Assembly: GCF_002723975.1 (NCBI RefSeq)
Contig: NZ_BEWO01000009.1
Span: forward strand, 62,001 to 126,000
Reading direction: 5' to 3'
DNA: 64,000 nucleotides
Source: Gluconobacter japonicus
GTDB lineage: Bacteria; Pseudomonadota; Alphaproteobacteria; Acetobacterales; Acetobacteraceae
Both the position numbers and the translations under genes were made by a program. The notes under the pieces are model-generated. The model did not search any database and had not been told where the DNA came from. It worked only from the letters and a program-made list of their open reading frames with translations. This document shows positions 1-64,000 of the stretch, one piece after another (position 1 is the stretch's first letter; the number at the start of each line of letters is the position of its first letter).

Positions 1-2286
1 CACAGGCGTAGAGGCTGTTCCATAGAAAGCCTGCGCACGAGCAGAAACTGTTGGAATCGCACCCGTATAATCAATCTCGTGCGTGCTGGCTTTCAGCGTC
101 AAACGTGGCGGTAATTTGCGATCCAACGCCGACAGATCAGCGTAATCCAGTTGCGCACGCAGGATGGACAGAAGATCCAGCGCCTTGACCTGCGTTAAAC
201 GGTCACACCCCGCCAGATAGGGTTCGAGCCATTCCAGATTTTGCGCCAGAGCTTCCAAAGACAGGTCCGGCAGATGAGGCGCATAGGCTGTCCGGGCATG
301 AGCGACACGCGCCTGAAACTGTCGGGTCGCGTCGGACCAGTCGAGGGCTCGTGGCAGATCGGACTGGATCTGCTGGAGAAGGAGCGCCTGTGCTTCCTCC
401 GGCGTTACTTCCGTATTGCGGTCTCGCAGAATCAGCGCGCCAAGACGAAGACGGCGCCGGGCGATGATGCGTCCGGAAGCACCATCCAGACTGGTCTCCA
501 CCTGTTCGGTGGTCCGGTCCAGCAGCATTTGGGGCAGGTTTTCCGCATCCAGAGGCGCGGCAAGAGTGATTTCCGTGGACGTCCGGGTATGAAAGGCCGC
601 AGCAGCCAGCAGCTTTTCCCGTGCCAGACCATCATTAGCCGAGACGCGCGCACTTCCTCCGCCTGCAAGACGAAAGCGCCCCAATTCGCCAGCCGCCTGC
701 GCCACCCGGTCTGGAAAACCGGCCGCCAGAAGTGGTCCGGCATGTGCAGGCATTGGGCTAAGAGGAAGATCCTTGCCACCCATCCGGCGCAGGAAGCGCT
801 TGGCAGATTGGCGCATGTGAAACAGGCTGGCCCGGTCGGCACGAGGGTCATCGCGTTCGAAAAGAGCCAGACGCGTGCGAATATCCGCTCCTGCTGATGC
901 GCCTGCGGACGTATTCGGTCTTGGACGAAGAGGATCGCGCTCTTCCAGAAGGGCTGCAAGACAAGCCGCTGTAACGCGTTCGGGAATGGTCTTTGCCGCA
1001 CAGAGCATCGCGGCCAAACGCGGATGAGTTCCCAATCCCGCCATCCGTTTCCCGAGCGGTGTGATGTGCCCCGCTGCGTCGATGGCACCAAGGTCACGGA
1101 GCAATTCGCGGCCTCCTTTCAGAACCCCGGCAGGCGGCGCATCCAGTAGAGGCAGATCATCGAGAGACGTGCCCATGACGTCCTGCCAGGCGGCAGTCAC
1201 AAGAGCAAAATCCGTCAGGTCTGCGACAAGAATTTCAGGCGCATCCTGTGGACGAAGCGCACGCTGCGTGGCTTCAGACCAGAGACGAATTGCGATACCG
1301 GGAGACTGTCGCCCAGCGCGCCCGGCCCGCTGGGTTGCTGTCGCACGGGAGATCTTCAGCGTTTCCAGCCGGGACAGACCCGTATTCGGGTCCAGACGGG
1401 GCGCCCGTCGAAGGCCACCATCCACGACAATCCTGACGCCTGAAACCGTCACGGATGTTTCTGCAATGGACGTTGCCAGCACGACACGACGGACGACGGA
1501 CGGTGCAATCGCACGATCCTGATCTTCCATTGTCTGTTCACCATGAAGCGGGAAAACAGGCACGGACTCCCCAAGCAGTGCCTGCGTCCGGCGAATTTCA
1601 CCAACACCTGGCAGGAAGGCGAGAATATCGCCATCTTCTTCCGACCATGCCTGTCGGATGGCTCGAGCACAGGCCTCCGGCAGATCTCGTGGATGCGGGA
1701 TGTCACGGGTGTGTCGGACATCAATCGGGTACTGTCGCCCTTCACTCTCGATGAGAGGCGCATTCATAAGCGTTGTGAAAGCGCGACCGTCTGGCGTTGC
1801 AGACATCGCCAGAATACGTAAATCGGGCCGCAGTTCTCGCTGAAGATCCAGACAAAAAGCCAGCGCGGCATCCAGATCCAGCGACCGTTCATGAACTTCA
1901 TCGAACAGGACAGCACCAACGCCATCAAGTGTCGGGTCTGCCAGAAGGCGGCGAACGAGCAGCCCTTCCGTCACGACTTCGATGCGCGTGCGACTGGAAA
2001 CAGCAGAATCCGTACGGGTTCGAAAGCCAACGGTCTCGCCGGGACGCTCGCCAAGTGTGCTGGCCATCCGGGATGCGGCACCACGCACGGCAACACGGCG
2101 CGGTTCGACAAGAATGATTTTCTGCCCGGCAAGCCATGGCACATCGAGCAACGCCAATGGGGTCAAAGTCGTCTTACCGGCGCCCGGAGGAGCCACCAGA
2201 ACAGCATTGGGCTGTTGTTCAAGTACGCCCAGAAGCTCTGGAAGAATAGCCGTGACCGGGAGGTCCGGAGAAAGAAACGCGCTCAG
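1..2286 (-). CDS. hrpB: ATP-dependent RNA helicase HrpB (3' end outside the window)
   Basis: This is a DEAH-box helicase of the HrpB family, a cytosolic ATPase thought to act on RNA. The minus-strand frame is open from about 2328 to the window edge. It reads Walker A PPGAGKTT, then the DEVH box in VLFDEVHERSLD, motif III MSATP, motif VI QRAGRAGR, and a long HrpB-type C-terminal region, so 762 codons are visible without a stop. No ATG, GTG or TTG lies between the upstream in-frame TAA and the conserved N-terminal block LPVTAILPELL. The only plausible start is CTG at 2286, preceded by GGGAG seven bases upstream. A GTG just before Walker A is possible but would remove the conserved block. The nitroreductase gene lies immediately upstream in the same frame, suggesting an apt-nitroreductase-hrpB transcript. 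Family certain, start uncertain. Confidence 0.9.
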   Translation of the reverse strand, partial: MSAFLSPDLPVTAILPELLGVLEQQPNAVLVAPPGAGKTTLTPLALLDVPWLAGQKIILVEPRRVAVRGAASRMASTLGERPGETVGFRTRTDSAVSSRTRIEVVTEGLLVRRLLADPTLDGVGAVLFDEVHERSLDLDAALAFCLDLQRELRPDLRILAMSATPDGRAFTTLMNAPLIESEGRQYPIDVRHTRDIPHPRDLPEACARAIRQAWSEEDGDILAFLPGVGEIRRTQALLGESVPVFPLHGEQTMEDQDRAIAPSVVRRVVLATSIAETSVTVSGVRIVVDGGLRRAPRLDPNTGLSRLETLKISRATATQRAGRAGRQSPGIAIRLWSEATQRALRPQDAPEILVADLTDFALVTAAWQDVMGTSLDDLPLLDAPPAGVLKGGRELLRDLGAIDAAGHITPLGKRMAGLGTHPRLAAMLCAAKTIPERVTAACLAALLEERDPLRPRPNTSAGASAGADIRTRLALFERDDPRADRASLFHMRQSAKRFLRRMGGKDLPLSPMPAHAGPLLAAGFPDRVAQAAGELGRFRLAGGGSARVSANDGLAREKLLAAAAFHTRTSTEITLAAPLDAENLPQMLLDRTTEQVETSLDGASGRIIARRRLRLGALILRDRNTEVTPEEAQALLLQQIQSDLPRALDWSDATRQFQARVAHARTAYAPHLPDLSLEALAQNLEWLEPYLAGCDRLTQVKALDLLSILRAQLDYADLSALDRKLPPRLTLKASTHEIDYTGAIPTVSARAQAFYGTASTPV

Positions 2287-2328
2287 GACGGAACTCCCGT
2301 GGAAAACAGAGGAAAAGGCAGAAACCGG

Positions 2329-3144
2329 TTATTTCAACGCAAAGCCCATCCGGTTCAGAACGTCCTTCATGACGTGCCGTCCACTCAGCCCGCGATAGCT
2401 GTCCACGCGAGCCGCAACAGTCCCGGACCATGCACGGGATGGAAGACCCTGCTCCTGCTGGTAAGCGTCGGCCACGCGGTCATAGGCGGCGATGCCTTCT
2501 GGTTCCTGCGTCGCATCATACCGTTCCCGATGAACGACCACATCCTGACCGAGACGGGGCTTGTACCCGTTCTGATAGGCCGGATCGGGGCGACCAACAC
2601 ACAGGCCGACAACCGCAACGGTTTTGGGAGGAAGGTTGAGCAGCTTGGCAACATCTTCCGGGTGGTTCCGCAGACCGCCAATATAAACAGTGCCAAGGCC
2701 CATGGACTCAAAGGCCGTCACGGCATTCTGGGCGGCGATGCCGACATCCAGCGTGCTCATGAGGAAAACTTCCTCATAATCCAGCGCTTCGCTGCCCTTT
2801 CCAGCACGCTCTGCAATCCGCTCCAAACGGGCCAGATCGACGATCCAAGCCAGAAACAGAGGTGCGACTTCAATGTGCTTCTGGTTACCGCAGAGTTCGG
2901 CAAGCTTCGCGCGCGTCTCGGGATTTTCAACCGCGACAACAGACCAGACCTGAAGGTTGCTGGACGTTGCCGCCGAAGAGGCCGCCGCGATTCCGGCTTC
3001 CAGTGTTCCGGAAGGCAACGCATCCGGAAGATAGGCCCGAACCGAATGGTGCTTCAGAAGGGTTTCAAGAACCGGATTGTCCGGCAGGTCTTTCGGGGCG
3101 TCAGTGCGATAGCGGGTCTGCCACAGGGAAGAAATGCCGGACAT
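2329..3144 (-). CDS. NfsA-like FMN nitroreductase family oxidoreductase
   Basis: A predicted cytosolic FMN-dependent NAD(P)H oxidoreductase of the nitroreductase superfamily, 271 residues, close to the size of NfsA and related flavin reductases. The N-terminal HHSVRAYLPD (residues about 32-41) matches the FMN-phosphate-binding R-S-x-R-x-(Y/F) signature. SSNLQVWSVV and the glycine-rich MGLGTVYIGGLRNHPEDV are typical of the fold. The ATG at 3144 follows GAGGAACACGC, a good ribosome binding site. Only nine bases separate it from the apt stop, and the hrpB frame follows 42 bases downstream, so the three genes are probably co-transcribed. The true substrate (nitroaromatic, quinone or free flavin) cannot be read from sequence. 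Confidence 0.85.
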   Translation of the reverse strand: MSGISSLWQTRYRTDAPKDLPDNPVLETLLKHHSVRAYLPDALPSGTLEAGIAAASSAATSSNLQVWSVVAVENPETRAKLAELCGNQKHIEVAPLFLAWIVDLARLERIAERAGKGSEALDYEEVFLMSTLDVGIAAQNAVTAFESMGLGTVYIGGLRNHPEDVAKLLNLPPKTVAVVGLCVGRPDPAYQNGYKPRLGQDVVVHRERYDATQEPEGIAAYDRVADAYQQEQGLPSRAWSGTVAARVDSYRGLSGRHVMKDVLNRMGFALK

Positions 3145-3153
3145 GCGTGTTCC

Positions 3154-3693
3154 TCAGTCTTCGTAAGTGATGAGTGCGTTCAGCGGAACGTCCAGTTTGT
3201 CACGTCCCTTAAGACCTGCAAGTTCGATCAGCACGCTGGCGCCAACAACTTCTGCGCCAGCCTTGCGCAGCAGATCGATCGAGGCTGCAAGAGTGCCGCC
3301 CGTAGCCAGAAGATCATCGAGAACGACAATGCGCTGGCCTGGCTTGATGGCGTCTGCCTGAATGTGCAGTTCGTCTTCGCCGTATTCGAGACCGTATTTC
3401 AGGGAAATCGTCTTGCCCGGCAGCTTGCCCGGCTTGCGCAGCATGGTGAAACCACAACCAAGACGCTGTGCCAGCGGAGCAGCCGTCAGGAAGCCGCGGC
3501 TTTCGATTCCGGCCAGAAGATCCGGCTGCCATGCAGAAATGATACGGGCCAGACGGCCTGTAGCAACCTGCCAAGCTTCGGCGGAACGGATCAGCGTGGA
3601 GATGTCGTAGAACAGGATCCCCGGCTTCGGGAAATCCGGAACCTCACTGATATAGTCCTTGAGGTTGAGCGGCTGGGGTTCCTTGAACGACAT
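3154..3693 (-). CDS. apt: adenine phosphoribosyltransferase
   Basis: Converts adenine plus PRPP to AMP in purine salvage, in the cytosol. The 179-residue product has the PRPP-binding loop [12 protein letters not shown] (residues about 122-133), the N-terminal [13 protein letters not shown] block that marks adenine-specific enzymes, and IESRGF ahead of the flexible loop. The upstream frame allows a 14-residue longer protein, but homologues begin near [15 protein letters not shown], so the ATG at 3693 is preferred; a purine-rich AGAAGAAAG lies upstream. It appears to be the first gene of a transcript continuing into the nitroreductase and hrpB. Confidence 0.95.
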
Positions 3694-3758
3694 GGCGGCA
3701 CTGCTTTCTTCTGGGCATGACAAACAGCGCGCCATGTAGGGGACTCTTCCCCTTCAAC

Positions 3759-4109
3759 TCAAGCCCGGATTGCATTCCGGGCCTGATCGATGGCCTCCAG
3801 AAGGGCGTTTCTGCGAAACGGCTTTGGCAAAACAGCCACGCTTTCGCCCATTAACTGACCTTCCTCGAAGTCTCCCGACATGAGAACGACAGCCAGCAAG
3901 GCGTTCTGCTCCCGCAGTTTCCGGGCGAGCAATAGCCCGTTGAGAATGCCGGGCAGATTGTAATCCGTGACCAGAAGATCGGCTGATCCGCCCCACGCCA
4001 AGGCAGCTTCCGCGTCCTCAACCTGATGAACGTCCCAGCCTTCACGCTGCAGAACCGTTTTCACCACCAGGGCAACGGCAACATCATCTTCAACCAGTAG
4101 AACCTGCAT
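3759..4109 (-). CDS. stand-alone response regulator receiver domain
   Basis: A single CheY-like receiver domain of 116 residues with no output domain. Visible are the acidic pair in LLVEDD (residues 5-10), the phospho-acceptor aspartate in LLVTDYNLPG (about residue 49), the LMSGD segment with the conserved S/T, and the lysine in LPKPF (about residue 95). It probably passes a phosphoryl group to a partner or acts by protein contact. No histidine kinase is nearby. The ATG at 4109 is 15 bases after the drug-efflux gene stop and has GGAG nine bases upstream; an in-frame TTG three codons earlier is less likely. The pairing with a Bcr-type pump is only positional. Confidence 0.88.
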   Translation of the reverse strand: MQVLLVEDDVAVALVVKTVLQREGWDVHQVEDAEAALAWGGSADLLVTDYNLPGILNGLLLARKLREQNALLAVVLMSGDFEEGQLMGESVAVLPKPFRRNALLEAIDQARNAIRA

Positions 4110-4124
4110 CGCTTTCAACTCCGC

Positions 4125-5378
4125 TCAAGACGCCGAAGGGGGAAGCTTTGGCCTCAACAGGGCAAAGAACGTTGCCGCACAGAAGGCAAAGACCAGAAAG
4201 CCTGCAAACGGAACAGCCGTCCCTGCAGGCATTAGCCCAAACAGCGCACTGGCAACTGCCCCGAACAGGTACTGCATTGTTCCTGCCAGTGCAGAAGCCG
4301 AACCTGCACGTTCGGACTGTTCGGACAGAATGCCAACCATGGAATTGGGTCCAATGATGCCTGTTGGCGCCATTGTGATGATCAGAGCAATGATGAGCGG
4401 CCATAGAAAGAACGATCGAAGCTGACCACCAGATGTCAGATCCACCGCGGAAATCACGGCCAACGCCAGAAACAGGACACTTCCTGTCAAGCTGATCCCC
4501 AAGGCACTGAAAAGCATGTGAGAGGTACTGACCTTCCCCACGACCAGACCGTTGATAGCAGAGGCGCCGATCATGCAGACGGCAAACAGCCCGAACAGCA
4601 TGCCGTAATGAAACGGTGACATACCAAAGCGCTCTTCAAACAGGGCGGGCGCCCCGGTCAGATACGTGAAGGTCACGAAACCCAGAAAGCTCCAGACCAG
4701 CCCGTTCGTAATGAAACTGCGAGTCCGCAGAATGTAGATATACCGCTCGATGATGGAGAGCGGCATCATGTCGCGCCGGTCCTGCTTGGCGAGCGTCTCC
4801 GGGAAGACGGTCAGAAGCATGACGGTACAGACGGCACCATAAAGCGCAGTCGCCCAGAAAATGGATCGCCAGTCCACGAACTTCAGCGCGAATCCCCCCA
4901 GCATCGGGGCCAGAATCGGCACAACACCCTGCACCACGATCAGGCGGGACATCAGCTTTGATGCCGTATCGCCTTCCGTCAGATCCCGAAGGCAGGCATT
5001 GGGGACCACCAGCCCGGCAGACGCCATCAGCGCGGAGAAGACGCGCCAGATGCACATCACCGTCATGTTCGGAGCCAGCGCACAGCCAACCTCGCCGATC
5101 GTATATCCGATCATGCCAATCAGAAGCGGCATCCGACGACCAAAGCGGTCCGAAATCGGGCCAATACTGATCTGACCGATAGCCAGACCGATGACCCAGG
5201 CCGCCATCGTGATACTGCCCGACCCTGGAGCGGCGTGAAGCTGGCGTTCCATCTCGGGAAGGGCTGGCAGGTAAATATCCGTCGAGACCGGGCCGACCGC
5301 CGTAAAGATGCCCAGCATAAGCGGCAGCCATCCTGGGATGGTGTCTCCACGCCGGAACGCCATGCTCTGTTCTGTCAT
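4125..5378 (-). CDS. Bcr/CflA family multidrug efflux MFS transporter
   Basis: A 12-helix major facilitator drug:proton antiporter of the inner membrane, 417 residues, the usual size of the Bcr/CflA (DHA1) group. The signature VGPVSTDIYLPALPEM in helix 1 is diagnostic, and loop 2-3 carries the MFS motif GPISDRFGRRMPLL. Hydrophobic segments follow throughout. The ATG at 5378 (MTEQSMAFRRG) is chosen; a TTG eight codons upstream also exists. A lone receiver-domain gene follows 15 bases downstream, so both are probably on one mRNA. Substrate unknown; members export bicyclomycin, chloramphenicol or sulfonamides. Confidence 0.92.
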   Translation of the reverse strand: MTEQSMAFRRGDTIPGWLPLMLGIFTAVGPVSTDIYLPALPEMERQLHAAPGSGSITMAAWVIGLAIGQISIGPISDRFGRRMPLLIGMIGYTIGEVGCALAPNMTVMCIWRVFSALMASAGLVVPNACLRDLTEGDTASKLMSRLIVVQGVVPILAPMLGGFALKFVDWRSIFWATALYGAVCTVMLLTVFPETLAKQDRRDMMPLSIIERYIYILRTRSFITNGLVWSFLGFVTFTYLTGAPALFEERFGMSPFHYGMLFGLFAVCMIGASAINGLVVGKVSTSHMLFSALGISLTGSVLFLALAVISAVDLTSGGQLRSFFLWPLIIALIITMAPTGIIGPNSMVGILSEQSERAGSASALAGTMQYLFGAVASALFGLMPAGTAVPFAGFLVFAFCAATFFALLRPKLPPSAS

Positions 5379-5485
5379 TCGTTTCTGCCTGTGAAAAAGC
5401 AATGGTCAGAAGAAAGGAGAGAGTGTCCGTTCCTCGCGAACGGAATGAACTGTTGATCGTTCAGAATTCTTTGGGTTCTGAACGT

Positions 5486-6178
5486 TTATTCATCTGCCTG
5501 ACGCAGTAGCATGGCTCCCAGAACGCCAGAAACCACAAACAGTCCGCCCGCAAGGCCAAGCTGGACTACATGACCAATCCGGGTTCCCGCCCCGACCAGA
5601 ACGAACACGAGGTTCTGGGGCAGCCCCCCGAGAAGGGTTGCAAATGCGAAGGCCGTGACTGGAAGTTCAAAAAGTCCCGCCGCCATAGACACCAGCAATG
5701 CAGAGCCAACAGGCATGAGCCGCAACGTCAGGACTGCGCGGAACGGTTTGTGATGAAGAATTCTGGCCAGCGCTGCATAATTCTTTTGCAGCCGGTCATG
5801 CAACCTCTGCCGGAATTTTATGGGAGCCAAAGCCCGCGCCCAGCCATAAGCCGCGATAGCCCCCAGCATATAGGCCAGAGAGCAAAGCCCCAGACCGCCC
5901 CAAACGCCGAACGCCAGACCTGCCGCAATGCAAAGAGCCTGCCTCGGCAAACCACAGGCGGAATAGGGCACGGCCAGCAGCAAGAACCAGAACGACGCAT
6001 ACGGCGTCTCGTGCCAGTGGGGCGCGTTCTCCAGAAGATGATGGATAACTGGCAGACGCTGCAACAGGGCCACGAATACCAGCATGGCTCCGATTGTCAG
6101 GGCAGCGCGCCAGGGCACGAGATCACGGAACGTCCGGCGCAGTTCTGGATCGGGAGGGGAAGAGATCGGGCTACCCAT
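5486..6178 (-). CDS. VTT (TVP38/TMEM64, DedA-like) family membrane protein
   Basis: An integral inner-membrane protein of about 230 residues in the TVP38/TMEM64/VTT group, members of which are implicated in lipid scrambling or transport. It has an N-terminal membrane segment (ALTIGAMLVFVALL), the mid-protein AAGLAFGVWGGLGLCSLAYMLGA pattern, and the conserved RLMPVGSALLVSMAAGLFELP re-entrant-like region near residues 150-175. The start is uncertain: ATG 6178 (MGSPISSP) is chosen, and GTG 6208 would add ten residues. It is divergent from the PadR gene across a palindrome-rich spacer, so PadR may control it. Hairpins at 5427-5443 and 5460-5485 follow the stop. Confidence 0.82.
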   Translation of the reverse strand: MGSPISSPPDPELRRTFRDLVPWRAALTIGAMLVFVALLQRLPVIHHLLENAPHWHETPYASFWFLLLAVPYSACGLPRQALCIAAGLAFGVWGGLGLCSLAYMLGAIAAYGWARALAPIKFRQRLHDRLQKNYAALARILHHKPFRAVLTLRLMPVGSALLVSMAAGLFELPVTAFAFATLLGGLPQNLVFVLVGAGTRIGHVVQLGLAGGLFVVSGVLGAMLLRQADE

Positions 6179-6228
6179 TTCAGCCGGATACCAGCGGAAA
6201 CAGCTCACGGCTATGGCGATGCCGGTAT

Positions 6229-6282
6229 TTGAAAACGAATCTCTTGTAGATATATCTTAAGATACTATATCGTACGACATAT
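6229..6282 (+). promoter_or_regulatory. padR promoter with two palindromic operators
   Basis: The perfect palindrome TATCTTAAGATA (6253-6264) and the near-perfect TATATCGTACGACATA (6266-6281) lie side by side with centres 15 bp apart. A -35-like TTGAAA (6229-6234) is 18 bp from TATCTT (6253-6258), so the first palindrome covers the likely -10. AT-rich dyads like these are typical PadR-family operators, which suggests autorepression and possibly shared control of the divergent VTT gene. Confidence 0.7.
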
Positions 6283-6300
6283 CGAATGAAGGAAAATAGA

Positions 6301-7119
6301 ATGTTTAGAAATGACACTCATCGCGCAGAGCGCGGTTTCTCAAGATTCTCCCGTGGTTTTGGCTTCGGTGGACACAAGCATCGCAGGGACGGAAAAGTCC
6401 GTGGCGAAACAACAGGACATGACGAAGAAAAAATGCGCGATCGCCCGGAGTCCGGTGAAGAACGCTTCCGCTGGGGACACGAAGGCCGACGCTTTGGCGG
6501 CCGGGGTGGTGAAAGTCGGGGCGGCCGTGGCTTTTTCGGCGGCCGCGGACCCCGTGGCGGTGCGGGCCGTTTTGGCGGTGGCTTTGGTGACGACGCTTTT
6601 GGTCGCGGTCGCAAGCTGACAGCGGAAGAGCTTCAGATTGTCATTGAAGCCCTCCTGCACGACCAACCTGCCCATGGCTACGAACTGATTCGGCGCCTCG
6701 AAGAGCACTCAGGCGGCTTTTACAAGCCAAGCCCCGGCGTCATTTACCCCTCCCTCACCTATCTGGAGGAAGCTGGCCTGACAGCCGTTACGCAGGAGGG
6801 CAATCGCAAGCTCTACAGTCTGACGGATGAAGGCCGCACGCATTACGAAGCCAATCGGGAACAGGCGACTCGCATTCTCGAAATTCTGGCGCGGATCGGT
6901 GCGCGAATGTCGGAAGTGCGGGACGCATTCAGTGGTGTGAATGACCTCGATCCGAGTCTGGGTCAGGATTTCCATGAAGCGCGTCTGGCTCTGAAAATGG
7001 CTCTGAAGTCCCGCCGTGGGGCGAATGCGGACGAACTGCGCCGCGTCGTGGGGATCCTGCGTCGGGCTGCAGACGAAATCAGCGGTAAAGCCAACGAAGA
7101 AAAGCCTTCAGAAGACTGA
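6301..7119 (+). CDS. PadR-family transcriptional regulator with long Gly/Arg-rich N-terminal arm
   Basis: A 272-residue PadR repressor. The winged-helix domain spans residues about 106-185, with the signature HGYELIRRLEEHSGGFYKPSPGVIYPSLTYLEEAGL split over the recognition helix and wing, followed by the C-terminal dimerisation helices. Residues 1-105 are low complexity, dominated by Gly, Arg and Phe, with repeated GGRG/FGG units and five histidines (7, 25, 27, 40, 60). The domain plan resembles E. coli YqjI, a metal-responsive PadR protein with a Gly/His-rich arm, but this arm is richer in Arg than His and has no cysteine. ATG 6301 has AAGGA at the right distance; the ATG at 6286 lies upstream of that site. 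Ligand unknown. Confidence 0.9.
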   Translation: MFRNDTHRAERGFSRFSRGFGFGGHKHRRDGKVRGETTGHDEEKMRDRPESGEERFRWGHEGRRFGGRGGESRGGRGFFGGRGPRGGAGRFGGGFGDDAFGRGRKLTAEELQIVIEALLHDQPAHGYELIRRLEEHSGGFYKPSPGVIYPSLTYLEEAGLTAVTQEGNRKLYSLTDEGRTHYEANREQATRILEILARIGARMSEVRDAFSGVNDLDPSLGQDFHEARLALKMALKSRRGANADELRRVVGILRRAADEISGKANEEKPSED

Positions 7120-7160
7120 AGCCCTTCGTCTGCCAGACGACATGTCTTAAAGGGGTGATC

Positions 7161-7538
7161 ATGATTGTTCAGGACCACCCCTATTTCTGCAACATGCCGG
7201 ACGACATGCAGTACTACCGGCCGGATGTCTTCCCGCCCGGCTTTATTGAAAAATCCATGGTGTTTGCGTTACCGGACCGGCTGAAGAAATTCCGACGCAA
7301 TCTCTGGCACGTCCGGCGCAACCCCGGAGAAGATGCGGTCTACATGCCGCTCTTCAGAGTGGACTGCATTCTCAAAACAGAGCCGCCGCCTTTAGGCTTT
7401 CAAGGTCCGTTGGACGTGTATCCGTTCTACACACGCACCACGAAAACCCGCAGCCGTGAACTGGATTATTATGTCCTGTTCATTTTCCGCGAAAAACTCT
7501 CGTTTATGCGGTGTCAGGAACTGGTCGAAAAAGGTTGA
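7161..7538 (+). CDS. hypothetical protein
   Basis: A 125-residue soluble-looking protein that I do not recognise. It starts at ATG 7161 behind AAAGGGG; a GTG two codons earlier is in frame. It is rich in aromatic residues and proline (HPYFCNMPDDMQYYRPD near the N-terminus) and has no signal peptide or membrane segment. Codon use matches the neighbours, with G/C favoured at third positions, which supports real coding. It lies 41 bases after padR on the same strand and could be co-transcribed with it. Confidence 0.62.
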   Translation: MIVQDHPYFCNMPDDMQYYRPDVFPPGFIEKSMVFALPDRLKKFRRNLWHVRRNPGEDAVYMPLFRVDCILKTEPPPLGFQGPLDVYPFYTRTTKTRSRELDYYVLFIFREKLSFMRCQELVEKG

Positions 7539-7628
7539 ACTTTTCCACTCTTGAAGGATGTGGGCGGGCGGCTCATTGATGACGCGCGCCCACTGGCGCT
7601 TCATTCTTTTGGAAACGGATCCAGACTC

Positions 7629-7922
7629 ATGCCCAAATCCCTGTACGCCACGATGAAAGCCCTTCCCGGCTGCCGTGAGAAAGTCCGTGACCTTCTCGTC
7701 GGTCTGGCTGCGGACGTCCGGGCAGAGCCGGGATGCGAGCGATTTGTCGTTCACACACTGGCAGACGATCCGGACTTCTTTCACGTCGAAGAAACCTACC
7801 GCGACGAAGACGCTTTCAAGGCCCATATGGGGACCGAGCACGGCCGCGTCTTCAATCAGGCCATCAAGACGCTGGTTGAAGGCGGCGGCTCGACGGTCGT
7901 GTTCCTTGAGACCGTGATCTGA
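7629..7922 (+). CDS. antibiotic biosynthesis monooxygenase (ABM) domain protein
   Basis: A 97-residue dimeric alpha/beta-barrel protein of the ABM/quinol-monooxygenase-like family. Matching features are KALPGCREKVRDLL, AEPGCERFVVH, the HVEETYRDEDAFKAHM block and the C-terminal strand. Members oxidise quinols or small aromatics without a cofactor, or act only as small binding proteins, so no substrate is assigned. ATG 7629 is preceded by GGAAACGGA. It converges on the NUDIX gene with a nine-base gap; a GC hairpin (7942-7966) lies inside the end of that gene. Confidence 0.85.
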   Translation: MPKSLYATMKALPGCREKVRDLLVGLAADVRAEPGCERFVVHTLADDPDFFHVEETYRDEDAFKAHMGTEHGRVFNQAIKTLVEGGGSTVVFLETVI

Positions 7923-7931
7923 AAGCAGTTT

Positions 7932-8498
7932 TCAGATCAGGCCCTTCGCGCGGATCAGCGCGAAGGCTGCCAGGGACACCATGCATTTCAGTTCGCCACG
8001 GGCGATCAGGGCTTCGAACTCCGCCAGTGTCATATCCTGCGTCGTGATGTCCTGCTCGGTCTCTTCAAGCTCGGTCTCCCCACGGGTAAGATTGCGCGCC
8101 AGAAAGACGTGCCCTTTCTGGTTGGAATACCCCGCGCCCTGATACATCGTGCCCGCGTGGATCATCTCGCCAGCACGCAGGCCGGTTTCTTCCCGGAGTT
8201 CTCCCAGAGCCAGTTCTACAGGATCGACGTTCTCTTTCGTCTCCCACATGCCCATGGGGAGTTCGAGCAAACGCTCTCCAACCGGATAGCGGAACTGCTG
8301 GATCAGCGTCACGCGGCCATCAGCGTGCATGGGCAGAATCACAACGAACTCTCCCCGCTCAACAATGCCGTAAAGGCCCTTTTTGCCGCTGGGGTGAATG
8401 ATGATGTCTTCACGCACAGCCGTCCATGGATTGCTGTAGGCAAGACGGGTCGAAACGGTCTGGAATCCGGCGGCGGTACGGGCGTCTTCAATGCTCAT
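7932..8498 (-). CDS. NUDIX hydrolase (ADP-ribose pyrophosphatase-like)
   Basis: A 188-residue NUDIX pyrophosphohydrolase, probably acting on ADP-ribose or nucleotide sugars. The Nudix box runs through GMWETKENVDPVELA and GELREETGL (residues about 82-106), keeping the metal-binding EExG core, although the usual Arg of REUXEE is Gly here. The N-terminal half (YGIVERGEFVVILP, VTLIQQFRYPVGE) fits the ADPRase/NudF-like subfamily. It is divergent from dinB with a very short spacer (8499-8548). Confidence 0.88.
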   Translation of the reverse strand: MSIEDARTAAGFQTVSTRLAYSNPWTAVREDIIIHPSGKKGLYGIVERGEFVVILPMHADGRVTLIQQFRYPVGERLLELPMGMWETKENVDPVELALGELREETGLRAGEMIHAGTMYQGAGYSNQKGHVFLARNLTRGETELEETEQDITTQDMTLAEFEALIARGELKCMVSLAAFALIRAKGLI

Positions 8499-8548
8499 GA
8501 GGCTGATCCGATCTTGTTTCGTTCCTGGTGATCGGCGACACTATAAGG

Positions 8549-9688
8549 ATGGAGTCCCGCCGGATCGTGCATATCGACATGGACGCTTTTTACGCGTCTG
8601 TCGAACAGCGAGATAACCCGTCCTTACGAGGTCGCCCCCTTGCGGTCGGCCGCGGAGAGGCACGCGGTGTTGTCGCGGCTGCCAGCTACGAGGCGCGCCC
8701 TTTTGGCGTGCGCTCAGCCATGCCGTCGCTGAAAGCCAAGCGACTCTGCCCCGACCTTGTCTTCGTGCCCGGACGTTTTGATGTATACCGCGCCGTCTCC
8801 GCACAGATTCATGACATCTTCGCGCGCTATACGCCCCTGATCCAGCCGCTGTCCCTGGATGAAGCCTATCTGGATTTGACAGATTATCTTGGTGCCTATG
8901 GTTCAGCGACGCTGGTGGCCGAAAGAATCCGGGCAGACATCCGCAAGGAAACCGGACTGACGGCTTCGGCAGGCGTGTCCTATAATCGATTTTTGGCCAA
9001 ACTGGCCTCCGACTACCGAAAACCTGATGGGCTCTTTGTTATTACGCCGGGCATGGGGCCAGATTTTGTAGCGGGGCTGACGGTCGACCAGTTTCATGGA
9101 ATCGGGCCGGCCACAGCGCAAAAAATGCGAGCATTGGGGATTGAAACCGGTGCCGACCTTCGGAAGTTAGATCTTCCGGCCCTGATGCGGCACTTCGGCA
9201 AATCTGCGCCATTCTATTATGGTATTTCCCGGGGCATCGACGAGCGACCCGTCGTCGTAAACCGTGAGCGCAAATCGCTTGGAACGGAACAGACCTATCT
9301 GACTGATCTGCAAAAGAAAGACGAAGCCGAATCAGCTCTGGGTCTGATCGCTACAAAACTCTGGCTTCAGGTTCAGCGAAAGCAACTCACGGGTCGGACC
9401 GTCACCCTGAAGGTCAAATACGCCAATTTTCGGCAGATTACCCGTGCACGAACCCTTCCCGCTCCCATAACGTCCGAAGCATGTCTGAGCGAAACCGGGC
9501 ACTCCCTGTTTGCACCGCTTTTTCCTCTTCAGACAGGCGTCCGGCTATTGGGGCTCACTCTTTCCAGCCTTTCTGGCTCGGCGGCCACGGGGAGCACGCC
9601 TGCTCCACAAATGCAGCTTCTGTTTGACCATCCCTCAGAGGAACCTCCTAAAAATCCCGAGACTTTTCGCTCACTTTCCTTGTTTTGA
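8549..9688 (+). CDS. dinB: DNA polymerase IV (Y-family translesion polymerase)
   Basis: An error-prone Y-family polymerase for translesion synthesis, about 379 residues. The N-terminus HIDMDAFYASVEQRD holds the catalytic Asp and steric-gate region, PLSLDEAYLD (residues about 98-107) holds the catalytic Asp-Glu pair, and SAGVSYNRFLAKLASDYRKP is family-specific. The little-finger domain follows (RKSLGTEQTYLTDL, VTLKVKYANF), and the extreme C-terminus SLSLF could act as a beta-clamp-binding motif. ATG 8549 aligns with other DinB N-termini; an in-frame GTG at 8528 would add seven residues. No LexA site was evident upstream. Confidence 0.96.
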   Translation: MESRRIVHIDMDAFYASVEQRDNPSLRGRPLAVGRGEARGVVAAASYEARPFGVRSAMPSLKAKRLCPDLVFVPGRFDVYRAVSAQIHDIFARYTPLIQPLSLDEAYLDLTDYLGAYGSATLVAERIRADIRKETGLTASAGVSYNRFLAKLASDYRKPDGLFVITPGMGPDFVAGLTVDQFHGIGPATAQKMRALGIETGADLRKLDLPALMRHFGKSAPFYYGISRGIDERPVVVNRERKSLGTEQTYLTDLQKKDEAESALGLIATKLWLQVQRKQLTGRTVTLKVKYANFRQITRARTLPAPITSEACLSETGHSLFAPLFPLQTGVRLLGLTLSSLSGSAATGSTPAPQMQLLFDHPSEEPPKNPETFRSLSLF

Positions 9689-9754
9689 ACGTTGTTACGC
9701 CGAAGTCAGGGGCAAAATGCGCCTGCTGGCTGTTCTGACAGGAGTTGAAAATTC

Positions 9755-10240
9755 ATGGTTCCGTTCCGTTTGCCTGCTCTCCTCTCCGCTGGCGCTCTGG
9801 CCACCGTTGCGGCTTTGTCTTTAGGGGGATGTGCCTCTGGCACTTCGGCAGCTCAAAACCCGGAAACCCAGGCCGCCGCAACTGCTGCTGCTACGGCGGC
9901 GGCCCAGACCACCGCGTCGCGACTGACAGACGGCCTCACAGGTGCGCTGGGTCTGCCTAACCTGTCTTCAACCTCGTCCAGCAATCTTGCCGGTGTTCTG
10001 AATTACTGCGTCACGAACAACCTGACATCTGACGGTGCTGCCTCGGGCCTTTTATCCACGGTCAGCCAGCAGCCGGGCGTAACGAACAGTTCTGCCTATA
10101 GCGCAGGCCAACAGGGTATCCTTCAGGCAATCAGCAACCAGACCAATACCTCGCAGCAGTACTCTCTGTCGTCTCTTGCCGAACCCCTTCGTCAGAAAGT
10201 CTGTTCTGCGGTTTCCAGCCGTCTGCAAAGCATGCTTTAA
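9755..10240 (+). CDS. DUF2501 (YjjA-like) lipoprotein
   Basis: A 161-residue exported protein. The lipoprotein signal is clear: positively charged n-region, hydrophobic core and lipobox LGGC with Cys26. The mature part is rich in Ala, Ser, Thr and Gln and contains SNLAGVLNYCVTNNL and the C-terminal QKVCSAVSS cysteine pattern that I associate with the DUF2501/YjjA family, whose role is unknown. ATG 9755 follows AGGAGTTGAAAATTC. A strong terminator comes straight after, so the gene is probably monocistronic. Confidence 0.82.
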   Translation: MVPFRLPALLSAGALATVAALSLGGCASGTSAAQNPETQAAATAAATAAAQTTASRLTDGLTGALGLPNLSSTSSSNLAGVLNYCVTNNLTSDGAASGLLSTVSQQPGVTNSSAYSAGQQGILQAISNQTNTSQQYSLSSLAEPLRQKVCSAVSSRLQSML

Positions 10241-10247
10241 GGCGCGC

Positions 10248-10292
10248 ATCCTGCGGGCACAGAGGCTCGCAGGATCACATAATGTTGTTTTT
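10248..10292 (+). terminator. intrinsic terminator after the DUF2501 gene
   Basis: ATCCTGCG (10248-10255) pairs perfectly with CGCAGGAT (10268-10275), followed by a T-rich tract ending in six Ts (near 10288-10293). It starts seven bases after the stop. Confidence 0.8.
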
Positions 10293-10369
10293 TGGACCTG
10301 AGGGGTCCATTCACCGTGACGAATGGTCCAGACTGTCTTATGTCTGAAATGACGTAACCATTTGGTTAC
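10293..10369. promoter_or_regulatory. dyad-rich leader of the MFS gene, with perfect palindrome
   Basis: TGGACC/GGTCCA forms a hairpin at 10293-10309. GTAACC-ATTT-GGTTAC (10354-10369) is a perfect inverted repeat ending 24 bases before the MFS start codon, where a repressor could block transcription or translation. No regulator gene is adjacent, so the binding protein is unknown. Confidence 0.5.
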
Positions 10370-10393
10370 TTAATAGAATAGGAGATTGAAGAC

Positions 10394-11590
10394 ATGACTG
10401 CGGAAGAAACGCCGGTGAGTTCACCGACGAAGCGAGTTCTTACCGTCGTCCTCTTCAACCTTCTGGTCTACATCGTCATCGGGCTTCCCAATGCCGTTCT
10501 GACGATCTTCGTCCATCATACCCTTGGCTACAGTACAGCAATCGCGGGTATGGCGTTTTCCCTGCAATATCTGGCGACGTTTGCCGCCCGCCCCTCTGCC
10601 GGACGGCTGGTGGATAATATCGGCCCCAAACCGGTTGTTCTTGGCGGTCTGATCACCTGTTTCGTTTCCGGTTTGCTCATGTTTGGAGCGGGATGGGCAA
10701 GAGAGATTCCAGCCCTGTCTCTCGGTATCCTCCTTCTCAGCCGCCTGTTTCTCGGCTGGGCCGAAAGCTGGGCCGCGACTGGCGTGATTGTCTGGAATAT
10801 CCGCCGGGTCGGGGCTGAAAATACAGCCATTGCCATCTCCTGGAACGGAATTTGTTCCTACGGTGGCATTGCCCTTGGCGCACCGATTGGCGCCAAGCTA
10901 TCGCTGTTACCGACCCCTTATGGCGGGATTGTCTCGGTTGGCATTTTGTCTGCCATTCTACCGCTCATCGGTCTGGCATTAATTGGCTTCTATAAAGGCG
11001 TGAAGCCAGTTGCCACGAATGACAAGCCTCTTCCCTTCAGTCATGCACTTCGACTGGTTCTGCCACATGGTATGGCCCTCGCAGCGGGATCTATCGGATT
11101 CGGGGCCATTTCCTCTTTCCTCGCGCTTTATTATGCAGTTCTTCACTGGGAAGGTGCAGCAACGGCCCTGTCCGTCTTCGGCATCGTCTTCGTCGTCATC
11201 CGATTCTTCTTTGCCTCCCAGATTGCCCGACGCGGTGGTGTGTTTGTCGCGATTGTCTCGCTGTTGATCGAGGCGGCGGGACTGGCCTGTCTGGCCATTT
11301 TCCCGTCTCAGGGAGCAGCGCTTATCGGCGCTGCACTGACGGGTGCCGGCTTCTCGCTGCTCTTTCCGGCGCTGGGTGTTCTGGCCGTTAACAGCGCAGG
11401 ACCGCAGAACCGGGGAGCCGCTCTGGGGGCCTATTCGATCTTCATTGATCTGGCGATTGCGTGTTCAGGTCTTGTGCTCGGGCAAGTCATCGAGTTTGCT
11501 GGCTACAAGACCATGTTCGGCACGACTGCGGTGTGTTGTCTGGTCGGTGTGCTCATCAGCCGTTCGCTCGGGCGAAAGCCTGCCGTCTGA
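10394..11590 (+). CDS. MFS transporter (YhhS/YfcJ-like)
   Basis: A 12-helix major facilitator protein of 398 residues in the inner membrane. The helix 2-3 loop carries FAARPSAGRLVDNIGPKP, a variant of the MFS motif typical of the YhhS/YfcJ (UPF0226) group, and helix 4 has LLLSRLFLGWAESWAATG. Members are linked to arabinose or drug efflux, but substrate cannot be assigned here. ATG 10394 follows AGGAGATTGAAGAC. It is followed by the LOG gene with a 35-base gap, so the two may share a transcript. Confidence 0.88.
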   Translation: MTAEETPVSSPTKRVLTVVLFNLLVYIVIGLPNAVLTIFVHHTLGYSTAIAGMAFSLQYLATFAARPSAGRLVDNIGPKPVVLGGLITCFVSGLLMFGAGWAREIPALSLGILLLSRLFLGWAESWAATGVIVWNIRRVGAENTAIAISWNGICSYGGIALGAPIGAKLSLLPTPYGGIVSVGILSAILPLIGLALIGFYKGVKPVATNDKPLPFSHALRLVLPHGMALAAGSIGFGAISSFLALYYAVLHWEGAATALSVFGIVFVVIRFFFASQIARRGGVFVAIVSLLIEAAGLACLAIFPSQGAALIGAALTGAGFSLLFPALGVLAVNSAGPQNRGAALGAYSIFIDLAIACSGLVLGQVIEFAGYKTMFGTTAVCCLVGVLISRSLGRKPAV

Positions 11591-11625
11591 GCGTTCTGTC
11601 CGCTTGTCTACAGGATCTGCCTTTC

Positions 11626-12180
11626 ATGACCATCCGTTCCTGCGCTGTTTTCTGCGGCTCCCGCTTTGGCAACTCCCCTGTTTATGCTGAAGGTGCATCC
11701 GAACTCGGGAAAGCGTTGGCTCAGAATGGAATCAAACTGATTTACGGCGGCGGTCATGTCGGTCTTATGGGAACGGTCGCGGATGCGGCGCTGACTGCGG
11801 GCGGCGAAGTCATCGGTGTTATTCCCGGCTTCCTGCACGACCGGGAAGTGATGCATAAGGGCGTCACAGCGCTTGAAGTGACCCCAAACATGCACAGCCG
11901 CAAAGCCCGCATGTTCGAGTTGTCTGACGCGTATGCCATCATTCCAGGCGGATTCGGCACGTTCGATGAACTGATGGAAATCCTGACCTGGAAACAGCTC
12001 GGCCTGCATCAGGACCCGATCTACATCGTCAATATCGGCGGCTGGGCGAAGTCCCTGGTCCGCACCCTGACCGATGCCGTCGAACAGGGGTTTGCCTCCG
12101 CGAACACGCTTTCCCTTTTCACCGTTGTGGAAGACGTTTCCGAACTGATGAGCCATCTGCGCGAAAACGTCCCCGCTTGA
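11626..12180 (+). CDS. LOG family protein (nucleoside 5'-monophosphate phosphoribohydrolase type)
   Basis: A 184-residue Rossmann-fold protein of the LOG/TIGR00730 family, which releases the base from AMP or cytokinin nucleotides. Present are the N-terminal VFCGSRFG, IYGGGHVGLMG, the HSRKARMFELSDA segment and the diagnostic PGGFGTFDE (residues about 107-115). ATG 11626 has AGGAT upstream; the frame is open further back into the MFS gene, but homologues begin here. It converges on msrC, stopping four bases from that gene's stop. Confidence 0.92.
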   Translation: MTIRSCAVFCGSRFGNSPVYAEGASELGKALAQNGIKLIYGGGHVGLMGTVADAALTAGGEVIGVIPGFLHDREVMHKGVTALEVTPNMHSRKARMFELSDAYAIIPGGFGTFDELMEILTWKQLGLHQDPIYIVNIGGWAKSLVRTLTDAVEQGFASANTLSLFTVVEDVSELMSHLRENVPA

Positions 12181-12184
12181 AAGA

Positions 12185-12712
12185 TCAGACTGTCAGCGTC
12201 TTTTCGAGGGCGCTGACAATCTTTTCCAGCAAAATACGGTCTGCGTCCTGAAAGCGGTTCTTGATCGGGCTGTCGATATCCAGAACTCCAATAAGTGCAC
12301 CCTCCTTCAAAACCGGAATGACGATTTCGGATTCTGAAGCCGCGTCGCAGGCGATATGGCCGGGAAACGCATGAACGTCTGGAACGACAAGCGTGGTCTT
12401 CTGTGCGGCGACCGTCCCGCAGACGCCTTTTCCCAACGGGATACGCGTGCAGGCCAGCCGTCCCTGAAAAGGACCGAGCACAAGCTGGTCTTCCTTCCAC
12501 AGATAGAAGCCGGACCAGTTGATGTCCGGCAGCGCTTCGAACAACAAAGCCGCGATATTGGCCATGTTGGCAATCATGTCCGGTTCCGAAGATACGACAG
12601 ATTCCACTGTTGGCAGAAGATCTTCCGTGGTCAGACGATGGATGGGCGCACTCACACTAATCTCTCCTGAAAAAGGGGATTGGACCATAGAGCCGTTGCG
12701 CTGATCAGTCAT
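12185..12712 (-). CDS. msrC: free methionine-(R)-sulfoxide reductase (GAF domain)
   Basis: Reduces free L-methionine-(R)-sulfoxide in the cytosol. The 175-residue protein is a single GAF domain with the fRMsr cysteines in LACTRIPLGKGVCG and GHIACDAASESE, the latter including the resolving/catalytic Cys. WSGFYLW and VIPVLKEGALIGVLDID are also typical. ATG 12712 is preferred over a GTG three codons upstream. It is divergent from the GST gene. A terminator for the opposing LOG gene is embedded in its last codons. Confidence 0.92.
   Translation of the reverse strand: MTDQRNGSMVQSPFSGEISVSAPIHRLTTEDLLPTVESVVSSEPDMIANMANIAALLFEALPDINWSGFYLWKEDQLVLGPFQGRLACTRIPLGKGVCGTVAAQKTTLVVPDVHAFPGHIACDAASESEIVIPVLKEGALIGVLDIDSPIKNRFQDADRILLEKIVSALEKTLTV
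12191..12226 (+). terminator. terminator of the LOG gene inside the antisense msrC 3' end
   Basis: TGTCAGCG (12191-12198) pairs with CGCTGACA (12211-12218), followed by ATCTTTTCC on the plus strand. The stem is coding sequence for msrC on the other strand, so the same bases serve both genes. Confidence 0.6.
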
Positions 12713-12756
12713 GATGGTCACACTCGGAAAAGCGCATCAGAATTCAGGAGAAGACC

Positions 12757-13362
12757 ATGACCAGACGCCTCTATGGAATTTCGCTCTCCGGTCATGTGCA
12801 TCGTGTCAGACTCTTTCTGTCGATCCTGAAACTGGACTACACGTTCGTTGAAGCCAGCATGCAGTCTCCGGAAGTTCTCCGCCTCAATCCGCTTGGACAA
12901 ATTCCTGTTTTTGAAGATGGAGAGATCATCCTTACGGATAGCAACGCTATTCTTGTCTATCTGGCGAAGACCTATGCGCCTGGCAGTCACTGGCTTCCGG
13001 AAGACCCGCTGGGTGCCGCTCATGTCCAGAAATGGTTCTCGATCGCCGCTGGCGAACTGCGCTACGGCCCGGCAATGGCAAGAGCAGCAACGATCTGGAA
13101 ACGCCCTGAAGAGATTGGTCCGGCTCAGACCAAGGCTGAGAAGCTCCTTCCTTTCATGGAAGGAGAACTCACCAGGCATTCTTATCTGGCAGGGAATCAA
13201 CCAACACTCGCCGATCTGGCCTGTTATGCTTACACGGCCCGCGCGCCTGAGGGAGGGATTTCTCTCCAGCCTTATCCAAATATCCGCAAATGGCTTGACG
13301 GTGTGGAAGCGCTTCCGGGATTCGTTTCGATGCCGCATGTATCAGAGGCACCATTTGAGTAG
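12757..13362 (+). CDS. glutathione S-transferase family protein
   Basis: A 201-residue cytosolic GST. The thioredoxin-like N-domain shows LSGHVHRVRLFLSIL, the cis-proline QIPVFEDGE and the glutathione-binding LTDSNAILVYLA (residues about 60-71). The helical C-domain contains AGNQPTLADLACYAYTA, the conserved N-capping box. ATG 12757 is behind CAGGAGAAGACC. Substrate not predictable. A weak hairpin (about 13379-13397) follows the stop. Confidence 0.9.
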   Translation: MTRRLYGISLSGHVHRVRLFLSILKLDYTFVEASMQSPEVLRLNPLGQIPVFEDGEIILTDSNAILVYLAKTYAPGSHWLPEDPLGAAHVQKWFSIAAGELRYGPAMARAATIWKRPEEIGPAQTKAEKLLPFMEGELTRHSYLAGNQPTLADLACYAYTARAPEGGISLQPYPNIRKWLDGVEALPGFVSMPHVSEAPFE

Positions 13363-13489
13363 TATTGGTTTTCAGATTGCTCTCTCGACATGGAGAGAAT
13401 TATTAGAAAAAATTCATATTCAATAAAAAGAGTTTCCTCATCACTTCATCTTCTTAAAAGGGATGGGCCTTTCGTTCGGAAGAACCATC

Positions 13490-14965
13490 ATGAAACTGAC
13501 TTCGGAAACTCTGGCTCATCTTCCAGAGACCATTCTTACCTCCCCTTATGATCGCCAGAAGGTGACTGCGGGGATTGCGCACCTCAGTGTCGGCAATTTC
13601 CATCGCGCGCATCAGGCTGTCTATACAGATCGCGCATTGGCTCTTCCCGGTCAGGAAAACTGGGGCATCGTCGGCATTGGTCTGATGGACGTGCCCTCCG
13701 AGGTGCAGAAAGCCGAAGCTCTACAAGCTCAAAGCGGACTTTATACGCTCCGTGAATGTCCGGCAGGCCGACCGGACGTGGTGCGGGTCGTGAAGTCGCT
13801 TGTGGAATATATTCACGCCCCCGCAGATCGTGCCGCAGCGCTGAAGCGCCTGACCGATCCCGCCATCCGCATCGTCACCATGACGATCACGGAAGGCGGT
13901 TACTACATGGATGAGGCCGGTCATTTCATGACCGATCATCCCGCCATCGCCGCTGATCTCAAGCGCGATGTGCCGGAAAGTGTCTTCGGTCTTCTGACAG
14001 AGGCTCTACGCCTCCGCCGCGAAGCGGGTGTGAATGCGTTCACGATCCTGTCCTGTGACAATGTTCCGTCCAACGGTGAAATCGCCCGTCGCGCCGTTCT
14101 GTCTTTTGCCCGGCTGAAAGACGACGAACTGGCAGACTGGATTTCCCGGAATGTCGCGTTCCCGTCCTGCATGGTGGACCGCATCACACCGGCTGTCGGT
14201 CCGGCAGACATCGAGCGCCTTAATCGGGAAAGCGGTATTGAAGACCGTGCCCCTCTCTTCTGCGAAGACTTCATCCAGTGGGTCGTGGAAGACAAGTTCC
14301 CCGAGGGCCGGCCGGCATGGGAAAATGTTGGCGTCCTTTTCACGGACAACGTCGAGCCTTACGAGCAGGTTAAGCTCCGGATGCTCAACGCATCCCATTC
14401 CATGCTGGCCCTCCCGGCCGTACTGATGGGATATCGCTTCGTCAGTGAAGCCATGGAGGACGAAAATCTCTTCCGCCTGTTGCAGCAGTTTCTTGGTTTT
14501 GATTCCGAGCCACAACTCAACGCACCTCCAGGAATGAGCCTGCCGGAATATGGCGCTCTACTGCTCCAACGTTTCCGCAACAAGGCCGTTAGCGACCAGC
14601 TTCTGCGGATTGCCTCGGACAGCACATCAAAGCTGCCGGTCTTTGTGCGCCCGACAGCAGAAACAGTCGTGCAGGACAATGGCGATATGCGCCGCATTGC
14701 CTTCCTGCTGGCCTGCTACTGCACTTACCTCGGTGGCTTTGATGACAAGGGAACGGAGTTCCCGGTTACGGAGCCGCGTCTCAGCAAGGAAGACCGTGCG
14801 CTGGCTGGCTCTTCAGACCCTGCCAAGGCACTTGATATGAGCGTCTTCGCTGGCTGGGGTCTGACTGATAATCCTGAGTTCGTACGTCTTTTTGTTGAAA
14901 TGCGCATCAGCCTTCAGGATCGTCGAACCGCAGAGACGCTGGTAGACGTTATTTCTCCACGCTGA
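13490..14965 (+). CDS. mannitol 2-dehydrogenase (long-chain polyol dehydrogenase family)
   Basis: A 491-residue long-chain polyol dehydrogenase interconverting D-mannitol and D-fructose with NAD(P). The N-terminal cofactor domain has IAHLSVGNFHRAHQA (residues about 25-39), and the family motif MTITEGGYYMDE is at about 128-139. The C-terminal domain has KLRMLNASHSMLALP with the catalytic Lys and the Asn-His pair. Size and sequence fit the cytosolic NADP-dependent enzyme of Gluconobacter that uses fructose as electron sink. ATG 13490 has GGAAGAA upstream; a start nine codons earlier is possible. The residues deciding NAD versus NADP were not resolved. Confidence 0.93.
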   Translation: MKLTSETLAHLPETILTSPYDRQKVTAGIAHLSVGNFHRAHQAVYTDRALALPGQENWGIVGIGLMDVPSEVQKAEALQAQSGLYTLRECPAGRPDVVRVVKSLVEYIHAPADRAAALKRLTDPAIRIVTMTITEGGYYMDEAGHFMTDHPAIAADLKRDVPESVFGLLTEALRLRREAGVNAFTILSCDNVPSNGEIARRAVLSFARLKDDELADWISRNVAFPSCMVDRITPAVGPADIERLNRESGIEDRAPLFCEDFIQWVVEDKFPEGRPAWENVGVLFTDNVEPYEQVKLRMLNASHSMLALPAVLMGYRFVSEAMEDENLFRLLQQFLGFDSEPQLNAPPGMSLPEYGALLLQRFRNKAVSDQLLRIASDSTSKLPVFVRPTAETVVQDNGDMRRIAFLLACYCTYLGGFDDKGTEFPVTEPRLSKEDRALAGSSDPAKALDMSVFAGWGLTDNPEFVRLFVEMRISLQDRRTAETLVDVISPR

Positions 14966-15043
14966 GCAGACCATGACCTGCTGTCTGACCACGGGGCCGC
15001 AGGTCATGATTTTCCAAGTTATTTTCCGAGCCAGGATTGCCGC

Positions 15044-15790
15044 ATGATTATCAAAACTGACGAAACAGTCGATCTTCAGACGCCAACTGGTTCTATGCGG
15101 GTTCATGTGTTCCGCCCCGTTCAGGAAGAGCGCTTCCCGGCTGTCATCCTGTATTCGGAAATTTATCAGGTCACCGCACCCATTGAACGGCTGGGCGCAA
15201 TGATCGCGGGTCAGGGTTATATCGTTGCCATTCCTGAAGTTTATCATGAGTATGAACCCGCTGGGACGGCCCTTGCCTATGACAAGGAAGGGACAGACCG
15301 AGGCAATGACCTGAAATATACCAAGCCGGTTTCTGCTTTCGATAGCGACACAGCAGCAATCATTGCATGGTTACAGAACAATCCCCTGTGCACCGGGTCC
15401 ATCGGGGCTTTCGGAGTCTGTCTTGGGGGCCATCTGGCGTATCGTGCAGCGCTGCATCCTGACGTACGCGCTACGGCCTGCTTCTACGCGACAGACCTGC
15501 ACTCTGCGACGCTTGGCGCCGGAAAGTCCGATGATTCTCTGGCTCGCGCCGCGGACATCAAGGGTGAACTGATGATGGTCTGGGGGCAATCTGACCCTCA
15601 TGTTCCTTATGCAGGCCGACGCATAATCCGAGACCGGCTGGAAGAAGTTGGGGCAGACCTAGAATGGCATGAAGTCAACGGACAGCATGCCTTCCTGCGG
15701 GACGGCGCTCCCCGTTTTGACGCTGCCCTGTTTTTGCAGGCCATGAACTGGACAAATGCCCTGTTTCAGCGGGCTCTGACACGCGGATAA
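15044..15790 (+). CDS. dienelactone hydrolase family protein
   Basis: A 248-residue alpha/beta hydrolase of the dienelactone hydrolase family. The Cys nucleophile is Cys126 in GAFGVCLGGHLAYRAA, the acid is in VWGQSDPHVP and the His in EVNGQHAFLRD near residue 215. The N-terminal LYSEIYQVTAPIE carries the Glu that activates Cys in this family. ATG 15044 follows AGGATTGCCGC. Real substrate unknown; these enzymes act on lactones or esters. A bidirectional terminator follows. Confidence 0.9.
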   Translation: MIIKTDETVDLQTPTGSMRVHVFRPVQEERFPAVILYSEIYQVTAPIERLGAMIAGQGYIVAIPEVYHEYEPAGTALAYDKEGTDRGNDLKYTKPVSAFDSDTAAIIAWLQNNPLCTGSIGAFGVCLGGHLAYRAALHPDVRATACFYATDLHSATLGAGKSDDSLARAADIKGELMMVWGQSDPHVPYAGRRIIRDRLEEVGADLEWHEVNGQHAFLRDGAPRFDAALFLQAMNWTNALFQRALTRG

Positions 15791-15795
15791 AACGG

Positions 15796-15832
15796 AAAAA
15801 GGGGGCGTCCGCTTTCGGAAGCCCCCTTTTCT
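15796..15832. terminator. bidirectional terminator between the dienelactone hydrolase and AKR genes
   Basis: AAAAAGGGGGC (15796-15806) and GCCCCCTTTT (15821-15830) form a GC stem flanked by A and T runs, so it works on both strands for the convergent genes. Confidence 0.85.
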
Positions 15833-16668
15833 TAGAACTCTTCGTAAACTGCCGGGTCCTGATTCTTCAGACGTCCGTCCGGACGGGCGAGTGTGGCAAT
15901 GATTGCCATATCCTCGTCCGTTAAAGTGAAGTCAAAAATCGACATGTTTTCGATCTGCCGCTCAGGCGTTGCAGACTTTGGGATCGGCACCGACCCAAGC
16001 TGATGATGCCAGCGCAGGATGACCTGACCGACACCCTTTCCAACCCTCTTCGCAATCTTTTCCAAAAGTGGATTGGTCAGCAGATCACTGGCTCGTCCCA
16101 AAGGGCTCCAGGCCTGCGTCAGGATCCCATGATCCTGGTTCCATTTCCGCATTTCATCCTGCGGGAAATACGGATGAAGTTCGATCTGGTTGATGGAAGG
16201 CAATACACCCGTTTCGGCTTCAAGCCGTTCCAGATGCTCTGGTAGGAAGTTGCACACGGCAATAGAGCGGATCTGACCACGCTTTTTGGCCTCAATCAGG
16301 GCTTTCCACGCTTCCACATATTTGCCCTGCTTCGGGTTTGGCCAGTGGATGTAATACAGGTCGTAATAGTCGAGTTGCGCGCGATACAGGGACTCTTCGA
16401 TGGTCGCCAAGGCCTCGTCATACGCATGGTGTCGACCGGGTAGCTTTGAGGCGATCCGCAGATCCTTGCGATCCCGCCCACTATCCCGTGCAGCACGACC
16501 GACAGCGCCTTCGTTTTCATAGTTGAACGCACTGTCAAGCGCGTCATAGCCAACGCTCAGGGCACTTTTCATCGCCTCAACACCAGCTGCACCATTCAGC
16601 TTGTATGTTCCAAACGTGATGGCCGGAAACGTCGTGCCGTCGTTCAGGGTAAGCGTCGGGATTGTCAC
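15832..16668 (-). CDS. aldo/keto reductase (2,5-diketo-D-gluconate reductase-like)
   Basis: A 278-residue NADPH-dependent AKR. The catalytic tetrad is visible: Asp in DALDSAFNYENE with Tyr, Lys in RIASKLPG, and His in YYIHWPNP. The NADP-binding C-terminal block IPKSATPERQIENM is present. Size and motifs place it with 2,5-diketogluconate and related sugar or aldehyde reductases; the substrate is inferred from the family. The start is GTG 16668 with AAGGA seven bases before it; an ATG inside this spacer is out of frame. Confidence 0.9.
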   Translation of the reverse strand: MTIPTLTLNDGTTFPAITFGTYKLNGAAGVEAMKSALSVGYDALDSAFNYENEGAVGRAARDSGRDRKDLRIASKLPGRHHAYDEALATIEESLYRAQLDYYDLYYIHWPNPKQGKYVEAWKALIEAKKRGQIRSIAVCNFLPEHLERLEAETGVLPSINQIELHPYFPQDEMRKWNQDHGILTQAWSPLGRASDLLTNPLLEKIAKRVGKGVGQVILRWHHQLGSVPIPKSATPERQIENMSIFDFTLTDEDMAIIATLARPDGRLKNQDPAVYEEF

Positions 16669-16849
16669 GTTTCATTCCTTTTGAGACGCCACATTCCGAG
16701 CCGGGACACTTTCCACCAGGGGTGCCTTTACCTTTGGCCGTCGTCGAATGTGGGATGAATAACGATCTGGTTACAGATACTACGCATGACCAGCGGAAAG
16801 CGTTTCATCATGAAAGGTGTTTGCTACGCTACGAAACCACGTCGAACAC

Positions 16850-16884
16850 AAAAAAAGGCCGCTCCCAATCAGGAACGGCCTTCT
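16850..16884 (-). terminator. murA terminator
   Basis: Read on the minus strand, AAGGCCG and CGGCCTT pair around a 14-base loop and are followed by a run of seven Ts. It sits 24 bases after the murA stop. The rest of 16669-16907 shows no gene; it must hold the AKR promoter. Confidence 0.85.
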
Positions 16885-16907
16885 TTCAAAACCATGCAGA
16901 CAAAGTG

Positions 16908-18164
16908 TTAGTCCGAAACACGTTCGATATCGGCACCACAGGCAGCAAGCTTTCGATCCACACCTTCATAGCCACGATCCAAATGATAGATACGGCTGAG
17001 TTGGGTTTCCCCTTCTGCTGCCAGACCTGCGAGGATCAGGGAGAAAGACGCTCGCAGATCGGTTGCCATGACCGGCGCACCTGACAGCTTTTCCACACCA
17101 CGAATGATGGCTGAACGGCCATGCGGATTGATCCGCGCACCCATACGGTTCAGCTCAGGAACGTGCATGAAGCGGTTCTCGAAGATCGTTTCCGTAATCA
17201 TGGACGCGCCTTCAGCCACAGACAGCATGGCCATGAACTGGGCCTGCATATCCGTCGGGAAGCCAGGATACGGCTCGGTCATGATATCCACGCCCTGAAG
17301 ACGGCCCGTGCGACGTACCCGCAGACCGCGCTCCTCTTCCGTCACGTCCACGCCAGTTTCTTCCAGCGTGCGGATAACAGCACCAAGATCATCGGCACGG
17401 CCACCAACGAGCAGCAGATCGCCTCCCGTGATGCCTGCAGCACAGGCATAGGTGCCGCACTCGATACGGTCTGGCATGACGGCATAGTTCGCACCGTGAA
17501 GCGCTTCAACACCTTCAATGATCAGCGTGCCGGACCCGGAGCCCGTGATCTTTGCCCCCATCGCGTTCAGGCAGTTCACCAGATCGGTAATTTCCGGTTC
17601 CCGCGCAGCGTTCACGATCTCTGTGCGGCCCTTGGCCAGCGTGGAAGCCATGAGCAGGTTTTCTGTCGCACCCACACTGGCAAACGGCAGAACAATCCGG
17701 TCGCCTTTGAGACCGTTCGGAGCACTGGCATTGATATAGCCGTTCTCCAGACGAATCTCGGCACCCAGCGTCTCAAGCCCCTTGAGATGCATGTCCACAG
17801 GGCGCGTTCCGATGGCGCAACCGCCCGGCAGGGACACCTTGGCTTCACGCGCACGGGCCAGCAGCGGACCAAGCACGAGAATGGAGGCCCGCATCTTGGA
17901 GACAACGTCATAAGGCGCTTCGACAGATGCGATTTCGCCGCCGATGGAGAGCGTACGGGGCCCGGCGTCGTCAACGGCAATGCCCAGACGCGTCAGCAGG
18001 TCGCGCATCGTCTTGATGTCGGCAATCTGCGGCACGTTGGACAGCACGAGACGCTCGGCCGTCAGCAGGCCAGCAACCATGAGTTTCAGGCCGGAGTTCT
18101 TTGCACCGCCGATCTCGATTTCGCCGACAAGGCGACGACCGCCGCGAATGATGAAACGATCCAT
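16908..18164 (-). CDS. murA: UDP-N-acetylglucosamine 1-carboxyvinyltransferase
   Basis: Catalyses the first committed step of peptidoglycan synthesis, transferring enolpyruvate from PEP to UDP-GlcNAc in the cytosol; the fosfomycin target. The 418-residue protein shows [11 protein letters not shown] (Lys22-Asn23 substrate site), [19 protein letters not shown] with the catalytic Cys at about 117, and [12 protein letters not shown] with the conserved Asp. The start follows AAGGAGCGCATAGTC. It lies 13 bases after dcd, giving a likely DMT-dcd-murA transcript ending at the terminator just downstream. Confidence 0.97.
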
Positions 18165-18177
18165 GACTATGCGCTCC

Positions 18178-18729
18178 TTACAGGCGAGGCGTCGTTACGC
18201 CGGACTGGCGCATGTATTTACCGGCACGATCCGCGTAGCTGACTTCACAGGGGCTTGCGCCCTGGAAGAACAGAAACTGGCAGATGCCTTCATTAGCGTA
18301 GATGCGGGCTGGCAGCGGCGTAGTGTTGCTGATCTCGATGGTGACCTGCCCCTCCCACTCCGGCTCCAGCGGCGTGACGTTTACGATGATGCCGCAGCGG
18401 GCATAGGTGGACTTGCCGAGGCAGACAACCAGCGTGTCCCGCGGGATGCGAAAGTATTCCACCGTATGTGCGAGCGCAAAACTGTTCGGGGGAATCGTGA
18501 TGTCTCCCGTCCGCGTTACGAAACTGTTCGCTGCAAAATTCTTCGGGTCCACGATGGCGCTGTCGACATCGGTGAAGATTTTAAAGTCTTCAGCAACGCG
18601 CGCATCATACCCATAGGAGGACAAACCATAGGAAATGACACCTTCCCGTTTCTGGTTCTCCACAAACGGTTCGATCATGCCGTGCTCTTTGGCCATCTGG
18701 CGGATCCAGGTATCAGGCATGATCGGCAT
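18178..18729 (-). CDS. dcd: dCTP deaminase
   Basis: Deaminates dCTP to dUTP for thymidylate synthesis. The product is 183 residues, trimeric in the family, with the [21 protein letters not shown] core containing the catalytic Arg and Glu, [12 protein letters not shown] near the N-terminus and the nucleotide-closing C-terminal tail [12 protein letters not shown]. The upstream frame is open, but homologues begin at [12 protein letters not shown], and TAGGAG precedes ATG 18729. Confidence 0.95.
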
Positions 18730-18801
18730 GGACGCATTCACTCCTACGCGTGGGGACCGGTCTGCTCTAGCGATAGCAGCCCGATCACGCAATGTGTCGG
18801 T

Positions 18802-19704
18802 TCAGCCATTTTCCGTGAGGTGCTGTTGCTTTCTGACAAGCCAGCGCGGCCTCATTTCACTGGCGAGAACACCACACACGATAAGAGCCGCCCCCAGAAG
18901 TGTAGTACCGGGCAGATGATCCCCTGCAATCCAGCCAACAAGACCGCCCCAGACAGGCTCACCAGCATAGATGATTGCTGCTTTTGAGGGCGGAACAGAT
19001 TTCTGCGCCCAGTTCATGACAAGCTGCACCAGAGCACTCAGACTCCCCAGAACTGCGGCACACACAACCCAGATCCACGAGAAAGCGGGAACATGCTCTC
19101 CCATGACCGGCATGAGCAGCAGAGCAAACAGCCCTCCCCCCACAAGCTGGCAGACCGTGATTCGCCGACTGTCCACGCCTTGGGCAAACAGACTGATCAG
19201 GACAATTTCCAGGGCGATGGCACAGGCAGCCAGCACGGTCAGGAGATCACCATGTGTAAAAGTCAGACTCAGAGCCGCAGGGCCAGCCAAAGCGACAAGC
19301 CCTCCGAAAGCCAGAATGATGCCCAGCCAGCTCATGATGTGAGGCGGTTTACGCAGAAGCACCCACTGGAAGAGCGGCACCAGAGGCACATACAACGCCG
19401 TAATAAAGGCAGAACGGCTGCTGCTGAGATGTTGAAGACCAGCACTCTGGAGCACATAACCGATTGAAAGTGCGATCCCGATGACAAGCCCCGAACGGAC
19501 CTCCTTTCGGGTCAGACCAGCCATCTTCTTTCCTGCCAGACACGCCACCATCGCAGCAGCCATCAGGAAGCGCACCCCCACAAAAAACAGCGGTCCGCTA
19601 TGCTGCATCGCCAGATGAAGCACAAGGAACGTTCCACCCCAAAGGGCTGTGACACCCGTCAGAGCCAGTTCCTGCGGGGTTGGGGTCGGCAAACGGCGTG
19701 TCAC
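18802..19704 (-). CDS. DMT superfamily (EamA) transporter
   Basis: An inner-membrane protein with two EamA repeats and ten predicted helices, about 300 residues from GTG 19704. Helix 1 reads GVTALWGGTFLVLHLAM, the first repeat ends near GGLVALAGPA, and the second contains AIIYAGEPVWGGLVGWIAGD, the classic EamA helix 9 signature. The frame is open further upstream, but that part overlaps the small basic gene and is not membrane-like. The GTG start is seven bases after that gene's stop. Substrate unknown (metabolite exporters are common). Confidence 0.85.
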   Translation of the reverse strand: MTRRLPTPTPQELALTGVTALWGGTFLVLHLAMQHSGPLFFVGVRFLMAAAMVACLAGKKMAGLTRKEVRSGLVIGIALSIGYVLQSAGLQHLSSSRSAFITALYVPLVPLFQWVLLRKPPHIMSWLGIILAFGGLVALAGPAALSLTFTHGDLLTVLAACAIALEIVLISLFAQGVDSRRITVCQLVGGGLFALLLMPVMGEHVPAFSWIWVVCAAVLGSLSALVQLVMNWAQKSVPPSKAAIIYAGEPVWGGLVGWIAGDHLPGTTLLGAALIVCGVLASEMRPRWLVRKQQHLTENG

Positions 19705-19711
19705 TCTGGTT

Positions 19712-19888
19712 TCAGCTTTCTGAAGGCGTCGGTGGCGTTTCCGGGCGGAGACGCTGTTGCTGTTTGCGACGCAGCAGGTTGGCGCGCAGGGCTTTTGCCT
19801 CTCGTTCCGCACGGGCATCCCGGGCGGCCTTGGCTTTGTCTGTCAGGTGAACGGGTTGTTTGTCGGTTTCAGGGCTGTCAGGTGTCAT
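19712..19888 (-). CDS. small basic helical protein
   Basis: A 58-residue protein rich in Ala, Arg, Lys and Gln. Its middle, KAKAARDARAEREAKALR, should be one long charged helix, ending in a basic LLRRKQQQRLR tail. Short proteins of this type (about 50-60 residues, KAAREAR...LRRRK) are common but uncharacterised in alphaproteobacteria. The start overlaps the last 11 bases of the GT4 gene and the stop is seven bases from the DMT start, which supports it being a real gene in this operon. Start could also be ATG 19900. Confidence 0.65.
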   Translation of the reverse strand: MTPDSPETDKQPVHLTDKAKAARDARAEREAKALRANLLRRKQQQRLRPETPPTPSES

Positions 19889-21062
19889 GTGTTTGTCCAT
19901 CGAAAGACGCTCGAAGGTGCGTTCCAAGCAACTCGTCATATACACCGAGCGTCGCAGACTGCATCTGCTGGATCGTATAATTCTGCAAAGCATGCTGTCG
20001 GGCATTCTCTGCAAGGTAAGCCCGTGTCTCATCGTCCATCGACAACGTGGCAGCGAGTGCTTCTGCAAGGGCTTGAGGGATGTTCGGCGGTACCACAAGA
20101 CCGGTCTGACCGGGAAGAACCGTTTCCATCATAGCCCCCTGCGCCGTTCCGATCACAGGCTTTCCCATCATCTGTGCTTCGACCAAAGTGCGCCCAAAGG
20201 GTTCTGGCCGCAAGGAAGGCGCGACCACAACCGTTGCCAGCGCACAGGCTGCGGGCATGTCCTGACAGGTTCCGACAAACCGGACATGCTCTTCCAGTCC
20301 GAGTGCCTTCACACGGTTTCCAAGGGAGTGTGCAAATTTTCGATCCGTCTCCGGTCCGGCCAGAACACAGATCCAGGGTTCAGGCACCATCTGCTTTAGA
20401 AGAGCCAGTGCCTCGACCAGAACACGCTGCCCCTTCCACGCCGTCAGACGGGCAGGCATCAGAATGACATGTGCGCCATAGGGGATGGTCCAGGCTTCAG
20501 CGAGTTTCTGAATTCGCTCTCCTGAAATGGCAGCCGGGTCAAAAAGAAGTGGATCGGCGCCGCGCGGAATAGTCCGAAGGCGATCTGCTTCAACGCCGTA
20601 CTGCCCAGACAGACGCCCCGCAATATACTGCGAGATTGCAATCACTCTTGTGCCGCGTGCCAATACTGAATTGTAGAGTTTTTTGCCCCACCATCCAGCC
20701 TCGTGAACGCCATGCCATGTTGTCACGAAAGGGATCTTCTCCCGGCGACAGGCAAGCCATGCCGACCATGACGGAATCCGAGATCGGGCATGCACCAGAT
20801 CGACCTTCTGCTCCCGGATCAGTTTCTGAAGATCACGGGCTCGCCGGCGAACCGCGAATGGCGACTTCGATTTAAGATCCAGCGGTACATGCATGGTGCC
20901 TGCATGGCGAAGCTGCACCAGGAGAGGGCCTGTTTTTGAAGCAACGATGGCTTTTCCGCCTGCCTGCGTAATCGCTGCGGCAATTTCAATCGCCCCCCGT
21001 TCCAAGCCACCCGTGGTGAGAGCTGGCAAAACTTGCAGAATAACGGGAGAGCGGATCGTCAT
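19878..21062 (-). CDS. GT4 family glycosyltransferase
   Basis: A GT-B fold glycosyltransferase of about 394 residues. The N-domain has LPALTTGGLERGAIEIA (donor-side Gly loop) and VHARSRIPSWSAW. The C-domain has MPARLTAWKGQ and the GT4 signature RPEPFGRTLVEAQMMGKPVIGT, with the EX7E glutamates. It probably builds lipopolysaccharide or another surface glycan; no other glycan genes are adjacent, so acceptor and donor are unknown. ATG 21080 is an alternative start, and no strong ribosome binding site supports either. Confidence 0.9.
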   Translation of the reverse strand: MTIRSPVILQVLPALTTGGLERGAIEIAAAITQAGGKAIVASKTGPLLVQLRHAGTMHVPLDLKSKSPFAVRRRARDLQKLIREQKVDLVHARSRIPSWSAWLACRREKIPFVTTWHGVHEAGWWGKKLYNSVLARGTRVIAISQYIAGRLSGQYGVEADRLRTIPRGADPLLFDPAAISGERIQKLAEAWTIPYGAHVILMPARLTAWKGQRVLVEALALLKQMVPEPWICVLAGPETDRKFAHSLGNRVKALGLEEHVRFVGTCQDMPAACALATVVVAPSLRPEPFGRTLVEAQMMGKPVIGTAQGAMMETVLPGQTGLVVPPNIPQALAEALAATLSMDDETRAYLAENARQHALQNYTIQQMQSATLGVYDELLGTHLRASFDGQTHDT

Positions 21063-21145
21063 GATGGGGCGGAAAACCATTCTGAACGTGAGACGCAGAC
21101 GAAGCCCTCATGTCAGACCGCCACCCAGGGAAAACAGCCAGAAAC

Positions 21146-21231
21146 GACAAAAGGAGACTTCCCTGCATGGCTAGCACGAAAGTCTCCTTCTGACGATGGA
21201 GTGTGGCGGATGTGCACAACACATCTGCCAC
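21146..21231 (-). terminator. two hairpins downstream of sldA
   Basis: On the minus strand, GTGGCAGATGTG pairs with CACATCCGCCAC (21203-21231), then AAGGAGACTT pairs with AAGTCTCCTT (21151-21189), followed by TTGTCGTTTC. The second is the likely terminator of sldBA; the first may protect the 3' end of the mRNA. Nothing else is seen in 21081-21240. Confidence 0.7.
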
Positions 21232-21240
21232 AGGGTCATG

Positions 21241-23463
21241 TTACTGTTTTACGGCATCCGGCAGCGCGTAAACCACGAGCTGGTCAGAAACCGGTGTCAT
21301 CATGAAGTGGTGTCCACCAGCCATGATGGCAACATACTGATGCCCGTTGGCTTCATACGTCATCGGGTTGGCCTGACCACCACCTGGCAGAACGGCACTC
21401 CACACGACCTTGCCAGTGTGTTCGTCGATCGCACGGATCTGATTATCCGTTGCTGCAGCGATGAACACCAGGCCGCCAGCCGTCACGACCGAACCACCAT
21501 TGTTCGGTGTACCGATTTCCCATGGCAGACCCGTCGGCAGACCCCAAGGACCGTTAGCACGAGCCGTACCAAGCGGATGCTGCCAGAGCACCTTCTGACC
21601 GTGCTTCATATCGATAGCTGTGATCATGCCGTAGGGCGGACGGTTGCACATCATGCCCGTATACTGATCCCAGAACGGCGTCACGACGATACCGTAAGGC
21701 GTTCCGTCCATGGCACCGTTACCTTCGGCACCGCCGCCACCCGGCTTGAAGTTGGGGTCGTCGATCGGCATCAGGCCGAGTTTGTCAGCCTTCTTGCGGT
21801 CCACGAGCTGGTCATACATCGGGGTGATGTTCCAGTTCGCGATCAGAATGCCCGACTGCGGATCATAGGACATGGAGCCCCAGTCACTGCCACCGTTGTA
21901 ACCCGGATATTCGATCCATGGCTTGTCGATGCTTGGCGGCGTGAACTCACCCACATAATTCGCACGACGGAACTTGATGCGGCAGTAGAGCTGGTCGATG
22001 GGGGACATACCCCACATGTCCGTCTCTTTCAGGTCCGGTACGCGAAGTGCTGGCATCCCAACGGACCAGGGCTGCGTTGGTGTGCGCGGATCACCCGGAA
22101 TAACGCCGGGAGACGGAGCTGGACGTTCTTCAACGGGCAGGATCGGCTTGCCGGTCCGGCGATCAAGAACGAAGGTCTGGCCACGCTTCGTCGGCATGAT
22201 GAGAGCAGGAACCTGCTGACCATCCGGGCCGGGCATATCCATCAGGGTTGCCTGAGAACCAATATCGTAGTCCCAGACGTCCTTATGGGCTGTCTGGAAG
22301 ACCCACTTCTCTTCACCCGTCTTGACGTCGATCGCCACGACTGCGGAAGAAACGCGGTTCTCGTTGTCACTCCGCAGGGCGCTATAATAGTCAGCCGCAG
22401 AGTTACCCGTTGGAACGTAAACGAGACCCAAGGCATTGTCGCCTGTGAGAGCAGCCCAGGAGTTTGGCGTTCCACGGCTATAGTGGCGGTTACCAGTCGG
22501 CTGGCTATGATCGGTCGGGTTATTGACGTCCCAAGCCCAGACGAATTTTCCGCTTTCAGCATCGTAACCACGGATCACGCCAGACGGCGCCCAGCGACGC
22601 TGACCATCCAGCACTTCGTGGTTCACAACAGCAACACCGTTGATGATCGGAGGAGGAGCCGTCATGGAGACGAAACCCGGTACGGATTCGCCCAGCCCCT
22701 GCATCAGGTTGACCTGACCGTTATGCCCGAAGTTGGGGCAGAAATCGCCGGTCTCCGCATCCACCGCAATCAGACGCATATCCAGCGTGCCTTCGATGAG
22801 GCGATTGTGACAGGGCTGCCCTTCTGGCACGACGGAAGACGTAAAGTATGTCACCCCCTTACAGGCGGCCGTATAGGGAATGGAGTGGTATTTGACATCC
22901 ACGTTCCGACGCCAGATCTCCTTACCCGTCGCAGGATCGAGTTTCATGATGTCATTCATGGCTGAACACATGTAGAGGCCGTCACCAACCTTGATCGGTG
23001 TAGTTTCAGCTGCCCATTTGTTCACCTGTCCAGGACGCGGATAGCTTCCGGTGTGGTAGGTGAAGGCAACCTTCAGCTTGCCTGCATTTTCAGGTGTGAT
23101 TTCTGAAAGCGGGGAATAACGCGTCTGGTTATCATCACGCCCATAGGCCACCCAGTCTTCACGTGCCGGATTGGCGCTCTGCTGCGGAGCCATGGCCGGA
23201 ATCTGAGACGGATCAATCGACTCAATGTCCGGCAGGTTGGCAGCGTTTACGCCCGGAGCCTGCGGTGCATAGGGCGACGGCCCAGAGAAGTAGCCCTGTT
23301 CCTTGGGAGAGGCTTCAGTCGGTTCATTTGCATTACCCGGCCCAGGAACGGACGAGGATGGTTCTCCGCCTGACCCTGCGGGAGCGAACTGAGCGTGAGC
23401 AGCGAGTGGTGCACAGGCGAGAGCGAGGCCAGCGGCTGTTGCGAGAAGGTGAGACCGGCGCAT
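21241..23463 (-). CDS. sldA: PQQ-dependent membrane polyol (glycerol/sorbitol) dehydrogenase, large subunit
   Basis: The quinoprotein that oxidises glycerol, D-sorbitol, D-mannitol, gluconate and similar polyols in the periplasm and passes electrons to ubiquinone. At 740 residues it has the size of Gluconobacter SldA. It has a cleavable signal peptide ending near LAAHA-QFAP, a Pro/Ser-rich linker, then the eight-bladed PQQ propeller with repeated W-motifs such as GKEIWRRNVDVKYHS and GKFVWAWDVNNPTDHS, and WVAYGRDDNQTRYSPL opening the first blade. There is no haem c domain. Its ATG overlaps the sldB stop by one base, so translation is coupled. Confidence 0.97.
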   Translation of the reverse strand: MRRSHLLATAAGLALACAPLAAHAQFAPAGSGGEPSSSVPGPGNANEPTEASPKEQGYFSGPSPYAPQAPGVNAANLPDIESIDPSQIPAMAPQQSANPAREDWVAYGRDDNQTRYSPLSEITPENAGKLKVAFTYHTGSYPRPGQVNKWAAETTPIKVGDGLYMCSAMNDIMKLDPATGKEIWRRNVDVKYHSIPYTAACKGVTYFTSSVVPEGQPCHNRLIEGTLDMRLIAVDAETGDFCPNFGHNGQVNLMQGLGESVPGFVSMTAPPPIINGVAVVNHEVLDGQRRWAPSGVIRGYDAESGKFVWAWDVNNPTDHSQPTGNRHYSRGTPNSWAALTGDNALGLVYVPTGNSAADYYSALRSDNENRVSSAVVAIDVKTGEEKWVFQTAHKDVWDYDIGSQATLMDMPGPDGQQVPALIMPTKRGQTFVLDRRTGKPILPVEERPAPSPGVIPGDPRTPTQPWSVGMPALRVPDLKETDMWGMSPIDQLYCRIKFRRANYVGEFTPPSIDKPWIEYPGYNGGSDWGSMSYDPQSGILIANWNITPMYDQLVDRKKADKLGLMPIDDPNFKPGGGGAEGNGAMDGTPYGIVVTPFWDQYTGMMCNRPPYGMITAIDMKHGQKVLWQHPLGTARANGPWGLPTGLPWEIGTPNNGGSVVTAGGLVFIAAATDNQIRAIDEHTGKVVWSAVLPGGGQANPMTYEANGHQYVAIMAGGHHFMMTPVSDQLVVYALPDAVKQ

Positions 23464-23843
23464 CAGACGGCTCCTCTGAGAGTACGACGGCTTTCCATGC
23501 GACGCAGGACCGGAATGGTCAGCGCGACGAGAATACCGAGGATGGTCGGGCCGAAAGCGCGGGGCAGAAGGTCAACGGGGCTGAACCCGACTTCCCACAG
23601 AGACCAGACCCATGTGTAAGCCAGCGCTCCCAGATACAGGAAAGCGCCAAGCGTGCGGCCCATGAGCATGAAGACGCCGCTGGCAATCAGAATGATGCCA
23701 CAGAGGGCGTAGTAGGTTGAGCCGCCCAGCATTGCGAGGTCAGCGCCTGCAATGAGGAAGAACAGACCCACGAGAAGAATGACGACCCCCAGAAGCAGCG
23801 TCAGCCACTCCGTCAGAGTCCTGTTACCTTGAATATTTGGCAT
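23463..23843 (-). CDS. sldB: polyol dehydrogenase small membrane subunit
   Basis: The hydrophobic partner needed for active SldA and membrane attachment. The 126-residue protein has about five membrane segments, beginning RTLTEWLTLLLGVVILLVG and including GAFLYLGALAYTWVWSLWE, the same layout as Gluconobacter SldB and the N-terminal domain of membrane glucose dehydrogenase. ATG 23843 sits behind GGGAGG nine bases upstream; a TTG two codons earlier is unlikely. The spacer 23844-23994 must carry the sldBA promoter, but no clear consensus was recognised. No sldR-type regulator lies next to it here. Confidence 0.95.
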   Translation of the reverse strand: MPNIQGNRTLTEWLTLLLGVVILLVGLFFLIAGADLAMLGGSTYYALCGIILIASGVFMLMGRTLGAFLYLGALAYTWVWSLWEVGFSPVDLLPRAFGPTILGILVALTIPVLRRMESRRTLRGAV

Positions 23844-23994
23844 AACCAAATGCCTCCCAGACTGAATACTGGGGACGGTAAATCCATAATCAGTTCAGGT
23901 CCACCGAACTTCTTTTTGAATGATCCTAACAAAGCCGTGTTTTTGGTAACAAAAAAGTGTTGGAACCATTATAGAGATAGAATGACTTGTACAT

Positions 23995-25116
23995 TTATCC
24001 AGCTGGAATAGTCACGACTGCACCACCGGTATGATTTGTTGCAGCCAATGCACTTAAAACCTGCACCATTGTAAAAGCCAGCTTACTCTGGAAGTCCTTT
24101 TCATCAATCCAGAACCACATATTATTATATTCAACGGCCGCATAACGCCGTTCAGGCGCTTTATGACTTGAGTGAATGACCACTTCCGGGCGATTTTCGA
24201 TACCAACCTGACCAATTGTCGGTGGGGTACGACCCACTTTGATATCTTCTTCAGGAACTTCGACTTCGTAAGCCAACTGAGTGAGCATCGCGAGCATGGA
24301 ACGCGTCAGAATAGCTATCTGCCCTGGATGCTTCGGATATGGTCCATAAACGATCTCCGCTTCCTCCGCGTGAGGATCGAGATGCAGAAGTCTGCGGACT
24401 TCAGCCTGAATGGCCAGCAGATTGCTGTCAGACGTTGAAGACAGGACCAGATAGGAATGCTCCTGCCCATTGGGAATGTCCGACTTGGATCCGTTTTTCT
24501 TTGTCGAATCATCCGAGGAAGAAGGTGGTGGCGCGTCCGTCGTGATGCGGATGGTCATAGCCCCGGCAATCTGGAGCTGCCGAAGATCATGCAACAACAG
24601 ATAGAAACGGACAGAGCCTCCTCCGGCTCCAATTCCACGGACATTGGATAACCCGTCAATCGACTGCGCCGTCAGGCGTAGCAACGTATCAATCGGGAGA
24701 CCACCCAAACTGAGCGGCATGATTACAAGCGGCGAAATCGGACGGACAATATTTTCCGCGTATTGCTGGCCCGTCACAGGCTGATAGGTGAAAGTCGGGC
24801 TCTCGCCCGCCGTCATCGTGCCTGTGCCAAAAAGGTAATTGCCAACCGCTGTGGCGGGATAGGCGTAGAACCCACCACTTACACTTTTAGAGACACTGTA
24901 ACCGGCAATAACCTGTGTCGTATCAAGGAATGTTGGTGGGTCAGCATAGCGAAGCCGAACAATGTTCAGAAGCATCTCATGCTTCTGGGAATCCCCGAGC
25001 GCACGCGAATATTCAAGTTCGTCCCGCTGAAGCCTCGACGGCCCAATCGGTCCGCAGGCAGAAAGACAGGTAAGTGCGGCCAGGATCATGGCGCGGGATG
25101 TCAGATGAATGTGCAT
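23995..25116 (-). CDS. lipoprotein of unknown function
   Basis: A 373-residue exported lipoprotein with signal and lipobox LSAC (Cys about 21) followed by GPIGPSRLQRDELEYSRAL. The mature domain holds HEMLLNIVRLRYADPPTFLD (a conserved-looking helix), a Gly/Ala/Tyr-rich stretch, a Ser/Lys linker near residues 200-220 and an alpha/beta C-terminal half. I do not recognise the family. GC content is lower than in flanking dnaK and sldA. It is on the same strand as sldBA with a 150-base spacer; whether they share a transcript is unclear. Confidence 0.75.
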   Translation of the reverse strand: MHIHLTSRAMILAALTCLSACGPIGPSRLQRDELEYSRALGDSQKHEMLLNIVRLRYADPPTFLDTTQVIAGYSVSKSVSGGFYAYPATAVGNYLFGTGTMTAGESPTFTYQPVTGQQYAENIVRPISPLVIMPLSLGGLPIDTLLRLTAQSIDGLSNVRGIGAGGGSVRFYLLLHDLRQLQIAGAMTIRITTDAPPPSSSDDSTKKNGSKSDIPNGQEHSYLVLSSTSDSNLLAIQAEVRRLLHLDPHAEEAEIVYGPYPKHPGQIAILTRSMLAMLTQLAYEVEVPEEDIKVGRTPPTIGQVGIENRPEVVIHSSHKAPERRYAAVEYNNMWFWIDEKDFQSKLAFTMVQVLSALAATNHTGGAVVTIPAG

Positions 25117-25217
25117 GTCTCTGAGCAAACTGAACCATTCCGACCGCAAGCGGAAGCCACATCCGACAAGGGAAAGCGCTCAACGCATATTTTTCACAAA
25201 AGATGTTGCTCCCAAGG

Positions 25218-25249
25218 CCTTGAAACACTTTGCTGCCCTGCCTAGATTT
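25218..25249 (+). promoter_or_regulatory. heat-shock (RpoH-type) promoter of dnaKJ
   Basis: CCTTGAAA (25218-25225) and CCTAGATTT (25241-25249) are separated by 15 bases, a close match to the sigma-32 consensus. The site is about 105 bases upstream of the dnaK start, and the leader between shows no other gene. Confidence 0.7.
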
Positions 25250-25353
25250 GACCGTGGAAACACGGACCTGTGAGGGTTCGGATTTGACGTCACAAGGGTT
25301 CGCCCCGGTGCCTGACTAGGGCCGAGGTAAACCGCTGAAAGGACAAAAAGTAC

Positions 25354-27255
25354 ATGAGCAAAGTCATCGGTATTGACCTCGGCACGACCAACTCCTGCGT
25401 TGCAGTGCGTGAAGGTGACGAAACCCGCGTTATCGAAAACAGCGAAGGCGCACGCACGACGCCGTCCATGGTCGCTTTCACCGAAAATGGTGAGCGTCTC
25501 GTCGGACAGGCCGCGAAGCGTCAGGCTGTTACAAACCCAACCAACACCCTCTATGCCGTCAAGCGTCTGATCGGTCGCCGTTACGACGACCCAACCGTGA
25601 CGAAGGACAAGGGCATGGTCCCTTATGAGATCGTCAAGGGTGACAACGGCGACGCATGGGTTCGTGCCCGCGGCGAAGATTACGCACCTTCCCAGATCGC
25701 TGCTTTCGTTCTCGGCAAGATGAAGGAAACGGCTGAGGCTTACCTCGGCGAGACCGTTACACAGGCTGTCATTACGGTCCCAGCCTACTTCAACGATGCA
25801 CAGCGCCAGGCAACACGTGATGCTGGCAAGATTGCTGGCCTCGAAGTCCTGCGTATCATCAACGAGCCGACCGCTGCCGCTCTGGCCTATGGCCTTGGCA
25901 AGCGCGATTCCGGCACGGTGGCTGTGTATGACCTTGGTGGTGGTACGTTCGACGTTTCCATCCTCGAAATTTCTGACGGCGTGATCGAAGTGAAGTCCAC
26001 GAACGGTGATACGTTCCTGGGTGGTGAAGACTTTGATAACCGCGTTATCGATTTCCTGGCTGATGAATTCAAGAAAGATCAGGGCATTGATCTGCGTGGC
26101 GACAAGCTTGCCCTGCAGCGCCTGAAGGAAGCTGCTGAAAAGGCCAAGATCGAGCTTTCTTCCTCCAAGGAAACCGAAATCAACCTGCCGTTCATCACGG
26201 CTGATGCGTCCGGTCCGAAGCACCTCGTCGTCAAGCTGTCCCGCGCCAAGCTGGAAAGCCTGGTTGACGATCTGGTTCAGCGTACGCTTGGCCCGTGCCG
26301 TTCCGCCATCAAGGACGCTGGCGTCTCCACGAGCGAGATTGACGAAGTCATTCTCGTTGGCGGCATGACCCGTATGCCGAAGGTCATTGAGACGGTTAAG
26401 GAATTCTTCGGCAAGGATCCGGCTCGCAACGTCAACCCTGACGAAGTGGTCGCTATCGGTGCAGCCGTTCAGGGCGCCGTCCTGAAGGGTGACGTGAAGG
26501 ACGTTCTACTTCTCGACGTGACGCCGCTGTCGCTGGGTATCGAAACGCTGGGTGGCGTGTTCACCCGTCTGATCGACCGCAACACGACGATCCCGACCAA
26601 GAAGAGCCAGACCTTCTCCACGGCTGAAGACAACCAGAACGCCGTGACCATCAAGGTCTATCAGGGCGAACGTGAGATGGCAGCCGATAACAAGCTGCTT
26701 GGCAACTTCGACCTGCAGGGCATTGCTCCAGCCCCGCGTGGCGTTCCGCAGATCGAAGTCACGTTCGACATCGATGCCAACGGTATCGTCAACGTGTCCG
26801 CAAAGGACAAGGCGACGAACAAGGAACAGCAGATCAAGATCCAGGCTTCTGGCGGTCTGTCCGACGGTGACATCGATCGTATGGTTAAGGAAGCTGAAGC
26901 CAACGCTTCTGCCGACAAGGCCAAGCGTGAATTGGTCGAGCTGCGCAACAGCACCGAGAGCATGATTCACCAGACCGAGAAGTCTCTTACGGAAGGTGGC
27001 GACAAGGTTCCGGCGGCTGACAAGGCGGAAGCTGAATCTGCAATCGCAGCAGCCCGTGAAGCTCTGGGCGGCGACAATGCCGAGACGCTGAAGAGCGCCA
27101 GCGAGCGTCTGACGCAGGTGGCCATGAAGGTTGGTCAGGCCATGTATCAGGCAGAGCAGGCCCAGCAGGGTGGCGAAGCTGCCGGTGCAGAAGCCAAGGA
27201 CGACAACGTTGTTGACGCCGACTTCGAAGACGTCGACGACAGCAAGAAGCACTGA
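25354..27255 (+). CDS. dnaK: chaperone DnaK (Hsp70)
   Basis: The cytosolic ATP-dependent chaperone that cycles with DnaJ and GrpE. At 633 residues it is full length. The nucleotide-binding domain opens [13 protein letters not shown] and contains [14 protein letters not shown] and [12 protein letters not shown], the linker reads [15 protein letters not shown], and the substrate domain and acidic C-terminus (ending near [13 protein letters not shown]) follow. Strong codon bias suggests high expression. The start follows AAAGGACAAAAAGTAC. The next gene is dnaJ; grpE and hrcA are not here. Confidence 0.99.
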
Positions 27256-27309
27256 TCGGGTGACTTCCCCAGGTGGGGCTTCCCGCCCCGCCTGACCTGT
27301 TTTCCGAAG

Positions 27310-27349
27310 GGCGCCCGTTCCCGCAAGGGGGTGGGCGCCATTCTTGTTT
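27310..27349 (+). terminator. hairpin between dnaK and dnaJ
   Basis: GGCGCCC (27310-27316) pairs with GGGCGCC (27333-27339), followed by ATTCTTGTTTC. It looks like a leaky terminator or an RNA-processing stem that would lower dnaJ relative to dnaK expression. Confidence 0.5.
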
Positions 27350-27373
27350 CCGGCCCTCAGACAAGGACCGATC

Positions 27374-28513
27374 ATGGCCACGAAGATCGACTACTACGAA
27401 AGTCTTGAAGTTTCGCGCACGGCGTCTGGGGAAGAGCTGAAGAAAGCCTTCCGCAAGCAGGCCATGCGCTACCACCCGGACCGTAACCCGGGCGATGAGA
27501 CCGCTGAACTGAAGTTCAAGGAAATCAACGAAGCTTACGAAGTCCTGAAAGACGACCAGAAGCGCGCAGCCTATGACCAGTACGGTCATGCCGCTTTTGA
27601 TGGCGGTATGGGCGGAATGGGTGGCGGCGGCTTCGGTGGCTTTGGTGCTGGCGGCCTGGGCGACATCTTCGATCAGATGTTCGGCGACATGATGGGTGGT
27701 CGTCGTGGCGGTGGACGTCGCACAGGCGCTGACGTTCAGGTTGAAGTCGACATCACCCTGACCGAAGCCTTTTCAGGTGTAACGAAAGAGGTTGAAGTCC
27801 GCACGCGCGTCGCCTGTGAGTCCTGCCATGGGTCGGGCTCAGCAGATGCGAGCGGTGGCAGCACAACCTGCGCAACCTGTCATGGTGCAGGCAAGGTCCG
27901 GGCCCAACAGGGCTTCTTCCTTGTTGAACGGCCCTGCCCGACCTGTAACGGCTCTGGCCGCACGGTTCGCAACCCCTGCAAGTCCTGTCAGGGTTCTGGC
28001 ACACAGGCCAAGACCGAAACACTCAAGATCGAGATTCCGGCAGGCGTTGAAGACGGAACCCGCATCCGCATGGCGGGTCGCGGCGAGGCTGGAGGCGAAG
28101 GCGTACAGCCGGGTGACCTGTATGTGCACGTCGCAGTTCTGTCACATGAAATCTTCCAACGCGATGGTGCCAATATCTATTGCCGCGTTCCGCTACGTAT
28201 GACACAGGCAGCACTGGGCACAGAAGTGGAAGTCCCCGTCATTGATGGCAGCCGCAGCCGTGTCCGTATTCCGGCTGGAACACAGACGGGCGAAACCTTC
28301 CGCCTTCGTGGCAAAGGCTTCTCTGTGCTGCGGTCTTCAGCACGTGGCGACATGTACATTCAGGTCTCGGTGGAAACGCCACATCACCTGACCAAGCGCC
28401 AGCGTGAACTTCTTGAAGAATTCGAGAAGGAAGCTGGTGATGACCACACCAAGGCAAGCCCTGAAAACAGCGGGTTCTTCGCCAAGGTTCGGGACTTCTT
28501 CGAAGGTCGCTGA
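27374..28513 (+). CDS. dnaJ: chaperone DnaJ (Hsp40)
   Basis: The type I J-protein that delivers substrates to DnaK and stimulates its ATPase. Its 379 residues contain the J-domain with HPD in [11 protein letters not shown] (residues about 30-40), a Gly/Phe-rich segment (about 77-105), four CxxCxGxG zinc-binding repeats starting at CESCHGSG, and the C-terminal peptide-binding domains. ATG 27374 follows AAGGACCG, placed 118 bases after dnaK. A strong terminator ends the operon. Confidence 0.99.
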
Positions 28514-28522
28514 ATACGGAAT

Positions 28523-28551
28523 ACCCCTCCCGAAACGGAGGGGTTTTTTTT
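28523..28551 (+). terminator. dnaKJ operon terminator
   Basis: ACCCCTCC pairs with GGAGGGGT around CGAAAC, followed by eight Ts; ten bases after the dnaJ stop. Confidence 0.9.
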
Positions 28552-28617
28552 ATGGTCATTCGTGATCGTTGTCTTCCATTAAAAAACTAACGGTCACTCT
28601 AAAGAGATGAAATAATA

Positions 28618-28681
28618 CTGGACCAGTTTCAGACTAAACGCAGCGTCAAATTTAATCCGAAAGTGACGTCAACTGGTCCAG
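28618..28681. repeat. 11-bp perfect inverted repeat across the DUF4132 gene 3' end
   Basis: CTGGACCAGTT (28618-28628) and AACTGGTCCAG (28671-28681) are exact complements spanning the stop codon at 28652. A second pair, GTCACT (28593-28598) and AGTGAC (28662-28667), interleaves with it. It may be the gene's terminator or a folded 3' end; no copy was seen at the gene's 5' side. Confidence 0.6.
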
Positions 28682-31444
28682 AATATCCTGATCACGAATA
28701 CGATTATCTTTTAGAAGCATCGTGATTCTATTAATAATTAAAGCTAACTGATCGTCATCATGCAGGGGTACATATTCAGAACTTTCATCATATGAAAATT
28801 TCCCAATATCGGACCGTAGGACAAGATGACGATTATAAGGAATAACCATTACATCACCGGTTCCAATATTAATTTTATAATTATGCCGAACGCCGTTTAT
28901 AAATACATAATTTCCGTCAACACTAATCGCGTCCCCAGCTTTAAACGACGGCAATAAAGAGACAATTGCCTCACGGCGACTTTGAGCGAGACCGCCGAAG
29001 TGTGACTCATTTGATATGGAGATGTTCGCCAGACCCGACTGGCGGCGCCATACCCCGAGATCAGGAATGGACGAGATCGTTTCCGGGTCAAAGGAAATAT
29101 TGCTCGCAGCCGTGCTGACCATCAGATCAACATCACGCATGATCTCGGAAAACACGACTTGAGAGATATCGCCAAGACGAAGCGGCGTTTTCATCTCAGT
29201 CAGTTTACGACCTCCGTCATAGAGCCAGTTTCCTTGATCTTTCAGGACGCAAAACCTGACCCTGTCAGTGATGACGTGAGTAAAAGTCCCGGCACCATGT
29301 TCAAGATCGTTTATCCCTACACCTCCGGTTCTTATTTCAGCATAAATACCATGCGCAGGGAGCCCGAACGTCCAGGGAGCACTTTCGGACGATGGTATAT
29401 GAGGAGAGAGGTTGCGGATACGCCATCCTCTTTTGCGCCCAATTTCAACCACCTGAGGCTGATTTAAAATTCGGCCAGCATAGCGATAGGATGCGGGAGA
29501 GCTTTCACGCTCTGCCTGAGTAAGTGTGTATGTTTCCCGCCAGGCTTGCCGAATTGGCTGGCTGATTTTCAATCGTTCCAGAGTTGCTCTCCAACGTGCA
29601 ACAATGGATTTTCCGTCAGCATCTTTTCCTTCACTGTGAAGAGGATGCCACAGACTCAGGAGTACTCCGGCTTTAAGGGGAAGATGCTTATTTCCGTCGG
29701 GGTCATACACTTCCCCATTTCTCCCAAACAGGCAGGTGAAAACCGTCCCATCTGGTTCAGCAACAAGCCATATCTGGCGCCGTGCAAGCCACCCGAGAAC
29801 AGGATGAGAAAGCCAGCGCTCCTGAAACACGGAGTAAAGCCAGGTTTGCCCCGTCAGCCATGATCGCTCCAACCTCAGGCGATGAGTGGACATATCGGCT
29901 GTCAGCATTTTTGCGTCTGCTCTTGCCGCGCGAAGAATCGCTTCAACTCCCGGGGCTTTACGCACTTTTTCAGAAAGCTTGCTTAATTGTTTTCCCTCTG
30001 CGTCCTCATAGCGGATCACGCCCTGACCTGAGCCTGTTATGCTCAAAACCAGTCTGATACCGTCTGACAAATCACCTACGCGGCAAAAATGTTCGTTTAA
30101 CCCGTATTGCGGCGCAACCAGTTCCTCTGCCTCAACTGTCGTTAGCCCGGACGCAGATGCCGCATGCGCAAGTGCGGCATCCAACTGAACTAACATCGTA
30201 GAGTGGCGAACTTTCGAGCGCAGTCTCGCAAGTCCACGAATGGCATCAGGCGTTGCGATCTCTCCTACTGCCGCCACAAGGCGGTTAAACTGCGAAACGT
30301 CCTCTTTTTTCAGAGCTTGCGTACACAGAGACAATAACCACGGAACATCGGATGAATCCTTCGCCGCAGCAATCATACAGAGACACCCTGGAAAGATGGA
30401 TGCTGAGACCTCAGGATTTGAAAAAAGGCTCCCGCACTCCGATCGTTTCGGAAGTGCCCCTTTCGTTGCAGGAAATTTCGTCCGTAAGGCGTAATGCTTT
30501 CCAAACGTCATGATACCGATATCCTGCGGCCGAGCATGACGAAAAGTATAAAGACCGGGGTTTTGTATTATTGCCTCAGCAAGCCTGAAGACCGAGCCAG
30601 CTTTTGGAAAAACCCAGTTGATCAAGCGTACAAAGCGCGGGAAAATCGCCGCGCGATAAAGTGGTGGCACACAAGTCAGATCATAATAAATATGATGAAT
30701 TTCAGAAAACCTGCCATATTCCTGCAAGAAACATCTTGCAAAATCGAGATCTTGATGTCCGTCCGTTTCACTCAATCGGGCCGAAAACCGTGACAATGTT
30801 TTCTTTGAGGGTCTCGGCACATTAGGCACCTGAAAAAGCTCTAATCGGCTATCCATATCGTTGACTGAAGAGGCTCGATCTTCACGAACCATCGCTTCGC
30901 GCACCAACCACAGGAGGTGCGGGAAGTCACGACTCATCTCGTCAATATCGCGAACAGCCTGATCAAACCAATGCTCGTCAGGTAAACTATGCCCGGAGCT
31001 CCTGAACAAACGCATATAGTTGAGCATTCCCTGCTTTGGCTGATGCGAGGGAGCAATGTCCGACAATTTGTATTTTGCAGGAAATAACCGAGACGTTTCT
31101 ATTCCAAGCGTATGGCTGATTTCCTGTTTCGCGTATCTCCGGAACCAGTTTGGAGGATGAGGAAGACTCCCAATCCCCAATAGTTCACCCATCATACATG
31201 CTGTTAGCGGAACATGATCAATTGTTATATTGTCGAGAAGTGGCTGCTTACTAATTCCGTAATATGCTGCGATTCGTGATTTATGACGAGCAACCCATGC
31301 GTCACTTAATTTCCAGAAAATTTGCCCATCAATTTTTTCCATCTCCGCCATCCAGCGGATCAATTGTTTTTCGAGAATCCCGACCTCGGTCAGAACCATC
31401 CTTGCAAGTGCAACATCTGTGTCGAGAAGGTAATTTTGGGGCAT
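28652..31444 (-). CDS. DUF4132 domain-containing protein
   Basis: A 930-residue soluble protein. The central part (about 450-630) carries the DUF4132 pattern: YEDAEGKQLSKL, then RLERSWLTGQTWLYSVFQERWLSHP with the WLARRQIWLV helix. The C-terminal third looks like the region that accompanies DUF4132 in the YehI/MolR-type proteins. The N-terminal part is helical, HEAT-like in feel (repeated LLWLVREAM, LLSLCTQAL segments). No signal peptide, membrane segment or catalytic motif is evident. Its DNA is AT-richer than dnaJ and lldD, with A/T-ending codons, suggesting recent acquisition. Function of the family is unknown. The spacer to lldD (31445-31591) holds a small palindrome, ATGCAT-ATTT-ATGCAT, and nothing else clear. 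Confidence 0.75.
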   Translation of the reverse strand: MPQNYLLDTDVALARMVLTEVGILEKQLIRWMAEMEKIDGQIFWKLSDAWVARHKSRIAAYYGISKQPLLDNITIDHVPLTACMMGELLGIGSLPHPPNWFRRYAKQEISHTLGIETSRLFPAKYKLSDIAPSHQPKQGMLNYMRLFRSSGHSLPDEHWFDQAVRDIDEMSRDFPHLLWLVREAMVREDRASSVNDMDSRLELFQVPNVPRPSKKTLSRFSARLSETDGHQDLDFARCFLQEYGRFSEIHHIYYDLTCVPPLYRAAIFPRFVRLINWVFPKAGSVFRLAEAIIQNPGLYTFRHARPQDIGIMTFGKHYALRTKFPATKGALPKRSECGSLFSNPEVSASIFPGCLCMIAAAKDSSDVPWLLSLCTQALKKEDVSQFNRLVAAVGEIATPDAIRGLARLRSKVRHSTMLVQLDAALAHAASASGLTTVEAEELVAPQYGLNEHFCRVGDLSDGIRLVLSITGSGQGVIRYEDAEGKQLSKLSEKVRKAPGVEAILRAARADAKMLTADMSTHRLRLERSWLTGQTWLYSVFQERWLSHPVLGWLARRQIWLVAEPDGTVFTCLFGRNGEVYDPDGNKHLPLKAGVLLSLWHPLHSEGKDADGKSIVARWRATLERLKISQPIRQAWRETYTLTQAERESSPASYRYAGRILNQPQVVEIGRKRGWRIRNLSPHIPSSESAPWTFGLPAHGIYAEIRTGGVGINDLEHGAGTFTHVITDRVRFCVLKDQGNWLYDGGRKLTEMKTPLRLGDISQVVFSEIMRDVDLMVSTAASNISFDPETISSIPDLGVWRRQSGLANISISNESHFGGLAQSRREAIVSLLPSFKAGDAISVDGNYVFINGVRHNYKINIGTGDVMVIPYNRHLVLRSDIGKFSYDESSEYVPLHDDDQLALIINRITMLLKDNRIRDQDILDQLTSLSD

Positions 31445-31591
31445 TGTCTTTCCCGGGCGTAGGTTTCAAATAGTATAAATTTTTGAAAATATTGAGATCT
31501 ATTTCGATCCAACTCTTTAATTATCCCGCAATGCATATTTATGCATCGCACCGACGACGCCACAATTTATGCGGCGCCTGCCAGAAAACGC

Positions 31592-32743
31592 TCAACCAAA
31601 TTCCGGAGCCAAACGCGCCAGACTCTCTGATGTCAGATCCGAAATAGAACTCGCACCCGTAAGGGTCATGGCAACGCGAAGTTCTTTTTCCATGATGTCG
31701 AGCAGGTTCTCCACCCCCTTCTGCCCGCCCGCAGCGAGGGCATAGACAAAGGCACGGCCCAGCAGCACGGCATCTGCTCCCATTGCCACCATTCGAGCGA
31801 TATCAAGGCCGGACCGGACACCGGAATCTGCCAGAATTTTCAGCTCGCCCCTGACGGCTTCTGCAATAGGCGGAAGGGCACGGGCACTAGACAGAACACC
31901 GTCAAGCTGACGGCCACCATGATTGGAGACAACGATCCCATCAGCCCCGAACCGTACAGCATCCTTTGCATCTTCCGGGTCGAGAATCCCCTTAATGATC
32001 ATGGGTCCGTCCCAGTAGTCGCGGATCCATTCCAGATCTTTCCAGCTAATGGACGGATCAAAATTATTGGCGAGCCAGCCAATATAATCTTCCAGTTTGG
32101 TCGGATTGCCCCGGTAGCGGGAAATATTACCCAGATCATGCGGTCTGCCTCGCAGGCCAACATCCCAGGCCCAGATGGGATGCGTCATGGCCTGCAGGCA
32201 ACGCCGGATCGCGGCGTTAGGCCCGGACATTCCTGAGTGCGCGTCGCGGTAACGGGCGCCCGGCGTCGGCATATCGACTGTAAAGACCAGCGTGGTAATA
32301 CCAGCGGCCTTGGCGCGTTCCAGCGCGTTCTTCATGAAGCCCCGGTCTTTCAGCACGTAGAGCTGGAACCAGATGGGAACAGGACTGCGTCCCTGCACTT
32401 CTTCAATCGGGCACACCGAGACGGTCGATAATGTAAATGGAATACCTCTTCGGGCGGCTGCGCGAGCTGCCTGAACCTCACCCCGGCGTGCATACATGCC
32501 TGTCAGACCAACGGGAGCCAGAGCCGCAGGAATATTGAGTTTGCGCCCGAACAGTTCTGTCCCTGTGTTAAGCGCAGAGACGTTTTTCAGAATGCGCTGG
32601 CGCAAGGCAATATCAGCCAGATCAGAGACATTCCGACGCATCGTCTGTTCAGCGTAAGAACCGCCATCAATGTACTGGAACAGAAAAGGAGGCAGGCGAC
32701 GCCGGGCTGCTTCTCTATAATCTGTTGCGGAAGAAATAATCAT
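31592..32743 (-). CDS. lldD: FMN-dependent L-lactate dehydrogenase (quinone-linked)
   Basis: Oxidises L-lactate to pyruvate at the inner membrane, passing electrons to quinone. The 383-residue protein follows E. coli LldD closely: [19 protein letters not shown] at the start, [27 protein letters not shown], the substrate region [20 protein letters not shown], and the active-site [12 protein letters not shown] with the catalytic His. ATG 32743 has GGAG seven bases upstream. It stands alone, without lldP or lldR. The very short C-terminus (ending LAPEFG) lacks the tail of the E. coli protein. Confidence 0.94.
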
Positions 32744-32887
32744 TACCGGCTCCACCATCATTGACTACTCTTGATGACGGGGAGACTGCCAGTCTGTCCG
32801 ATGCCACCCAAGAGGCGATCCTGCGTTCAGACACTAAGCCGCAAAATGCCATTCGCACAGAGGTGCCATAAAATTTCCACGGTGCTT

Positions 32888-33454
32888 TCAGGTGTTCAGT
32901 TTGCGCAACACCCTTGCGTTACGCTGGAACCCCAGAACAGAGACAGATGCTGTATCAAGAAGAATATTCTCGCCCAGACAGACGTCATTGCTCATCCACA
33001 TGCTGATGAGGCTGCGTAGGATATGACCATGCGCAAACAACGCAATCGTACCCTGCCGCGTCAGAAGGCGATCAAGCAGACGCCCAACTCTTGTTCGAAC
33101 CTGTTCCGCAGTCTCTCCGTTCTGGACATCGGATGTCCATAAGGACCAGTCTGGTTCGTCCTTGAGAATGTCAGCGGAGGTTCGTCCCTCATAAATGCCG
33201 TAGTCCCATTCCATCAGGTCAGGCTCCATCTGGGCCTGAGTACCAAACCCTGCCAGTTCGCAGGTTTCGCGGGCGCGTTGAAGCGGGCTGCAAAGCACCC
33301 GGTCGAATGTCTGATCTGCAAGACGCGATTTCAGGGCGCGTGCCTGTTCCCGACCATTTTCTGTGAGAGGAATATCCGTGCGGCCTGTGTGCTGGCCGCT
33401 GATGGTCCAGTCCGTTTCACCGTGCCGGATGAGCCAGAGCGTGGGCGTGTTCAT
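32888..33454 (-). CDS. histidine phosphatase superfamily protein (phosphoglycerate mutase-like)
   Basis: A 188-residue phosphatase with the phospho-accepting His in WLIRHGETDW (residues about 7-16), a second Arg in CSPLQRARET, the general acid region in EWDYGIYEGRT and the second His in LFAHGHILRSL. These mark the branch of cobalamin/fructose-bisphosphatase-like phosphatases rather than glycolytic mutases. Start follows AAAGGGAT. Substrate unknown. It follows the aldolase gene on the same strand but is separated from it by a terminator. Confidence 0.9.
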   Translation of the reverse strand: MNTPTLWLIRHGETDWTISGQHTGRTDIPLTENGREQARALKSRLADQTFDRVLCSPLQRARETCELAGFGTQAQMEPDLMEWDYGIYEGRTSADILKDEPDWSLWTSDVQNGETAEQVRTRVGRLLDRLLTRQGTIALFAHGHILRSLISMWMSNDVCLGENILLDTASVSVLGFQRNARVLRKLNT

Positions 33455-33483
33455 ATCCCTTTATCCTTCAGTCTTTTCGAAAA

Positions 33484-33514
33484 ACGAAAAGAGGCCTGTG
33501 CTAAGACAGACCTC
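33484..33514 (-). terminator. class I aldolase gene terminator
   Basis: On the minus strand GAGGTCTGT pairs with ACAGGCCTC (33491-33514), with a TTTTCGTTTTTCG tail. Confidence 0.8.
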
Positions 33515-33523
33515 TCGACTGCT

Positions 33524-34420
33524 TCAGGTCTTGTTGACCGAAGCATCGTAAATCCGGTCCACCACTTTGCTCAGGATCGCATTGAACTCCTGATCGGACT
33601 GGGACACGCGCAGATCATCCACGAGCGCACGGGAGAAACTAGCGATCATGCCGTGATTGGCCTTAAGCTTCTGGCAGGCCTCATCCAGCGGATAACCACC
33701 TGACAATGCGACAACACGCTGCATCCGGGGATGCTTCATTATCTCTGCATACAGGTCTGCCTTTTCAGGGATCGTGACCTTCAGCATGACCGGATAATCA
33801 CCGGGCAGCGCGTCCAGACCGAGGGCCAGTTCCTTGGCAAGAATGGCCTCAGCGTCTGCTTTCTCAGGACTTTTGACCAGAACTTCAGGCTCCATGATGG
33901 GAACCAGCCCGTGAGAGGCAACCTGAGCCGCAATGTCGAACTGCTGCTGAACAATCGCCTTGATAGCCTCGGGATTGGCTAATCGGATTACTGAGCGCTC
34001 CTTGGTTCCGTACACCCCCAGTTTGGCCGCACGCTCCAGAAGAGCATCCAGACCGGGAATGGGCTTCATCAACTGAGCGCCATCCTTTTCTTCTTCCAGC
34101 CCCTTGTCGATCTTGAGGAACGGGACAATGCCACAGTTTTTCCAGAGATAGGTGGGAACAGGGACGTCCCCGACCGTGCCATCCATGGTTTTCTCAAACA
34201 GGATTGCGGCCAGAACTTCATGACTCTGAAACGCAGGAGACGTGATGATCCGGACCCGCATTTCGTGCATCAGCCGGAACATGTCTGCATCATTGGAATA
34301 GGCATCGGGTTCGATACCATATTGGGCAAGGGCTTTGGGGGTTGATCCGCCACTTTGATCAAGGGCGGCAATAAAACCAGGCTTTTTCGAGACCTGCTCA
34401 GCCATTGTTGCATCAGGCAT
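33524..34420 (-). CDS. class I fructose-bisphosphate aldolase
   Basis: Schiff-base aldolase interconverting fructose-1,6-bisphosphate with DHAP and glyceraldehyde-3-phosphate. The 298-residue protein has the bacterial class I (Fda-type) start FIAALDQSGGSTPKALA, IMEPEVLVKSPEKADAE, and the Schiff-base lysine region PVMLKVTIPEKADLY, followed by VVALSGGYPLDEA for phosphate binding. ATG 34420 follows AAAGGATGTGACGTTC; the 38-codon upstream extension is not conserved-looking. Gluconobacter is known to lack phosphofructokinase, so the enzyme probably serves gluconeogenesis and the pentose phosphate cycle. Confidence 0.93.
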   Translation of the reverse strand: MPDATMAEQVSKKPGFIAALDQSGGSTPKALAQYGIEPDAYSNDADMFRLMHEMRVRIITSPAFQSHEVLAAILFEKTMDGTVGDVPVPTYLWKNCGIVPFLKIDKGLEEEKDGAQLMKPIPGLDALLERAAKLGVYGTKERSVIRLANPEAIKAIVQQQFDIAAQVASHGLVPIMEPEVLVKSPEKADAEAILAKELALGLDALPGDYPVMLKVTIPEKADLYAEIMKHPRMQRVVALSGGYPLDEACQKLKANHGMIASFSRALVDDLRVSQSDQEFNAILSKVVDRIYDASVNKT

Positions 34421-34555
34421 GAACGTCACATCCTTTTCTTCAGTCTGATGACCAGAAGTAACGGCTAACTTTCGCCCGGGATGTCGAACTCTTCCAATCA
34501 CATTGCACGGATTAGGAGCACGCCATGCACCCATTCAGATGCACAAAAAGTGAAG

Positions 34556-35026
34556 TCAGCCTTTTTCAGAATTACCCGACAAAGGCTGCGTCAGTTCTGG
34601 AAACAACCGCGCCAGATCGGCAGGTCGCAAGAGATCTGCGAGCGTATAGCGATCCAGAACTGCCAGGAATGCACCGAGCGCCTCACCCAGTACGCCGCGC
34701 AAATGACAAGATGGAGACAGGATGCAGGCCCGGTTTCCGGCGGCACGCCCTTCGCAATCCACCAGCATCATGTCGTCTTCCGTGAAACGAACAACCTCTC
34801 CTATCCCGATTTCCTGTGCCGGACGCCCCAGTGTCAGACCACCGCCACGCCCTCTTGTGGTTGTGATGAATTGCCCCTGTCCCAGACGATGCACGACCTT
34901 CACGAGATGGTTTTCTGAAATCCCGTAAGCCTGCGCGATGTCGCGGATGGAGACACGCACGGAAGGTCGTCCACCCAGATAAAGCAGGGTCCGCAGAGCA
35001 TAGTCAGTGTGAAGGGTGAGGCGCAT
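34556..35026 (-). CDS. nsrR: Rrf2-family nitric-oxide-sensing repressor NsrR
   Basis: An iron-sulfur repressor that releases DNA when its cluster reacts with NO. The 156-residue protein has the winged helix (residues 1-65: LTLHTDYALRTLLYL, YGISENHLVKVVHRLGQ, TTRGRGGGL) and three cluster cysteines at about 91, 101 and 107 in the NsrR spacing. It is divergent from hmp, and a matching dyad lies between them. The start follows AGAGGAGTCGT. Confidence 0.93.
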   Translation of the reverse strand: MRLTLHTDYALRTLLYLGGRPSVRVSIRDIAQAYGISENHLVKVVHRLGQGQFITTTRGRGGGLTLGRPAQEIGIGEVVRFTEDDMMLVDCEGRAAGNRACILSPSCHLRGVLGEALGAFLAVLDRYTLADLLRPADLARLFPELTQPLSGNSEKG

Positions 35027-35067
35027 ACGACTCCTCTGGCAGATTGACGAGGCGAAGTCACGCGCCT

Positions 35068-35092
35068 AAAGATGTATTTGTTATACACCTTT
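35068..35092. promoter_or_regulatory. NsrR operator in the nsrR-hmp spacer
   Basis: AAAGATGTAT-TTGTT-ATACACCTTT is an inverted repeat with nine of ten matching positions per arm, closely resembling the NsrR box (AAGATGYATTT dyad). It ends 13 bases before the hmp start, so bound NsrR should repress hmp and possibly itself. Confidence 0.85.
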
Positions 35093-35105
35093 AAGAAGAC
35101 CTATC

Positions 35106-36281
35106 ATGTCCTCTTCAGACCGCAGCCTTACTCCAGATGTTATCGCCGTCATCAAGGCGACCATTCCTGCACTGGAAGCGCACGGCCTCGACATCACAAC
35201 CGAGATGTATCGTCGTCTGCTGGCCGACCCTGCCATTGCTGAAATGTTTGACCCGACCCATCAGTCCAAGGGAACGCAGCCTCGCGCTCTGGCCATGGCT
35301 GTTCTGGCGTATGCGAAGAACATCGATAATCTTGGCGTTCTGGGTGGCGCGGTAGAACGCATTGCCCAGAAGCATGTCAGTCTGGAAATCCTGCCCGAAC
35401 ATTATCCGCATGTCGCAACGGCGCTTCTTGGAGCGATCCAGCATGTTCTGGGTGAGGCCGCGACACCAGCAATCCTGGATGCCTGGGGTCGGGCATACTG
35501 GGCTCTGGCCGATATTTTGATCGGTCGCGAACACCAGCTTTACGATACAAGCGCTCAAGCTGAAGGGGGTTGGACAGGCTGGCGTTCTTTCACGATCGCT
35601 CAGGCCCATAGGGAATGTGAGAACGTGACAACGCTCGAACTCAAGCCAGTGGATGGCAAGAGCGTCATTCAGGCTGTTCCTGGCCAGTATCTTGGCGTGG
35701 ATCTGAATATTCCAAGCCATGGTCAGACACGTCGCAATTACAGCATCACGTCAAAGCCAAGTCACGATGGATACACCATCAGTGTCCGGCATGTGCCAAA
35801 CGGTATCGTCTCAACATGGCTCAACAGCGCAGACAGTGTGGGGCATGAGGTTCGCCTGTCACCACCGGCGGGCGAGTTCGTTCTCCCGGAGAAGATTGAA
35901 ACGCCCGTTGCATTCATCTGCGCTGGAATCGGGATCACGCCCATGATCGGCATGATCGAATCTTTGGCAGAAAAATCAGACGCCGTTCCGGTCAGCGTTA
36001 TTCAGATCGCACATTCTGCGGAAGCCGCTCCTTTTTCCAGTAAACTGCGCGAGCTTGCAGACGCCTCAGAAAACATCAGCCTTTATACTCGCCTGACGTC
36101 TGTAGACGGTCGGCCCGATGCGGACTGGATTGCGTCACATCTTCCAGAAAACGCAGCCTACTACCTGTGTGGTCCAACCGGCTTCATGCGCGAGATGGTG
36201 CAATCTCTCCCGAAAGCCGGCATTCCAGCCGAACGTCTGCGCTACGAGACATTCGGGCCGGATACCGGCGTAACGGACTAA
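35106..36281 (+). CDS. hmp: flavohaemoprotein (nitric oxide dioxygenase)
   Basis: Detoxifies NO to nitrate using O2 and NAD(P)H in the cytosol. The 391-residue protein has a globin domain (residues 1-140, with proximal His in IAQKHVSLEILPEHY and the E-helix region), an FAD-binding domain with QTRRNYSITSKPS, and an NAD domain with CAGIGITPMIGMIESL and YYLCGPTGFM. Regulation by NsrR is indicated by the divergent regulator and the operator just upstream. Confidence 0.97.
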   Translation: MSSSDRSLTPDVIAVIKATIPALEAHGLDITTEMYRRLLADPAIAEMFDPTHQSKGTQPRALAMAVLAYAKNIDNLGVLGGAVERIAQKHVSLEILPEHYPHVATALLGAIQHVLGEAATPAILDAWGRAYWALADILIGREHQLYDTSAQAEGGWTGWRSFTIAQAHRECENVTTLELKPVDGKSVIQAVPGQYLGVDLNIPSHGQTRRNYSITSKPSHDGYTISVRHVPNGIVSTWLNSADSVGHEVRLSPPAGEFVLPEKIETPVAFICAGIGITPMIGMIESLAEKSDAVPVSVIQIAHSAEAAPFSSKLRELADASENISLYTRLTSVDGRPDADWIASHLPENAAYYLCGPTGFMREMVQSLPKAGIPAERLRYETFGPDTGVTD

Positions 36282-36284
36282 ACT

Positions 36285-36890
36285 TTAAAGAGCAGCAATG
36301 GCGCTCTCTGCTTCCGCAAGGATACGAGGGCGGTCATTGCCACCATTTGTAGCAAGGCCTTCAGCCTCGATGACCTTAATATCCGTAACACCAAGGAAAC
36401 CAAGAACGGCCTTGATGTAGGTCACCTGATGCTCAAAAACAGCCTGTGGCGTTCCTTCTGAGTAGATGCCGCCACGGGCGCCAGCGATCACGACCGTCTT
36501 GCCACCGGCAAGGCCTTCGACGCCATTTGCCCCATAACGGAACGTCTGACCGGCGATTGCAATACGATCGATCCAGGCCTTGAGCTGGCTGGGAATTCCG
36601 AAATTGTACATCGGCACACCAAGCACAAGGATGTCGGCTGCCTTGAAATCGGCCAGAGCCTTTGCACCCGCCACGAGCACAGGATTGGACGCGGCATCGG
36701 CTGTCAGCTCTTTCCCCAGAAATGACAGTGATTCGCCATCCAGGTGCGGAAGCGGTTCTGCGGCCAGATCAAGGGATGTGACCTCCAGATCCGGATGTTT
36801 CTGGCGATAACGCTCAACAATCGCAATGCTGAGCTGACGGGAAGCGGAAAAACCGCCGAGAATGCTGGAGTCGATATGAAGGAGTTTCAT
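36285..36890 (-). CDS. azoR: FMN-dependent NADH:quinone oxidoreductase / azoreductase
   Basis: A 201-residue flavodoxin-fold enzyme that reduces quinones and azo dyes with NADH. Recognisable are the FMN-binding LLHIDSSILGGFSASRQLS at the N-terminus, VLGVPMYNFGIPSQLKAWID (residues about 92-111) and VVIAGARGGIYSEGTPQ. ATG 36890 follows GGAAGAGAAAAG; an upstream in-frame start is poorly supported. It is divergent from an HxlR regulator, a common pairing in electrophile responses. Its stop is four bases from the hmp stop. Confidence 0.93.
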   Translation of the reverse strand: MKLLHIDSSILGGFSASRQLSIAIVERYRQKHPDLEVTSLDLAAEPLPHLDGESLSFLGKELTADAASNPVLVAGAKALADFKAADILVLGVPMYNFGIPSQLKAWIDRIAIAGQTFRYGANGVEGLAGGKTVVIAGARGGIYSEGTPQAVFEHQVTYIKAVLGFLGVTDIKVIEAEGLATNGGNDRPRILAEAESAIAAL

Positions 36891-36982
36891 CTTTTCTCTT
36901 CCGGTTCCTGATCGTAACCAGCACAAGATAAGAAACCTTTCTCACACCTTCGCAAGACGGCACATTCAGGGATCATAGGCAC

Positions 36983-37363
36983 ATGGATGTTAGTACCCTT
37001 CCTCCCCCCATAACGCACGAGAGCGACACATGCGCCGTTGTCCGCGCTATTTTGGCTCGCGTGGGAGACAAGTGGAGTATCCTGATCGTTCGAATTCTGG
37101 GGGACGGCTCCATGCGCTTTAGTGAGCTTCGCCGCTCCATTGAGGGAATTTCACAGCGTATGTTGACTCTGACGCTGCGAAATCTGGAACGGGACGGGTT
37201 AGTCAAACGCACAGTGACACCAACAACCCCGCCCCGCGTCGACTACGCCCTGACAGATCTGGGCCGCTCCCTCCAGAGTATTACAGAAGCTTTTGGGCGA
37301 TGGGCCGTTACCCATCGGGATGAAATCGAGAATGCCCGCCAGCGTTTTGACGCGCGCCAATAA
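36983..37363 (+). CDS. HxlR-family transcriptional regulator
   Basis: A 126-residue winged-helix regulator: [20 protein letters not shown] (Cys17 near the N-terminus is the conserved redox-sensitive position), [20 protein letters not shown] recognition region and [12 protein letters not shown] wing. Members related to HypR, QorR and YodB sense quinones or thiol stress and control neighbouring azoreductases, so control of the divergent azoR gene is likely. Confidence 0.9.
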
Positions 37364-37408
37364 TCCCCTAGGTTGCAGCCAACAGTTTCTGACGGTCAGG
37401 CACGGATT

Positions 37409-38155
37409 ATGACGATTTCTCCCCGCATCGGTATCGCTGGCATTACAGGCCGGCTGGGCTCACTTTGCGCTGAGGAGGCCGGAACGTCATTGGTCGGGGG
37501 ACTATCACGTCACGCCGATGAAAGTCGGAACATTACATCCAGTCCGACGCGTCTTGCCGAAGGCTGCGACGTCGTAATCGATGTCAGTCATGGCTCCACG
37601 GTTCAGGTCCATGCCAAAGCGTTTACAGACGCAAAATGTCCGTGGGTTCTTGGCACAACAGGGCTTGGCGCTGACGATCAGGCCGCTGTCATGGAGGCTT
37701 CAAAGCATATTCCAGTCCTTCAAGCCGCCAATTTCTCCCCCGCCCTGACGCTTTTTCTGGAGCTCGCCAGACAGCTTGGCGCGGGTTTGCCGGGATACGA
37801 CGCAGAAATTGTCGAAGTTCACCATCGCCAGAAAGTGGATGCCCCATCCGGCACAGCCCTTGCGATTGGCCGGGCTGTCGCGGAAGGACGAAGCATTGCT
37901 CTGGAAGATGTCATGCGCCTGGACCAGAACGGCGCCCGCCCGGACGGAGCCATCGGTTTCGCATCCCTGCGCGGCGGCCAGATCGTTGGCGAACACGACC
38001 TGATGTTCATGGCGGCAGACGAACAGATCACTCTGTCTCACCGCGCCCTCGATCGCAGGGTCTTTGCCCGCGGAGCCATCATGGCAGCCCAATGGCTCGC
38101 ACAGCAGCCACCGGGCCTGTACGGCATGGCGGACGTACTTCGTCGAGCAGTTTAA
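37409..38155 (+). CDS. dapB: 4-hydroxy-tetrahydrodipicolinate reductase
   Basis: NAD(P)H-dependent step of lysine and diaminopimelate synthesis. The 248-residue protein has the Rossmann start IGIAGITGRLGSL, LGTTGLG, and the substrate signature VEVHHRQKVDAPSGTAL (residues about 133-149) with the catalytic His and Lys. It lacks the roughly 20-residue insertion of some DapB proteins, giving a compact form. The start ATG 37409 fits homologues; the TTG at 37373 is possible but less likely. Confidence 0.95.
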   Translation: MTISPRIGIAGITGRLGSLCAEEAGTSLVGGLSRHADESRNITSSPTRLAEGCDVVIDVSHGSTVQVHAKAFTDAKCPWVLGTTGLGADDQAAVMEASKHIPVLQAANFSPALTLFLELARQLGAGLPGYDAEIVEVHHRQKVDAPSGTALAIGRAVAEGRSIALEDVMRLDQNGARPDGAIGFASLRGGQIVGEHDLMFMAADEQITLSHRALDRRVFARGAIMAAQWLAQQPPGLYGMADVLRRAV

Positions 38156-38178
38156 CCGCCCGACGAAAAAGAGGTCTA

Positions 38179-38976
38179 TCAGCCTCCAGAAATTTCCAGA
38201 TTTACACCAGTCATATAGCTGGAATCGTCACCAAGGAGGAACGCGACCACACCGGGGATTTCATTGATATCGCCATATCGACGCATCGGAACGCTCCCGA
38301 TCATCTGCTTGACGACTTCCTGCGGATTGGTTGAGAAATACTGCGTGTTTGCCTTCGCCTGAAGCTCAACCTGACGATCCCACATGAAGCCCGGCCCCAT
38401 GTAACCCGGGCTGATTGCATTCACCCGGATATTGTATGGTGCGAGGTCATAAGCAGCGGTTTCGGTCAGGGCAATGATCGCCCCCTTGGAGGCACCATAA
38501 GCCGCCATGTTCGGTGGTCCCTTGACGCCCGCCATGCTGGCCGTGTTCACAATGCGTCCGTAGCCATTCTCGATCATGTGCCGCGAGACCGCTTTCAGAA
38601 CATGGAAAGCGCCCGTGACGTTGATGTTCAGAACCTTCGGAAAATCTTCAGCCGGATAGTCCTGAACCGGAGCAAAAGCGCCCTGATATCCCGCATTGTT
38701 AAACAGAAAGTCGATTTTCCCGAAATCGGAGATCACACGGCTGACCACGTCATTGACGGAAGACTCAGACGTCACGTCGCAGACATAAGACTGTACGTTC
38801 ACACCCTTTTCGCGAACAGCGGCTTCAGCTTTCGCAAGAGCATCCGCATTCATATCCAGCAGGGCAATGTCCGTTCCCATCTCTGCAAGACGCAAAGCGG
38901 TTGCAAGGCCGATATTACCTCCGGCTCCCGTCACCAGACATGATTTACCGCTAAAGAAGCTTACAACGTATGCCAT
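38179..38976 (-). CDS. SDR-family xylitol (polyol) dehydrogenase
   Basis: A 265-residue short-chain dehydrogenase. It has the TGAGGNIG cofactor motif, Asp in LLDMNADAL favouring NAD over NADP, NNAGYQG, and the catalytic Ser-Tyr-Lys in NTASMAGVKGPPNMAAYGASKGA. The overall sequence strongly resembles the NAD-dependent xylitol dehydrogenase of Gluconobacter oxydans, which interconverts xylitol and D-xylulose. The start follows GAGGGACAC. Exact substrate is inferred from that resemblance. Confidence 0.88.
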   Translation of the reverse strand: MAYVVSFFSGKSCLVTGAGGNIGLATALRLAEMGTDIALLDMNADALAKAEAAVREKGVNVQSYVCDVTSESSVNDVVSRVISDFGKIDFLFNNAGYQGAFAPVQDYPAEDFPKVLNINVTGAFHVLKAVSRHMIENGYGRIVNTASMAGVKGPPNMAAYGASKGAIIALTETAAYDLAPYNIRVNAISPGYMGPGFMWDRQVELQAKANTQYFSTNPQEVVKQMIGSVPMRRYGDINEIPGVVAFLLGDDSSYMTGVNLEISGG

Positions 38977-39148
38977 GTGTCCCTCGTTGAGATACGGCGT
39001 TTTTGACCCGGCTATACATATCTTGAAAAAAAGCGTTCGTCTGCCCCTGTTTCTTCACCATGCCGGATCGTAGATAACGATCTATATTCTTTCTTGTTTC
39101 ACAATATCTTACACAGGACGTTGAGAGAAAATTCCCTTCACCTTCCCC

Positions 39149-39191
39149 AAGGCACTTGACCCCTGCGTGCAATTCCGCCAAGCCGTGCCTT
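39149..39191 (+). promoter_or_regulatory. structured leader upstream of metK
   Basis: AAGGCAC (39149-39155) pairs with GTGCCTT (39185-39191), with an inner TTG/CAA pair. Another hairpin, GATCGT-AGATA-ACGATC, lies at 39066-39082. They fall in the 287-base gap between the xylitol dehydrogenase and metK. I could not match them to a known SAM riboswitch class. Confidence 0.35.
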
Positions 39192-39263
39192 CCTGAATGC
39201 TGCAGTCCGTCCGTCATGGCGTCTGCGGCCCTTTTCACCACTCATTCCCTGCGAGGTCCCTGA

Positions 39264-40448
39264 GTGCGCAATCACGGCGATTTCCTGTTCACCTCTGAAT
39301 CCGTTTCCGAGGGCCATCCCGACAAGGTGGCAGACCGTATCTCCGACACCGTCCTGGACGCTTATCTTGAAGCCGATCCGGAAGCCCGCGTTGCCTGTGA
39401 AACGCTGGTCACGACGAACCGTGTCATCCTGGCCGGTGAAGTCCGTGGCCCGAAGGCTGTCGAAGACACGCTGATCGACCGCGCACGCGGGGCCATCAAG
39501 GACATTGGCTACGACCAGGAAGGCTTCTCCTGGAAAAATGCCGAGATCACGTCTTACCTGCACGCGCAGTCCGCTGATATCGCCCAAGGCGTGGACAGCG
39601 GCAGCGACAAGGACGAAGGCGCTGGCGATCAGGGCATCATGTTCGGCTTCGCAACACGCGAAACCGAAAACCTGATGCCGGCTCCGCTGTTCTACGCCCA
39701 GACGATCCTTGAGCGTATCCGCGACTACCGCAAGAACGGCGACGCCCGTGGCGCCGGCCTTCTTCCGGACGCGAAGAGCCAGGTCACGCTGCGTTATGTC
39801 GATGGCAAGCCGGTTGGCGTGACGTCTGTCGTGATTTCCACGCAGCACGCTGAAGGCATGAGCCAGAACACGATCCGCGAAACGCTTCGCGGCGTGGTCA
39901 ATGACGTTCTGCCAAATGGCTGGAGCTGCCCGGAAGACGAGTTCTATGTGAACCCGACCGGCAACTTCGTCATTGGTGGCCCGGATGGTGATGCTGGTCT
40001 GACAGGTCGTAAGATCATCGTAGACACATACGGTGGTGCAGCCCCTCATGGTGGTGGCGCATTCTCAGGCAAGGACCCCACGAAGGTTGACCGTTCGGCT
40101 GCTTATGCTGCGCGTTACCTTGCCAAGAACGTCGTTGCCGCTGGTCTCGCAGATCGCTGCACAATCCAGCTCAGCTACGCCATCGGCGTCTCCAAGCCGC
40201 TTTCGGTCTATGTGGACCTCGACGGCACAGGCAAGGACATCGACGAAGCACGCCTCGGCCTGCTCCTCAATGAAGTTGTGGATCTGTCCCCGCGCGGCAT
40301 CCGCAAGCATCTGCGCCTGAACCGCCCGATCTATGTTCCGACGTCCGCCTATGGTCACTTCGGCCGCGTGCCGAATGCTGCTCTGGACAACTTCACCTGG
40401 GAACAGACGGATCTGGTTGATACCCTCCGTAACGCACTGAACAGGTAA
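39264..40448 (+). CDS. metK: S-adenosylmethionine synthetase
   Basis: Makes SAM from methionine and ATP. The 394-residue tetramer-forming protein has [20 protein letters not shown] at the start (catalytic His and metal Asp), [12 protein letters not shown] (the ATP hexapeptide) and [19 protein letters not shown] (P-loop-like signature). The start is GTG with GAGG eight bases upstream. The trmB frame begins five bases after its stop. Confidence 0.98.
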
Positions 40449-40452
40449 GACC

Positions 40453-41148
40453 CTGACACAGTCTCTCAAACCCCAGCCGGAGCGGCTTTACGGCCGCCAG
40501 CGCGGCCATCCGCTCCGGGCAAGACAGCAGCATCTTCTTGAAAAGACGCTGCCGCGCTTCACTTTTGCGTCCGCAGGGAACCCAACCGCCGGGTTTTCCT
40601 CGCCGGTCTCGCGCGTCTTTCTTGAAATCGGATTTGGCGGCGGCGAACATGCTGCTGCCCAGTCTGAAATGAACCCGGATGTCGGGTACATTGCCTCAGA
40701 GGTTTTCGAGAACGGCCTGTGCTCCCTGATGTCGCGCCTCGTGCCAGACGGTGAGGAAGATACAGCACCACCACCCGAGCATTTCCGGATCTGGCCAGAA
40801 GACGCACGTCTTCTGCTCAAGGATATGCCGGATGGCTGCCTGGACCGCGCCTATCTGATGTTCCCGGACCCATGGCCCAAGTCACGCCATGCAAAGCGTC
40901 GCTTCGTGCATCCGGAGAACCTTCGGGAGCTCCATCGGGTTCTCAAGCCGGGTGCCATCTGGCGCGTGGCGAGCGATCACCCTGTCTATCAGGACTGGGT
41001 GATCGAAGTGATGGGCAAGCAGGATCTGTTTGATGCCCCCCCTCCGGAGACGGAACGTCCCGAAGGATGGTCCCCAACCCGATATGAGGCAAAAGCCTTC
41101 CGGGAAGGCAGACAGCCCTTCTACTGGACCTTTACCCGGCGCCCTTGA
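40453..41148 (+). CDS. trmB: tRNA (guanine-N7-)-methyltransferase
   Basis: SAM-dependent enzyme making m7G46 in tRNA. In frame with the clear C-terminal half (MFPDPWPKSRHAKRRFV, ELHRVLKPGAIWRVASDH) is the SAM-binding VFLEIGFGGGEHAAAQ and, further upstream, PERLYGRQRGHPLRARQQ, a typical TrmB N-terminus. No ATG, GTG or TTG lies between the previous in-frame stop (40438) and these conserved blocks, so translation probably starts at CTG 40453, with AGG seven bases before it. Starting at the first ATG (40669) would remove the SAM motif. The coupling to metK, which supplies SAM, is notable. Family certain, start inferred. Confidence 0.9.
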   Translation: MTQSLKPQPERLYGRQRGHPLRARQQHLLEKTLPRFTFASAGNPTAGFSSPVSRVFLEIGFGGGEHAAAQSEMNPDVGYIASEVFENGLCSLMSRLVPDGEEDTAPPPEHFRIWPEDARLLLKDMPDGCLDRAYLMFPDPWPKSRHAKRRFVHPENLRELHRVLKPGAIWRVASDHPVYQDWVIEVMGKQDLFDAPPPETERPEGWSPTRYEAKAFREGRQPFYWTFTRRP

Positions 41149-41189
41149 GGCGCCGTCCCTTTATCTGACTACAGTGAGTTCCTGACATC

Positions 41190-42830
41190 ATGACCCAGAT
41201 CGAACGCGAAGAAATGGAATTCGATGTCGTGGTGGTCGGTGGTGGCCCCGCCGGTCTGTCCGCGGCGATCCGCCTCCGACAGATTGCGCCGGACGCGTCG
41301 ATCTGCCTGATCGAAAAAGGGAGCGAGATCGGTGCACACATCGTCTCTGGTGCCGTCATCGAACCGCGTTCGCTTGAGGAACTCCTGCCAGACTGGCGCT
41401 CTCTTGGAGCGCCGCTGAACACGGAAGTCACGGAAGAACGTATGCTGTTCCTGACGGAAAAGCGCGCCATTCAGATTCCGTATCTGGACCGCGTCATGCC
41501 CCATATGGCGAACCACGGCAATTATGTGGTGTCCCTCGGGGAAGTCTGTCGCTGGCTGGGTGAACAGGCCGAAGCCCTCGGTGTTGAGATCTATCCCGGC
41601 TTTGCAGGCGCTGAACTGTTCATTGAAAACAATCGTGTTGCTGGCGTCATTACGGGCGACATGGGCATCGAGCGTGACGGCACGCATGGCCCCAACTTCA
41701 CACCCGGCATGATCCTCCGTGCCAAACAGACAATCCTGACCGAAGGCGCACGCGGCTCCCTGAGCGCCCACGCCATGAAGCGTTTTGGCCTACGCAAGGG
41801 TGTCGATACCCAGACTTACGGCCTTGGCATCAAGGAAGTCTGGGAGGTCCCGAAGGAAAAGCATCGCCCCGGCCTCGTCCAGCACAGCTTTGGCTGGCCG
41901 CTGGATGACCACACCTATGGTGGCGCATGGCTCTACCATTTCGGGGACAATCTGGTCAGCTATGGCTTCGTAACCGGCCTAGACTACAGCAACACCTACC
42001 TTTCGCCCTTCGAGGAAATGCAGCGCACGAAGCTGCACCCTGCTTTCCGGGAACACTTCGAGGGTGGCAAACGCCTGATCTACGGCGCCCGCGCGCTCTC
42101 TGAAGGCGGCCTTCAGTCCATTCCTCGCCTGACATTCCCCGGCGGCGTTCTGGCGGGTGACTCAGCAGGCTTCCTGAACGTTCCCAAAATCAAGGGAACA
42201 CATACCGCCATGAAATCCGGCATGTTGGCCGCCGAGGCTGTGGCCGAAGCGCTCCAGACCGAGTGCACGGAAGCCTCCAGCCTGACAGAACGCGTCCGCA
42301 ATTCCTGGCTCTGGTCCGAACTGCGCGATGTCCGCAATATCCGTCCGGCTTTTGCCAAATGGGGCATGAAGGCTGGTGCGCTTTACGCGGGCATCGACAG
42401 CATGATCTTGCGTGGCCGCGCCCCTTGGACACTGCATCATCCGCATGCCGACAATGAGACGCTACGTCCATCAGCACTTTGCGAGCAGATCGATTATCCA
42501 AAGCCAGACAACGTCCTGACCTTCGATCGCGTCAGCTCGGTTTTCCTCAGCGCCACCAATCACGAGGAAAACCAGCCTGTCCATCTGAAGCTGCGTAACG
42601 AAGCCATTTGGCGCACCGTCAATCATGATGTGTTTGACGCACCAGAGAGCCGTTACTGCCCGGCAGGTGTCTACGAGCAGGAAAAAAGCGGGGAAAATGA
42701 GTGGTCCCTGCGCATCAATGCGCAGAACTGTGTCCATTGCAAAACCTGCGATATCAAAGACCCGACGCAGAATATCGAATGGTGTACACCTGAAGGTAGC
42801 GGCGGCCCAAACTACCCCGTCGGGATGTAA
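41190..42830 (+). CDS. electron transfer flavoprotein-ubiquinone oxidoreductase
   Basis: Passes electrons from reduced ETF to ubiquinone at the membrane. The 546-residue protein has the FAD dinucleotide fold VVVVGGGPAGLSAAIRL, the long ETF-QO central region (GLGIKEVWEVPKEKH, SFGWPLDDHTYGGAWLYH), and a C-terminal [4Fe-4S] domain with Cys residues in YCPAGVYE, QNCVHCKTCDIKDP. Followed by etfB and etfA on the same strand, so the three probably work together. Confidence 0.96.
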   Translation: MTQIEREEMEFDVVVVGGGPAGLSAAIRLRQIAPDASICLIEKGSEIGAHIVSGAVIEPRSLEELLPDWRSLGAPLNTEVTEERMLFLTEKRAIQIPYLDRVMPHMANHGNYVVSLGEVCRWLGEQAEALGVEIYPGFAGAELFIENNRVAGVITGDMGIERDGTHGPNFTPGMILRAKQTILTEGARGSLSAHAMKRFGLRKGVDTQTYGLGIKEVWEVPKEKHRPGLVQHSFGWPLDDHTYGGAWLYHFGDNLVSYGFVTGLDYSNTYLSPFEEMQRTKLHPAFREHFEGGKRLIYGARALSEGGLQSIPRLTFPGGVLAGDSAGFLNVPKIKGTHTAMKSGMLAAEAVAEALQTECTEASSLTERVRNSWLWSELRDVRNIRPAFAKWGMKAGALYAGIDSMILRGRAPWTLHHPHADNETLRPSALCEQIDYPKPDNVLTFDRVSSVFLSATNHEENQPVHLKLRNEAIWRTVNHDVFDAPESRYCPAGVYEQEKSGENEWSLRINAQNCVHCKTCDIKDPTQNIEWCTPEGSGGPNYPVGM

Positions 42831-42936
42831 CTCTTTCAAGCACACGGGCCGCTTTCTGACCGGAATGTGACTTTCTGATCCATTTCCGCTACGGTGGCGC
42901 CCGTTTTTCCAGCGGCGTCAGCAGCGAAAGATCACG

Positions 42937-43686
42937 ATGAAAATTCTGGTCCCAGTCAAAAGGGTGGTCGATTACAACGTCAAGGTGCGTGTAGCGGCCG
43001 ATGGTAGTGGTGTCGAAACGCAGGGCCTAAAAATGTCCCTGAATCCGTTCGATGAAATTGCGGTGGAAGAAGCCATCCGCCTGCGCGAAAAAGGCGTGGC
43101 AACTGAAGTGGTCGTCGTGACCATTGGTGTCCAGGCGGCGCAGGACATTCTGCGTACCTCAATGGCCATGGGTGCAGACCGGGCCATTTTGGTCAAAACA
43201 GACGATACGCTTGAGCCGCGCGCCGTCGCCAATGCGCTGAAAGCCATTGTCGAACGTGAGCAGCCGGGTCTTGTCTGCATGGGCAAGCAGGCCATCGATG
43301 ACGACATGAACGCAACCGGCCAGATCCTGGCAGCCAAACTTGGCTGGCCACAAGGCACGTTCGCCAGTGCGGTGACCGTTGCGGACGGCCGCATTGAAGT
43401 TTCTCGCGAAATCGACGGTGGTACGGAAGTTGTTTCTCTGGCACTTCCCGCCGTGGTGACAGCCGATCTGCGCCTCAACGAGCCGCGCTATGCGTCCCTC
43501 CCAAACATCATGAAGGCTCGTAAGAAGCCGCTTGAAACGCTTGAGGCTGCCGATCTCGGCGTTGATCTTGCCTCCCGCCTTACTGTCGTTTCTGTCGCAG
43601 AGCCGGCAGAACGCAAGGAAGGTATCAAGCTAGGCAATGCGGCCGAACTGGTCGAAAAGCTCAAGACAGAAGCGAAGGTGATCTGA
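42937..43686 (+). CDS. etfB: electron transfer flavoprotein beta subunit
   Basis: The 249-residue AMP-binding subunit of the ETF heterodimer. Recognisable are [19 protein letters not shown] at the start, [14 protein letters not shown], and [17 protein letters not shown] with [10 protein letters not shown]. The stop overlaps the etfA ATG by one base. A 106-base spacer separates it from the ETF-QO gene. Confidence 0.97.
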
Positions 43687-44591
43687 TGACCGCTCTTGTT
43701 CTGCTCGAAGTCGAGAATGGCGAAGTCCGTCAGGCATCACGTTCAGCCCTGACAGCCGCCGCACGCTTTGGCGATGTAGACGCCATCGTTTTTGGTGAGG
43801 GCGCCAGCGCTGCCGCAGCCCTGCCTGGTGTCAAGCGGGTTCTGTCCGTGCCCGGCCTAGCCACGGATCTGGCCGAACCTGCCGCCGATCTGCTGGCGTC
43901 CATCGCAAAGGACTACAGCCACATCGTGGCGTCTGCCTCTGCCAGCGGAAAGAATATTCTGCCGCGTCTGGCGGGCCTGCTTGACGTTCAACCCATCCCG
44001 GATGTGGTCGAAATCAAGGATGCCGAAACGTTCGTTCGTCCGATCTACGCAGGCAATGCACTGGCAACCGTCCGGTCTTCAGACGCCATCAAGATTCTGA
44101 CGGTTCGGGGTTCCAGCTTTGATCCCGCTCCGAAAGACGGCGGCTCCGCTCCGGTTGAGACACTGGACGCACCAGTCAGCGAAAAGTCCGTTTTCGTGAA
44201 GGTGGAACTCTCTGCCTCCGATCGCCCGGAACTCGAAGCTGCCCGCGTGGTCATCTCGGGCGGCAAGGGCATGAAAGACGCAGCAAACTTCAAGTTGCTC
44301 GAACCCATTGCCGACAAGCTGAACGCCGCTATCGGTGCATCCCGTTCCGCTGTGGACTCCGGCTTTGCCCCGAACGAAATGCAGGTCGGCCAGACCGGCA
44401 AGATCGTGGCTCCGGAACTCTACATTGCTGTTGGCCTGTCTGGCGCAATCCAGCATCTGGCCGGCATGAAGGACAGCCGCGTCATTGTAGCCATCAACAC
44501 GGACCCGGAAGCCCCCATCTTCCGTGTCGCCGATTACGGTATCGTGGGTGACCTGTTCGAGGTCCTTCCCGCACTTGAAAAGGCTCTCTGA
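43686..44591 (+). CDS. etfA: electron transfer flavoprotein alpha subunit
   Basis: The 301-residue FAD-carrying subunit. The C-terminal FAD domain holds [52 protein letters not shown] and [22 protein letters not shown], all strongly conserved. Coupled to etfB by the one-base overlap and ended by a strong terminator. Confidence 0.97.
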
Positions 44592-44600
44592 GCATTCTCA

Positions 44601-44634
44601 GCAGGCGATCCATGACGGATTGCCTGCTTTTTTC
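44601..44634 (+). terminator. terminator after etfA
   Basis: GCAGGCGATCC pairs with GGATTGCCTGC (one mismatch), followed by six Ts. Confidence 0.88.
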
Positions 44635-44709
44635 CTGACACAAAGTGTCCAGAACTTAAGTTGCAGACGCCCTTCCGTGTGACATTCTATTGCACGACGG
44701 AGATACCTA

Positions 44710-45411
44710 ATGACCCTGCGACGTACATTCCAAAAAATTTTTCCCGCGCTTCCTTTGCTGCTTGGCGCGTTTTTCATTCACAGCGCATTAGGTGCTGGTT
44801 ATGTCGTGCCTTCGGCCTCAATGGAGCCAACACTCGAAATCGGCGACGAAATCATCGCTGCCGTACCATCTTATGGATGGGGAACAGCCAATCTTCCTTT
44901 CGCAGCGCGACTTTCGGTTCTTCCGCATTTCCGTCTTTTTACCCGCTTGCCGCATCGCGGAGATGTGGTCGTTTTCCGAGCCCCTGCCAACCTGAATGAA
45001 ACCTGGGTCAAACGTGTCATTGGGCTGCCGGGGGACACGATTGCTCTATCCAACGGTCGTGTCGTTCTAAATGGAAAAACCCTTCCCTGGCACGACAAAG
45101 GACAGGGCCAGGCAGAACTCCACCCGGGAATATCTACCCCTGCAAGACGATATGAGGAAACATTCCCCGACGGGTCTCACCACGACATTCTCAAATTAAC
45201 AACCATAGGAACACTCGACACCGTTCCTATGTTTACGGTTCCAGCAGGCAAGCTCTTCGTGATGGGCGATAACCGTGATGACTCTGCAGACTCAAGAGTC
45301 CCCGTCGAAGACGGCGGCGTCGGTCTTTTACCAGTCTGGAACCTTCAAGGAGAAGTAACCACGGTGCTATTTTCATGGCGACACCTCAAAAGATTGCTGC
45401 TCCCCGTCTGA
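44710..45411 (+). CDS. lepB: signal peptidase I
   Basis: Membrane serine protease that removes signal peptides after export. The 233-residue protein has one N-terminal membrane segment (PLLLGAFFIHSALGAGY), the catalytic Ser37 in VPSASMEPT, the general-base Lys101 in WVKRVIGLPGD, and MGDNRDDSADSR of box E. The second N-terminal helix of E. coli LepB is absent, as in many alphaproteobacterial enzymes. Start follows CGGAGATACCTA. It stands alone, without the lepA or rnc neighbours usual for the housekeeping copy, so it may be an extra paralogue. Confidence 0.93.
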   Translation: MTLRRTFQKIFPALPLLLGAFFIHSALGAGYVVPSASMEPTLEIGDEIIAAVPSYGWGTANLPFAARLSVLPHFRLFTRLPHRGDVVVFRAPANLNETWVKRVIGLPGDTIALSNGRVVLNGKTLPWHDKGQGQAELHPGISTPARRYEETFPDGSHHDILKLTTIGTLDTVPMFTVPAGKLFVMGDNRDDSADSRVPVEDGGVGLLPVWNLQGEVTTVLFSWRHLKRLLLPV

Positions 45412-45471
45412 TTTTCAGACGCGCCCTCTTGCGCATTCTGTAAATCCCCGTTAGGAGAAGCGCCATCGGCA

Positions 45472-45548
45472 CGGAGTGTAGCTCAGCCTGGTAGAGCACT
45501 GTGTTCGGGACGCAGGGGCCGGAGGTTCGAATCCTCTCACTCCGACCA
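45472..45548 (+). tRNA. tRNA-Pro (anticodon CGG)
   Basis: A 77-base cloverleaf: acceptor CGGAGTG paired with CACTCCG, D-arm with AGCTCAGCCTGGTAGAGC, anticodon arm CTGTG-TTCGGGA-CGCAG with anticodon CGG, T-arm GGAGG-TTCGAAT-CCTCT, and an encoded CCA end. G at the first acceptor position is replaced by C, as expected for tRNA-Pro. Weak hairpins follow (45566-45604). No second copy of the 3' end was seen in the window. Confidence 0.95.
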
Positions 45549-45647
45549 GCCGATTTAACGGGAATCAGAAAATCTGATGAGAGCAAAGAAGAAAATGCTC
45601 TTCCGTACGCATTCCATATACAACTTTGACCTTACGCTTTCTGCTTC

Positions 45648-46259
45648 TCAGTACTCATGTAGTCCTACGAATGGACGAACAGGCTGATCGGCTTTGCATA
45701 GTTTCAAAACATCCAGCTTTTGAAGCTCCAGAATATGCGCCGCCAACGTCTGCCGAGACATCAGAATTTTCTCCCCTTCGCTTTCACGAATAGTGTCGGA
45801 CTGGCTCATCAAAGCCCCTGCATATTCAACCTCACGCTGCATTTCTGCATCCGGCAACGCAGAGAGAGGCACAAACTGCACGGGCAAACTCAATTGCTGT
45901 GTTTTTGAACGGCTGGCCTCTGCCGTAATGCCCAGAACAGGAACGCTCGTCAGGGCCGAAACAGAAAAAGAACCAGACTGGGTCAGAGTACCATTCAATT
46001 GCATGGCTACAGGTCCGGAAACAAGCGCAACAACAGGGTCCACGTTTCGCTGCGCACATTGCAACGCACGAACATTGGCATCAAAATGGGCTGTCTGCGC
46101 TTCAGACCAGTTCTGCACATCCGAAGCGCTTACAACACCCGCTTTCGTCAGGTCTTTTTGAACACCAGCCAGTGCAGCGCTAATTGAAGTCTGCGCACCG
46201 CTGGTAAAGACACAACCCGACAGCAAAAGCCATACGGGCAAAACATAGAACAACCTCAT
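45648..46259 (-). CDS. lipoprotein paired with a papain-like peptidase (possibly Trypco2-like domain)
   Basis: A 203-residue lipoprotein: signal with lipobox LLSGC (Cys15), a helical segment SISAALAGVQKDLTKAG, then a beta-rich part GPVAMQLNGTLTQSGSFSV, ITAEASRSKTQQLSLPVQF, and a C-terminal helical tail. The helix plus beta-strand pattern with the A-x-x-S-x-x-x-T-Q motif reminds me of the trypsin-co-occurring domain 2; that is a recollection of pattern, not a search result. ATG 46259 overlaps the peptidase stop (ATGA), so translation is coupled. The upstream in-frame extension lies inside the peptidase gene and was rejected. Function unknown. Confidence 0.72.
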   Translation of the reverse strand: MRLFYVLPVWLLLSGCVFTSGAQTSISAALAGVQKDLTKAGVVSASDVQNWSEAQTAHFDANVRALQCAQRNVDPVVALVSGPVAMQLNGTLTQSGSFSVSALTSVPVLGITAEASRSKTQQLSLPVQFVPLSALPDAEMQREVEYAGALMSQSDTIRESEGEKILMSRQTLAAHILELQKLDVLKLCKADQPVRPFVGLHEY

Positions 46260-47008
46260 GCCGCACTCATTTCCGCAACGAGTGCATGAAGATCTTCTGC
46301 TTTGGGAGAAACACCGCACACTGTCAGCCAATTCTGCCGACTGACGAGCCCGTAAGCCTCATCGCAGATCCGCAGCAATGTATCCCAGGGCATAAATGTC
46401 CGATTGCCCCATGTATTGAAAAATACACCCTCAGCCGTGTAACCCGTCAGTGCGATCGCATGACCGCCTACATAGGCATGATCCTGAATGGCGTCCCAAT
46501 CCCAATTCGCACCCAATGGAAGATCAAGGAACCCACGAGGCACCTGCACCCCCGCCAGAACGCCTCCAAGATAAGAAATACCCCGCTTGATCCCATTGAC
46601 GGAATGGGAATCAATAACCCCGTAGGCCGTCAGATAATCTTTGGTCTGACCAGGCCGTACAAAGCCGTTTCTCTTCCAGTATCCCAACTGTTCAAGCAGA
46701 ACAGTGCCATTATCGTTCTGGCCGGTTACCGGATCAAATCCCGTAACTGCGCCATAATTCTGCAGAACCTGCTCGCTGGACAGAAGAACCAGCCCCTGAG
46801 CCGCCTTGGTCCAGGTAGCCGTAAGAGCCGCGTGCGCAGCAAACGCACAGCACCCGAACCGATCATTGCCCCACATTTGATAAGGCACACCTTCAGACCA
46901 GTCCTGACTTTCCGGAACCTCTGGAACACGCGCCGCCAGAACGGGCGAAAACCGATAGGTCCGCGCATCATAACGGGGTGGCAGCTTTCCGAGCCTGCGT
47001 TCCATCAT
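46256..47008 (-). CDS. papain-like cysteine peptidase family protein
   Basis: A 250-residue protein with the C1-like order of residues: the Cys54 region in MWGNDRFGCCAFAAHAA, catalytic His183 in YVGGHAIALTGYT and Asn198 in VFFNTWGN. Phage and prophage relatives show the same GND...G-x-C pattern. No signal peptide is present, so cytosolic unless released by another route. ATG 47008 or the adjacent ATG 47005, with GGAG nine bases upstream. It is coupled to the lipoprotein gene downstream and separated from levansucrase upstream by a terminator. Substrate unknown; it could cleave protein or peptidoglycan peptides. Confidence 0.75.
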   Translation of the reverse strand: MMERRLGKLPPRYDARTYRFSPVLAARVPEVPESQDWSEGVPYQMWGNDRFGCCAFAAHAALTATWTKAAQGLVLLSSEQVLQNYGAVTGFDPVTGQNDNGTVLLEQLGYWKRNGFVRPGQTKDYLTAYGVIDSHSVNGIKRGISYLGGVLAGVQVPRGFLDLPLGANWDWDAIQDHAYVGGHAIALTGYTAEGVFFNTWGNRTFMPWDTLLRICDEAYGLVSRQNWLTVCGVSPKAEDLHALVAEMSAA

Positions 47009-47023
47009 CAATCAACGCTCCAG

Positions 47024-47060
47024 AAAAATGAAAAGCCACCCCCACGCAGGGGATGGCTTT
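47024..47060 (-). terminator. levansucrase gene terminator
   Basis: On the minus strand AAAGCCATCCCC pairs with GGGGGTGGCTTT (47032-47060), followed by TTCATTTTTC. It lies between the levansucrase stop and the peptidase start, so the peptidase needs its own promoter or read-through. Confidence 0.85.
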
Positions 47061-47113
47061 CACAATGTCTCAATCCCGATTTTCAGGCAGAACGAACCCT
47101 GCCTTTATAAAAA

Positions 47114-48451
47114 TCAGGCGCGAACGTCATAGGCCAGAGAAGTCGGCCAGGCGACCTGCGCAAAAACCTGAGCATAGTCATGAACTTCCGTCAGGAACGT
47201 CCGGTCACCATCAAGAACCAGACGCACCGTCGGAGCAAGCGTGCCGCCAATACGATAGGTATCAGGGCTTTCAGCATTCTGGCCAGCCGCCGGAATCGTA
47301 TCGATAAACGACTGAACGTAGCCCTGCGCATCCACAAAATGCGAATACGTCGAATACGGCTGCGAAGACGGGTTACCAAGTACCAGACCCGAGCTGTTCA
47401 AAGGCTTGTAGGGACCAAAAATTCCCTTCTCGGAGACGAAACCATACACACCATCAGGGCCCGTACTTTTGCCCGTATAGGTGGAATGATGGCTGATGGT
47501 GAACAGATAGGTCAGACCGTCCTTGAAGACGAAATGCGGACGCTCCGTCTGGTCATTCACGCCCAGAGCCGTCACCAGAGCAGGCATCAGCTCCCAACGG
47601 GAATAATCGCCCTTACGCCAGTTGGACACACACCGGGAGAGACCGATTGCCGCAGCACCATATTGCGCACCCGGATCCACCGCATAACCTGGCGGAACAT
47701 GGCCCATCTCGTCAGAACCGACGACAAACTGCCCCCGCATGCCAGGAACATTGCCTTCGAACAGCGTATAAAGCTCGCCATCGCCCGGATTGATGAACGG
47801 CTGCGGGTCACGAAAATCGAAATACGCATCTTCAGAAGCGTTGGCATAATAAACGCCATCCGCCTTGAACATTTCCGTGCTGGCCGAGAAGCCCTCAAAC
47901 CAGACACCCTTGTCATCAGCATGAATGGTGCCGGAGCAAACAGCCGGAACAGAATTACCATCCGGCGCACCAACGGACGTGTAGAACATGTCGACCTTGT
48001 TCTCGCTGCCTTCACGCATCACCAGAGAACCGGACCACTCCCAGGGACGCAGATCAGCAGACGTCTGAAACAGGCGGCCACCCCATGTCCACTCAACACC
48101 GTCGGCGCTGTACCAATAGCCGATATAGGCGCGATCATTGCGGGAGTGCCATTCGTCATAAATCTTGGCATTGGTCTTGTCGATTTTGTCCACAGCCAGG
48201 GACCAGAGAACAAACCAGCCCTTATACGTCACAGTGCGCATATGCATGTCACGAAGGGTGCCACTGTCCCAGATCATCACATCGTTAGACATGACCGGGA
48301 AATTGTAGTCGATTACCGGCATTGTCGTTGTCGGATCGTCCGTACGAACCTTCAGCGCGTCAGCAATCGTCCACCGGGACGAGCGATAGTTCGGAAGCAC
48401 GCGACGAACAGCCGTGTGCTGATCCAGAATTCGGCTGGAAATAGCATTCAT
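47114..48451 (-). CDS. levansucrase (GH68), signal-less
   Basis: Transfers fructose from sucrose to levan or water. The 445-residue GH68 five-bladed propeller shows the nucleophile Asp in VMIWDSGTLRD (residues about 58-68), the WEWSGSLVM block, the stabiliser Asp in DFRDPQPFINP, and the acid/base Glu in NDQTERPHFVF. The N-terminus, MNAISSRILDQHTAVRR, has no hydrophobic signal, as in the Zymomonas enzyme, which is nonetheless secreted. It follows the holin-like gene by 43 bases on one transcript. Export, if it occurs, must be by a non-Sec path. Confidence 0.95.
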   Translation of the reverse strand: MNAISSRILDQHTAVRRVLPNYRSSRWTIADALKVRTDDPTTTMPVIDYNFPVMSNDVMIWDSGTLRDMHMRTVTYKGWFVLWSLAVDKIDKTNAKIYDEWHSRNDRAYIGYWYSADGVEWTWGGRLFQTSADLRPWEWSGSLVMREGSENKVDMFYTSVGAPDGNSVPAVCSGTIHADDKGVWFEGFSASTEMFKADGVYYANASEDAYFDFRDPQPFINPGDGELYTLFEGNVPGMRGQFVVGSDEMGHVPPGYAVDPGAQYGAAAIGLSRCVSNWRKGDYSRWELMPALVTALGVNDQTERPHFVFKDGLTYLFTISHHSTYTGKSTGPDGVYGFVSEKGIFGPYKPLNSSGLVLGNPSSQPYSTYSHFVDAQGYVQSFIDTIPAAGQNAESPDTYRIGGTLAPTVRLVLDGDRTFLTEVHDYAQVFAQVAWPTSLAYDVRA

Positions 48452-48494
48452 ATTTTCATGATCCGTATTGAATAGTGTTTGAAAAATAACCCTG

Positions 48495-48812
48495 TCAGGC
48501 GCCTTGTTGCGGAGCCTTGCCAGGAGAAGGATCAGTTGCTCCCGGAGCAGCGTCTGTTTTCACGCTCTCTCCGTCTTTCGGGACAACGACCTTCTTGCTG
48601 ACCTGCCGTTCCAGACGGTTGGCAGCCCAGCCAATATTCAGCCCCAGAAGGGCCACCAGACGGTAAATTCCGTTGAATCGTGATGTATTCTGTGGGGGAG
48701 GCAAAAAGACCGTAACCAGTTTGCATCCAATAATCAGTAAAGCCACCCACAGCTCATATCGAGCCGGGATGTCGGCGAGCAGACCAGAAAGGTCGAAACC
48801 GGAAATATCCAC
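48495..48812 (-). CDS. small two-helix membrane protein, holin-like
   Basis: A 105-residue protein with two membrane segments, YELWVALLIIGCKLVTVFL (residues about 19-37) and a second around IYRLVALLGLNIGWAANRL, then a charged, Pro/Ala-rich tail. Size, topology and the PPP turn between helices resemble class II holins and similar phage lysis proteins. GTG 48812 has AGGA nine bases before it; an in-frame ATG at 48854 lies in the loop of the terminator hairpin and is not credible. It leads the levansucrase transcript. Function is inferred from topology only. Confidence 0.65.
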   Translation of the reverse strand: MDISGFDLSGLLADIPARYELWVALLIIGCKLVTVFLPPPQNTSRFNGIYRLVALLGLNIGWAANRLERQVSKKVVVPKDGESVKTDAAPGATDPSPGKAPQQGA

Positions 48813-48836
48813 ACTCTGAAATCCTGCTTGGCGCAC

Positions 48837-48871
48837 AAAAAAAAGAGGCTGCATCCATCGGGATGAGCCTC
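48837..48871 (-). terminator. leader terminator / attenuator ahead of the levansucrase transcript
   Basis: On the minus strand GAGGCT pairs with AGCCTC across a 15-base loop and is followed by eight Ts, only about 25 bases before the first gene. No upstream gene needs it, so it is either the end of a small RNA or a transcription attenuator. A TGAGCC in the early leader (48926-48931) could pair with GGCTCA of the 5' arm to form an antiterminator. Confidence 0.65.
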
Positions 48872-48939
48872 TCGTAAAATCTTATTTTCAATATGAATTA
48901 TCGAACCATCAGCTAAGCGACTTATGGCTCAATGCCACA

Positions 48940-48968
48940 GTTATATGAAAAATCCGGATGCAGTTCAA
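48940..48968 (-). promoter_or_regulatory. promoter of the levansucrase leader
   Basis: TTGAAC (48963-48968) and TATAAC (48940-48945) on the minus strand are exactly 17 bases apart, a good sigma-70-type promoter. Transcription would start near 48933 and produce a leader of about 100 bases containing the hairpin. Confidence 0.7.
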
Positions 48969-49085
48969 GCGTAAAATGTCAGATACGCCCAAGATGAGTT
49001 GAAACCTCTCCTGCACACCCCTAATTTCGACATTGGGAAAGTCTCTTTTTTCCCAAAGAGACATCGACGAGAGATCACATCCATC

Positions 49086-49472
49086 ATGACGATCCGTTTA
49101 ACGCGATCCGCACTGGCTTTTGCAGCCCTGCTAACCGCTACTCCAGCCCTTGCCGAGCCAGGCGGCTGTATCAAATACGGCGCAGCCGGTGCTGTCGGCG
49201 GTCACCTTGCCAATCACCATGCCGTTGTCGGTGCCATGGGAGGATGTGCTGCCGGCATGTACCGCCGTCATCTGTATCGCAAGGATCTGCGCGAGAAAGC
49301 AGCTCTTTGGGACAAGGAACACCCAGCAGACCCGAATGCCAGCTGGTGGCAGCGTCATCATGATGCAGCATCCACCAAGCAGAAAGCAGAATGGTATGAC
49401 GCCGAACACCCTGAACCAGGCCCCAATACACCGGCGCCTGCGCCCCAGGCTCAGCCCAACCAACACTTCTGA
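49086..49472 (+). CDS. small secreted glycine-zipper-like protein
   Basis: A 128-residue exported protein. The signal peptide ends near TPALA-EPGG, followed by YGAAGAVGGHLANHHAVVGAMGGCAAG, which has the small-residue spacing of glycine zippers and two cysteines, then a charged helix (RRHLYRKDLREKAAL) and a Pro-rich tail with PAPAPQAQP. Similar short proteins are frequent in acetic acid bacteria but uncharacterised. ATG 49086 follows GAGAGATC. Divergent from the levansucrase leader. Confidence 0.78.
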   Translation: MTIRLTRSALAFAALLTATPALAEPGGCIKYGAAGAVGGHLANHHAVVGAMGGCAAGMYRRHLYRKDLREKAALWDKEHPADPNASWWQRHHDAASTKQKAEWYDAEHPEPGPNTPAPAPQAQPNQHF

Positions 49473-49478
49473 AAACAG

Positions 49479-49508
49479 AAACGCCCGGCCTGAAGCCGGG
49501 CGTTTTCT
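49479..49508 (+). terminator. terminator after the small secreted protein gene
   Basis: AACGCCCGGC pairs with GCCGGGCGTT around CTGAA, then TTCTCTT. It is close to the convergent hemH stop. Confidence 0.85.
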
Positions 49509-49532
49509 CTTCCAAACGCTCTCAATCACCTC

Positions 49533-50564
49533 TCAGGAAAACTGAAATCCCTTAAGCGCAGACCGGGAAAGACCCTCCAAAAGGTCGATGGCTTCGTCCG
49601 TATCGTTCAAACACGGAATCATGGCGAACTCTTCACCGCCAGCATGCATGAATTCCTCACGAAGCTCATTGCCAATTTCGTCGAGTGTCTCAATACAATC
49701 CGACATAAAGCCGGGCATAATCACCGCAATCTTGGTGACCCCCTGCTTGGGCAGCGCGGTAACATAAGGTGCCGTATAAGGCTGGATCCACTCCAGCGGC
49801 CCAAAGCGAGACTGGAATGTGAGCGGCATCTGCTCATCACTAAATCCCAATGCTTTCCGCAAGGCTACAATCGTACGCTGACACTCTTCCTGATAGGAAT
49901 CGCCTTTTTCAACGCAGGTTTTCGGCAATCCATGAAAGGAGGCAACAATAGCCTGAGGCTTGAAAGACAAACCCTCCAAAGTCTTACGAACAGACTGTTC
50001 CAACGCACGGACAAACAACGGGTGATCCGGAAAAGACGGCATCGTCAGCACAGAAGGCTGACGGCGTAACTTCATAAGTGCACGGAAAAGATGATCGTTC
50101 GCTGTCGCAGTCGTCGTCGCTGAATACTGCGGATAAAGCGGAATGCTGATGATCCGGTCACACCCTTTATCCATCAGGCTTTCCACACCCTGTGCCACAG
50201 ACGGCTGCCCGTAACGCATTCCCCATTCAACAGGCACGCCATCGCTCTCGAGACGCAAAGCCAGCTTCTCAGCCTGTCGCTGGGTATAAACTCGCAATGG
50301 CGAAGCATTCTCTTCGCGATCCCAGATGCGTGCATAATTAGCACCACTGGCGAATGGACGTTTTGTAAGGATGATGCCCTGCAAAATGGGCTGCCAGATC
50401 AACGGCGGACTTTCAATCACGCGTCGATCAGAAAGAAACTCACTCAGGTAACGACGTACAGCAAAGTAGCCAGTATCGTCAGGTGTCCCGAGATTGAGGA
50501 GAAGAACGCCAGTCCGCCCATGAGGAGGAGAAGCATTGCGTGGTTTTTTGAAAAAAAAGGCCAT
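49533..50564 (-). CDS. hemH: ferrochelatase
   Basis: Inserts Fe2+ into protoporphyrin IX in the last step of haem synthesis. The 343-residue protein has GVLLLNLGTPD at the start, the RYLSEFLSDRRV block, IPLYPQYSATTTA, IVASFHGLPKTCVEKGD with the catalytic His, and GFMSDCIETLDEIGNELRE with the conserved Glu. The start follows AAGGGCACT. High demand for cytochromes in this oxidative bacterium fits the gene. Confidence 0.97.
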   Translation of the reverse strand: MAFFFKKPRNASPPHGRTGVLLLNLGTPDDTGYFAVRRYLSEFLSDRRVIESPPLIWQPILQGIILTKRPFASGANYARIWDREENASPLRVYTQRQAEKLALRLESDGVPVEWGMRYGQPSVAQGVESLMDKGCDRIISIPLYPQYSATTTATANDHLFRALMKLRRQPSVLTMPSFPDHPLFVRALEQSVRKTLEGLSFKPQAIVASFHGLPKTCVEKGDSYQEECQRTIVALRKALGFSDEQMPLTFQSRFGPLEWIQPYTAPYVTALPKQGVTKIAVIMPGFMSDCIETLDEIGNELREEFMHAGGEEFAMIPCLNDTDEAIDLLEGLSRSALKGFQFS

Positions 50565-50649
50565 AGTGCCCTTCAGTGTGAAACAGGGCTAGCAACGGCG
50601 AAAGAGGAAAAACGTATCAAGTGTAGGGATACGCGTCCCTTTCGGGACG

Positions 50650-50781
50650 CTATCGTCGGCGCTTTACACGCGCATAGGAGAAGCTTGGTCGCTCAGCCCT
50701 TAGGGATGCATTGTAAATAATAACCGCCGTGACGGCACCGATTGATCCGATATACGGCATGAAAGTATTCATCAGAGCCAT
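50650..50781 (-). CDS. 43-residue single-helix membrane protein
   Basis: A short ORF starting MALMNTFMPYIG behind a near-perfect AAGGAGG site (CAAGGAGGCGAAT-ATG). It has one hydrophobic helix (about residues 8-24, YIGSIGAVTAVIIYNA) and a basic tail ending VKRRR, predicting the tail in the cytosol. A GNRA-looped hairpin GCGTCCC-GAAA-GGGACGC (50633-50650 on the plus strand) follows directly. No recognised family. Longer in-frame starts upstream are possible but lack such a binding site. Confidence 0.68.
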   Translation of the reverse strand: MALMNTFMPYIGSIGAVTAVIIYNASLRAERPSFSYARVKRRR

Positions 50782-51028
50782 ATTCGCCTCCTTGAACCCT
50801 CTGGGAAAGTTTTCCGTGGGCTCAATATTGAGAGTGGTCATATCGCCGCCGGGTTTCAAGAAAAAAATTCATATTCCCCGCGGAAATTTTATCTTCGCAC
50901 GAAATAACTTTTATTTTTCTGGATCTTAGCGCTTCGGGAATCGGTCAGAATCCTCTTGAGAAGGCAACTTCCCGACACCCCACCCGTTAAAACAGAGACA
51001 CATTTGATTGTTCGGAAGGACCACTCCA

Positions 51029-51451
51029 ATGGCGACTCAAGATCCAGTCATCTACGTCATCGCTGACGGCGAAAAAGGCCGCTTTCTTCGCCTGGAAGGA
51101 AGCCAGCTTCGCACCATAGAGAATTTTGACCTGCATAAAGGCTCCGACGCTGCCAAAGACGTAGGGTCCATCAAAGCAGCTCACACAAATCCCAAAGAGC
51201 AGCTCAAAGCCCATTTCACAAAAGATCTGGCGACGCACATCAATAAAGCCGCACAGGATTCCAATATCGAGGGCATTTTCCTCGTGGCTCCAGCGCAGGC
51301 ACTGCACGATATCCGCGAGCATCTCGACAAACCAACAACCAAAAAGCTGTTCAAGACCCTGACTAAGGATCTGACGAACACCAGCGATCATGACCTGCTC
51401 AAGCATCTTGACCGCCCAGAAACCGGATGGCCTGAACTCGCCCCGGTCTAA
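51029..51451 (+). CDS. host attachment protein family (baeRF-like)
   Basis: A 140-residue cytosolic protein resembling the family named for attachment of Agrobacterium to hosts, a relative of release-factor eRF1-like folds. The pattern VIYVIADGEKGRFLRLEG at the start, KAHFTKDLATHINKAA, IFLVAPAQALHDIREHL and DLTNTSDHDLLKHL near the end is characteristic. ATG 51029 is preceded by GGAAGGA. The real biochemical role is unknown; the name should not be read as function here. Confidence 0.85.
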   Translation: MATQDPVIYVIADGEKGRFLRLEGSQLRTIENFDLHKGSDAAKDVGSIKAAHTNPKEQLKAHFTKDLATHINKAAQDSNIEGIFLVAPAQALHDIREHLDKPTTKKLFKTLTKDLTNTSDHDLLKHLDRPETGWPELAPV

Positions 51452-51469
51452 GTCAAGGGGCAGGCTGCG

Positions 51470-52579
51470 TCATGCTACGGCGCGGCCTGCCACGCAGGCC
51501 TGACGTGTTCCTGTGGTCTGAGGCCATGAAGAGGGCAACCGTCGAAGATAACGGACAGCCAGAAGCGCAAAACACTGCGCCTCCAACGCATCACCATCCC
51601 ACCCCAGAGCGTCAACAGACGCTACGTTTCCAAGGCGCGAACGCAATCGGTCCATCAGCACCGGATTATGTCGTCCACCGCCTGCAACAAACCACCTGTC
51701 CGGCGTAACATCCATCGGTGTCCGAGCAATCGCCTCCACCGTAAATGCCACTAATGTTGCAGCCCCATCTTCGGGCGAAAGCGCCTGCACAGCTTCCATA
51801 GCAGACCCATGAAAGCTCAACCGGTCCAAAGATTTCGGCATCGGACGTTTGAGATACGGGCTATCCAGCAATCGCTCCAATACCCCCCGATTCACTGTCC
51901 CCTTACGAGCCAGGGCACCATCGGTATCGCACGCCACACCCGTATGACGCTCCGCCCAATCATCCAGCAAAGCATTGCCTGGCCCCGTATCACAGGCCCA
52001 GACCTGACGAGCACCATCCTGAACCGGCCCCAGCAGCGTGACATTCGCCACGCCCCCGATATTCAACACGGCTACAGACTTCTCTTCTCGCTCCAGAAGC
52101 GCTGCATGAAGGACAGGAACCAGCGGCGCTCCTTCGCCCCCATAATCCAGATCCCGTGCCCGAAAATCATAGATAACGGGAATGCCGCACTGCTCCTGCA
52201 ACAAAGCACCATCACCAATCTGCCAGCTTCGCCCAATGTCCGGCTGATGCAGAATGGTTTGCCCATGAAAGCCAATGACGTCCGGTACAATCGTCGGCAC
52301 CATGTTCCGAAGCGCGGTTACGGCCTCGACATGCCTGAGTGTTACCGCCCGTTCGACATCCTTCAGATCAGCCTCAGTGCCAGAAAGTTCGGCGGCATGA
52401 TCCAGAAGCAATCGCAGCCGATCTCGTAACATCTGATCATACGGAAGCGTCAAACCTGGCCCATACTCTGCAATGCGTTCCCCATCCGTAAGAACAAGGG
52501 CCGCATCCACACCATCGAGCGACGTGCCGCTCATCAACCCAATAGCCCAGCGCAGATCGGCCGATCCGGTCTCAGGCAT
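51470..52579 (-). CDS. anmK: anhydro-N-acetylmuramic acid kinase
   Basis: Phosphorylates anhMurNAc to MurNAc-6-P in peptidoglycan recycling. The 369-residue ASKHA-fold kinase has AIGLMSGTSLDGVDAALV (phosphate-binding loop), IGFHGQTILHQP, LNIGGVANVTLL and CDTGPGNALLDDW. It begins at the murQ stop with a one-base overlap, so the two sequential recycling enzymes are translationally coupled. Confidence 0.96.
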   Translation of the reverse strand: MPETGSADLRWAIGLMSGTSLDGVDAALVLTDGERIAEYGPGLTLPYDQMLRDRLRLLLDHAAELSGTEADLKDVERAVTLRHVEAVTALRNMVPTIVPDVIGFHGQTILHQPDIGRSWQIGDGALLQEQCGIPVIYDFRARDLDYGGEGAPLVPVLHAALLEREEKSVAVLNIGGVANVTLLGPVQDGARQVWACDTGPGNALLDDWAERHTGVACDTDGALARKGTVNRGVLERLLDSPYLKRPMPKSLDRLSFHGSAMEAVQALSPEDGAATLVAFTVEAIARTPMDVTPDRWFVAGGGRHNPVLMDRLRSRLGNVASVDALGWDGDALEAQCFALLAVRYLRRLPSSWPQTTGTRQACVAGRAVA

Positions 52580-53466
52580 TACAGAGCAGCCAAAACAGCA
52601 TGCAGATCACCCTTATGCCGCTGAAGAAGGTCTTCAACATGATCGGCCGCCACCCCATGCCGGATCAGAACAGCCCGTTTCACATTCCCACCGACCAAGG
52701 AAAGCGCTTCACGCACCTCTTCATCAGTCCCTCCGGCAAGCTCAGACACCATGCGCTCGGCACGTTTCTGAAGCTTGTCATTGCTGATGCGCATATCCAC
52801 CATACGCCCACGATACACATGCCCAAGCCGCGTCATCAGAGCCGTAGAAAACAGGTTCAGCACTACCTTCTGCGCGGTCCCTGCCGCCATACGGGTTGAT
52901 CCAGCCAAAACCTCTGCTCCAGTCGGAATAGAAATTCCAATTTCAGCGTCCCGAAGCAGACGCCCATCCGCATTGCCGCTAACCCCGATCGTCAGCGCCC
53001 CTGCATCACGGCCAGCCCGTACCATCGCGCAGGTGTAGGGCGTGTTTCCGCTAGCAGCGACCCCAATCACCACATCATCCGCAGTCGGAACATGCTCGCT
53101 CAGGTCAAGACGCGCCTGATCTTCACGATCCTCTGCCCCCTCAACTGCCTGTGTCCCGGCCCCCGCTCCGCCCGCAAGCAGCAGAACTAGACGCTCCGGT
53201 GCAAGCCCGAAAGTCGGCGTCAATTCAACTCCGTCCTGAACCCCAATCCGACCAGATGTCCCTGCTCCCGCATAAATCAGACGACCACCCCGTTGAAGAC
53301 GTGGCACAGCAGCGTCAACAGCCCGCTCAATCGAAGGGAGCGCCTCCCCAACCCGATCCAGCGCAGATTTCTGCGACTCCAGTAAACGCCCTAGCAGAGC
53401 ATCCAGAGGAAGAAGCTCAATGGTCTGGTTTGCTTCCAAAACGGTCTCGGTGCGTGGAACAGTCAC
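52579..53466 (-). CDS. murQ: N-acetylmuramic acid 6-phosphate etherase
   Basis: Cleaves the lactyl ether of MurNAc-6-P to give GlcNAc-6-P. The 295-residue SIS-domain protein shows RLIYAGAGTSGRIGVQDGVELTPTF near residues 61-85, VVIGVAASGNTPY and LAGSTRMAAGTAQKVVLN, the standard MurQ blocks with catalytic Glu. It starts at GTG 53466 behind AGAGGG. First gene of the murQ-anmK pair. Confidence 0.96.
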   Translation of the reverse strand: MTVPRTETVLEANQTIELLPLDALLGRLLESQKSALDRVGEALPSIERAVDAAVPRLQRGGRLIYAGAGTSGRIGVQDGVELTPTFGLAPERLVLLLAGGAGAGTQAVEGAEDREDQARLDLSEHVPTADDVVIGVAASGNTPYTCAMVRAGRDAGALTIGVSGNADGRLLRDAEIGISIPTGAEVLAGSTRMAAGTAQKVVLNLFSTALMTRLGHVYRGRMVDMRISNDKLQKRAERMVSELAGGTDEEVREALSLVGGNVKRAVLIRHGVAADHVEDLLQRHKGDLHAVLAAL

Positions 53467-53490
53467 AGCTAACCCTCTTTATCCCGACAT

Positions 53491-53526
53491 AAAAAATGCG
53501 CCGGAAGGTCTCCCTTCAGGCGCATT
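53491..53526 (-). terminator. asd terminator
   Basis: On the minus strand AATGCGCC and GGCGCATT pair (with an inner AAGG/CCTT), followed by six Ts. Lies between asd and the murQ start. Confidence 0.85.
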
Positions 53527-53544
53527 CCAATCTGCAAACGATAC

Positions 53545-54588
53545 TCAGTCCTTCGGAGGAAGCAGCGCCCCATCCTTCAGAAGATCCTGCTCAACCAGAC
53601 TCTCCGCAATCTGCACGGCATTCAAAGCAGCACCCTTGCGAAGGTTGTCAGAGACACACCAGAGCGCCAGACCATTCTCCACGGTCGGATCAATTCTCAG
53701 GCGCGACACATACGTCGCATCTTCCCCAACGCACTCAATCGGCGTCACATAGCCACCGTCCTCGCGTTCATCACGCAGGATCACCCCCGGAGCCTTACGA
53801 AGCGCTTCACGGGCCTTCTTGAGATCAATCGGCTTCTCACACTCAATGCTGATCGCCTCGGAATGCCCGATGAAGACCGGCACCCGCACGCAAGTCGCCA
53901 GAACCTGAATATCCGGATCGAGAATCTTGCGGGTCTCAACCGCCATCTTCCACTCTTCCTTGGTCGCCCCATCATCCATGAAGCGATCAATATGTGGAAT
54001 GACGTTAAAGGCGATCTGCTTGGTAAACTGCGCAACCGTCGGCGGATCGTTCACGAACGTGCCCTTGGTCTGACCAAACAGCTCGTCCATGCCATCTTTC
54101 CCCGCACCAGACACCGCCTGATACGTCGAAACCACAATACGCTTGATCTTGAAGAGATCATGCAACGGCTTCAGGGCCACTACCATCTGTGCAGTGGAAC
54201 AGTTCGGGTTCGCGATGATGCCACGACGCGCCTTCTTCAGCGCTTTAGCATTCACTTCCGGCACAACCAGCGGAATACCCGGCTCCATACGGAAATGGGA
54301 CGTATTATCGATCACGATACAACCCGCTGCCGCAGCCTTCGGCGCATAGACTGCCGAAATCTCACCGCCCGGCGAGAAAAGGGCAATATCCCAGCCTTTG
54401 AAATCAAACGTCTCAAGATTCTGAACCTTGAGAACCTTCTTGTCTCCAAAGGAAATTTCTTTCCCGACCGAGCGCGGCGACGCGAGCGCCACAACCTCGT
54501 CAACAGGGAAATTCCGTTCCGCCAGAATGCGTAGCAGTTCGCGCCCCACCGCTCCCGTGGCACCCGCAACCGCAACCCGATAACCCAT
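53545..54588 (-). CDS. asd: aspartate-semialdehyde dehydrogenase
   Basis: NADPH-dependent reduction of aspartyl phosphate, feeding lysine, methionine, threonine and diaminopimelate. The 347-residue protein has VAVAGATGAVGRELL, the catalytic Cys in IIANPNCSTAQMVVAL (about residue 129), STYQAVSGAGKDGM, and the catalytic His region RVPVFIGHSEAISIE. It follows the 2OG oxygenase gene on the same strand by 23 bases. Confidence 0.97.
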   Translation of the reverse strand: MGYRVAVAGATGAVGRELLRILAERNFPVDEVVALASPRSVGKEISFGDKKVLKVQNLETFDFKGWDIALFSPGGEISAVYAPKAAAAGCIVIDNTSHFRMEPGIPLVVPEVNAKALKKARRGIIANPNCSTAQMVVALKPLHDLFKIKRIVVSTYQAVSGAGKDGMDELFGQTKGTFVNDPPTVAQFTKQIAFNVIPHIDRFMDDGATKEEWKMAVETRKILDPDIQVLATCVRVPVFIGHSEAISIECEKPIDLKKAREALRKAPGVILRDEREDGGYVTPIECVGEDATYVSRLRIDPTVENGLALWCVSDNLRKGAALNAVQIAESLVEQDLLKDGALLPPKD

Positions 54589-54611
54589 GATCTTTTCCGT
54601 TCCCTTTAAAA

Positions 54612-55250
54612 TCAGCCTACAAAAGGCAGGCGCTTGACCAGCGCCGAAAGACGATGCCGTCGCAGTTCGTACCGGGCCTTCTGACCCGTCGCCATATAAT
54701 TGAGCTGGATGGCATACCGCGTCCCAACAAACTGCCGATGTCCGTGCCAGGTCGTCGGACCATTCGGAAACACCAGAAGTGTCCCCTCCGCCGGTGTCAC
54801 CTCAACATCGTAGTCCTCAACATCATCCGGACCATTCAGCAGACGCAGACAGCCATCCCGGGAAACCCAGTCTTCACCCCGTGGATTCAGATACAACAGG
54901 ATCGTCACCAGTTTGGCGTCGGAATCCCGATGGATGCGTCCATCTTTTTCCCGTGTCCGCCCACGCATCGTCAGCATCGTCGGCGCATCCGCCAGATCCA
55001 GACCGAATTTTTCCGCAATCAGAGCCTTGAGCCGAGGCCCCTGCAATTCCTCAATCATGGCCGCCACACGCGGCGTCAGCTTTAAGGCCTCGGGCGGAAA
55101 AGACCCACCGGATTTCATTTCCGGCAAGTCCGCCACAACAGCCTTGAGATCATCATTGCTAATGAAATGCGGCACCACGACATGCGGGAAAGGCTTCTCC
55201 GCAACCGGTGTCTGCGTCAGGGCATCATAATCGAGAGAAATGTTGGACAT
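54612..55250 (-). CDS. 2OG-Fe(II) oxygenase family protein
   Basis: A 212-residue double-stranded beta-helix oxygenase. The iron ligands are the HxD in GRIHRDSDAKLVTILLYL and the distal His in TTWHGHRQFVGTRYAIQ with the Arg that binds 2-oxoglutarate. This subset resembles prolyl-hydroxylase-like proteins of unknown substrate. ATG 55250 follows CAGGGG; the upstream extension is not supported. Its gene is 23 bases before asd, but a functional link is not obvious. Confidence 0.85.
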   Translation of the reverse strand: MSNISLDYDALTQTPVAEKPFPHVVVPHFISNDDLKAVVADLPEMKSGGSFPPEALKLTPRVAAMIEELQGPRLKALIAEKFGLDLADAPTMLTMRGRTREKDGRIHRDSDAKLVTILLYLNPRGEDWVSRDGCLRLLNGPDDVEDYDVEVTPAEGTLLVFPNGPTTWHGHRQFVGTRYAIQLNYMATGQKARYELRRHRLSALVKRLPFVG

Positions 55251-55330
55251 AGCCCCTGAGGCTAGCCCCGCCCCACAAACCCGGCAAGGCCTATTCCACA
55301 CATGCCAGCCTTCTCCCAGACGAAAGAAAC

Positions 55331-55648
55331 TTACCCTCTAAGCGGCTTGTATGTCTTGGAAACCCTGCTCGTCGCAAGATACCGGACATATCCTGCCCCC
55401 AACCGGTTTGCCCCTCCCGTACAGACCTGCGGATGCGGAATATCCTTCACTTCTCCGACCCAGGCCGTATGCAACAGCTTTGGGTTAATCCGACAGACAA
55501 TCAAACGCCGGTCCACCCCCGACATTCCCGCATCCTCAACAAGGTGACTCTGAACGCTCTGCGCGTCATGCGACACCGACTGCGCCTGCACACCCGACAA
55601 AGGCAAACCGAGAGCAAATCCAAGACAGAAGACAGACAGAGCACGCAT
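55331..55648 (-). CDS. small secreted protein of unknown function
   Basis: A 105-residue exported protein: signal LSVFCLGFALGLPLSGVQA with cleavage after VQA, then a Ser/Gln/His-rich mature part with two cysteines (in RRLIVCRINPK and PQVCTGGANRLGAGYVRYL) that could form a disulfide. ATG 55648 follows GGGGAG. No family recognised. It is divergent from the esterase gene across about 200 bases without another gene. Confidence 0.72.
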   Translation of the reverse strand: MRALSVFCLGFALGLPLSGVQAQSVSHDAQSVQSHLVEDAGMSGVDRRLIVCRINPKLLHTAWVGEVKDIPHPQVCTGGANRLGAGYVRYLATSRVSKTYKPLRG

Positions 55649-55846
55649 GAGCAGAACTCCCCACACGCCCACGGCGATTTTTGGAAAAGGCCAGCAGGCA
55701 CTGCTCCTAAGACGACTCTCGAACCAGAAAAGTTGCGGCATTTTTGTGGCAAACTTTACCTGGGCCTGAATCCTGTCTTTCAAACCCCTGTTTTTAACAG
55801 ACGTTTAAGCCTGACGACGCGTCATCATGTATTCCGAGGAACATCC

Positions 55847-56821
55847 ATGAACACTCTCCCCCTCGTCCTTCCTGAACTCCGCCCCGCCCTCGACATTTTC
55901 CCCTCTGTCGATCTCAGCTCAGAAACCCTTCCTGCATTAAGAAGCGCACTGGAAGACAGGGCAGCACAAGCTTTCCAGACCGCCGAAGATTTTCGGGTAA
56001 CGCTCGAACAACGCCACATTCCAGCAGGCGGTGATGATGAAAGAACGATCCGCCTTCTCACGATCCGCCCCACGCACACCGCCTCATCTCCACGCCCGGT
56101 TCTGCTTCATCTTCACGGTGGCGGACACTGCGCCGGCCGTCCCGAGCAGAATACTGGTGATCTCTGCCGTTTCGCACAGGAGTTAAACTGCCTGGTCATC
56201 TCCCCGGACTATCGCCTGACACCCGAAACGCCATTCCCCGGTGGCATCGAAGATGCTTACACCACCCTCTGCTGGATCCATGACAACGCCGAGACCCTCA
56301 ACATTCGTCGTGACCAAATCGGCGTCACCGGCGAAAGCGCAGGCGGAAATCTTGCCGCTGCACTCTGCCTGCTTGCCAGAGACCGACACGGCCCGGCCAT
56401 TCTGTTCCAGAACCTGATCTACCCCATGCTGGATGATCGTACCGTCAATGACGCTCCCAACCCCTCCCCCACCGCCGGAGAATTTGTCTGGACGCGCGCA
56501 AGCAATACCTACGCATGGGACATTCTTCTGACCCCTTCGCGTCCCGGTGATGAAAACATTTCCCCTTATGCCGCTCCAGCCCGCGCCACAGATCTATCCG
56601 GCCTGCCACCAACCATCATGACCGTCGGCGCTCTCGATCTCTTTCTCGAAGAGGACCTGCTCTATGCCCAGCGCCTCATCAGAAGCGGCGTCTCTGTAGA
56701 ACTGGATGTCGTCCCCGGCGCCTATCACGCCTTTGACGTCACCGATGCCCCCATTGCAAAACAGACGCTTGAACGACGCATCACTTCCATGAGGCGCTTC
56801 TTCTCCCCATCTGAAGATTGA
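55847..56821 (+). CDS. alpha/beta hydrolase of the hormone-sensitive-lipase family
   Basis: A 324-residue esterase. The oxyanion-hole motif LHLHGGGHCAGR, the nucleophile Ser in GVTGESAGGNLAAA (near residue 168), acid in VGALDLFLEED and His in PGAYHAFDV make the full HSL triad. No signal peptide. ATG 55847 has CGAGGAAC before it; the frame is open further upstream across the spacer but that part is not protein-like. Substrate unknown. Confidence 0.9.
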   Translation: MNTLPLVLPELRPALDIFPSVDLSSETLPALRSALEDRAAQAFQTAEDFRVTLEQRHIPAGGDDERTIRLLTIRPTHTASSPRPVLLHLHGGGHCAGRPEQNTGDLCRFAQELNCLVISPDYRLTPETPFPGGIEDAYTTLCWIHDNAETLNIRRDQIGVTGESAGGNLAAALCLLARDRHGPAILFQNLIYPMLDDRTVNDAPNPSPTAGEFVWTRASNTYAWDILLTPSRPGDENISPYAAPARATDLSGLPPTIMTVGALDLFLEEDLLYAQRLIRSGVSVELDVVPGAYHAFDVTDAPIAKQTLERRITSMRRFFSPSED

Positions 56822-56905
56822 CACGGAATGCTGCATCCAAATGCGTTCCCCACTTTCCCGTGATGGGCTAAAGTTCGCGCCCCCTGGGACTGGAGACCGA
56901 TTTTC

Positions 56906-59551
56906 ATGGGCGATCACCGCGACGACCGCGATGCCATCAATGGCGCCAACACCGTCTATCTGGCCGAGCTTCACGCTCGCTGGCAGAACGACCCCGCGTC
57001 TATTGATCCAGCGTTTGCCGCCCTGTTCGAAACCCTCGGCGCCGACCGCCCCCCAACAGACACACCAAATGGCAGCGCCGAGGCTCTGAAAAACGCCTAC
57101 CGTCTGCGCGGCCATTCCCTGGCCAAACTCGATCCTTTAGGACTGGCCACTACACCAGCAATCCCGGAACTCAGTCCTCCCGATGCAGACCGGGACCTTC
57201 TAGCCCGTCTGCGTCGCGCATATTCCGGCACCCTGACAGCAGAATTCATGCACATTCAGGACCCCACCCAGCGTCAGTGGTGGATTGATCGCCTGGAAAA
57301 CACCGCTCCCGTCGTCGCTATGGAGCCAGAACGCATTCTCCTCGCCCTGACACGCGCCGAAGGATTCGAAGGCTTCTGTCAGAAGCGCTTCATGGGTATG
57401 CGCCGCTTCGGTCTGGAAGGCGGAGAAAGCGTTATCGTCGCCCTCCGCACCCTGATCGACGCCGCCGCCCGCGATGGCGCAAAGTCCGTTTCGCTCGGCA
57501 TGCCACATCGTGGCCGCCTGAACGTCATGGCCAACATCCTGCGCAAACCCTTCGCCGCCATTTTCAGCGAATTTGCAGGCGCATCCTTCAAACCAGACGA
57601 TATCCAGGGCTCCGGGGACGTAAAATACCATCTCGGCACAGCCACCACGATGGAACACGCAGGCCACAAACTGCGCATCTCCCTACTGCCCAATCCATCC
57701 CATCTGGAGGCCGTCGATCCCGTCGTCCTCGGACGCGTCCGTGCTGATCAGGACCGCGAGAAAGACAAAGACCGTGATCGCCACCTAGGCATCCTTGTTC
57801 ACGGTGACGCCGCCTTCGCTGGGCAAGGTGTCGTTTACGAGACACTGGCCCTTTCCAAGCTCGAAGGTTATCGCACCGGCGGCACGGTTCACGTCATCAT
57901 CAACAACCAGATCGGATTCACCACCGTCCAATCAGATGCCCATTCCGGCATCCACAACACCGACGTCGCCAAATCCATTCAGGCTCCGATCCTGCATGTC
58001 AATGGTGATGATCCGGATGCTGTCGCCCGAGCTGCTCTTCTGGCTCATGAATGGCGGCGCGATTTCCATTCAGACGTCGTCCTCGACGTTGTCTGCTATC
58101 GCCGCCATGGCCACAACGAAACGGATGAACCGGCTTTCACCCAGCCAGCGATGGTGCACGCCATCCAGTCCCGTCCAACCACCCGTCGCCTCTACGCCGA
58201 GCATCTGATCCGCCAGGGCATCCTGACGGCCGAACAGGTCGAGGATATGTGGCAGCATTTCCAGCGCCGACTGGAAGAACAATACGCCGCGTCCGAGCAC
58301 TACCGACCTGTCTCCACAGACTGGCTGGACGGCCCCCAGGACTCCACACGCCTTCAGGACGAGCCCGAACGCATCCAGCCCATGACCGGCGTCCCACTGG
58401 AACGTCTGCGCATGGTTGGTGAAGCCATCGGCACCATCCCGCCGGGACTGAACGTCCATCCGCGCCTCGCCCGCCAGATCGTTGCTCGTGGCAAGGCCGT
58501 AGCTGATGGCGGACCACTCGACTGGGCGACCGCCGAAGCCCTCGCTTTTGGAACCCTGTCAATGGACGGGCATCCTGTGCGCCTGTCAGGTCAGGACAGC
58601 CGTCGCGGCACCTTCAGCCAGCGTCACGCCGTCCTGTTCGATCAGGATACCGGCCGGGAAGAAACCCTTCTGGCCCATATCGCGCCCCATCAGGTCCCTC
58701 TGCACCTTTGGAATTCTCCGCTCTCCGAATTTGCCGTCCTCGGCTTCGAATACGGCTATTCACTCGGTGATCCAGATGCACTGGTTCTGTGGGAGGCTCA
58801 ATTCGGAGACTTCGCAAATGGTGCACAGGTCATTCTCGACCAGTTCATCGCTTCCGGCGAAACGAAATGGCTCCGAACATCAGGCCTGACGCTCCTACTG
58901 CCACACGGCTACGAAGGTGGCGGCCCTGAACATTCATCAGCCAGACCAGAGCGTATTCTCCAGCTTTGCGCGGAAAACAATCTGCGCGTCTGTAACATCA
59001 CTAGCCCCGCAAACTATTTCCACGCCCTGCGCCGCCAGATTGCAAGGCGCTGCCGCAAGCCACTGGTTATCTTCACACCCAAGTCTCTCCTGAGACACAA
59101 GGAAGCAACTTCCCCGCTTGTAGAAATGGGTCCACACACACGCTTCCAGCCCGTTCTGGCAGACCCACAGCAGATTAAAGACGCCAGAAAGATCATTCTA
59201 TGTTCAGGCAAGGTCTTCTACGATCTCACTGCCGAACGGACCCGACAAAACCGCACGGACGTCGCCATCATCCGTCTGGAACAGCTCTATCCCTTCCCGC
59301 ACCACGCCCTGATCCAGCAGCTGGAATTATACCCGGACGCCGAACAGATCATCTGGTGCCAGGAAGAACCACAGAACAACGGCGCATGGATTTTCGTAGA
59401 CCGACGCATCGAACGCGCCCTGCAGGAATGCGGACACAAGGTCCAGCGTCCACAGTATGTGGGCCGCGAAAGCGCCGCGTCACCGGCTACAGGCCTGCCC
59501 GGCGCTCACGCCGCCCAGCAGGAAAAACTGATTCAAGACGCACTGACCTGA
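56906..59551 (+). CDS. sucA: 2-oxoglutarate dehydrogenase E1 component
   Basis: Thiamine-diphosphate-dependent decarboxylase of the 2-oxoglutarate dehydrogenase complex. The 881-residue protein has the N-terminal YLAELHARWQNDPASID, GMPHRGRLNVMANIL (active-site His), GDAAFAGQGVVYETLALS, the TPP motif region GTVHVIINNQIGFTT, RRHGHNETDEPAFTQP and the C-terminal transketolase-like domain with LPHGYEGGGPEHSSARPER. No sucB or lpd follows. Acetic acid bacteria of this genus have an incomplete TCA cycle, so the enzyme is probably used at low flux. Confidence 0.97.
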   Translation: MGDHRDDRDAINGANTVYLAELHARWQNDPASIDPAFAALFETLGADRPPTDTPNGSAEALKNAYRLRGHSLAKLDPLGLATTPAIPELSPPDADRDLLARLRRAYSGTLTAEFMHIQDPTQRQWWIDRLENTAPVVAMEPERILLALTRAEGFEGFCQKRFMGMRRFGLEGGESVIVALRTLIDAAARDGAKSVSLGMPHRGRLNVMANILRKPFAAIFSEFAGASFKPDDIQGSGDVKYHLGTATTMEHAGHKLRISLLPNPSHLEAVDPVVLGRVRADQDREKDKDRDRHLGILVHGDAAFAGQGVVYETLALSKLEGYRTGGTVHVIINNQIGFTTVQSDAHSGIHNTDVAKSIQAPILHVNGDDPDAVARAALLAHEWRRDFHSDVVLDVVCYRRHGHNETDEPAFTQPAMVHAIQSRPTTRRLYAEHLIRQGILTAEQVEDMWQHFQRRLEEQYAASEHYRPVSTDWLDGPQDSTRLQDEPERIQPMTGVPLERLRMVGEAIGTIPPGLNVHPRLARQIVARGKAVADGGPLDWATAEALAFGTLSMDGHPVRLSGQDSRRGTFSQRHAVLFDQDTGREETLLAHIAPHQVPLHLWNSPLSEFAVLGFEYGYSLGDPDALVLWEAQFGDFANGAQVILDQFIASGETKWLRTSGLTLLLPHGYEGGGPEHSSARPERILQLCAENNLRVCNITSPANYFHALRRQIARRCRKPLVIFTPKSLLRHKEATSPLVEMGPHTRFQPVLADPQQIKDARKIILCSGKVFYDLTAERTRQNRTDVAIIRLEQLYPFPHHALIQQLELYPDAEQIIWCQEEPQNNGAWIFVDRRIERALQECGHKVQRPQYVGRESAASPATGLPGAHAAQQEKLIQDALT

Positions 59552-59572
59552 CTACCAGCCAGTGCCGTGTCT

Positions 59573-59731
59573 TCAGGTTGGGCCGCCCTGATACCCGAAA
59601 CTGCTGCGGCCCGATCCGGTATTTCCATACCCGTCCCCCCGGAACTGCCGTGAGCCCTGACCACCATAATCAGGGCCACAGGCCGCAAGCGCCATAAGGG
59701 CAGCTAGCGCCAAACCTACTTTAAAACGCAT
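59573..59731 (-). CDS. 52-residue small lipoprotein
   Basis: A short ORF, MRFKVGLALAALMALAAC as lipoprotein signal (lipobox LAAC, Cys18), followed by a Gly/Arg/Ser/Tyr-rich mature peptide (CGPDYGGQGSRQFRGDGYG and so on) of only 35 residues. A strong AAAGAGGAATGAACG precedes ATG 59731. It faces the end of sucA with a 21-base gap. Function unknown; tiny Gly-rich lipoproteins of this kind occur across acetic acid bacteria. Confidence 0.78.
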   Translation of the reverse strand: MRFKVGLALAALMALAACGPDYGGQGSRQFRGDGYGNTGSGRSSFGYQGGPT

Positions 59732-59784
59732 CGTTCATTCCTCTTTCCCGAATGACCAGCCAGAAACGTATCTGTCTGTATGCC

Positions 59785-61095
59785 TTAAGACATTCCGACA
59801 TTGACCAAAAAAACCATATCCGTCGCCCGCGTCAGTGCCACATAGCAGAGCTGCTGTGTTTCAAGAGGGTTTCCTCCTGCCCGGCGTCGAATATCCCCCA
59901 GATCAACAAAGACATTCCTGAACGTACTGCCCTGAGACGTATGCACGGTCATGGCATAAATAGCCTGCAGGTTCAGCAGCGCACTCAGGAACGCAAACCG
60001 GTGCTGCCACCGCTTGCGTTCCTGCTTGGCTTCCTGAACAAGCCGGCGCTCTACAGCCTGAAGCTTCCGCTCATCCTGAACCAGATGGGCCGTGATTTCC
60101 TCGCCGGACATCGTCAGCACCGTCAGTTCCCAGGACGGAATATCCGTAGACCAGGCTGCTACAGACCCGCAGGCTTCAAACCGATATGACAGACGAGACG
60201 CCTGAATATCCATCACCAGAACTTCTTCATTAGTAGCAATCTGCTGGCGATTTTTGTCTTCGTTCTGTCGGCTGAAAGGTGCTCGCGCGACCGCACGCTC
60301 CCCCGGCATGAACGGCATTTCGATATGCTCCCCATACCGCCATTGCCGAACCATCTGATTAACCTGATGGACGCGACTATTCGTCCAGCAAAGATACCGG
60401 AAACTATCGTTATCTGCATCGAAAGCATCGGACGTAAACGCTTTGCGAACCCAGCTTTCCACATCCTTTGGAATAAACAGTCCCGATGAATCGCGGCGCG
60501 CGTCCTGCACCCAGCTCCAGTCCACAGAACCCCCCTGGCTCTGGCGAATGACAGTCGCGGCTTCCAGAATGGGATTGCCTGCCGCCTGCCGAACAACCGT
60601 TTCAAGATGCGATCTGGATGGAACTGAAAAGGAAGGAGAGGCCTCTTCTCCAACTGGTGGAAGCTGCGCCGGATCTCCCACAAACAGCACGAAACAGAAC
60701 TTCAAAAGATCTCGAATCCAGCCCATGAGTTCCCGCGAAATCATGGAACACTCATCAATAATAACTACACCATCCGGTATCGTCTGTGGGCGTTTCGCAC
60801 GTATCAGCGTCGTACCCCTACCCTGCAACGATGGCTGTAAACCCAGATGACTCTGGATGGTCCGACATTCAACATCCTGAGGCACTTTTGAGCGCAGAAC
60901 AGCCGTTGCCTTGTGCGTTGGAGCCGTAATGACAGTCACAACTTTCATTCGCAGAAAATGTTGCGCCACTTCCTGCATTAGCGTTGTTTTCCCACTCCCC
61001 GCATACCCCGTCAGCAGGTGTGTAGGCCGTCCTTCGGCATGTGCCTTGATAATCTCATCAAGAGCAGTTCTCTGGGAAAGAGTAAGCGTTACCAT
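59785..61095 (-). CDS. RecD/Dda-like superfamily 1B DNA helicase
   Basis: A 436-residue ATPase. Walker A is GYAGSGKTTLM (residues about 29-39), then TAPTHKATAVL (motif Ia), VVIIDECSMIS (Walker B), FVGDPAQLPPVG (motif III) and, near the C-terminus, AMTVHTSQGSTF and YVALTRATDMV (motifs V and VI). Length and layout resemble phage T4 Dda and compact RecD2-type helicases, a 5'-3' polarity group. Start follows GGGGAGG. It is not next to other repair genes. The 316-base gap upstream (61096-61412) shows no gene; only a short dyad ACATC-AG-ATGT near 61239. Confidence 0.85.
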   Translation of the reverse strand: MVTLTLSQRTALDEIIKAHAEGRPTHLLTGYAGSGKTTLMQEVAQHFLRMKVVTVITAPTHKATAVLRSKVPQDVECRTIQSHLGLQPSLQGRGTTLIRAKRPQTIPDGVVIIDECSMISRELMGWIRDLLKFCFVLFVGDPAQLPPVGEEASPSFSVPSRSHLETVVRQAAGNPILEAATVIRQSQGGSVDWSWVQDARRDSSGLFIPKDVESWVRKAFTSDAFDADNDSFRYLCWTNSRVHQVNQMVRQWRYGEHIEMPFMPGERAVARAPFSRQNEDKNRQQIATNEEVLVMDIQASRLSYRFEACGSVAAWSTDIPSWELTVLTMSGEEITAHLVQDERKLQAVERRLVQEAKQERKRWQHRFAFLSALLNLQAIYAMTVHTSQGSTFRNVFVDLGDIRRRAGGNPLETQQLCYVALTRATDMVFLVNVGMS

Positions 61096-61412
61096 AAACC
61101 TCCCCTTCCCACACTCTCATCTGTTGCGCCACTTTGACATGACATATGGCGAACGAAACCTATACCCCTCGCCAATCCATTCCCGCTCCGAACTCCTAAA
61201 AGCGCGAAATATTCGACAGCCAGACATATTGAAACGTCACATCAGATGTCAGTTAGTCGTCCCGGAAACCTCTTGCGGTCATATCAAGACCACCCTAGGA
61301 TCAAAGAGGCAATTTGTCGTCCAAGCGCGGAGAGAAGCCGTTCATTTTTACTGGATAACTTTTTCGGCGCCGTGGCAATTAGACCTCAGATGACTGGAAA
61401 GACCAGCTGTAG

Positions 61413-62582
61413 ATGACCGTATCCACGCAGAGTGCTCCAACGGCAGGGCTTGTCGAAAGAACACCCAAAGAACGCTATGCCATTGATCATATCAGAACAA
61501 CGGATGATCGGATTTCGATCGCTGGCTGGTTTCTGGATAGTGGTGATTTTGAAACAATCCGAATTATATGCGGCGACAGAACTCTGCATTTACCGCACGC
61601 AGATGAATGGCAACAACCCAGCCTGGACGTAGCAGCGTCGACAGAGCCTCGTTATAATGCTGTCCGTTTCAATATCGTATTTCCCTTCCCAGAAGATCTG
61701 TCTCTCACACTTCTTAAAGCTATTGAGATATCTTTTGAGAAAGAAGACCATATATCAAGAATACCTCTTCTGACTCTTGAACATTCTGAAGAGACACATC
61801 TTGCGAATAAGCCACTCCGAGAGCTCAAGCTTGGGATTGGAATTCCAACTTACAACAGATCAGATCTCATTGCAGAGACCGTAGAACGCGTCAAAGCACT
61901 AACGCAATTCGACCCCATCATCTTCGTTGCGAATGATGGATCCAAAGATAATACTTCCGAAATTCTTGAAGCGATTGAAGGCATTCACGTCCTCAATGCA
62001 GAGAATAAAGGTATTGCCTGGAATAAAAATCGCCTTCTTTTTCATCTGCATGAAATAGAAAAATGCGACATCGTTCTTCTTTTGGAAGATGATACACAGC
62101 CTATTGCCAAAGGCTGGAACGTGGACTGGATCCTGGCGTGCCTGAATTTCGGACACGTGAATTTTTGCCCCCCATGGTTCCCACATACCAACATTGGAAA
62201 TGGGTCCTGGCACGCTCCATATTTCAGCGATGCTCTAACCGCTCAATGCTCTGGTTTCAGTCGCGAAGCTCTATCGTATGTTGGCTATATCGATACCCGT
62301 TTTGGCCGCTATGGACATGAGCACGTTGAACACACTTCGCGCATGATCAGAATGGGGTACGGCGGCCTTACAAAAGAAGATGGAGCATCCAAGTCCTTTT
62401 TCCTGCTCCAAGGTGGTCTTGAGATCAAAGACTCAGTTTCCAATTTTTCTCAGGAGCACGTGGACGAAAATGCTCAGATTTTTCAAAAAATTCATAGCGA
62501 ATGTGCCTATCGCTCGCCTTGGCGTGACGACGAACAGATCATGCGCCTTCGTGATGAAATGAAAAAAGTAAAGCGACAATAA
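61413..62582 (+). CDS. GT2 family glycosyltransferase with N-terminal extra domain
   Basis: A 389-residue protein. Residues about 1-130 are a beta-rich domain of unknown type (IAGWFLDSGDFETIRII, a pattern seen in glycosyltransferase-associated regions). From about 137 comes a GT-A fold: LGIGIPTYNRSDLIAETV, FVANDGSKDNT, LLLEDDTQP (the DxD metal site) and GYIDTRFGRYGHEHVE. It is AT-richer than the housekeeping genes and likely belongs to a surface-glycan locus continuing to the right. Start has only a weak ribosome binding site. Confidence 0.8.
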   Translation: MTVSTQSAPTAGLVERTPKERYAIDHIRTTDDRISIAGWFLDSGDFETIRIICGDRTLHLPHADEWQQPSLDVAASTEPRYNAVRFNIVFPFPEDLSLTLLKAIEISFEKEDHISRIPLLTLEHSEETHLANKPLRELKLGIGIPTYNRSDLIAETVERVKALTQFDPIIFVANDGSKDNTSEILEAIEGIHVLNAENKGIAWNKNRLLFHLHEIEKCDIVLLLEDDTQPIAKGWNVDWILACLNFGHVNFCPPWFPHTNIGNGSWHAPYFSDALTAQCSGFSREALSYVGYIDTRFGRYGHEHVEHTSRMIRMGYGGLTKEDGASKSFFLLQGGLEIKDSVSNFSQEHVDENAQIFQKIHSECAYRSPWRDDEQIMRLRDEMKKVKRQ

Positions 62583-62694
62583 TTCAATTTATTTTTAAAA
62601 ACATCCATGTGCTGAAATATTACCTTCGGTACATGGATATAATTTTTATTATAATATCAATGCAACCTTACCTGAACAGCACAGGGAAGTACCT

Positions 62695-63891
62695 TTGGCT
62701 CACCAGGATCTGCCCCACAAAAATATCTCACAACTTTTAGCCCGAGTTAGCGTGGTATCACTGCTATACGCGGGTATTATGATACCTACGCCGCTAAAAG
62801 CAGCTTCCTGTACAGAGCGACCAGTAACAACTTTTGTCAGTTCGGTTATTGGCGGTTATCAACTCTCAGAGCCCGATCGTTTTCCTCATTTACTCAAAAC
62901 AGGAAATATTGGCCTCTATCAAGTAGATGGAACAACACGCACTATTTTAAACTGGCCCAACAATAACCCAGCATGGATAAAACCCTCTAACTATGACGGC
63001 AAAAACGTCATGAAAGCGATGATTTCATTATGGAACAATCGCGCGGGAGGCGGAATATTCGAAGGCGGAGTCTCCCCAGCGCTAACACCTCACCTTCAAG
63101 CATCGCATTATAGAACCTTTGCAGACAGCCAGTCGGGAGCAGAATTCAAATGGTTTTCTGCAGGATGGCACCCCCAACTGGTCATGCTTAATCTCAGCTA
63201 TACGGATGAAGCCACTCCGTTCCCAGGAAGCTATCACAATCCGTCATCAGAATTCACTGATCAGGACGTACAAGATACGACAATAGCACTAAAGGATGCA
63301 TATCAGAGGACAGGCGCAAAGTTAGTCCTACCCTATATTTCCAATGGATCACGGGGGCACGTCTCCGACACCTCAGAGACTGATCGCCACGGTAACCCAG
63401 GGCTTGGTGAACACATACAAAGCAACTATGAAACCGACCCGTATTATAAAAACTCCCGCAAAATTGCTATCGCAGCAGGGGGCTTTGGCATTGATACGCC
63501 CGCTAATATCTTTTCAACTGACGCCTATTATGGCCCACGTCACAGCGAAATGTTTCGAAAATTAATTGCCAGCGAAATTCAATGGGCCAATAAAAACCAC
63601 CTTACTACAGTAGTCTTCATGACTATTTTTGATACGCAACACGGCAAACACGGCGGCGGCCCAGATTTCCATTTTATGGATGGCGTGCAGAAAGAGGTCA
63701 ATTATTTAATTAAGGCGCATGCTCTACCAACTTACTGGATTGTTGGGCAATATTCCAATGGTCCCGAAAATACCAATATGCCTCAAACAGATACACAGGC
63801 AGAGAGTATTACTCAAGTCGCAACGTGGGTTGCAAATCATGCCCCCAACTCTTCGCCTCCATATCCTGAATTAACATGTTCAAAATATTAA
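62695..63891 (+). CDS. secreted protein of unknown family
   Basis: A 398-residue exported protein. The signal peptide ends near TPLKA-ASCTERP, and the mature part contains aromatic, Asn/Gly-rich segments such as ILNWPNNNPAWIKPSNYDGK, AGWHPQLVMLNLSYTDEATPF, and a late HGGGPDFHFMDGVQKEV. The (beta/alpha)-like alternation and clustered Asp, His and Trp suggest a carbohydrate-active enzyme, but no family was recognised. Start is TTG 62695 with AGGGAAG before it; no ATG fits. AT-rich with A/T third positions, so probably horizontally acquired together with the GT2 gene. Confidence 0.75.
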   Translation: MAHQDLPHKNISQLLARVSVVSLLYAGIMIPTPLKAASCTERPVTTFVSSVIGGYQLSEPDRFPHLLKTGNIGLYQVDGTTRTILNWPNNNPAWIKPSNYDGKNVMKAMISLWNNRAGGGIFEGGVSPALTPHLQASHYRTFADSQSGAEFKWFSAGWHPQLVMLNLSYTDEATPFPGSYHNPSSEFTDQDVQDTTIALKDAYQRTGAKLVLPYISNGSRGHVSDTSETDRHGNPGLGEHIQSNYETDPYYKNSRKIAIAAGGFGIDTPANIFSTDAYYGPRHSEMFRKLIASEIQWANKNHLTTVVFMTIFDTQHGKHGGGPDFHFMDGVQKEVNYLIKAHALPTYWIVGQYSNGPENTNMPQTDTQAESITQVATWVANHAPNSSPPYPELTCSKY

Positions 63892-64000
63892 TTTTTCTTG
63901 TACTTCATAATAATATTGTTCCATTTTTCTTTAACAACATTATCATAATGTGAATTCATAACACTTTCATGCGCCTGCTCCATAAGATCGGAAATCTCAT
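63888..64000 (-). CDS. C-terminal end of an AT-rich gene (runs off the right edge)
   Basis: A minus-strand frame open to the window edge, ending at 63888, reads EISDLMEQAHESVMNSHYD, then VVKEKWNNIIMKYKKN. Composition is typical of glycosyltransferase or similar tails. It converges on the secreted-protein gene, the two stops overlapping by three bases. Only 37 codons are visible, so no family can be given. Confidence 0.55.
   Translation of the reverse strand, partial: EISDLMEQAHESVMNSHYDNVVKEKWNNIIMKYKKN

Follow-up and report, generated by a model that had tools for sequence, protein, structure and literature searches.

How a levansucrase lacking a signal peptide leaves the cell, and whether phage-like genes beside it take part, is the question raised by a locus of Gluconobacter japonicus within the 64,000-nucleotide stretch of DNA analysed here (the window). 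A first-pass annotation had read the locus as a possible export module. On the minus strand, the block comprises a promoter, a terminator-bearing leader and the genes HOL, GH68, PEP and LIP, every part being found where that annotation had placed it, and its end adjoins a tRNA-Pro(CGG) gene. The tRNA gene (45472..45548, plus strand), which the annotation had not used, forms an integration-site-like right boundary, convergent with LIP, which faces its 3' end at a distance of 99 bp. The conserved left boundary is a minus-strand gene (49533..50564) which we take, from its sequence, to be hemH (ferrochelatase); it is present in 19/19 fetched tRNA-Pro loci, in L008-L011 and in genomes G004 and G009. 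Ordinary chromosomal genes flank the locus on both sides. Within the window, the tRNA-Pro 3' end matches only the tRNA itself, with no att duplication seen. The window genome has one copy each of HOL, PEP and LIP, so that they are not supplied by resident prophages.

The promoter consists of a -35 hexamer, TTGAAC (48963..48968, minus strand), and a TATAAC -10 element (48945-48940, minus strand) placed 17 nt after it. The leader (48837..48939, minus strand) carries a 5' hairpin, UGGCAUUGAGCCA, and an intrinsic terminator (48873-48837). A consensus promoter scan did not list this promoter, and an Rfam search of the leader returned no family. In 20 Gluconobacter loci TATAAC is conserved together with the leader motif after it, ahead of either HOL or GH68, and an alignment of 21 loci retains both hairpin and terminator, with four hairpin pairs invariant and the terminator pairs retained, with changed bases, in 17-21 of the 21. 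Because -10 element, motif, hairpin and terminator are conserved in 20-21 loci, the promoter and leader proposed by the first-pass annotation are not chance occurrences. The leader motif has its only exact match in the window genome here, two further places matching with 2 mismatches. HOL and GH68 lie under this common leader. A second intrinsic terminator (47061-47031, minus strand) stands between GH68 and PEP-LIP in all five species with PEP-LIP at the site, and because it is conserved, HOL-GH68 and PEP-LIP probably form two transcription units.

The GH68 gene (47114..48451, minus strand) encodes a levansucrase of 445 aa and 49,538 Da that matches PF02435 (E 1.9e-129). Its N-terminus is not hydrophobic, with a highest 19-residue mean hydropathy of 0.49 within the first 60 residues, in agreement with the absence of a signal peptide noted earlier. 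Two reports describe the LevS enzyme of G. japonicus LMG 1417 as secreted without a signal peptide (PMC10384002, PMC10819292), and its overproduction from a plasmid more than doubled the secreted amount (PMC10384002). Levansucrase release has also been reported for G. albidus TMW 2.1191, in a paper that calls the exit route of Gluconobacter levansucrases an open question (PMC7272483). For G. japonicus LASM12, a signal-less LsrA of 49,570 Da, near the mass of the window enzyme, is described as undetected in every fraction, the secreted enzyme being the signal-bearing LsrB (PMC10819292). The Gluconobacter GH68 proteins do not form one clade (AU p 3e-48).

HOL (48495..48812, minus strand) is a 105-residue, holin-position membrane protein starting at GTG 48812; in the longer, 119-aa open reading frame, the initial 14 codons overlap the leader terminator. 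Its homologs adjoin GH24 endolysins in prophage-like regions, and one is found in Acetobacter phage phiAX1 (1e-8); family searches gave no match to holin families. The earlier description as a two-helix holin-like protein is fair as to the helices and insecure as to two transmembrane spans: HOL has one clear membrane helix (residues 17-36; hydropathy to 2.0) and a weaker second helix (47-73; peak 1.1), and its structure model, with a pLDDT of 54.7, is too poor for comparison with holin structures.

PEP (46256..47011, minus strand; phage family phrog_19005) is a predicted C1A-like cysteine peptidase of papain fold, with Cys55 and His184 unchanged across 51 aligned homologs and an AlphaFold2 model (pLDDT 94.5) whose best PDB match by Foldseek is the cysteine protease xylellain (3ois). 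It shares with xylellain and C1A papain-like proteases the fold, Cys55, His184 and the NTWG motif, and differs from them in sequence (12 to 18 percent identity in the Foldseek matches listed), in having no visible signal peptide and in belonging to a phage family. The Asn-equivalent residue is Leu in the Komagataeibacter copies. LIP (45648..46259, minus strand; phage family phrog_28078) is a lipoprotein with the lipobox LLLSGC; a 4-bp overlap joins its start to the stop of PEP, so that the coupling of a papain-like peptidase to a lipoprotein stands. As to the proposal that the peptidase replaces a muramidase, no such replacement is seen in phages, where PEP lies in one cassette with a GH24 lysozyme or near other endolysins, which it accompanies. 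A search of the window genome for GH24 (PF00959) and GH108 (PF05838) muramidases found neither, which also ruled out GH108 as the missing hydrolase. Values of dN/dS (0.11-0.27 for HOL; 0.06-0.27 over PEP, LIP and HOL) indicate purifying selection, the ratios being rough in some pairs, where dS exceeds 1.

Judged by their homologs, the phage lysis-gene ancestry of HOL, PEP and LIP, which the first-pass annotation had suspected, is confirmed: all three have relatives in phages or proviral contigs near endolysins. The order HOL, X, PEP, LIP, in which X is another cassette lipoprotein, occurs in 15/20 regions fetched around PEP or HOL matches elsewhere in the genus, three of them having GH24 immediately ahead of HOL, and also in IMG/VR proviral contigs. 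In loci L161, L202 and L209, p91 and p75 follow GH24-HOL. PEP-LIP pairs are present in Komagataeibacter phages; LIP lies about 1 kb from a tRNA 3' end in phiKX1, with a small ORF between, and an integrase separates the two in phiKM1. LIP likewise faces a tRNA 3' end in three of the four Komagataeibacter loci holding it. One viral neighbour matched a phrog that bears the name of an enoyl-CoA hydratase; this match was set aside. GH68 itself had no match among 50,697 phage records and no relative in a two-pattern scan of IMG/VR, which ruled it out as an annotated phage gene. Of the 50 records from a plasmid DNA search, none reached 80 percent coverage of the query, and the 20 listed match inside GH68.

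The gene order around GH68 in other Acetobacteraceae, proposed earlier as a check, gave a divided answer. All eight signal-less GH68 loci of Komagataeibacter carry HOL, the order in that genus being GH68-HOL-PEP-LIP, and the single Tanticharoenia locus carries X, its ORF overlapping that of GH68. Among the 20 Gluconobacter tRNA-Pro loci, however, HOL or X adjoins GH68 in 7, and 13, including that of G. albidus, are without HOL, PEP and LIP, as are all eight Acetobacter loci and four other signal-less loci (L194, L214, L219, L220). The absence of the neighbours from close relatives, named in advance as a refutation, is thus partial. Neither tblastn nor profile searches detected hidden HOL remnants in the 13 GH68-only loci, nor did short frames of the hemH-GH68 spacers in the 11 of 13 examined (best E 1.1). 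The other GH68 type, with signal-peptide-like N-termini in most cases as judged by eye, has HOL, X or LIP in none of 25 loci. Conversely, four species without signal-less GH68 hold HOL-p91-p75-tRNA-Pro at the same hemH/tRNA-Pro site; HOL is therefore older than, or independent of, GH68. Genome G004 has no GH68 match, no HOL and no tRNA between hemH and etfA; G009, with its GH68 at a contig edge, was left uncounted. Repeated loci (L216, L217 and L218 of L178, L174 and L198; L194 of L136, the second G. cadivus GH68, which lies at tRNA-Thr outside the 20 tRNA-Pro loci) were each counted once, and L165-L167, L176, L185 and L201, which repeat L125-L130, were excluded from trees.

We favour, at somewhat better than even confidence, the view that phage lysis and phage-end genes have survived here for a long time as a remnant at a tRNA-Pro integration hotspot, the levansucrase gene having lodged among them. 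From its observed anatomy, ancestry, distribution and selection, and with midpoint-rooted trees, we infer the following order of events. HOL would be the holin-position protein left over from a cassette of the GH24-HOL-p91-p75 type, and GH68 would have entered the slot behind it and shared its leader. On the branch leading to G. frateurii, G. thailandicus, G. cerinus and the window species, a different GH68 lineage would have replaced the earlier GH68, and PEP-LIP, two genes that temperate phages carry together, would have arrived beside the tRNA. The species tree has one change each for HOL, GH68 and PEP-LIP, with the PEP-LIP gain and the GH68 swap mapping to the same branch. Selection now maintains all four genes, and the HOL-GH68 transcript would be limited by the leader terminator. 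The levansucrase would be made in the cytoplasm and exit by a signal-independent route needing no cis neighbours, while PEP-LIP would form a unit of its own, probably with an accessory role at the envelope or in lysis; any role in release, like the functions of HOL, PEP and LIP, is read from the genes and stays putative.

A relic alone does not predict that GH68 linkage recurs in other genera with a different gene order, unless phage ends carry GH68 along with them; the lack of a visible att duplication and the single copies of HOL, PEP and LIP also count against the relic view. It is possible, though we hold it doubtful, that signal-less levansucrase genes spread as end genes of tRNA-integrating temperate phages, the neighbours being remains of the carrier; this is compatible with the relic explanation, which leaves the carrier open. 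Both readings draw on the position of tRNA genes: a tRNA is present in all 20 tRNA-Pro loci, tRNA-Pro(CGG) lies beside GH68 in 19/20 fetched Gluconobacter loci (tRNA-Thr in the remaining one), and a tRNA lies within 0.8 kb of GH68 in 3/8 Acetobacter loci. Across genera or copies the neighbour is tRNA-Pro, Arg, Val or Thr, whereas the other GH68 type has a tRNA within 2 kb in only 1/25 loci. The resemblance of the window arrangement to phiKX1 and the shared branch of GH68 swap and PEP-LIP gain point the same way; the lack of GH68 from the phage records and the IMG/VR scan, and of phage genes of these families from all eight Acetobacter loci, argues against it. Neighbours assembled by chance, with no common history or function, would fit the 13/20 bare congeneric loci, but we consider this very improbable because the linkage recurs, in three genera, with the order kept over five species and the genes under purifying selection.

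The comparison does not support a dedicated export module for levansucrase, as the first-pass annotation envisaged, although such a machine is possible. In a widened form of the idea, which we judge unlikely, HOL would open the inner membrane of all cells or of a fraction of them, the envelope would be loosened by PEP and LIP, the signal-less levansucrase would leave, and species without HOL at the locus would use prophage holins in trans; each of the 13 species in which GH68 stands alone does have HOL matches elsewhere. The leader common to HOL and GH68, the secretion reported for LevS, the phage-lysis ancestry, the purifying selection and the restriction of HOL or X to signal-less loci (Komagataeibacter 8/8, Gluconobacter 7/20, Tanticharoenia 1/1; 0/25 for the other type) are consistent with it. 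So is the rejection by AU tests of one origin for the GH68-linked copies (PEP, p 1.6e-84, in a tree that leaves out GH68_Knata, its PEP being cut by a contig end; LIP, 2e-4; HOL, 2e-5). Signal-less GH68, PEP and LIP also occur in the same 21/26 genus genomes, and in a 299-genome family sample PEP accompanies signal-less GH68 in 10/10 genomes versus 51/289 others. However, the genus co-occurrence amounts to one change on the tree, and PEP, whole or in part, is also present in 9/18 sampled genomes whose GH68 is exclusively of the other type. The bare Gluconobacter, Acetobacter and other loci, the persistence of HOL in four species without signal-less GH68, the lack of GH24 and GH108 muramidases and the undetected LsrA weigh against it as well, and the effect of plasmid-borne LevS suggests no obvious limitation by a matched dose of HOL. 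We are similarly sceptical that phage holin-cassette genes were recruited more than once as neighbours of signal-less levansucrases (in Gluconobacter, HOL on the upstream side; in Komagataeibacter, HOL-PEP-LIP on the downstream side; in Tanticharoenia, X) to form a muramidase-free, lysis-derived release with papain-fold peptidase and lipoprotein at the envelope step; if true, such a route would explain how Gluconobacter levansucrases get out. One genus offers natural contrasts at one site (HOL only, HOL-GH68, HOL-GH68-PEP-LIP and GH68 only), and phage lysis genes can evidently persist under selection once the site has lost the muramidase and all other parts of the phage.

The closest known arrangements are the prophage lysis cassettes of acetic acid bacteria (GH24-HOL-X-PEP-LIP and GH24-HOL-p91-p75) and phages phiKX1, phiKM1 and phiAX1, with which the window locus shares homologous HOL, PEP and LIP, the PEP-LIP overlap and the tRNA-side position. 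Unlike them, it is without GH24 and X, has GH68 occupying the place between HOL and PEP, and sits between ordinary chromosomal genes. In Zymomonas, the levansucrase is also signal-less and ZliS is a phage-like muramidase, whereas the window genome has no muramidase of the two tested families, GH24 (PF00959) included. Published work reports that ZliE/ZliS raise levansucrase secretion there (PMC3712917, PMC8102297), which resembles the candidate role of the neighbours here in that another gene would raise secretion. Type 10 secretion, as in chitinase export by Serratia and Salmonella, combines a holin with a peptidoglycan hydrolase (PMC10109510). The window locus likewise places a holin-position membrane gene beside the gene of a large extracellular enzyme without a signal peptide, with phage-derived parts, release being reported in LMG 1417 and TMW 2.1191 and LsrA of LASM12 going undetected. 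It differs from type 10 secretion in having, instead of a peptidoglycan hydrolase, only a predicted papain-fold peptidase with a lipoprotein in a separate unit, in being known from genes alone, and in belonging to a genus in which 13/20 loci hold the cargo without the module.

The genes of the locus lie on the minus strand, arranged as the first-pass annotation had described. A sigma-70-like promoter and a leader with an intrinsic terminator (48837-48968) precede the gene of a 105-residue membrane protein in holin position (HOL; GTG start at 48812), which is followed by a levansucrase gene (GH68, 47114-48451) whose product matches PF02435 clearly and lacks a hydrophobic N-terminus. Beyond a terminator at 47061-47031, also on the minus strand, come a papain-fold peptidase (PEP, 46256-47011) and a lipoprotein (LIP, 45648-46259), the start of which overlaps the PEP stop; LIP is convergent with tRNA-Pro(CGG). 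The window comes from the genus Gluconobacter, and its GH68 has its closest named counterpart in G. frateurii NBRC 3264 (99 percent); the computed mass of 49,538 Da is near the 49,570 Da stated for LsrA of G. japonicus LASM12 in a passage of PMC10819292. The window genome has one GH68 match, compared with two in LASM12. Divergent from HOL is a small protein gene (49089-49472), the start of which resembles a signal peptide; both are absent from the Gluconobacter clade that has GH68 alone at this site.

The AlphaFold2 model of PEP, built from 51 sequences (pLDDT 94.5, pTM 0.92), had xylellain as its top PDB match (E 3.3e-12), ahead of mite allergens, cathepsins and papain-like enzymes of plants. 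The PEP profile reaches xylellain by sequence as well (4.7e-7), and all aligned sequences share Cys55 and His184.

The proposed phage ancestry of HOL, PEP and LIP is real. PEP (2.4e-24) and LIP (2.5e-47) each fall in a PHROG family, and Komagataeibacter phages phiKX1 and phiKM1 carry them as an overlapping pair. For HOL, Acetobacter phage phiAX1 has a matching gene (1e-8). Elsewhere in Gluconobacter, 15 of the 20 regions fetched around PEP or HOL matches have the order HOL-X-PEP-LIP, where X is a small lipoprotein, with a GH24 lysozyme (PF00959 and endolysin PHROGs) immediately ahead in three. We term these regions prophage-like because IMG/VR contigs hold the same cassette; of the 112 PEP loci found there, 80 were kept, 14 of them with HOL. 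Viral contigs from the environment often carry members of the PEP family (L268-L332), some of them near PG_binding_3 or GH24 endolysin genes. In other viral contigs PEP is close to GH24 genes (two Pfam-confirmed) or, in 11 loci, to genes of a family of which the one member tested carries PG_binding_3 and matches endolysin PHROGs; in phage ctsHD2 it overlaps an Amidase_2 gene. From these neighbours we conclude that PEP in phages is a companion of endolysins; the suggestion that it replaces a muramidase found no support. No holin family matched HOL by name in the libraries searched, and the case for a holin is built on where the gene lies and on two helices, one clear and the other weak. In G. 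wancherniae, a GH24 lysozyme adjoining a HOL homolog is split across two frames (L161, 9781-10307).

HOL, PEP and LIP had been proposed to form an export module for the signal-less levansucrase, but Gluconobacter itself supplies strong counter-examples. Signal-less GH68 occurs in 21 of the 26 genomes of the genus; four have a distant type only and one has no GH68. Between hemH and tRNA-Pro(CGG), 20 signal-less loci (19 fetched plus the window) comprise five with HOL-GH68-PEP-LIP, two with HOL-GH68 and 13 with GH68 alone. Four species with only the distant GH68, located elsewhere, have HOL-p91-p75-tRNA-Pro at the same site. G. albidus NBRC 3250 is among the GH68-only loci, and levansucrase release by a different G. 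albidus strain is reported in PMC7272483. The arrangement in the four species (L008-L011) is a phage-cassette remnant without a muramidase, and p75 resembles, by eye, a spanin-like membrane-anchored coil. GH24-HOL followed by p91 and p75 occurs at other genomic places in G. wancherniae, G. cerinus and G. frateurii. G. cadivus has a second signal-less GH68 near tRNA-Thr (L136, 8667-9938).

Mapped onto an EtfA-HemH tree, the presence of HOL, of GH68 and of PEP-LIP requires one change each. With a midpoint root this reads as an ancestral HOL lost once, GH68 gained (or lost) once and PEP-LIP gained once. A single clade of the HOLs at this site was not rejected (p 0.17). The window-clade GH68 is not sister to the remaining Gluconobacter GH68 (AU p 3e-48), so GH68 was probably exchanged in place, probably on the very branch on which PEP-LIP appeared. 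The genes are not in decay: in pairwise comparisons inside the five-species clade (dS exceeds 1 in wider PEP and LIP pairs), dN/dS was 0.11-0.27 for HOL, 0.06-0.11 for PEP, 0.08-0.19 for LIP and 0.02-0.06 for GH68, alongside 0.02-0.04 for etfA and 0.12-0.20 for lepB (4 of 6 pairs computable).

A UGGCANNGAGCCA hairpin and a terminator, the latter varying in sequence but retaining its pairing, are conserved in 21 Gluconobacter loci, and a TATAAC -10 box precedes the hairpin in 20. The leader (with its promoter, 48837-48968 in the window) matched no Rfam family and would be an attenuator or a small RNA of roughly 95 nt. Since it lies upstream of HOL where HOL is present and otherwise upstream of GH68, the two genes probably share one leader. 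An extra hairpin separates them in two species (L127, L128), and a related hairpin lies ahead of HOL in a genome without signal-less GH68 (G022).

In other Acetobacteraceae the linkage of GH68 to such genes recurred; the 37 GH68 loci collected with two peptide patterns are a sample rather than a complete inventory. HOL stands behind GH68 in 8/8 Komagataeibacter loci, one of which (L215) was assigned to the genus by the GH68 tree only. PEP follows in four, with a piece cut off by the contig end in a fifth, and LIP in four. These complete blocks (L178, L181, L182, L215) adjoin tRNA-Arg(CCG), behind LIP, in three cases; the L188 contig stretch stops just past HOL, and neither PEP nor LIP was found in L175 and L197. 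In the four Komagataeibacter loci inspected, GH68 and HOL are separated by a strong hairpin, so they may be transcribed separately. In Tanticharoenia (L174, 5992-7880), GH68 overlaps an X homolog by 4 bp, with tRNA-Val just upstream. Eight Acetobacter loci had none of HOL, X, PEP and LIP, nor had loci L194, L214, L219 and L220. For the other GH68 type, 25 loci were without HOL, X and LIP; in one of them (L237, 7132-9876) a broken PEP and tRNA-Glu lie downstream of the signal-peptide-type GH68. AU tests on quick trees reject a single origin of the GH68-linked copies (PEP 1.6e-84, LIP 2e-4, HOL 2e-5), and the linkage therefore arose at least twice.

Two readings stay alive because the linkage recurs in other genera and GH68 sits at tRNA sites: GH68 may travel with phage ends, or lysis may assist levansucrase release. 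A tRNA lies beside GH68 in 20/20 tRNA-Pro loci and at the tRNA-Thr copy, about 2 kb past it in 3/8 loci of Komagataeibacter and no more than 0.8 kb away in 3/8 of Acetobacter (tRNA-Pro(CGG) in two). For the other GH68 type a tRNA lies within 2 kb in 1/25 loci. The comparison speaks for integration hotspots as the reason why these genes keep company. In Acetobacter estunensis (L168, 7974-8050; L170, 2763-2839), tRNA-Pro(CGG) lies about 0.65 kb downstream of signal-less GH68, with no lysis genes of these families in between. PEP and LIP occur in exactly the 21 Gluconobacter genomes with signal-less GH68, and a profile search added a PEP fragment in genome G008. Across a 299-genome family sample PEP is present in 61: in 10/10 genomes with signal-less GH68 versus 51/289 others, and in 9/18 with the other type only (Fisher p 7e-8 and 0.01, respectively, uncorrected for kinship). 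Prophage load is a likely confounder.

In the literature searched, no paper connects levansucrase with a holin in acetic acid bacteria, nor do the passages of PMC6528568 consulted. PMC7272483 describes levansucrase as strictly single-copy in all Gluconobacter strains, whereas the Gluconobacter genomes examined here have from none to four GH68 matches each.
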